The position numbers and the translations under genes are program-made. Shown here piece after piece: positions 1 to 20,513 of a stretch of DNA of 20,513 nucleotides (its first letter is position 1; each line of letters opens with the position of its first letter). The notes below the pieces were generated by a model. It did no database searches. It was not told where the DNA came from and saw only the letters and a list, made by a program, of their open reading frames with translations. Source of the stretch: a virus. Location: the IMG/VR virus record IMGVR_UViG_3300020448_001063, positions 1 through 20,513 of that record; one strand, given 5' to 3'.

Positions 1-4
1 AATA

Positions 5-12
5 TATTTATC
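5..12 (-). promoter_or_regulatory. possible T4-type late promoter element
   Basis: On the minus strand these bases read GATAAATA, in the non-coding stretch after the last stop codon of the window (positions 1-41). It matches the NATAAATA form of the late promoter -10 element known from T4-like marine phages and has one mismatch to T4's TATAAATA. It would drive a gene beyond the left edge. The motif is short in AT-rich DNA, and similar octamers occur inside genes, so the support is its intergenic position only. Confidence 0.3.
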
Positions 13-41
13 ACAGTTAGTTTTTGTAAGTCTTTCCCATT

Positions 42-272
42 TTATCCACCGTATTTTTTCTTTTTAATTTCTTCCCGCATTTCTAACATTCGTTCTTTGT
101 ATTCTTCATAAAGAGCAGGATCTGATTTACTACCTGTACCATCATCACCAAAGTTAACCATTGTAAGTGATATTAAAATTACTACAATCCAGATACTACC
201 AACTTTACATAGTCTTAAGAACTTTGTGTAAGCTTCTTCTGCTTGCGCCTGCGCCTCTTCTCTTACTGTCAT
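42..272 (-). CDS. small single-span membrane protein
   Basis: A 76-residue protein I do not recognise. Residues about 1-22 are charged, residues about 23-42 form one hydrophobic segment (VGSIWIVVILISLTMV), and the tail is highly charged and probably helical, ending in a lysine run and GG. This fits a small inner-membrane protein with a cytoplasmic coiled or helical tail. Its ATG overlaps the thyX stop codon (ATGA), so it is the last gene of the thyX transcription unit and is probably translationally coupled. Function unknown. Confidence 0.7.
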   Translation of the reverse strand: MTVREEAQAQAEEAYTKFLRLCKVGSIWIVVILISLTMVNFGDDGTGSKSDPALYEEYKERMLEMREEIKKKKYGG

Positions 273-1144
273 TTAATATCCTCTAACTTCTTGATTCCTA
301 ACGCCCAGTTTTCTGCAGCATCTTCAACGTACCTAATAGATTTATTAGGAAACTCTTCTTTAAAGAAGAACTTATCATTCTCATCATAATATTCTATATA
401 AGCCATCTCTTCTTTAAAGTCCATGAAAACAATGGCTTTACCTTTATCATTATCTGCATAGTGAGTTGTGATTTCTCGTCCCATATCTGTATCTCCTAAT
501 ACTGGAAAGATATCTGAAATTATACGGCCGCATGCTCTGGCCAATTCCATGTGTTCCTTTTGTGTTCCATTTCCAGATCTTAGTTCAATGTAATGTACCC
601 AAGACCTGAGTGTTCCATTAACGTATAATCTTGACTTGGTGTTTCCTTCAGGAAGTATACATCTAGCTTGTTCTTTTGCGATTCCTTTATCTATTGCTTC
701 TTTATAAATTTCCTTTACATGATCTATAATAAATTTCTGCTTTGCGTCCCACCAGACTTTCAATGATGAGTCATCAGTTTCAATGCTGTTTTGCCTGTTT
801 GACTCATCCTGTAGCCTAGCTTCTCTCACCACAAAACTATCCCCAAGATCAGCAACGCTAGAATAGCGCTGAGAAAACTCTTGAAAGCTAAACGATCTGT
901 GTCGAAGAAGTTGTCTAGCGATGTCTCTTGTTGTTTCGATCTCGAGTGTTGCTGAGGCCATTTCGAGAGGTGACCAGTGCTTGTTTTTGATGAGGTATTT
1001 GATAAGCTTTTCACTCGTCTTTTTGTTATTTTGGTTTGATGGATTGGAGACACGGGCACAGAAGGCCACGAAATCTTTGGCGGAATTGATGTCATCTATA
1101 AAATCTCCTTCTGGTTTTGTATATCCAACTATTCTAACTTTCAC
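269..1144 (-). CDS. thyX: flavin-dependent thymidylate synthase ThyX
   Basis: Converts dUMP to dTMP with methylenetetrahydrofolate, FAD and NADPH. The family signature RHRxxSxxxxSxRY is present at residues 81-94 (RHRSFSFQEFSQRY), and HWSPLE at 56-61 matches the conserved N-terminal block. At 291 residues it is slightly longer than the usual 220-250. The start is GTG, in a TAGTG overlap with the upstream membrane-protein gene. In this phage it would complement dCMP deaminase (about 10 kb upstream), which supplies dUMP, while gp42 withdraws dCMP into hydroxymethyl-dCMP. T4 uses the unrelated Td (ThyA-type) enzyme. Function well supported. Confidence 0.96.
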   Translation of the reverse strand: MKVRIVGYTKPEGDFIDDINSAKDFVAFCARVSNPSNQNNKKTSEKLIKYLIKNKHWSPLEMASATLEIETTRDIARQLLRHRSFSFQEFSQRYSSVADLGDSFVVREARLQDESNRQNSIETDDSSLKVWWDAKQKFIIDHVKEIYKEAIDKGIAKEQARCILPEGNTKSRLYVNGTLRSWVHYIELRSGNGTQKEHMELARACGRIISDIFPVLGDTDMGREITTHYADNDKGKAIVFMDFKEEMAYIEYYDENDKFFFKEEFPNKSIRYVEDAAENWALGIKKLEDIK

Positions 1145-1503
1145 TATTCGTGTTCCCCACCCGGATCATTATCATCTAGTTTAATCTTTTTGCCGTCCAT
1201 GTACATATTCTGTCTGGCTCTTGGATAACTATGATAACCTGCTTTCAAAAAGAAACCTGGCTTTCGTTTTGCTGTTTCAAAGGTTGCGACTGTAATAACA
1301 ATAGCACCTATAAGAACTACATGTGCTATAGCACTAAAACCAAATATCCACCAACTACCAGCAAGTTGAGCAAAAGTTAAGCACCACATCCAAGCTAGCA
1401 CTTGCATGACCATGTGTTGTACTTGTAAGTTAGGAATATTTCTTAGAGGATTATGCTCTAAATTCATAACGCTGTTCCAGCTATCGTAAATCCATTCTCT
1501 CAT
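1144..1503 (-). CDS. two-span membrane protein of unknown function
   Basis: A 119-residue protein with a tryptophan-rich hydrophobic core. Two membrane segments are visible, at about residues 32-52 (VMQVLAWMWCLTFAQLAG) and 54-75 (IFGFSAIAHVVLIGAIVITV), forming a helical hairpin. The N-terminus is polar and the C-terminal 40 residues are charged (KRKPG... to DDNDPGGEHE). I do not recognise a family. It starts with ATG in a TAATG overlap with the preceding 84-residue gene and overlaps thyX by one base, so it is part of one coupled operon. Confidence 0.75.
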   Translation of the reverse strand: MREWIYDSWNSVMNLEHNPLRNIPNLQVQHMVMQVLAWMWCLTFAQLAGSWWIFGFSAIAHVVLIGAIVITVATFETAKRKPGFFLKAGYHSYPRARQNMYMDGKKIKLDDNDPGGEHE

Positions 1504-1757
1504 TAGTGTAACGTCTCCTTTTCTGGTTTTTTGTTGAAATCTTTTATTTGATCTGTCATATTCATTATAGTTTCTACCATCTTTTCAAAGTCTTCTTTGT
1601 TTAATCGGCTTTTGTAGAGACTTAAACCAAGAGTAGTGAGTACACCAGCAACCATCAAAGGATGTACGCCTTCATTGGATTCTAGTAAGAATTCGCATGC
1701 ACCCATTAGAATATCGTAACACTCTTGAAAGTCTCTATCTTCAAACTCTTCAATCAT
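1503..1757 (-). CDS. hypothetical protein, 84 residues
   Basis: Predicted all-helical and acidic at the N-terminus (MIEEFEDRDFQECYDILMG), with a more hydrophobic centre (HPLMVAGVLTTLGLSLY, about residues 37-53) that is too short and polar-flanked to be a confident membrane span. The C-terminus is lysine-rich. Not recognised. The ATG overlaps the stop of the upstream 57-residue gene by 8 bases (ATGATTGA), consistent with translational coupling inside the gp41-to-thyX unit. Confidence 0.65.
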   Translation of the reverse strand: MIEEFEDRDFQECYDILMGACEFLLESNEGVHPLMVAGVLTTLGLSLYKSRLNKEDFEKMVETIMNMTDQIKDFNKKPEKETLH

Positions 1758-1923
1758 TTTCTTGTGTTTTCTTTTTTAGATTATCAGCAACTTCTGTTGC
1801 TCTTTCACTTAACACACTTATTGCGGTATGAATGTGTCCAGTATCATGAGGCTGTAATCTCTCTTTTAAAATCTGAATCTCAGACTGTAATATCAATAAT
1901 CTATCTACACAATTAATTTTCAT
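1750..1923 (-). CDS. hypothetical protein, 57 residues
   Basis: A short reading frame filling what would otherwise be a gap of about 160 bases in a tightly packed operon. It begins MKINCVDRLLILQSEIQILK and ends KKKTQEND. The start ATG overlaps the upstream gene's stop by four bases (ATGA), and a GGAG Shine-Dalgarno sequence lies 6 bases upstream; the stop overlaps the next ATG by 8 bases. The first half looks like an amphipathic helix or short coiled coil. Not recognised. Fit in the operon and the ribosome binding site are the main evidence that it is real. Confidence 0.6.
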   Translation of the reverse strand: MKINCVDRLLILQSEIQILKERLQPHDTGHIHTAISVLSERATEVADNLKKKTQEND

Positions 1924-2093
1924 TTTTTCTCCAGTTCTATTATTCTTTTTTCAAGTTGATTAATTTTATCAGCCATTCTTTGCATTTCATGACGCATTGA
2001 ATCATCAGTTGAAGATATAAAACCATCACGTTTCCTAGATGTAAAATCTAATCTAAGTCCAGCGTCTGGATCTGTAGCTTTATCATAAGTCAT
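1920..2093 (-). CDS. hypothetical coiled-coil protein, 57 residues
   Basis: A small protein whose C-terminal half (about residues 31-57, DSMRHEMQRMADKINQLEKR onward) has a heptad pattern typical of a short coiled coil. The N-terminus MTYDKATDPDAGLRLDF is polar. I chose the ATG at 2093 because GGAGAG sits 7 bases upstream and the overlap with the methyltransferase stop is then only 11 bases. An ATG at 2147 would add 18 residues but lies deep inside the methyltransferase gene and has no ribosome binding site. Function unknown; possibly an oligomeric accessory factor. Confidence 0.6.
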   Translation of the reverse strand: MTYDKATDPDAGLRLDFTSRKRDGFISSTDDSMRHEMQRMADKINQLEKRIIELEKK

Positions 2094-2727
2094 TTTTTCT
2101 CTCCATTTTCCAAAAACCTGATCCTGATTCAAAACTATCATGGTCAAAACTATATTTATTCTTTTTTATGAACTCATCTATAGCTTTTTTACAACCTTCA
2201 TGAGCAGGATGATAATCATCACCACATAAGTATTTAGTACCGTTTAAGTATTTAAGTTCATTCTTTACATTTTGATAACTATGTGCTCCGTCTAAATAAG
2301 CCATATCCCATTCACTATCTTTTTTAAGTAGGTTTACACTCTGCATCTGATGTGTTTTCTTATGAATAGAAAAATATCTAGGATGTTGAGAAGCACAGTA
2401 ATCATACACCGTTCTATGATCCTTTTCCATATATAAGTTCATAGCATATACAATTGCAGGATTCTTACTGTTTTTCACCATCACACCATTATAGTGAACT
2501 TGCTTCTGATCACCATTCATTCCAAACGTATCACATACGTGTAGTTTACACCCTTTTGGCAAAGAATCCATTAGTGCCCAAGAACTGAGACCCCATGCGC
2601 ATCCTATCTCCAACACCTTAGAGTTTTCAGGAATAGATGAGGCAAAATCCATGAGACTACTAAGGTGTTTTTGATTATTAAAACCAGGAATGTCCTGATT
2701 TCTTTTTGGAGGATGAGGTATTATCAC
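2083..2727 (-). CDS. class I SAM-dependent methyltransferase (Methyltransf_24/TylF-like)
   Basis: A 214-residue Rossmann-fold methyltransferase. Motif I is VLEIGCAWGLSSWAL (about residues 39-53), an acidic residue at the end of strand 2 is in HVCDTFGMNG (about 64-73), and a DGAHSY...GDDY pattern (about 145-170) matches the substrate- or metal-binding region of TylF/Methyltransf_24 O-methyltransferases of sugars and small molecules. It starts at a GTG overlapping the gp41 stop (GTGA). The substrate is unknown. Because the phage carries a sugar-nucleotide and DNA-glycosylation set, methylation of a sugar is one possibility, but nothing in the sequence proves it; a capsule or lipopolysaccharide target is equally possible. 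Confidence 0.75.
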   Translation of the reverse strand: MIIPHPPKRNQDIPGFNNQKHLSSLMDFASSIPENSKVLEIGCAWGLSSWALMDSLPKGCKLHVCDTFGMNGDQKQVHYNGVMVKNSKNPAIVYAMNLYMEKDHRTVYDYCASQHPRYFSIHKKTHQMQSVNLLKKDSEWDMAYLDGAHSYQNVKNELKYLNGTKYLCGDDYHPAHEGCKKAIDEFIKKNKYSFDHDSFESGSGFWKMERKNDL

Positions 2728-4109
2728 AACTTGAAACCTTCAAATTTAAGTTCTTGTCCGGTAGGTGTTTTATCGAAAGTAGGAGTATCGTCACCATCTG
2801 TATCGATAAGAGTTTGTTCAGCTTGATCAACATCAAACAATCTCATTTTAGATCTATCTACACCAATTACAAATCTTTTCTTATATGTAGGATCGTTGTA
2901 TCTATTCTTTAATTGTTTTACTGCGAGTTGACCCATTTTTTCAAGTTCTTCAGTAGATATAATAGCAAACATTAAGTCGGCGGTAGCGGGTAGTCCAAAA
3001 GACTCGGACGTATCTTCCAACCCAATATCCGTGTTAGAATAACCCGAACGAGTCGTTTGCGTTGCAGAGACGATCGGTACGTCAAACTCGACCGCAAGGC
3101 CACGTATCTCTTCAGCAATTGCTTTAATGTAGGAGTATGAATTGATTGCACCGCCCATTCCTTTCATTCTTGATGAAGCACATATGTTTAAATAATCTAT
3201 AAAGATCATTTCCGGTTCAAATGTCTTCTTAAGTTTTAGCTCGTTTAGTAGAGCTCTAAAGTGTGATGTGTTTGCTTGACCAGTAGGATATTCTTTGATG
3301 ATAAGCTTACCACTAGTTCTTGTAGATAATTTATACACCCTATCTGAAAACATGTCCTTACTTAGATTTTTTAGTTGGTCAATAGGTACATCAAGTAGAT
3401 TAGCATCAATACGTTCGGCAATTCTTTCTTCTGCCATTTCCATTGTAATATAAAGAACGTTACGTCCTTGACTCATAGCTGATGCTGCACAATGGCACAT
3501 GAATAATGATTTACCGACGCCGGTACCGGCGAGACATATGTTTAAAGTTTTGTTTGGTAAACCACCTTTTGTAATTTTATTGAAGTATTCAAGATCGAAA
3601 GGAATTCTTTCTTCATCACGATGATAGAACTCATATCGCTCGTTTGCATTCTCAATATAGTCATGTCCTACATTTGTATCAAACGATACACCTAAAGCTT
3701 TTGTTAAAATCTCTGGTAACGCATTCTTTGTAAGTGTATTGTGCTTTCCATCAATAATTTGTATAGACTCCATAACCGCATTATATAGAGCTCTATCTTG
3801 ACACCACTTTTCTGTATTTTCATACAGCCAAGTTTCATTAACATCTTCTTTTTCAAAAAGATTCGGAATGATTTCCACAGCATGTCTATACTGTTCTTCA
3901 TTGTACGAGTCTGAATTATCAATCTCGATCTTGAATGCTTCTGCATTTGGAAGTTTATTGTATTTTCCAACAAACTTCCCTGCCTCTCTAAAAAGTAACT
4001 TATATATTCCTTCAAAATAGTCCGGCTTGACAAAAGGTAAAACCTTTCTCATATATGTTTCATTACTTAATATATTTTTTAAAACAACTTGTTCTATATT
4101 AGTGTTCAA
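2724..4109 (-). CDS. 41: replicative DNA helicase gp41 (DnaB-like)
   Basis: Hexameric 5'-3' replicative helicase that unwinds duplex DNA ahead of gp43. It aligns throughout with T4 gp41: N-terminal helical domain, Walker A AGTGVGKS, the LYITMEMAEERIAERIDANLL block, Walker B MIFIDYLNIC, and the DLMFAII/RYNDPT C-terminal region. Length is 461 residues (T4 475). I chose TTG at 4109 because AAGGA lies 7 bases upstream and the resulting N-terminus (NTNIEQVVLKNILS) aligns with the start of T4 gp41. A TTG at 4133 lacks a ribosome binding site. It overlaps the upstream gene by 11 bases and the downstream methyltransferase by 4. The uvsX-40-41 order is the T4 order. Confidence 0.96.
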   Translation of the reverse strand: MNTNIEQVVLKNILSNETYMRKVLPFVKPDYFEGIYKLLFREAGKFVGKYNKLPNAEAFKIEIDNSDSYNEEQYRHAVEIIPNLFEKEDVNETWLYENTEKWCQDRALYNAVMESIQIIDGKHNTLTKNALPEILTKALGVSFDTNVGHDYIENANERYEFYHRDEERIPFDLEYFNKITKGGLPNKTLNICLAGTGVGKSLFMCHCAASAMSQGRNVLYITMEMAEERIAERIDANLLDVPIDQLKNLSKDMFSDRVYKLSTRTSGKLIIKEYPTGQANTSHFRALLNELKLKKTFEPEMIFIDYLNICASSRMKGMGGAINSYSYIKAIAEEIRGLAVEFDVPIVSATQTTRSGYSNTDIGLEDTSESFGLPATADLMFAIISTEELEKMGQLAVKQLKNRYNDPTYKKRFVIGVDRSKMRLFDVDQAEQTLIDTDGDDTPTFDKTPTGQELKFEGFKL

Positions 4110-4374
4110 TCGCTTGTCCTTCTGAGCTTTCAATTATTGCTACTAAAACATCTCCAACATGAGCCTGTAGTCCTGCATTATCTGATGTTAAATCTGGATC
4201 TGGTGATTCATGTATTTCAAAATCATATTTCAAAATTGCTGATTCTCCGTCGCCTTCTCTTACGCTTACTTTTCCATAAGAAATAATAGTTTCAGGAAAC
4301 GGGCCGGATAAAAGTCGAACGTGCCACTGTTCTTCACCCTTTGCTATAAATTCATAATCCTCGTTCTCAAGCAT
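4099..4374 (-). CDS. gene in the T4 gene 40 position, function unproven
   Basis: A 91-residue acidic protein, probably beta-rich (EEQWHVRLLSGPFPETIISY, ILKYDFEIHESPDPD), ending in an acidic helix. T4 has gene 40 (head-vertex assembly chaperone, 114 residues) at exactly this place between uvsX and 41, so it may be a gp40 counterpart; I cannot confirm this from sequence memory. The ATG at 4374 overlaps the uvsX stop by 8 bases (ATGCTTGA), a common arrangement here. An in-frame TTG at 4419 would extend it by 15 residues into uvsX without a ribosome binding site. The gene is likely real from its position; the function is inference. Confidence 0.65.
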   Translation of the reverse strand: MLENEDYEFIAKGEEQWHVRLLSGPFPETIISYGKVSVREGDGESAILKYDFEIHESPDPDLTSDNAGLQAHVGDVLVAIIESSEGQAIEH

Positions 4375-5401
4375 CTTCTGCAACAATTTCATCCATTGAG
4401 ACTTGTTCAGTGTATCCAATAGAGTATTGCTTCTTTATAAATTCCTTGAAATCTGTGTCAGCAAAGGTAGGAGTCCAGAACTCTTCAAGAAGAGTTTCGG
4501 CTTCTCTTACTTTACTTTCTTCTCCTCTTCTTTGATACCAACCGTTAGATGGTTTGGTTACGTAACCACCAGCAAGAGCTACGTCAAGAAGACCCGAATA
4601 GTTTGATACGCCGCCTTCCCATGTAACTGAGATTGGAATCTTTGATTTTTCTTTTACATACCTAGATTTTTCAACATTAATAACAAAGTGGTAGCCTTTG
4701 ATTTCTGTACCTTTCTTGTCTTGCTGACGACCTATAATCCAGATATTATCTGCACTATAGTATATACCTGTACCGCCACCCACAACATCTTTAGGAAATA
4801 AACCTATTTCTTTGTACGTATGATTAACTGCAAGAAGAGGAATATTCTTCATTGCAAGATAAGGTGTTGTCATACGAAACAAACCTTTGAGAGCCTTTGC
4901 TCTTGACATGTCTGCAACAGATTTTTCATTGAGTGTGTCTTCCATTTCTTTTTTAGAAGCTAAGTTACCAATTGAGTCAATTACAACTATAACCTTATCT
5001 TCTCTATCTAGATTTTCAAGTTGGCTTATCATATCAAATTTGAGTTCTTCTACGTTTGTGATTGGAGTATGTAGAACTCGAGTAGTGTCCACGCCGAACT
5101 GTTTGAAGTATGACTGTGGTGAACCAAACTCTGAATCATAGAATAACATAACAGATTCAGGATATTTTTTCATATATGCTGCAGCCATTAGAAGAGCAAA
5201 AGAAGTTTTAAAATGTTTTGAAGGACCGGCAAGAACAGTAAGTCCTGGAGCTAAGCCACCGTCGACCGATCCAGATAAAGCAACATTAATCATAGGAACA
5301 TCCGTTGATACCATATCTTTTTCAGTAAAAAATTTAGACTCTGAAAGAACTTCAGTGTGGCTCAGCTTTGAGTTCTTTTTGAGTTTATCCATTATAGACA
5401 T
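4367..5401 (-). CDS. uvsX: UvsX RecA-like recombinase
   Basis: Strand-exchange ATPase of T4-type recombination-dependent replication and repair. Walker A is GPSKHFKTS at residues 59-67, the same unusual lysine-rich P-loop style as T4 UvsX (GPSKSFKS). Walker B is VIVVID at 137-142, followed by SIGNLASKKE. KDVVGGGTGIYYSADNIWII matches the UvsX core. Length is 344 residues (T4 391), the difference lying in the C-terminal region. The ATG is preceded by AAAGGAG with good spacing and by a clear promoter at 5427-5455, so it opens a transcription unit with genes 40-position and 41. Confidence 0.96.
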   Translation of the reverse strand: MSIMDKLKKNSKLSHTEVLSESKFFTEKDMVSTDVPMINVALSGSVDGGLAPGLTVLAGPSKHFKTSFALLMAAAYMKKYPESVMLFYDSEFGSPQSYFKQFGVDTTRVLHTPITNVEELKFDMISQLENLDREDKVIVVIDSIGNLASKKEMEDTLNEKSVADMSRAKALKGLFRMTTPYLAMKNIPLLAVNHTYKEIGLFPKDVVGGGTGIYYSADNIWIIGRQQDKKGTEIKGYHFVINVEKSRYVKEKSKIPISVTWEGGVSNYSGLLDVALAGGYVTKPSNGWYQRRGEESKVREAETLLEEFWTPTFADTDFKEFIKKQYSIGYTEQVSMDEIVAEDA

Positions 5402-5426
5402 ACAATTCTCCTTTTAGAATAGTATA

Positions 5427-5455
5427 ATTATACCACAGTTTCATATAAATGTAAA
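5427..5455 (-). promoter_or_regulatory. sigma70-type early promoter for uvsX
   Basis: On the minus strand: -35 TTTACA (5450-5455), 17-base spacer ending TGTGG, and -10 TATAAT (5427-5432). The TGG before TATAAT also gives an extended -10. The -35 begins one base after the stop codon of the C5-methyltransferase gene. A ribosome binding site AAAGGAG and the uvsX ATG follow within about 30 bases. It is one of five matching promoters in the window and resembles T4 early promoters (GTTTAC ... GTGGTATAAT). Confidence 0.88.
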
Positions 5456-6646
5456 TTAAAAAAATGCTTCAAGTGTGGCGGGTTCTGGTTCTGACCAGAA
5501 AGTTTTTGTCTTGTTGCACTGTATTGCAAAGTTAGTTTTTTTCATCTGCGCTTTTCCATACAAAAAATTCTTAACGTTTTCTGCCATGTCACTTGCAGTT
5601 GTCACTGGAACATTTTGACATATCATATTTAAATTTTTGACACCTCCAACTAGATTAAAATCCTTAGGCATCTTCATAATATCTAGACACTCTCTTACAT
5701 TCAAGTATCTATCAGCATCTGGATGTGTAAGCATACTAGGGTATGCACCAACAAAGGCACCGATATAATCCTTAGGAACTACAACACCTCTTCTCATAAT
5801 GTTGCCTCCAGCCTTTAATTTATCTCCCATTCTCCTACACTTTATAGCATGATCAGTATAACCTTTCTTATCCGCCCACTCTGCGACTTCATAGTAATTA
5901 CTGCCATTGTCTTCAATATAGTGCATAATATCCCAAGTCTTATCGATCTTTTTTTGAAAATCAGTATGAGATATATTGTCATGCATTACTTCTAAAACGT
6001 ATTTGTAAAATAGATCTTCACTTGGCTTAGAAGTTTTAACCATAGTATCGGTCATAATATCAGGTTCGTTAGTTGCACTGCTTCTGATCTGATCAGCAAT
6101 ATTTTTATACGGTCTATTATAGTAACTAAATATTGGTACTTTATCTCCTTTCCAGAAGAAGTAAAATGCTCTATCTCTAACTTGACTCAATCCGTGAAGT
6201 ATAGATTTAGTTTTATAAAGACTCACAGTGTAACCTAACTCATCAGCCAGTTCTCTCATCTTACTAACAATAGGTTCTCCCATTTTGCTAGCAAGTCTAG
6301 GCGCGTTTTCTCCCCAGAAAACCTGAGGTTGAACGTTTTCTAATACATACTTAGCAGACTTAAGCATCCAATCGTTAGTAGGACTATCAGCGCTACTACT
6401 GGTATTAAGCGCAGAAAGGCCAGCACAAGGACAGACAGTGTTGACAACATCCACTCGAGAAGGAGCACTGCCACCCATATCAAGCTTAATATAAGGAACG
6501 TCGTTATTATAATGGTTAACAAGTTGACTATCATTTGCTTCAAAATCTGAGTATGAAAGAATGTACTCAGGACGAGTCCCGAATACATTTTCCATTGCGA
6601 ATGTTTCTCCACCTATAAGCGGAACTATGCTAGCATAACTATTCAT
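5456..6646 (-). CDS. divergent C5-cytosine DNA methyltransferase
   Basis: Predicted to transfer a one-carbon group to C5 of cytosine in DNA. From the ATG at 6646: motif IV with catalytic C74 (VCPCAGLS), motif VI ENAP (113-116), motif VIII QVRDR (155-159), motif IX RYLNVRECLDIM...PKDF (about 314-330), and motif X QNVPV (344-348). Motif I is degenerate: SIVPLIGGE replaces the usual FSGxGG. Length is 396 residues. The C-terminus PATLEAFF resembles the last residues of the phage's DNA polymerase and glycosyltransferase, a likely sliding-clamp tail. The ATG at 6646 overlaps the dehydrogenase stop by 8 bases and sits just before motif I; a TTG at 6715 would add 23 residues. It is the last gene of the sugar cassette. 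Why a hydroxymethylcytosine phage keeps this enzyme is unclear. Confidence 0.85.
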   Translation of the reverse strand: MNSYASIVPLIGGETFAMENVFGTRPEYILSYSDFEANDSQLVNHYNNDVPYIKLDMGGSAPSRVDVVNTVCPCAGLSALNTSSSADSPTNDWMLKSAKYVLENVQPQVFWGENAPRLASKMGEPIVSKMRELADELGYTVSLYKTKSILHGLSQVRDRAFYFFWKGDKVPIFSYYNRPYKNIADQIRSSATNEPDIMTDTMVKTSKPSEDLFYKYVLEVMHDNISHTDFQKKIDKTWDIMHYIEDNGSNYYEVAEWADKKGYTDHAIKCRRMGDKLKAGGNIMRRGVVVPKDYIGAFVGAYPSMLTHPDADRYLNVRECLDIMKMPKDFNLVGGVKNLNMICQNVPVTTASDMAENVKNFLYGKAQMKKTNFAIQCNKTKTFWSEPEPATLEAFF

Positions 6647-7481
6647 AAGAAACGTTCTGTGCTTTTTCTCTATCGCACTTTTCATAATCTTTTCTATATT
6701 TATTATTTTCTTCAACCGCTTTTTCTAAGAGAGAAAAGTTGTGATCTGAAAAGTGTATGAAGGCAGAGGTATCTTTAGGAAAACATGCTCCACCAAAACC
6801 ACGCCGGCCATCGTGCCCTGGAACACGTGTATGTGACTGACCTATTCTTGGATCCTCTCCGATTGCATTAATGATACGACCAAAGTTACCTCCAAATTTT
6901 TCTACTACATCATAGAACTGATTAAAGAATAAAACCTTTGTAGCAAGAAATGAATTGATTCCATACTTTACAAAAGAAGCGTCTGACGCTTCCATATGAA
7001 ATATTGGACATGGTTTACACAAGCTGTGTTGTTTATATATTTCCTCAACGTTTTTTGTAACAGCTGGACTTCCTCCAAAGATATGCATAGGAGGATTCAC
7101 AAAATCTTCCACAGCATTTTTTTCAGTTAAGAACTCAGGATTATAACACACTCTGTTCTTTCCAATCTGATGAGTAGAAAGTCTTTTAATAACATCTGGT
7201 GTAACAGTAGATTTAATTACAATTATACCGGATCTTCTTGTCATTAGTTTGTTTACAGAGTCTTCTACAATAGAAGTATTAACAGTTCCGTCATCTGCCA
7301 TTGGAGTGGGTACACATATAAAAGTAATATCTGCTTCTAGTGGTGATGTAGTTTCAATACTTTTGTTCTCATCGTAAATTGGATCAATAATTGTTTTTTC
7401 ACAAGTATGATCATTGAATCCATAATCTACAGCTTTACCTACAAATCCATGACCAACTATACACACTTTAAGTTTTTCCAT
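6639..7481 (-). CDS. ugd: UDP-glucose 6-dehydrogenase (short form)
   Basis: Predicted to oxidise UDP-glucose to UDP-glucuronate using two NAD+. The N-terminal dinucleotide-binding motif GHGFVG is at residues 10-15, CVPTPM at 56-61, NPEFLTE at 114-120, and the catalytic cysteine is C233 in GFGGACFPKD, all diagnostic of the UDP-glucose/GDP-mannose dehydrogenase family. At 280 residues it lacks the C-terminal UDP-binding domain of typical 390-450-residue enzymes, so it may be a minimal phage form. A one-base TAATG overlap links it to the upstream epimerase-like gene. Together they would make UDP-glucuronate and UDP-galacturonate. The nucleotide-sugar substrate (UDP-Glc versus another NDP-sugar) is inference from its partner. 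Confidence 0.88.
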   Translation of the reverse strand: MEKLKVCIVGHGFVGKAVDYGFNDHTCEKTIIDPIYDENKSIETTSPLEADITFICVPTPMADDGTVNTSIVEDSVNKLMTRRSGIIVIKSTVTPDVIKRLSTHQIGKNRVCYNPEFLTEKNAVEDFVNPPMHIFGGSPAVTKNVEEIYKQHSLCKPCPIFHMEASDASFVKYGINSFLATKVLFFNQFYDVVEKFGGNFGRIINAIGEDPRIGQSHTRVPGHDGRRGFGGACFPKDTSAFIHFSDHNFSLLEKAVEENNKYRKDYEKCDREKAQNVSYE

Positions 7482-8425
7482 TAATTAACTCCGTAATATT
7501 CTTTGTACCAAGTTATAAACTTTTCAACTCCAACCGGTACGGGGGTTGTAGGAACGTATCCTAATTTTCGAAGCTTAGTAGTATCAGACCATGTTTCAGG
7601 TGTATCTGCTGGATGAGCAGCCACTAATAACCTTTCAGTTTTTCTACCTAAGTTCTTTTCTATCTCATCAACAAAGTCAACTAACTCTACTTGAGTACCG
7701 TGACCAATATTATAAATCTCATGATAAGTTTCATTGCTCTCAACAATTTCATCAACTACGAGTTCAATACCTTGTACAATATCATCGACAAAAGTAAAGT
7801 CTCTTTTCATGTCTCCGTAGTTATAAAGCTCAATAGGTTTACCTGCTACAATAGAATCTGTAAAAGAAAAGAGCGCCATGTCTGGTCGACCATAAGGACC
7901 ATACACTGTAAAAAATCTTAGTCCTGCAGACCGTGACAACTTCGAATGCATAAATTGACATTCATTTGCTCGTTTTGACCAGCCATAAGGGTTGTTTTGG
8001 TGAAGTGGCCTATCATGCTCGTTCCATGGAAGTGGTTGACCGTGCATAACGCAACTGCTAGATGCGTATACAACTGGAATATCATGATTTTCTGCTACTT
8101 CAACAATCCTTTGAGTACCTGTTATATTAGTATCAATATAGGGTTGTGGTTCTGCAAGGGCGTGTCTTGGGTTTGCATATGCTGCTAGATGTAAGATACA
8201 ATCATAATCTTTTACATCATCTTCTAACATAGTGAAGTTCTGAATATCACCAGTAAGTGTTTCAATTCCTTCTTCTCTTAAAATAGTTGCTCTATCTTGT
8301 TTTAGTTTTACGTCATAGTAATCATTAAAATTATCTAGTCCTTTGACGTCCCACCCAGCATTTTTAAATGCAAGAGCGGAATGGAAGCCGATCATACCGG
8401 CTTGTCCAGTTATGAATATTTTCAT
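7481..8425 (-). CDS. SDR sugar-nucleotide epimerase, UDP-glucuronate 4-epimerase-like
   Basis: A 314-residue extended short-chain dehydrogenase. The NAD-binding motif is GQAGMIG (residues 7-13) and the catalytic triad is S122-124 with Y147xxxK151 (YGWSK). The stretches GLDNFNDYYDVKLKQ (29-43) and GLRFFTVYGPYGRPDMALF (168-186) are characteristic of UDP-glucuronate 4-epimerases (UDP-GlcA to UDP-GalA). Its nearest neighbour, UDP-glucose dehydrogenase, would supply that substrate. The related UDP-glucuronate decarboxylases (giving UDP-xylose) are the main alternative; the DNFNDYYD signature favours the epimerase. ATGA overlap with the upstream glycosyltransferase, one-base overlap with ugd downstream. 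Confidence 0.85.
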   Translation of the reverse strand: MKIFITGQAGMIGFHSALAFKNAGWDVKGLDNFNDYYDVKLKQDRATILREEGIETLTGDIQNFTMLEDDVKDYDCILHLAAYANPRHALAEPQPYIDTNITGTQRIVEVAENHDIPVVYASSSCVMHGQPLPWNEHDRPLHQNNPYGWSKRANECQFMHSKLSRSAGLRFFTVYGPYGRPDMALFSFTDSIVAGKPIELYNYGDMKRDFTFVDDIVQGIELVVDEIVESNETYHEIYNIGHGTQVELVDFVDEIEKNLGRKTERLLVAAHPADTPETWSDTTKLRKLGYVPTTPVPVGVEKFITWYKEYYGVN

Positions 8426-9666
8426 GCGAAAAACTCCTCTAGTCCTTGTGGTTGGTTTTCTTCAGTATTAATTGCAAGATCGACAATTTCGTTAACAACC
8501 ATCTCGCCATCTGAGTGCTGCTTCCAAAATTCAAATGCCATCTCTCTCCAATCATCTCTCATAGTAGGATCATTCTTTAGTCTGATCATTAGTTCGCGAC
8601 ACTCTTTAAAATTAGAATAGTCAAGGCCAATGGTGCCGCTGTTTTGGCATTGACTAATTGGTTTACCCTGCACAGGGTGAATTACGTTATCACAAAAGTG
8701 TTTATGAAATATAGGTACTGTTCCTGATGCAATACATTCTGCATGACAGTTTTCAATATTATCTCCATAAGTTTCTGCTTTTAAGTGATATAAGTCTGAA
8801 CCGAATGCTGATAGAGCCATTCTTTTCATACAATCTGAGTTTATATATTGAGGATATAAGTATGCACCTTTACCTGTAACTTCTTTTCCATATAGATCTG
8901 GTGTAAACTTAACGTCACCATGTTGTTTTTCTGGCCTGAAGTGATTCTCAACGATCCTTCTATCAACTGGATTCTCCTCTTTATTATCTCTATAAAGAAC
9001 AAGTGGATATTGAATAGAAGCTTCTAGTCCTTCAAGAACAGTTATGAATCCATTGTTCATTAATTCATCTTGGTGATAATCAATCATGAGACTAGGACCC
9101 TTCCACATAGCAGTACGTCCTATCCAGCGAATCATATTATCTTGTTGCTCTTCAATAGGCCTCCAGTATTTTTCTCTGTGTCCTTCATAATCAAAACCTA
9201 AAGCCATCTTCGTAAGTGGGGTCTTAATATTATTCTTTTTCATGAACTTTGAAAAATCATTTTCAAGCGAGTGAGTCATGATAACATCAACACTCATACA
9301 AACATCTGCTAAATTTGCATTACGTGCAATAGATGCTGCTTTATGATCTACATTGATAAATGCTTTTCGGATATGAACACGATCAAGAAACTTTAACCAG
9401 TTGTCTTTACAATCTTGAGGGTGAGACTTTGAAGGAACAGAATATACGATACATAGTTCATGTGAATTTACAATTGCAGCCATAGCTTCCCATTCACGAC
9501 CTAAGTTCATTTCCATTTGATCAATTTCTAAACCTTTTGCTCTTCCCCACTTTTTATCGTTTGCAGATAAGATCTTTGCACCTGTAACTTTTTGCATTTG
9601 TATTGCGCATTGTGTTACACCGCAACCTTCAGTACCACGACCAAGTACAATAATTATTTTATTCAT
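8422..9666 (-). CDS. agt: DNA hydroxymethylcytosine glycosyltransferase, T4 alpha-glucosyltransferase homologue
   Basis: Predicted to transfer a sugar from a UDP-sugar to 5-hydroxymethylcytosine in DNA. It aligns with T4 AGT (GT-B fold): RGTEGCGVT (10-18) versus RGLEGCGVT; VDHKAASIARN (106-116) versus the T4 QHDHSVLSLRRN region; IRWIGRTAMWKG (179-190) versus NRWIGRTTTWKG; QYINSDCMKRM (273-283) versus CYINSEMLERM; and ECIASGTVPIF (310-320) versus ELGACGTIPVF. Length is 414 residues (T4 400). The start ATG follows GGAGGAATAA directly after the UDG-like gene. The C-terminal LEEFFA is a likely clamp-binding tail; T4 AGT is reported to interact with gp45. The donor sugar may differ from glucose because UDP-glucose dehydrogenase and an epimerase follow immediately. 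Confidence 0.9.
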   Translation of the reverse strand: MNKIIIVLGRGTEGCGVTQCAIQMQKVTGAKILSANDKKWGRAKGLEIDQMEMNLGREWEAMAAIVNSHELCIVYSVPSKSHPQDCKDNWLKFLDRVHIRKAFINVDHKAASIARNANLADVCMSVDVIMTHSLENDFSKFMKKNNIKTPLTKMALGFDYEGHREKYWRPIEEQQDNMIRWIGRTAMWKGPSLMIDYHQDELMNNGFITVLEGLEASIQYPLVLYRDNKEENPVDRRIVENHFRPEKQHGDVKFTPDLYGKEVTGKGAYLYPQYINSDCMKRMALSAFGSDLYHLKAETYGDNIENCHAECIASGTVPIFHKHFCDNVIHPVQGKPISQCQNSGTIGLDYSNFKECRELMIRLKNDPTMRDDWREMAFEFWKQHSDGEMVVNEIVDLAINTEENQPQGLEEFFA

Positions 9667-10041
9667 TTATTCCTCCAAATATCGCTTACAACCTTCAAGC
9701 TTTGACTCAACATACATAGGATTATTGAGCAACCTGTTTAATCCAGAAGGGTGTGGTAGTATATAGTGTTCGTATCTATTAAGTCTTGTGAGATAGTCTG
9801 AAACTTTTGTTCCCCATGCTACTATCTTATCATATCCATCTAAAAGACTTCTTATTGATTCGTGATCAAAAGACTTATACTTAAAATCCCAATTAGGATC
9901 TGATGAAAGATTTGTAAACGATACATAATCTAGTTCTAAATAGTCTAGCCATGTATGGAACCTCTTATAAGAAGATCCTTTCGACTTACTTATTGGAACC
10001 CGCGAGGGATTCAATCCTACGAATATAAGTTTTCCTTTCAT
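9667..10041 (-). CDS. uracil/thymine-DNA-glycosylase-like protein
   Basis: A 124-residue protein with both active-site signatures of the UDG superfamily: FVGLNPS near the N-terminus (compare MUG GINPG, catalytic Asn in the same place; N11 here) and HPSGLNR near residue 100 (compare MUG NPSGLSR). This suggests a MUG/TDG-type base-excision glycosylase, though it is shorter than E. coli MUG (168). The ATG at 10041 is chosen because an upstream in-frame ATG (10059) lies across the promoter -10 region. The -10 TATAAT ends 6 bases before this ATG, so the mRNA should be leaderless. It is the first gene of the glycosylation cassette. Substrate unknown: uracil, mismatched bases or a cytosine derivative are possible. 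Confidence 0.7.
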   Translation of the reverse strand: MKGKLIFVGLNPSRVPISKSKGSSYKRFHTWLDYLELDYVSFTNLSSDPNWDFKYKSFDHESIRSLLDGYDKIVAWGTKVSDYLTRLNRYEHYILPHPSGLNRLLNNPMYVESKLEGCKRYLEE

Positions 10042-10047
10042 AGTACT

Positions 10048-10076
10048 ATTATACAACATTTTTTAGTATTTGTAAA
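10048..10076 (-). promoter_or_regulatory. sigma70-type promoter of the DNA-modification cassette
   Basis: Minus strand: -35 TTTACA (10071-10076), 17-base spacer ending TGTTG, -10 TATAAT (10048-10053). The -35 directly follows the TAG stop of the preceding 105-residue gene (TAGTTTACA). The -10 ends 6 bases before the ATG at 10041, so the predicted start of transcription coincides with the start codon. It drives the UDG-like, agt, epimerase, ugd and C5-methyltransferase genes. Confidence 0.88.
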
Positions 10077-10394
10077 CTATTTTGTTTGGTTTTCTAAAGC
10101 TTTTTTTAACGCTCTTTCGAGATCATTATCAGCTTCCTCGGCCATCTGTTGATAAGGGTCAACTGGCTGGAACTTTTTCTTCATTTCTAATAAATCGTAT
10201 TCTATGTCTTGACTTGTTCTAACTTTAGTTTCTTTAATAGGAAGAACTTTTATTATGGACACGTCTTTTTCTGAAGGACCTAGATGCTTTTGCATTAAGA
10301 ATATTCTTTCTTTAACATTAGATACTTTATCTTCTAAGTTATCCAGTCTGCTATAGGCTTTTGCTAAATCCAAAAGTTGCTTACTCTTGTCCAT
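10077..10394 (-). CDS. hypothetical helical protein, 105 residues
   Basis: A charged, mostly helical protein. Residues about 1-40 have a coiled-coil-like pattern (LAKAYSRLDNLEDKVSNVKE). A mixed central part (VSIIKVLPIKETKVRTSQDI) follows, then a DLLEMKKKFQPVDPY linker and an acidic-to-basic helical tail ending in ALKKALENQTK. Not recognised. The ATG overlaps the SPASM-like gene's stop by 14 bases. It is the last gene before the 10048-10076 promoter, so it closes the gp42/radical-SAM transcription unit. Confidence 0.65.
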   Translation of the reverse strand: MDKSKQLLDLAKAYSRLDNLEDKVSNVKERIFLMQKHLGPSEKDVSIIKVLPIKETKVRTSQDIEYDLLEMKKKFQPVDPYQQMAEEADNDLERALKKALENQTK

Positions 10395-10803
10395 CCTTCG
10401 TAATTCCTAAAAGTTTCTCTTTCTCTAAAATACTATTTTTTTGTTGATTCAGTTGTTTTACATATGAAGAGTATGAGTGCTGATTACCGTCATCATCTAT
10501 AACGACGCCACATGATGTTTTACATCTACTTCCAGCTTCTTTAGGTTTAAATAATATTTTTCTATAAAAGTTTTTCCATTGTCTTGAATTAAGAGCATCA
10601 TCTGGAGTAATTCCATTTTTAACATTAAGTTCTTTATTGTATATTCCTCCAGGATTTTCTTTTCTGTCAAATGCATTGTCCATCCAACAACAAGGAACAT
10701 AATAACCAGATGCTGAGAATGCCATGCACTGACCCATTCCATTTATATCTATATCACCATTTTCTAAAAAAGGAAAACATTTGGGAATAATCTTAAGCTG
10801 CAT
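10381..10803 (-). CDS. stand-alone SPASM-like iron-sulfur protein
   Basis: A 140-residue cysteine-rich protein. From the ATG at 10803 the cysteines are at about 9, 26, 38, 39, 94 and 98. The pattern CxxF...C, then SGYYVPCC, then NSRQWKNFYRKILF...CKTSCG closely resembles the SPASM auxiliary-cluster domain that normally forms the C-terminus of radical SAM maturases (Gly-Tyr-x-x-Cys-Cys, then NS-x-W-K-x-F, then CxxxC). The radical SAM core is encoded immediately upstream (20-base maximum overlap), so the two probably form one enzyme split into two chains. A GTG at 10812 is an alternative start. The SPASM call is by pattern; the function of the pair is unknown. Confidence 0.7.
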   Translation of the reverse strand: MQLKIIPKCFPFLENGDIDINGMGQCMAFSASGYYVPCCWMDNAFDRKENPGGIYNKELNVKNGITPDDALNSRQWKNFYRKILFKPKEAGSRCKTSCGVVIDDDGNQHSYSSYVKQLNQQKNSILEKEKLLGITKDGQE

Positions 10804-11566
10804 ACTTGTCACGCTCTTTTTTATATTCTTCTATATTATCTATGACTAAAGAAGACGCGAATCCTGTACCTGATAAGTGATAAGGATTTTTTGGAGGTGC
10901 AACATGATGACCAAAGTGTGAATCAAACCTACTGGATCTATGTAGAATAAATTCTATATTTTTATCTAGAGCGTATTCTGCCGCAACTACTACATCGTTT
11001 TCATTATACTCAAATGGAATGTACTGCCATGACACCTTTAACTTATCATTAGCTACAGTTGCACAGTAATCCATAGCTGCGCATGCACTGTCCCAGTCTT
11101 GATTCTTTCTGTGTATTGAACATGATTTACCAACACCGTCTATACCAAAGATTATATTTGAAGTGTAATTACCTTGTAATAACAGATGACATAGTTTTTG
11201 CCACCACTGCTTTTTCTTTCCAGAACCGTTAGTGTGAATCTCTAAATGTTGAAAGGTCGTTTCATTCAGGACTTCTATTATTCCTAATAGATTTTTGTGA
11301 TATATGGGATCAGATATTTGACCACATAAAAAAATCTTTTTAAACGAATTACCCATGATTCTAGCATCATCTTCTGTTAAGTCACCGTATTCTTTTCCAG
11401 CTTGTTTAACAAAATTCTTACCATCTCTAGGATCTTGCCTAATACAATATGCACACTCAAGAAGACACCTGTGAGAGGTATCAACATTAATAAATCTCTT
11501 TTGAGCTATTCTAGTGAAGTGATTATAGTACAGATCAAAATGTTTTTCTAGATTAGATAAACTCAA
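10793..11566 (-). CDS. radical SAM protein
   Basis: A 257-residue radical SAM core with the [4Fe-4S]-binding CxxxCxxC motif (CLLECAYC, about residues 34-41) after a FINVDTSHR strand, followed by a LEIHTNGSG motif and NIIFGIDG, as in SPASM-type enzymes. The N-terminus is short and there is no C-terminal auxiliary-cluster domain in this chain; that part appears to be the next gene. TTG at 11566 has GGGAG 6 bases upstream; a TTG at 11572 is possible but too close to it. It overlaps the dCMP deaminase gene by 14 bases. It could modify a peptide, sugar or nucleotide. Its place directly after gp42 and dCMP deaminase hints at nucleotide modification, but this is inference. Confidence 0.85.
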   Translation of the reverse strand: MSLSNLEKHFDLYYNHFTRIAQKRFINVDTSHRCLLECAYCIRQDPRDGKNFVKQAGKEYGDLTEDDARIMGNSFKKIFLCGQISDPIYHKNLLGIIEVLNETTFQHLEIHTNGSGKKKQWWQKLCHLLLQGNYTSNIIFGIDGVGKSCSIHRKNQDWDSACAAMDYCATVANDKLKVSWQYIPFEYNENDVVVAAEYALDKNIEFILHRSSRFDSHFGHHVAPPKNPYHLSGTGFASSLVIDNIEEYKKERDKYAA

Positions 11567-11987
11567 ATGCAACTCCCGCTTCAGTAAACATAGACTGCGT
11601 TAAGCCCCATGATTCTTTCCAGCGGTCGGTGATTTCTTGTTTTGGCATAACTACTCTTTTTACACCTACTTGTACTATTCCTTTTGCACAATCTGAGCAA
11701 CAAGGAAGTCCTACAACATAAAAGGTACTACCTTCTAGTGATATACCACTAAAGGCAGCATTGAATATAGTATTCATCTCTGCATGTACAATATACTTAA
11801 GTTTGATTTCTCTATTTTCTAATCTATCATTATCTGATATGCTACGAGGAAACCCATTATAACCTTGTGCTAGAACTTGACCCTTTTCGCCAATAGCAAC
11901 GCATCCAATCTTAGATGATGGATCCTTTGACCATTTAGATATTCTTTCAGCCAGCTCTAAGTATCGCTTATCCCATTTATTTGACAA
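11553..11987 (-). CDS. cd: dCMP deaminase
   Basis: Deaminates dCMP to dUMP, feeding thymidylate synthesis by ThyX. Zinc-site motifs are HAE (about residues 68-70, HAEMNTIFNAA) and CSDC (about 97-100, in LPCCSDCAKGIVQVG). The N-terminus SNKWDKRYLELAERISKWSKD matches the usual start of dCMP deaminases, so I chose the TTG at 11987, with AAAGG about 10 bases upstream. An ATG at 12011 would add 8 residues inside gp42 without a ribosome binding site. Length is 144 residues; T4 Cd is 193 with an extra insertion. It competes with the adjacent gp42 for dCMP, so both genes together set the dTMP to hydroxymethyl-dCMP ratio. Confidence 0.92.
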   Translation of the reverse strand: MSNKWDKRYLELAERISKWSKDPSSKIGCVAIGEKGQVLAQGYNGFPRSISDNDRLENREIKLKYIVHAEMNTIFNAAFSGISLEGSTFYVVGLPCCSDCAKGIVQVGVKRVVMPKQEITDRWKESWGLTQSMFTEAGVAFEFI

Positions 11988-12636
11988 GATGAAAGTGCCT
12001 TTCGTAAACATGTAGATTTTGTACTTGCCATGTTATAAAGCCCGTTTCAATTCCTAACATTTCTGCTAGTTCTTTTTGAACAAATCTTTGCCAGGCGTAA
12101 TCATTTTTATATCCATATACAACATCATTTGACCGCATTTGAACTACAGCTTGCAACTCGTCATTTCGAATATAGTAAGTAACTGAATTAGTACAAATAA
12201 AGTCGTTCTTACCATCTTCATTATATTCATGCCAGATAGACGGACGATTGTAAATCATTGAGGCCCTACGACCATCTGGATTATCTCGCAATTCTCTGTA
12301 AACGTTTCCAAACTGGTTATAGTATTTATCACTGTAAATTAGTTTACCATAATTAGAATTAATCTCACCTTCTTTATTTGCTGAGTACTGCCAAGCTGCC
12401 GGTGGTTCTGGTTTATCCCATATGTCATTAATATTAGTAGACTCAGACTTATACCACTTTAGTTCTGCATCAATATACTCATTGTTTGGTTCACCAAAGA
12501 TAGCTGGCTCATCTGCTAGAAAAGAAGCACCGAGTAGTTCAATTGTTTTTTGACCTGTTTTATCTAACTCAAAAGCTTCATCATTAAGTTCATCAATAAA
12601 GTATTGACGAATATCTTTAACACTATATGTTATCAT
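11977..12636 (-). CDS. 42: deoxycytidylate 5-hydroxymethyltransferase gp42
   Basis: Makes 5-hydroxymethyl-dCMP from dCMP and methylenetetrahydrofolate, so that hydroxymethylcytosine replaces cytosine in phage DNA. It is clearly homologous to T4 gp42: LDKTGQKTIELLGASFLADE, KGEINSNYG, RRASMIYNRPS, DFICTNSVTYYIR, MRSNDVVYGYKNDYAWQ. The catalytic C148 and the D179 that distinguishes dCMP from dUMP specificity fall at the same residue numbers as in T4. At 219 residues it ends just after VYERHFHLVK, so about 25 residues of the T4 tail are absent. It overlaps the nucleotidyltransferase gene upstream by 14 bases and is followed by dCMP deaminase. Confidence 0.95.
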   Translation of the reverse strand: MITYSVKDIRQYFIDELNDEAFELDKTGQKTIELLGASFLADEPAIFGEPNNEYIDAELKWYKSESTNINDIWDKPEPPAAWQYSANKEGEINSNYGKLIYSDKYYNQFGNVYRELRDNPDGRRASMIYNRPSIWHEYNEDGKNDFICTNSVTYYIRNDELQAVVQMRSNDVVYGYKNDYAWQRFVQKELAEMLGIETGFITWQVQNLHVYERHFHLVK

Positions 12637-13036
12637 TACAAACTCTCTTTCTCAGATCTGATGAAGAAAACCTATGGTCTCTCTTATTGAAGTATAAATC
12701 TATTCCTCTGTTACGACACTCATCTTTTCCAGTGAAATCTTTCTGTCTATACTCTTCACCTAGGATTCTTACATCAATTGGATACATGTTTATTATATCA
12801 ATTAAATCGGCTTCTGTACAATAAATAATGACCTCGTCAACATATTTTATTGCAGAAAGTTGTGCTTGCCTTTCTACAATAGATTGTATAGGAGAGTTCT
12901 TTTCTTTTCTATCAAAAGTAGGATCTACCTGTAGACCGCATATTAAATAATCACATTGAGCCTTCGCCTCTCTCAACATCATAACATGGCCTGCATGAAG
13001 TAAATCAAAAGTACTACATGTAAATCCTACCTTCAT
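12623..13036 (-). CDS. cytidylyltransferase-like nucleotidyltransferase (TagD-like)
   Basis: A 137-residue HIGH-superfamily nucleotidyltransferase. The HxGH motif is H14-A-G-H17 (FDLLHAGHVMML), and the C-terminal FSSSDLRKRV corresponds to the ISTTxxxxR signature. It is close in size to glycerol-3-phosphate cytidylyltransferase (TagD, about 130). Such enzymes join CTP or ATP to a phosphorylated alcohol or sugar. Four-base ATGA overlap with the preceding exported-protein gene, 14-base overlap with gp42. Substrate not determinable from sequence; it might activate a polyol or sugar phosphate for cell-surface or DNA decoration. Confidence 0.82.
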   Translation of the reverse strand: MKVGFTCSTFDLLHAGHVMMLREAKAQCDYLICGLQVDPTFDRKEKNSPIQSIVERQAQLSAIKYVDEVIIYCTEADLIDIINMYPIDVRILGEEYRQKDFTGKDECRNRGIDLYFNKRDHRFSSSDLRKRVCNDNI

Positions 13037-13224
13037 TCAGTATTCTCACTTATTTCTACATAGTCTTCAATACAAACAAAACCAATTCCCATTGGAGCAG
13101 ATTCTTCTAAAAAATAACCCATTTCAACACAGCTGTAAGGATCTTTAAAATAATCTACAGCAGTACCTTCTACTTCTCCTGCAGGATTCAAACTAACCAT
13201 GAGTAATATGAAACCAACTATCAT
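13033..13224 (-). CDS. small exported protein of unknown function
   Basis: A 63-residue protein with an N-terminal hydrophobic stretch (MIVGFILLMVSLNPAGE) that looks like a short signal peptide, followed by an acidic domain with two cysteines (YSCVEMGYF and GFVCIEDY), which could form a disulfide in the periplasm. Its ATG overlaps the stop of the upstream exported-protein gene by four bases, so the two are coupled and may act together. Not recognised. Confidence 0.62.
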   Translation of the reverse strand: MIVGFILLMVSLNPAGEVEGTAVDYFKDPYSCVEMGYFLEESAPMGIGFVCIEDYVEISENTE

Positions 13225-13601
13225 TTTGTTTCACCCCATTCTGCTAAATCAATCTCTACTCCATAACCTATCACACAAAATTGATTGTATGGATGGTTAT
13301 GGTATTCTAGTATTGTAAATGTTTTTGTTTCAAAATTAACATACAAAGCAAATGGCAGTATAGCCGGTGTTTGTGATAAGCCATCAGCTTCATCAGGATC
13401 ACGGACCTTGCCTAAAACTTTTCCTCCAAACACTAATCTTTCTTCTTTGTCAGCCAACATAGAAAAAATTTCGTCTTTAGGAGCACACATTACAGGTTTT
13501 TCTTGCCATTCACCTGCTGGTGCAGGATGACATCTAAACAGTAAAACTGTTAGTAATAATAATAAAAAAGGTATTGTTGTGTTAATTTTTCTTTTAAGCA
13601 T
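13221..13601 (-). CDS. exported protein of unknown function
   Basis: A 126-residue protein with a clear signal peptide: KRK at the N-terminus, a leucine-rich core (IPFLLLLLTVLLF), and a likely cleavage site after APA in CHPAPAGEW. The mature part has two cysteines (MCAPKD and QFCVIGYG) and alternating beta-like segments (FALYVNFETKTFTILEY). A lipobox is not convincing. The ATG overlaps the cupin stop by 8 bases with GGGAA just upstream. Probably periplasmic; possibly host envelope interaction or superinfection control, but that is speculation. Confidence 0.68.
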   Translation of the reverse strand: MLKRKINTTIPFLLLLLTVLLFRCHPAPAGEWQEKPVMCAPKDEIFSMLADKEERLVFGGKVLGKVRDPDEADGLSQTPAILPFALYVNFETKTFTILEYHNHPYNQFCVIGYGVEIDLAEWGETK

Positions 13602-13944
13602 TTCCCATAAACCCTTGTTCTTCTCTTACAATATCATTATGATTGAATTCTGCCCAATACAATTCATAAGCTACACCTGACTCTACACACTCAAATTTAT
13701 GATATAGACCAGGCTTAACTTTTGTGTAATCACCAGCCTTCAGTATAGTAGTGTCTATAAGACTATAATCTCTTTGCCAAACTTTGACTCGCATAACACC
13801 TGACTCTACATAAAAACCGTTCCATTTGTATCTGTGCAAGTGTTTAGAACAAACACCACCAGCTTCCATTTCAATCCTATGAAACTCTAAAGTGCCATTA
13901 GCTTCAATGAGTTCTGTAGTTCCCCAAACCTTACCTGCTTTCAT
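13594..13944 (-). CDS. cupin-fold protein
   Basis: A 116-residue single-domain cupin. The first cupin motif is visible (GGVCSKHLHRYKWNGFYVES, about residues 29-48, then G49) with H35 and H37 as likely metal ligands; the usual glutamate position is asparagine (N42/43 region). The second motif is KPGLYHKFE, with a third histidine. This resembles mannose-6-phosphate-isomerase-like cupins, and the tyrosine/tryptophan-rich C-terminus (YELYWAEF) is typical. Could be a small sugar isomerase, dioxygenase or binding protein. Overlaps its neighbours by 14 and 8 bases. Confidence 0.75.
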   Translation of the reverse strand: MKAGKVWGTTELIEANGTLEFHRIEMEAGGVCSKHLHRYKWNGFYVESGVMRVKVWQRDYSLIDTTILKAGDYTKVKPGLYHKFECVESGVAYELYWAEFNHNDIVREEQGFMGNA

Positions 13945-14170
13945 CTATAAAGTCCTCGTATTTAATACTACCCCAATCAAGATTATAATGTTCAGGATAC
14001 TTCTTATCCTTTTCAAACTGCGTTAATAGTTTATTTAACTCAATTGTTTCTGGATGATTCCAAGATCTAAGTTTTTTAAGAATAGCATTATCAGGATCTT
14101 TTTCTAGTAATTGACATGCAGTCCAATCCATAATAAGTTGTCTTAAAGGTGTGTTGATTGCTCCAGCCAT
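13931..14170 (-). CDS. hypothetical protein, 79 residues
   Basis: A small, mostly helical protein with a C-terminal KYPEHYNLDWGSIKYEDFID segment rich in aromatic and acidic residues. Not recognised. It follows the Nmad1-like gene in a TAATG overlap and overlaps the cupin gene by 14 bases, so it belongs to the transcription unit started by the promoter at 14577-14605. Confidence 0.62.
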   Translation of the reverse strand: MAGAINTPLRQLIMDWTACQLLEKDPDNAILKKLRSWNHPETIELNKLLTQFEKDKKYPEHYNLDWGSIKYEDFIDESR

Positions 14171-14553
14171 TACTTACCTGTTGCACCTGGAATTTTATCA
14201 CTTAAGTCCACTGGTTTTAGTTTCTTAGGACGATTCAAAAAGTCACGATCTGGATCTTGGCCATCAATACCGTGCTTCATGTACGCAGCAAAGAATGATG
14301 CATAGTTAATTATATCAATACATGAATCTTCAAGAGATTCAAAATTAGGATTATAATCGGGATCATTTTCCATAGCTTCAAGTACAGACTGCAGCCTAAG
14401 AGTTTTTGCAATCATTGTATCTAAAAGAGTTGAACAACCACGTGGATAATACATGGCTTGTTTAATCCTAGAGTTTGGATTTTGATAATCGTTACCTTTT
14501 TTATTTTGTATTTCAGCTGCTTTTTTCAGCACTTCGAGTGATGCTTTACTCAT
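14170..14553 (-). CDS. DUF1599 / nucleotide-modification-associated domain 1 (Nmad1)-like protein
   Basis: A 127-residue helical protein with the block KKGNDYQNP...TMIAKTLRLQSVLE...FESLEDSCIDIINYASFFAAY, which resembles the DUF1599/Nmad1 family, related in shape to MazG-type hydrolases and often encoded in phages with modified nucleotides. The acidic pair E/D in ESLEDSCIDIINY resembles the metal-binding helices of that fold. The ATG at 14553 is chosen because GGAGG lies 7 bases upstream; an ATG at 14565 is itself next to the ribosome binding site. It is the first gene after the promoter at 14577-14605. The family call is from memory of the pattern and is moderately sure. Confidence 0.65.
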   Translation of the reverse strand: MSKASLEVLKKAAEIQNKKGNDYQNPNSRIKQAMYYPRGCSTLLDTMIAKTLRLQSVLEAMENDPDYNPNFESLEDSCIDIINYASFFAAYMKHGIDGQDPDRDFLNRPKKLKPVDLSDKIPGATGK

Positions 14554-14576
14554 AATATCCTCCATTCTGATAATAT

Positions 14577-14605
14577 ATTATACAACATTTTTACTAGAAA
14601 GTACA
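14577..14605 (-). promoter_or_regulatory. sigma70-type promoter of the Nmad1-to-gp42 unit
   Basis: Minus strand: -35 TGTACT (14600-14605), 17-base spacer ending TGTTG, -10 TATAAT (14577-14582). It sits in the only visible gap between 14612 and 14554, and the leader then carries GGAGG before the ATG at 14553. The -35 is a weaker match than at the uvsX, UDG-like and polymerase promoters. Confidence 0.82.
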
Positions 14606-14612
14606 CTATTTT

Positions 14613-15050
14613 TTATAATATTTTTTGCCATACATTGATTTTTGCAAACTTATTACCATTCCACTTGTATACGCCTTCATGATGATATTCCTTGTCAACC
14701 TTATTGTTTATGAAGATATAAACTATATCAGGATATTTTCTCCATTCATCAAGCTTATCCTTTTTACATCTATCCAGAACATAAGGTACATTTCCCATAT
14801 GTCCCGTTACTTTTATTTCAACAGGATCAAGGTAAGGATCGAGTAAATCTTTGTATTCTCTCTCATCGTCAATCCAGCCAGTTTCTATAAGATACTGTTC
14901 AGCTGCATGACTATATTCACAGACTTCATATATCTCTTTAAAAGTTCTACCTCTTCGTGTCGATTCCTTATTGAATATCTTTTCAGCTTCATTCTTAGCT
15001 CTTTGGCGCCACTCATCCGGATTTATTATTTCATCCGTATTGAAGCTCAT
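14613..15050 (-). CDS. possible PD-(D/E)XK nuclease-like protein
   Basis: A 145-residue protein not confidently recognised. The pattern E51 (SHAAEQYLIETG) on a helix, D71 or D75 (LLDPYLDP), then E78-I-K80 (VEIKVTG) on a strand, followed by PDIVYIFINN, has the order and spacing of the PD-(D/E)XK nuclease core found in restriction-like and phage repair endonucleases. The C-terminus GVYKWNGNKFAKI may be a small beta-hairpin. I chose the ATG at 15050 because it starts 7 bases after the preceding gene's stop; a TTG-type start at 15083 would lie inside that gene. Nuclease activity is inference. Confidence 0.5.
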   Translation of the reverse strand: MSFNTDEIINPDEWRQRAKNEAEKIFNKESTRRGRTFKEIYEVCEYSHAAEQYLIETGWIDDEREYKDLLDPYLDPVEIKVTGHMGNVPYVLDRCKKDKLDEWRKYPDIVYIFINNKVDKEYHHEGVYKWNGNKFAKINVWQKIL

Positions 15051-15057
15051 ATTATGT

Positions 15058-15999
15058 TCAAACGTTTCTGTATGCAAATTCAATAGCCCTATCTGCTTCT
15101 ACGTCAAGTGGCCTAGTTCCGTATCTGTTAGATGTTTCAGAGTCCAGTTGTTTGATTAAACCAACAATGGTCTGACTGTTAATAGGATAACTTGACTTGA
15201 TTGCGTTAATTGCAATAGACACCATGATCTTATAGATCATACCATATCTTCCACTGTTGTCTATATGTGCAATGGATTTATATTCAGCGATTAGTTTCTT
15301 GTTTACAAAAGGACAGTCGCTGTAACCTGTCCAGTATACGTTAGTATTTTCAGCTTTTTCTTTTCTATGCTGAATAACTTGTTTTTGTAATTCTTCTGGA
15401 AGTCGATCAAGAAAGTTAGATGATCTGAGTTTTTCAACAAATGGGTGTTTCTCCATAAGTTCATTAGGATCTAAAAAAACGCCAGTGTTATTAGTAAACA
15501 TAAAGTTGAAAGCGCCAGTGTACGTACCAGGGATATAATACATTCGTGATAGATCTTTAGTTTGTTGGTCATTAATCTGACCGAGTTCGTTGTTGAGGGC
15601 GAACCAGAAAGATCTGATGTCATTTGATCTAACTCTTCTTTTAGTTGGAAAGACCAAACGAAACTTTGGATAACTTTCTCTACTGCTAGCAGTACTATAA
15701 CAAATATAATAGTACTTACCATATAAGTTCCTAAGCTCATTTTCTAAGTCACCTTCAATCTTGTGATCATCAACATCAACAGCAGCCCAACCTCCCCAAT
15801 CAACCACATTTTTGTTGGCCCTAGTTGTATTTGCAACATAAGTAGCCGGTGATATAAGCTGTGCATCTTTTTTACCTCCAAGCTTTCTTTTAGATAGATT
15901 GTACAAAAACTCCTCGAACTCATTAAAGTCCGAGAAGTTCATGCGTTTATGAGTTTTATTATCGTATATATTCTTAAAGAATGTCGCTGATATTTCCAT
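15058..15999 (-). CDS. AEP-superfamily primase-like protein
   Basis: A 313-residue protein that resembles the archaeo-eukaryotic primase/RepB-type catalytic domain: the acidic motif AAVDVDDHK (D75, D77, D78), then YSTASSRESYPKFRLVFP (101-118), which matches the strand-helix STxS...PRxRxVxP block, then KDLSRMYYIPGTY (148-160) as the third motif. The usual histidine of the second motif is not evident. The C-terminal half (about 200-313) is helical, like PriCT-type extensions. It could lay down primers for gp41/gp43 or be a repair prim-pol; no DnaG-like gp61 is in this window. The start ATG at 15999 overlaps the MazG-like gene by 26 bases and has no strong ribosome binding site. Confidence 0.6.
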   Translation of the reverse strand: MEISATFFKNIYDNKTHKRMNFSDFNEFEEFLYNLSKRKLGGKKDAQLISPATYVANTTRANKNVVDWGGWAAVDVDDHKIEGDLENELRNLYGKYYYICYSTASSRESYPKFRLVFPTKRRVRSNDIRSFWFALNNELGQINDQQTKDLSRMYYIPGTYTGAFNFMFTNNTGVFLDPNELMEKHPFVEKLRSSNFLDRLPEELQKQVIQHRKEKAENTNVYWTGYSDCPFVNKKLIAEYKSIAHIDNSGRYGMIYKIMVSIAINAIKSSYPINSQTIVGLIKQLDSETSNRYGTRPLDVEADRAIEFAYRNV

Positions 16000-16387
16000 G
16001 ATTATCTTTATGGCTAGGTCCTTGCCACCCCTCAGGTTTCAATAGATCTGGTAGTCCAAATGGATTAGGTCTGCCGGCTTTTACTCCAGGTTCTTTATTC
16101 ATATTTGCTTTATATATCTCGTCCCATGCTTTGTTAGCGTCAACACCGAATACGTCAAGTGTACCAATGGCAAATACGCATAGATCAATCAGACCATCAA
16201 CCACTTCTTCAGGATTTCCGTCTTCAAATGCTTGTAGCGATTCACTCATTTCTTCTTGACACATGTTTAAACGAAACTGTAAATAAGTTTTCATAAGATC
16301 TTTATCATGTTTGTTTTGTTTAAACCATTTGTGTACACCAAATTTTTGGTGCATATCTGCAATATCTTTTACCCAATCATTGCTCAT
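15974..16387 (-). CDS. MazG-like nucleotide pyrophosphohydrolase
   Basis: A 137-residue protein with the MazG/all-alpha NTP-PPase metal motif EExxE...ExxD: CQEEMSESLQAF (E45, E46, E49) followed by EEVVDGLIDLCVFAIGTLDV (E60/E61, D64, D68). It would hydrolyse (d)NTPs to monophosphates or act as a housecleaning or ppGpp-modulating enzyme, as proposed for phage MazG. An extended C-terminal GRPNPFGLPDLLKPEGW tail is typical of phage versions. The ATG at 16387 gives MSNDWVKDIADMHQKF, with AAGGAG about 11 bases upstream; an ATG at 16408 overlaps the upstream stop (TAATG) and is an alternative. Confidence 0.82.
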   Translation of the reverse strand: MSNDWVKDIADMHQKFGVHKWFKQNKHDKDLMKTYLQFRLNMCQEEMSESLQAFEDGNPEEVVDGLIDLCVFAIGTLDVFGVDANKAWDEIYKANMNKEPGVKAGRPNPFGLPDLLKPEGWQGPSHKDNHGNISDIL

Positions 16388-16407
16388 TATAAATGTAGCT
16401 CCTTCCA

Positions 16408-16884
16408 TTATGTTAGCCCCGGCATTGTGAATAGTGCGTTTACTTTATCAAATTTTCCAACTGGTTTCCTTGCAAACACGCACCACTTGAATGCAAACAT
16501 TGTTTCTTTTGTCCTACAAAATTCTCTAAAACTTGTCCCTGTAGTATACACATCATCTACTACTAACCAAGGATGATCGCCTTTAGTTGTATATGGTTCT
16601 AGTGCATACTGTAGAGGTAATCCTCCTCTTGGAATTCCAACAACTTTACTAAAAGGTTCTAGTTGATAATCCATAATCATTTTTGCTATAGCATCCCACT
16701 GTTGACTTGTGATGGCATCACACTCTATTTTCCATTTAAGAGGTAAACCAGCATGACTAGTAAATTCTCCGAGTTGAAATAGATCAATAGTATTTTCTTT
16801 CTTTAGTTGAGGCAAGTTATCCCAAAACTCAAGTTGTTCTTCCGTATCAATCATTGCTTTTATATCCTCACCACTAATATTCAT
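16408..16884 (-). CDS. phosphoribosyltransferase, orotate PRTase-like
   Basis: A 158-residue type I phosphoribosyltransferase. The PRPP loop is LVVDDVYTTGTS (about residues 107-118), preceded by GIPRGGLPLQYAL (83-95). The N-terminal LGEFTSHAGLPLKWKIECDA resembles the substrate-binding FTLxSG block of orotate phosphoribosyltransferase. It would attach or remove PRPP-derived ribose-5-phosphate from a base, perhaps pyrimidine salvage. The start at 16884 has AGGAG 5-6 bases upstream; an in-frame upstream start at 16914 runs through the promoter -10. First gene after its own promoter. Confidence 0.85.
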   Translation of the reverse strand: MNISGEDIKAMIDTEEQLEFWDNLPQLKKENTIDLFQLGEFTSHAGLPLKWKIECDAITSQQWDAIAKMIMDYQLEPFSKVVGIPRGGLPLQYALEPYTTKGDHPWLVVDDVYTTGTSFREFCRTKETMFAFKWCVFARKPVGKFDKVNALFTMPGLT

Positions 16885-16902
16885 TTTTTCTCCTGTGTTA
16901 CT

Positions 16903-16931
16903 ATTATACCACACCTACTAGCTCATGTACA
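16903..16931 (-). promoter_or_regulatory. sigma70-type promoter overlapping the PMM stop codon
   Basis: Minus strand: -35 TGTACA (16926-16931), 17-base spacer ending TGTGG, -10 TATAAT (16903-16908), extended -10 TGG. The phosphomannomutase stop codon TAA lies inside TATAAT, so the promoter is embedded in the end of that gene. AGGAG and the phosphoribosyltransferase ATG follow about 15-20 bases downstream. Confidence 0.86.
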
Positions 16932-17638
16932 TCTTTTATTTTCCATGCACGTAAATATTTTAGTGTATCTTTCCAGTCTCTTACTTCAACCGCGGCAGAA
17001 TCTTTACGAGGTCTAATTGCTTTTGCTAGAGGATAGTCATTACCTCCGGGTTTCATCTTATCACCGAAGAAAAGAATAGGCCCATCAACCTTATTAGCTA
17101 CCTGAGACTTATCATATCCTTTTGGAATAATGTCAATTCCAGTTTCTCCTGCAACCTGTGCCGTAAGTCCGGGGAACGCTTTATTAAATTCCTCGGCTAT
17201 CTTTACTCTTTCACTAGTTTCTCTATCCCAACCTACATAAAGTTTTCTTTCACCAACTGTAGCGTTTCTTCCTACAATACTAAAGTTGACCAGTCCGGGT
17301 CTATCCTCGATATGGTTTCCAGTTCTGCAACCAAACTTACTTTCTACAAGATGTTTTCCCAACCAGTTTTTAGCCTTTTCTGACATTTTCCATTCAGAGG
17401 AATATACTTCTTCACCGTGTCTCCATATACTGTTTCCTGAACAATTATAACACGCAATAGCTTTTTCACATATGTCCTGTCCAACTTGTTCTATTGTTTT
17501 TATATAGTCAGATCCAGTGACGAGATACGTAGGGTTTTTTTCCATAAAGTGTAGAAAGAACTCTTTAAATGCCTTGTCCATTGTGCCTCTACTAGGCGTA
17601 AGCGTACCGTCAACGTCAAATATAAAGCTATGTGTCAT
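16904..17638 (-). CDS. phosphomannomutase, eukaryotic PMM type (HAD family)
   Basis: Interconverts mannose-6-phosphate and mannose-1-phosphate; PMM enzymes often also act on glucose phosphates. The catalytic DVDGTLTPSR (D8, D10) starts the protein, TGSDYIKTIEQVG follows, RTGNHIEDRPGLVNFSIVGR matches the arginine-rich phosphate-binding block of human PMM2, and GDKMKPGGND near residue 193 matches the PMM motif GDKTMPGGND. Length is 244, as in PMM2 (246). ATGA overlap with the DNA polymerase stop. It may supply hexose-1-phosphate for nucleotide sugars; the link with the UDP-sugar genes 7-10 kb away is inference. An animal/plant-type enzyme in a phage is unusual. Confidence 0.92.
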   Translation of the reverse strand: MTHSFIFDVDGTLTPSRGTMDKAFKEFFLHFMEKNPTYLVTGSDYIKTIEQVGQDICEKAIACYNCSGNSIWRHGEEVYSSEWKMSEKAKNWLGKHLVESKFGCRTGNHIEDRPGLVNFSIVGRNATVGERKLYVGWDRETSERVKIAEEFNKAFPGLTAQVAGETGIDIIPKGYDKSQVANKVDGPILFFGDKMKPGGNDYPLAKAIRPRKDSAAVEVRDWKDTLKYLRAWKIKDVHELVGVV

Positions 17639-20274
17639 ACGAAGAAATCCTCCAGTGTATTAGGTTGCATCCAATTGACTGCTTCAAGAATAGGATTGAG
17701 TGGATCCATAAAAGTTTTGTCAAATTGTGTTTCATAATCTATGAACTTATGAAGGTTAAATTCTGGAGGTAAGTAGTCTGGAAACGATATTACATTCTCA
17801 CCTATAGGATTAGGTGTCTTGAGATAACAGAACTTGATCTTATCGCCGGAATTTATCATTGTATACTTTTTACTAAGACTATGCTTAAGTACATAGTGAT
17901 TGTATAATAGAGCACCTCTTACATGAATAGGTGTACCTTTCTTATAGATTAATTTATTATCATGAAACTTATTAATCTTTTGAACTCCTCGAGGAAATGA
18001 AACCTGCTCAGGTCCAAGGTTTTTAAATTCATTCTTAAAATTATTTATGAACCTTTCACCTTCTTGTTCTGTACCTGATACAATAATCTTGAATGATTCC
18101 TTGAACTTATTACGAACAACTTCTGGTGTTGAAGACTTGATGGCTTCAATACCCATAATCTTAAGTTTGGGTTCAGCATACTGTACACCTTCAGAGTTGT
18201 GTACGTTTAAGATGTATCTTTTCTTTGCGGTCCAGATCCCTCTATCTGCAATCACTTCACGACCCATTTCTAATCTTGGAGTAAAGTGATTTGAATACTT
18301 ATGAAGTCTTTCATATGATTTACTTATAACCTTTTCAAAGTGCTCCTTACATATTTTATCTAAAGCTTTTACAGGATCTTTAGGTTGTAATTTTTCTACG
18401 AGAGGGCCGAAGTTAATATATACCGAATCCGTATCAATTGCAATAACGTAGTCTTTGTTATTAGTCTTTAAGACTTTATTGAGCTCTTTGTTGATTTCTT
18501 TTTCTGCCCATTTGATAGAAAGCTGACCAGTTATAGTAACACTTTCAGCAAGAGCATTGTCAAAATACTTAAAGTATTTGTTAGCTAACGCACCATAAAG
18601 AGAGTTAAGTAAGATCTTAATAGCCATCTGATTATTTTCAAGAGAGTTGATCTCAGCTTCTAGTTGACGAGTCTTTTCTTTCTGATATCTTGACATTGCA
18701 TCAAGCATTTTTTTCTTTATTTCACTACGCTCAGCATAATACTCGACAATCAATGAAGGAATTATTCCTTGATTAGACTTATAGTACTTAACACCGTTTG
18801 CGCACTGAGAATATTTGTCACTTATCTCTATCTTTTCGTTTAAATACTTTTCAACTTTATTATGACATTTGGCCACATATCTTTCTTGATCATGTTCATC
18901 TACATACTTGTCAAAAAAATCTGGTTTTGGAATATCGTCTCTGACTAAAGTTTCAGGTGATATATTTGCCTGAACAATTATGTTTGGATATAGAGAGTTT
19001 AAGTCAAAAGAAACAACCCAATCATGAGCTCCTACTTGAGGAGACTTCACATAACCACCAGCAATTGTAGATGGTTTTACATCTTTAAAATCTTTTGCTG
19101 CTCCACTATTACTGCTATTTGTAGAACCTTCTTGTGCACCAACAATTGGATATTGAACTGTTTCTATTTGACTTATTGGTGAAATGATTTTATTTTTTAA
19201 GAGTCTTCTATAAATGATTGATTCCCATATAGACGTTGTTCCAAACGTATCACTTATGTTTACGCCGGCTTTGTATGCCATAGTCATGACCAGATTAATT
19301 AGACCCATCTTCTCATCAATCCTATCAACAAGTTGAACGTCTTTAATGTTATAGTCAATAAATTTTTGAAAGTCATTTTTATAGAGATTGAAAAGATCAC
19401 CGTGTTCTTCATAAGATAGCTTACGTTCACCAAGGACTACATAACCTATGTGATCAAGTTTATACGATTCCTGTGCACCATAAGAGTAGCCAAACTTTCG
19501 AAAGAGTTCTAGATAGTCTGCCTGTTGAATACCTGAGATCTCAAACCCGTAGTTCATTCTACCACCAATAAGTTGGTTTCTTTCATTTATAAGTTTCCAA
19601 GGAGAGAGTCTCTTCATAGCTTCTTCACTACCGAGAAGTCTTATACGGTTAATAATATAGGGTATATCAAACCATCGAGTATTCCAGCCTGTAATAATAT
19701 CAGGATAGTCTTTAACCCAATATCCAAGAAACTTTGCAAGTAGTTCAGATTCATTCTTACACTTGTGATACTGAATTATATTACCGTGAAGTTCTATCTG
19801 ACATTTTTCTGCATCATATTCTCCACAACCCCAGACTTGAAAGACCGAAGACTTACTTGATTTGACAGTGATTGCTGTGATAGGGTGTTCTGCTTTTTCC
19901 GGAATAGGAAAGCCATCGTCAGACGCGACCTCAATATCGAAGTTCACTACGTTTATTGAGTTTGGATTGAACGATACTTTATCGGGAAACTTATCAGTTA
20001 TGAACTGATGAATGTAGTTGGTAGTGCCATACATCTTCAGGTTATCCATATCTTTATACTGCTCAAGAAATTCTTTTGCTTCTCTCATAGTATCAAAAGA
20101 CATAGGTGTAATATCAGTACCATCAAAAGAAACGTACTCTGTTTTTTCTTTTGACGGAATAAAAAGTGTTGGACTAAACTTGTATTTGTGAGATACGGCA
20201 ACTCCATTCTCGTTGTAACCACGATAAAGTATGGAGTTGCCAAAGCGATTCACAGACGTATAAAATGCTTTCAT
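17635..20274 (-). CDS. 43: DNA polymerase gp43 (family B)
   Basis: Replicative polymerase with 3'-5' proofreading. Exo I FDIEVASDDG (D113, E115), Exo II WNTRWFDIPY (D203), Exo III YNIKDVQLVDRID (D312); Pol A FDLNSLYPNII (D424), Pol B KILLNSLYGALANKYF (553-568), Pol C DTDSVYI (D614, D616). Length is 879 residues (T4 898). MKAFYTSVNR aligns with the first residues of T4 gp43, so the ATG is secure. A serine/asparagine-rich insert lies at about 381-394. The last residues, NTLEDFFV, are a probable sliding-clamp (gp45) tail. The -10 box ends 7 bases before the ATG and no ribosome binding site is visible, so the message should be leaderless, unlike T4 gene 43 with its translational operator. Confidence 0.98.
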   Translation of the reverse strand: MKAFYTSVNRFGNSILYRGYNENGVAVSHKYKFSPTLFIPSKEKTEYVSFDGTDITPMSFDTMREAKEFLEQYKDMDNLKMYGTTNYIHQFITDKFPDKVSFNPNSINVVNFDIEVASDDGFPIPEKAEHPITAITVKSSKSSVFQVWGCGEYDAEKCQIELHGNIIQYHKCKNESELLAKFLGYWVKDYPDIITGWNTRWFDIPYIINRIRLLGSEEAMKRLSPWKLINERNQLIGGRMNYGFEISGIQQADYLELFRKFGYSYGAQESYKLDHIGYVVLGERKLSYEEHGDLFNLYKNDFQKFIDYNIKDVQLVDRIDEKMGLINLVMTMAYKAGVNISDTFGTTSIWESIIYRRLLKNKIISPISQIETVQYPIVGAQEGSTNSSNSGAAKDFKDVKPSTIAGGYVKSPQVGAHDWVVSFDLNSLYPNIIVQANISPETLVRDDIPKPDFFDKYVDEHDQERYVAKCHNKVEKYLNEKIEISDKYSQCANGVKYYKSNQGIIPSLIVEYYAERSEIKKKMLDAMSRYQKEKTRQLEAEINSLENNQMAIKILLNSLYGALANKYFKYFDNALAESVTITGQLSIKWAEKEINKELNKVLKTNNKDYVIAIDTDSVYINFGPLVEKLQPKDPVKALDKICKEHFEKVISKSYERLHKYSNHFTPRLEMGREVIADRGIWTAKKRYILNVHNSEGVQYAEPKLKIMGIEAIKSSTPEVVRNKFKESFKIIVSGTEQEGERFINNFKNEFKNLGPEQVSFPRGVQKINKFHDNKLIYKKGTPIHVRGALLYNHYVLKHSLSKKYTMINSGDKIKFCYLKTPNPIGENVISFPDYLPPEFNLHKFIDYETQFDKTFMDPLNPILEAVNWMQPNTLEDFFV

Positions 20275-20281
20275 GTATACT

Positions 20282-20310
20282 ATTATACCATAATGTAAGG
20301 GAAATGTAAA
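20282..20310 (-). promoter_or_regulatory. sigma70-type promoter of DNA polymerase gene
   Basis: Minus strand: -35 TTTACA (20305-20310), 17-base spacer ending TATGG, -10 TATAAT (20282-20287) followed by AGTATAC and the ATG at 20274. The -35 immediately follows the TAG stop of the upstream gene (TAGTTTACA), as at 10077. Transcription should start at or next to the start codon. Confidence 0.87.
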
Positions 20311-20502
20311 CTATTTCTTTTCGGTTATGAAGTCATAAAACTCATTAGCTTTTTTGACGACTTCATCAGGTTGATACATCTTTGGGGTGTATTTTTCGAA
20401 TGCTTCCGTAATACTAGTTTGTGTATCTTTGGCTTGTTCGACCATCTCGCCCATGAGTCTTTCACCCATGTGCCATTGTTGATCTAACATTTCTTTTGCC
20501 AT
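20311..20502 (-). CDS. hypothetical protein, 63 residues
   Basis: A small amphipathic, helical protein (MAKEMLDQQWHMGERLMGEM ... ANEFYDFITEKK), methionine- and glutamate-rich. Not recognised; it is not RegA, which precedes gene 43 in T4. It ends one base before the -35 of the polymerase promoter. The region upstream is outside the window apart from 11 bases, so its own promoter and ribosome binding site cannot be judged. Confidence 0.6.
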   Translation of the reverse strand: MAKEMLDQQWHMGERLMGEMVEQAKDTQTSITEAFEKYTPKMYQPDEVVKKANEFYDFITEKK

Positions 20503-20513
20503 TTTTAAAGTTT

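Follow-up and report, generated by a model that had tools for sequence, protein, structure and literature searches.

A probable two-chain Twitch-type radical SAM enzyme in marine phages and its variant beside hydroxymethylcytosine genes

Introduction

Can a radical SAM enzyme be divided between two phage genes, and if so, on what would such an enzyme act? This question is raised by two overlapping genes, here termed R and S, in the DNA of a marine T4-like phage, 20,513 nucleotides long (IMG/VR record IMGVR_UViG_3300020448_001063, positions 1 to 20,513), the whole of which is termed the window. In the SPASM and Twitch enzymes otherwise known to us, the auxiliary cluster is carried by the C-terminal part of the radical SAM chain itself. 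A first-pass annotation of the window had proposed that R and S are the separated core and SPASM-like chains of one such enzyme, and that their site suggests a radical step in nucleotide, sugar, or peptide modification.

The two kinds of auxiliary domain are distinguished by their clusters: SPASM has seven cysteines and two clusters, and Twitch, or half-SPASM, has one cluster (PMC6231123). Many radical SAM genes of T4-like marine phages and of Campylobacter phages have been published (PMC5332604, PMC7029224, PMC2853527); the open-access literature that we searched contained no description of a Twitch domain on a chain of its own, of the two gene orders, or of fusions of this chain.

Results

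The positions of R, S, and the neighboring genes on which the analysis relied are listed in Table 1. R contains, within a radical SAM core, the CX3CX2C motif by which the superfamily is recognized (C36-LLE-C40-AY-C43), and the C-terminus of the window protein carries neither an auxiliary cysteine cluster nor an auxiliary domain, in agreement with the first-pass annotation. The cluster-motif cysteines were conserved at 99% in 92 non-redundant R domains. An extra cysteine preceded GQ in the motif CGQxSDP (C83 in the window R) in approximately 92% of the R domains; as a guess, this residue might act as a hydrogen donor for epimerization. The NCBIfam radical SAM models matched R at 2.8e-8 at best, with all matches far under the curated cut-offs, and Pfam PF04055 matched the window R at 0.11. 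NF033640 (N_Twi_rSAM) scored 30.2 bits against R and 27.6 bits in the genome search, and membership of this family was rejected at its curated cut-off of 170 bits.

Table 1. Positions of R, S, and neighboring features in the window
Feature	Position	Strand	Remarks
Short UDP-glucose dehydrogenase-like gene	6639..7481	minus	TIGR03026 5.7e-45, below cut-off
NAD-dependent epimerase/dehydratase-type sugar gene	7481..8425	minus	NCBIfam sugar-epimerase matches below cut-off
DNA alpha-glucosyltransferase (AGT) homologue	8422..9666	minus	PF11440 9.8e-32; PHROG 2888 5.4e-67
S, putative Twitch-like auxiliary-cluster chain	10381..10812	minus	143 aa from GTG; 140 aa from ATG 10803
Overlap of R 3' end and S start	10793..10812	minus	
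R, radical SAM core chain	10793..11572	minus	259 aa, TTG start
dCMP deaminase gene	11553..12011	minus	PF00383 7.3e-20; immediate upstream neighbor of R in the window clade, order conserved
gp42 dCMP hydroxymethylase gene	11977..12636	minus	7.6e-67 to T4 1b49

The likelier start codon of S is the ATG rather than the GTG, and this ATG sits just ahead of the TAA stop codon of R. The window S contains six cysteines (positions 12, 29, 41, 42, 97, and 101), of which C12, C41, C42, C97, and C101 were invariant in a 69-row family alignment, and C29 was confined to part of the window clade. A Twitch domain has a cysteine before a hairpin, G-X4-C after the hairpin, and two cysteines past the second helix (PMC6231123). 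The window S exhibits this pattern as C12, G36-X4-C41, and C97-X3-C101, and the complete set was present in 66 of the 69 S proteins. The cysteine-to-glycine spacing is 23 in the window S, outside the CX9-15G of Twitch, and is 11-13 in 36 of the 69 family members. At E values of 0.1 or lower, the Pfam SPASM model PF13186 matched 49 of 70 relatives of S, more than chance would give, with 2.5e-9 as the best value; it did not match the window S itself. The six cysteines had initially been read as a SPASM pattern; the count was correct, but a full two-cluster SPASM domain was ruled out because six cysteines, five of them conserved, are too few for the seven-cysteine motif. Judged by these residues, S resembles a one-cluster Twitch domain more than SPASM and is predicted to bind a cluster.

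Profile scans of IMG/VR revealed at least 80 loci each for R and for S. Clustering at 85% identity yielded 108 non-redundant R genes among the matches listed, and by a nearest-neighbor rule S lay downstream of R in 46, lay upstream in 34, and was fused to R in 12, the remaining 16 R genes either standing alone or being truncated where the contig stops. Among the 34 upstream cases, at least two (L012:5932 and L020:3476) are R-to-S pairs with another S nearer upstream. A separate adjacent S, in one order or the other, thus accompanied 80 of the 108 R genes listed, although these counts are not prevalence estimates because both scans began from split proteins. The two genes overlapped or touched in 73 of the 80 split pairs, nearly all in different frames. 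A quick tree of the 92 R domains required 11 changes of gene order or fusion state, which is an upper figure because some rows were mislabeled.

The window has two overlapping open reading frames in place of the single chain of core and auxiliary domain that is expected of SPASM/Twitch enzymes, and R and S are fused in some relatives only. Residues 8-325 of one natural fusion (L058) aligned end to end with the two chains of the isolated Pelagibacter phage Mosig (53.6%); what is a single chain in one phage thus corresponds to two chains in another. Mosig resembles the window in having separate chains, 00084 (211 aa, 33.5% identical to the window R) and 00085 (112 aa); they are annotated as a MoaA-like enzyme and a hypothetical protein, and the split is absent from the annotation. 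A pattern scan of genome contigs, the narrow patterns of which give no measure of absence from cells, returned a single contig (L163; NYSS01000204.1, from a Planctomycetota MAG bin), and this is probably a phage contig because its length and its match are those of the viral record L067 (IMGVR_UViG_2786546503_000002).

An apparent split can arise by frameshift: in Citrobacter phage IME-CF2, a radical SAM/SPASM gene appears divided into gp040 and gp041 (L253:26837-27990), a frameshifted copy of a gene that encodes a 384-aa single chain in RB16; a relative was present in 173 phage records. An assembly or frameshift artefact, or an S that is an unrelated zinc protein, is nevertheless a very improbable account of the pair studied here. 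The 80 non-redundant pairs occurred in both gene orders with their own start codons, near-identical copies of the window pair were present in two further contigs, and selection appears to act on both chains, as described below; the PF13186 matches also argue against an unrelated zinc protein. On the basis of the many independent pairs, both orders, and selection on both chains, a frameshift artefact was ruled out for the window. The split is real and widespread in marine phages.

The distance matrices of R and S from 77 pairs were correlated (Mantel r 0.70; maximum of 500 permutations 0.20), although such mirrored trees are weak evidence taken alone because adjacent genes co-inherit. In contigs with several pairs, 17 cases were informative, and in 14 of these R followed the S of its own pair; the four tandem copies of L088 tie in this comparison. 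Between the window and L004, the NG86 dN/dS values of the two chains were 0.147 and 0.126, with dS near saturation; the L020-L039 comparison of S gave 0.87 over 90 codons. In the window clade, purifying selection thus seems to act on both chains. Tandem R-S pairs were also observed, two each in L012:4972-7123 and L087:4168-6351. Pair 2 was 92-96% identical between these two loci and pair 1 was 62-71% identical, and this far greater likeness of pair 2 suggests that a pair is exchanged as a unit.

The conserved pairing, natural fusions, mirrored trees, and PF13186 matches in relatives uphold the proposal of a radical SAM enzyme split into core and auxiliary chains. We also looked for fused relatives with a known unrelated role; fusions exist, and none was found to which such a role has been assigned. 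R and S very probably constitute a two-chain Twitch-type radical SAM enzyme.

The AlphaFold model of S had a mean pLDDT of 89. A Foldseek search with this isolated model found no relative in the PDB, and its matches in the BFVD library were small phage proteins (best E 3.5e-6). When the S profile was compared with the PDB, the best match, a weak one, was BtrN (E 0.36), the butirosin Twitch dehydrogenase. BtrN has one Twitch auxiliary cluster and a sugar-like substrate, as proposed for R/S, but it is a single chain without close sequence similarity, and its relation to S is apparent only at the level of the domain type. The SPASM enzymes anSME, PqqE, SuiB, and CteB share with R/S the combination of a radical SAM core and an auxiliary-cluster domain, whereas they have two auxiliary clusters and seven cysteines on one chain.

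In the AlphaFold model of the L058 fusion, confidence values were mostly >90 in the core, approximately 70-83 in the S part, and <50 in the linker. Foldseek matched this model to BlsE (the top match, 3.3e-7), MoaA, anSME, and SkfB; the BlsE, MoaA, and anSME matches span both domains only at an rmsd of 13-16 A, and the placement of the domains in the model is therefore unreliable. Viperin matches covered the core alone, at 3-5 A. BlsE is the radical SAM decarboxylase of blasticidin S and acts on cytosylglucuronic acid (PMC3715490). This match is suggestive because the sugar acid on which BlsE acts is linked to cytosine and a UDP-glucose dehydrogenase-like gene is present in the window; it is a lead only, because other radical SAM structures score similarly. 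BlsE differs from R/S in being a single chain, with 14% identity and an rmsd of 13 A over the full alignment.

In the window, the minus-strand order begins with pol gp43 and, farther on, runs cytidylyltransferase, gp42, dCMP deaminase, R, S, a 105-aa protein, a UDG-like protein, AGT, epimerase, UDP-glucose dehydrogenase-like gene, C5-methyltransferase-like gene, UvsX, gp41, and, after an interval, ThyX; pol, UvsX, gp41, and ThyX are presumed identities, based on sequence and general knowledge. The gp42 protein resembles T4 gp42 more than it does thymidylate synthases (1.4e-11 for the best of them, against the T4 value in Table 1), and its RNDYAWQ aligns with RNDYAWQ of T4, with Asp at position 179, as in a dCMP hydroxymethylase. 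The gp42 and AGT matches confirmed the described site of the pair, after gp42 and the dCMP deaminase and before glycosylation genes. The UDP-glucose dehydrogenase-like protein has only 280 aa and appears to lack the usual C-terminal part, because the family match stops at 297 of 413. A C5-cytosine methyltransferase homologue (5456-6715; PF00145 2.4e-18) is kept in this locus of hydroxymethylcytosine (hmC)/AGT phages with and without R/S; the carboxymethyltransferase of cyanophage S-B43 is related to C5-cytosine methyltransferases (PMC12783734).

The window clade (8 R genes; 100% SH-aLRT) was found only in the slot between the dCMP deaminase and AGT genes of hmC phages, with all its R genes downstream of the dCMP deaminase. 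L012 and L087 have both of their pairs at this site. Most of the other R/S records searched, including Mosig, had no close gp42 match. As a control, 45 AGT loci in which the upstream sequence was long enough were compared, and R was present in 12 and absent from 33; the 12 represent about six independent loci, one with R elsewhere (L239). Slots without R/S were short or, as in L199, L203, L220, and L224, contained methyltransferases, a 2OG-Fe(II) oxygenase, or lipoprotein-like pairs. R/S is therefore optional cargo of the hmC-glucosylation locus, and the control weakened the use of the hmC neighborhood as proof of DNA modification. The earlier argument from placement to a nucleotide or sugar step held insofar as the window clade is confined to this slot, but the slot also takes unrelated cargo, and many R/S phages have no gp42 match.

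The R and S proteins of the window were 42-43% and 32-47% identical, respectively, to those of the more distant clade members, against 79-83% for AGT, 76-92% for UvsX, and 55-71% for the dCMP deaminase; the pair therefore diverges faster than its flanks or is swapped. Such divergence would be expected of a diversifying decoration step, but also of loosely constrained cargo.

Because the pair adjoins the dCMP deaminase and gp42 genes, its substrate might be a nucleotide or base (dCMP, hmdCMP, or CTP) rather than a sugar added later, and the fused model does match the structures of viperin (CTP) and MoaA (GTP). These structural matches, however, correspond to the shared radical SAM fold, relatives without gp42 are common, and S fuses to a glycosyltransferase and not to nucleotide enzymes. 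We consider a nucleotide substrate improbable.

Across the family, 137 proteins lay within three genes of split pairs, including 18 other radical SAM proteins, 12 DegT aminotransferases, 9 nitroreductases, 6 carbamoyltransferases, and 6 glycosyltransferases. The pair, when sought in other phages as had been advised, thus occurs with sugar enzymes and other radical SAM genes. S was fused to the N-terminus of a Mosig-00092-family protein in L147 and L153, and this family matches a PHROG glycosyltransferase (4.7e-17); in L060 and L070, S was fused to the C-terminus of a Mosig-00083-family protein. The S-glycosyltransferase fusions and the sugar-enzyme neighbors favor sugar tailoring. The initial choice of nucleotide, sugar, or peptide is thereby narrowed toward sugar, with no positive evidence for peptide in these fusions and neighbors. 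Modification of a peptide or protein, in the manner of RiPP enzymes or sulfatase maturases, would be typical of many SPASM/Twitch enzymes, and the weak NCBIfam matches of the pair are to maturases; yet no precursor-like gene or RRE domain was noticed among open reading frames of at least 50 aa, and the surroundings are sugar and DNA enzymes. We regard a peptide substrate as quite improbable.

Several minor observations concern the same neighborhoods. The Mosig 00083 family (L001:11099-11965 and relatives) was near R-S in 23 loci and had no match in Pfam, PHROG, or the PDB. In L032, R was fused to a PP-loop-type N-terminal part. Of 15 records searched, 5 contained PF01521 Fe-S carrier genes, which showed no clear association with R/S.

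Discussion

The explanation that we favor is a two-chain Twitch radical SAM enzyme that tailors a sugar, a combined reading to which we assign slightly less than an even chance. From the comparisons above, we infer an R-S complex, cluster binding, a sugar substrate, the type of reaction, and DNA as the carrier. R would bind the catalytic [4Fe-4S] cluster and SAM and generate the 5'-deoxyadenosyl radical. S would dock at the site usually occupied by the C-terminal Twitch domain and, by means of C12, C41 (or C42), C97, and C101, contribute a single auxiliary Fe-S cluster. The reaction may be a radical oxidation, epimerization, or decarboxylation that takes place at an unactivated C-H of the sugar and in which the auxiliary cluster accepts an electron, a role that has been suggested for it in BtrN. 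In its logic, the system most nearly resembles BtrN acting ahead of an aminotransferase.

For the window clade, the best candidate would be the sugar transferred to hydroxymethylcytosine by the AGT homologue, or the UDP-sugar that serves as its donor, and R/S might then be an optional extra decoration step on DNA. DNA is a plausible substrate in this clade, although this reading is weakened because the slot between the deaminase and AGT genes takes unrelated cargo too. The fuller proposal, in which R/S rewrites the sugar on glycosylated hmC as a swappable, fast-diverging last step of hypermodification, is rather unlikely. The enzyme might instead act on a cell-surface glycan or a small aminosugar, with the hmC slot merely accepting any cargo. 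Most of the family resides in islands that also carry genes for DegT, carbamoyltransferase, and glycosyltransferase; unlike the window, Mosig carries its pair in a DegT/carbamoyltransferase/nitroreductase island and has no gp42 match; the deaminase-AGT slot holds unrelated genes; and the host-recognition region of pelagimyophages has been reported to contain radical SAM cassettes (PMC7029224). By contrast, the eight R genes of the window clade are monophyletic and occur in the hmC slot only, and the window contains neither DegT nor carbamoyltransferase. We consider a glycan or aminosugar substrate possible but somewhat doubtful.

A separate auxiliary subunit, occurring in either gene order and with other fusion partners, would permit clean add-back and swap tests of the role of the auxiliary cluster. 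The S family also offers a likely role for small cysteine-rich phage open reading frames that are annotated as hypothetical. If the window clade does act on glycosylated hmC, radical chemistry would join the routes of DNA hypermodification.

Radical SAM proteins of Campylobacter phage CP220 and of Pseudoteven- and Slopek-type phages, several of which are related at 26-28%, differ from R/S in being single chains of 326-384 aa.

Follow-up and report, generated by a model that had tools for sequence, protein, structure and literature searches.

A 313-aa protein with an ATG start, encoded at 15058..15999 of the window, a stretch of 20,513 bases that is a whole IMG/VR record and a fragment of a T4-like phage, probably acts as replicative primase within a T4-type replisome where an AEP-type enzyme (PHROG 9765) has replaced gp61. 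Computation supports the fold, the active-site residues, the conserved gene context, and a loss of gp61 that left gp41 in place; catalysis, a gp41 contact, and the make-up of the primers (RNA or DNA) are predicted. The label 'DNA primase' is already attached to this family in PHROGs and GenBank, so identifying a primase here adds nothing new; what appears to be new is the probable replacement of gp61. The core genome listed for T4-like viruses includes both gp41 and gp61 (PMC2993671), and we found no published report of gp61 replacement by an AEP in the open literature.

The initial annotation had proposed an AEP-type primase on the strength of three motifs, each of which we located in the ORF (DVDD, residues 75-78; STASSR...PKFRLVFP, 102-118; DLSRMYYIPG, 149-158), and to its description we add that the coding strand is the minus strand. 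The protein matched PHROG 9765 with E = 1e-58 in two stretches, the best spanning residues 2-242, and its relatives matched the same family likewise. Several phage helicase-primase PHROGs gave weak matches to the same region, and profile alignment against the N-terminal parts of the helicase-primases of Streptococcus phage 315.6 and Kagunavirus K1ind1 (E 7e-9 and 1e-10) brought the motifs into register. Profile searches of Pfam and NCBIfam with the protein returned no significant match, and sequence searches of the PDB, with the single protein or a profile, returned nothing relevant.

Relatives of the protein are encoded by 116 IMG/VR contigs, and the copy in phage C48C1 has relatives in at least 600 viral contigs; a short-pattern search of IMG/VR using the Vibrio-phage copy as query found no relatives. 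Family length is uniform (303-323 aa), and dN/dS against close relatives is approximately 0.1 (0.025/0.215 against L003), indicating purifying selection. Given the many relatives, the uniform length, the low dN/dS, and motif residues that are invariant among 106 distinct sequences, we conclude that this is no chance ORF. In genome_contigs we found 13 relatives, mostly or all in metagenome-assembled bins. A cellular origin for these was considered and rejected, since the primase is flanked in every fragment by gp43 or by further members of this phage gene block, and the 13 therefore look like binned phage contigs rather than hosts. A 156-aa ORF (14613-15083, minus strand) overlaps the primase stop by 26 bases and stands beside the primase in many relatives; neither Pfam nor PHROGs gave it a convincing family assignment.

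The role of the protein had initially been made to hinge on gp61, with a replicative primase expected if gp61 were absent from the rest of the genome and a second primase if it were present, and all large AEP-bearing relatives that we searched fall on the 'absent' side. PHROG 47, which covers gp61 and also fires on most bacterial control genomes, detected gp61 in T4, Syn1, Melnitz, and four other cyanophages, as well as in ten metagenomic contigs that carry it. Using this profile, gp61 was not found in 21 of 22 AEP-bearing records, nor in 16 further AEP-bearing fragments. Nine of the gp61-free records are large, three of them deposited as complete genomes; the nine comprise the complete 156-kb genome of C48C1, the Vibrio phages henriette 12B8 at 107 kb and V6Aob at 99 kb, and metagenomic contigs measuring 160, 151, 145, 140.5, 106, and 97 kb. 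PF08275, applied to a smaller record set, gave the same picture, and a dedicated 87-sequence gp61 profile run at full sensitivity against every C48C1 ORF returned nothing, with T4 and Syn1 controls scoring 405 and 460 bits. PHROG 9765 was found in none of the 13 gp61-bearing records of the same set (Fisher's exact p = 9e-9 for mutual exclusion of AEP and gp61, with records taken as independent and shared ancestry ignored). The gp41-type helicase was kept in all seven AEP-bearing records of at least 99 kb that were searched. As the window genome is a 20.5-kb fragment, we infer the absence of gp61 from its own virus from these large relatives.

The exception, a 71-kb AEP-bearing contig (G002), also carries a 171-aa Toprim-only ORF with no zinc ribbon. 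The 171-aa Toprim-only protein (L094:1417-1932, plus strand, on the contig of L028) resembles the catalytic core of gp61 without the zinc ribbon and is possibly a gp61 remnant. Matches to PHROG 451 in C48C1 and four other AEP records at first appeared gp61-like; these were rejected, as they fall mainly in the N-terminal 140 columns of the profile, which represent a different gene, located ahead of gp61 in cyanophage genomes, and were not counted as gp61. These N-terminal matches lie at OQ984149.1 68549-69043 and in the records of L028, L012, L004, and L031, and what is apparently the small gene found upstream of cyanophage gp61 persists in these phages that lack gp61.

We next consider the surroundings of the primase gene. 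The 'T4-like replisome' named in the initial annotation is borne out by homologues of gp43, gp41, and UvsX in the window (Pfam, PHROGs), all on the minus strand: a gp43-type family B DNA polymerase (17635..20274; PHROG 262, E 5e-300), a gp41-type DnaB replicative helicase that is the proposed partner of the primase (2724..4133; PHROG 19, E 6e-128), and a UvsX recombinase (4367..5401; PHROG 97, E 5e-93; PF21134). The window gp41 is 68% identical to that of C48C1 and 60-62% identical to cyanophage gp41. A MazG-like pyrophosphohydrolase (15974..16408, minus strand; PF01503, E 7e-10) overlaps the primase start and is a conserved neighbor. In a majority of the 80 loci, to the extent that the fragments cover it, we observed the block gp43 - MazG - AEP - TS-like - dCMP deaminase - ... 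- UvsX - gp41. C48C1 carries gp43, 44, 62, 45, 32, 46/47, UvsX/Y, and gp41, supplying the clamp, loader, and SSB of the T4-type set, and its AEP, which is the sole annotated primase, sits between gp43 and UvsX/gp41.

Among 39 dereplicated loci, AEP distances correlated with those of gp41 (r 0.926), gp43 (0.932), and UvsX (0.856), and none of 999 permutations reached values as high. The gp41 tree calls for at least two changes of primase type, in either direction, with the placement of the L028/L030 clade and the root both unsure. No gp41 residue is fixed such that it separates AEP-phages from gp61-phages, and thus nothing points to a rebuilt primase-docking site, which counts against the replacement reading; the excess divergence of the gp41 N-terminus is in step with overall divergence. 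UvsX proteins of AEP-phages are 57-81% identical to that of the window, and those of gp61-bearing Syn1 and Melnitz are ~30% identical, although their gp41 proteins are ~60% identical.

These observations bear on the possibility that the protein is a second, repair or damage-tolerance PrimPol, with gp41 recruiting the host DnaG to prime the lagging strand, or with an unrecognised primase of the phage doing so. Many AEPs act in repair or repriming (PMC4538821, PMC8136793), and the helical-domain match described below is weak. However, loss of gp61 coincides with the AEP in every large record, the AEP tracks gp41 and gp43 and is located in the replisome block, and C48C1 has no other annotated primase; we consider a repair role unlikely.

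Twelve residues are invariant in the 106 distinct family sequences: R60, N62, D75, D77, R114, D144, Q146, T147, K148, D149, R152, and P157. The R60-x-N62 pair (15814..15822, minus strand, as for all motifs here) precedes motif I, D75-V-D77-D78 (15766..15777), which lies at a beta-strand end in the model and contains the putative metal ligands D75 and D77. The motif II region, S102-TASS-...-K112-F-R114-LVFP (15646..15696), is supported by alignment to the 315.6 and K1ind1 helicase-primases; within it K112 is present in 104 of 106 sequences. The motif II His is absent, and the position that it holds in most AEPs is occupied, by the alignment, by R114. Lying on the strand that follows, this Arg would be a natural substitute; Arg or Lys at motif II is known in DR0530-like AEPs (PMC5862659), and R114 can be taken as the phosphate-binding residue of this motif. 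Motif III/IV reads D144-x-QTKD149-x-S-R152-MYYIP157 (15529..15570), with D144 (or D149) as the motif III acidic residue. An alignment to cyanophage S-2L PrimPol, whose active-site residues have been described (PMC8065100), equated D75/D77 with E85/D87, D144 with D146, and R152 with R157; its score is weak, and we therefore infer this mapping from motif order and spacing. The invariant D75/D77, D144, and R152 would fit AEP catalysis. With the predicted fold, the motif I DxD/E, the motif II residue, and the motif III acidic residue all found, the protein very probably belongs to the AEP superfamily, with its activity predicted.

The missing His might instead mean that the protein has the AEP fold but little or no catalytic activity, and serves in initiation or origin binding. 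Proteins of the RepB' and pRN1 types start at defined sites, which lends this idea some support. Yet the two Asp residues of the metal site, along with D144 and R152, do not vary among the 106 sequences, and the Arg at motif II has its precedent in the DR0530-like enzymes, making an initiator role highly improbable.

To define the fold, we modelled the protein using AlphaFold2 with 58 relatives (pLDDT 89.6). The model and structural matches suggest an AEP (prim-pol) catalytic domain at residues 1-190 (15430..15999, minus strand) followed by a helical C-terminal domain at residues 191-313 (15061..15429, minus strand), which AlphaFold2 modelled alone with pLDDT 90.9 and pTM 0.84. In a Foldseek search of the PDB, the sole match below E 0.001 was the AEP domain of S-2L PrimPol. 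The same enzyme ranked first for the catalytic domain in VIA-align, with a Z of 8.9, a score close to what unrelated models can attain, and was followed by CAPP (CRISPR-associated Prim-Pol), HP0184, RepB', Prim-PolC, MPXV E5, the LigD polymerase domain, PriS, and pRN1 primase. Each Z is moderate and the list is coherent, with nearly all of the top rows being AEP enzymes; HP0184 has been placed with S-2L PrimPol and RepB' in one group (PMC8065100). Structure prediction and both structural comparisons thus back the AEP fold that had been proposed, and the earlier guess of a RepB/PrimPol type proved close, with S-2L PrimPol the best match for the catalytic domain and RepB' for the C-terminal domain. 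The latter match spans RepB' residues 217-300, with 75 residues aligned at Z 6.5, a modest value where the domain is helical (others at most 5.1), and Foldseek returned no significant match for this domain; its resemblance, as a small helical bundle, to the C-terminal part of RepB' is suggestive only. No helicase or ATPase domain was found in the 313 residues by Pfam search or in the model, unlike P4/D5-type helicase-primases, and the protein did not match gp61, zinc-ribbon, or Toprim families in Pfam or PHROGs, searches in which gp61 controls matched theirs. That the protein is not an AEP and resembles one by chance is scarcely credible: a single Foldseek match and the Z of the first VIA-align row leave room for it, but the top catalytic-domain rows are nearly all AEP enzymes and the profile matches to phage helicase-primases, with motifs aligned, are independent of them.

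The model thus suggests a stand-alone AEP with a predicted catalytic domain and a RepB'-like helical domain, which can be compared with several known systems. The N-terminal AEP-like domains of the 315.6 and K1ind1 proteins, which share a clear profile match and the same motifs, are fused to a helicase, whereas the window primase is separate and its helicase is gp41. RepB' works beside a hexameric helicase. As the window primase may do, RSF1010 RepB' (3H20) combines an AEP domain and a C-terminal helix bundle in a stand-alone protein; however, it is plasmid-borne, has no detectable sequence similarity to the window primase, and belongs to enzymes with Gln at motif II (PMC5862659), where the window family has Arg in 106 of 106 sequences. 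DR0530-like AEPs have Arg or Lys at motif II (PMC5862659), as the window family does with R114; the comparison covers this residue, and the protein is not assigned to that group. S-2L PrimPol (6ZP9) shares the AEP core and, by alignment, equivalent residues in motifs I, III, and IV (PMC8065100), but differs in having a PriCT-2 and a further C-terminal domain and a motif II His, and S-2L is not T4-like.

Closer to the window, the complete T4-like genome of C48C1 (156 kb) has been assigned to Kyanoviridae, and its 'DNA primase' (WJE87912.1) is 45% identical and is the same gene between gp43 and UvsX/gp41. In the C48C1 record this primase is known by label only, and we found no remark on the missing gp61 in the readable record or literature. 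The henriette 12B8 and V6Aob products, also labelled 'DNA primase' (PHROG 9765), are ~30% identical over the full length with the same motifs and belong to the same family. Their genomes keep a gp41-type DnaB and lack gp61, but the neighborhood differs from that of the window, the primase being followed directly by a Dda-like helicase (L082/L083). The gp43 of henriette 12B8 is divided between ORFs of 502 and 380 aa that have another gene between them.

T4 gp61 probably does the same job beside gp41 as the window AEP with an unrelated fold, a zinc ribbon and a Toprim/DnaG core (PMC3012046). In the replisome that we propose, gp41 would open the fork on the lagging strand, the AEP would make short lagging-strand primers at a two-metal active site, and gp43 with the clamp would extend them. 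The helical domain may help hold the template and first nucleotide, by analogy with RepB' and PriCT-type domains. T4 gp61 needs gp41 to make useful primers (PMC3012046), which implies that the AEP either has its own contact with gp41 or works without one. We raise more tentatively the possibility that a large aquatic T4-like lineage swapped gp61 for an AEP primase-polymerase that would dock on gp41 and synthesise DNA or mixed primers.

The T4 replisome serves as a textbook model; a listed core gene, gp61, seems to have been swapped for an unrelated enzyme in a common T4-like lineage. With an AEP in these phages instead of gp61, the replication machine best studied among phages seems to have had one of its parts exchanged. 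The AEP-bearing group consists of widespread aquatic T4-like phages and is common, as the number of viral contigs with relatives of the C48C1 copy indicates. If the replacement is true, sister lineages use two unrelated primases alongside the same hexameric helicase and polymerase, and since gp41 is still ~60% identical across the swap, one can ask how a primase couples to a DnaB-type helicase, by a docking site or not.

The window also encodes, on the minus strand at 11977-12636, 8422-9666, and 6639-8425, genes that suggest DNA modification: a TS-fold protein, a DNA alpha-glucosyltransferase (PF11440, E 1e-31), and homologues of the C48C1 UDP-glucose dehydrogenase and nucleotide-sugar epimerase. 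The TS-fold protein has GYKNDYA where TS has an Asn, which we take to be a dCMP-hydroxymethylase signature. Together, the TS-fold, glucosyltransferase, and sugar genes suggest that the DNA contains glycosylated hydroxymethylcytosine, the sugar perhaps being a uronic acid. In C48C1, the UDP-glucose dehydrogenase and epimerase genes also adjoin the primase. A C5-cytosine methyltransferase homologue (5456-6715, minus strand; PF00145, E 2e-18) lies in the replication block and is conserved in many relatives.
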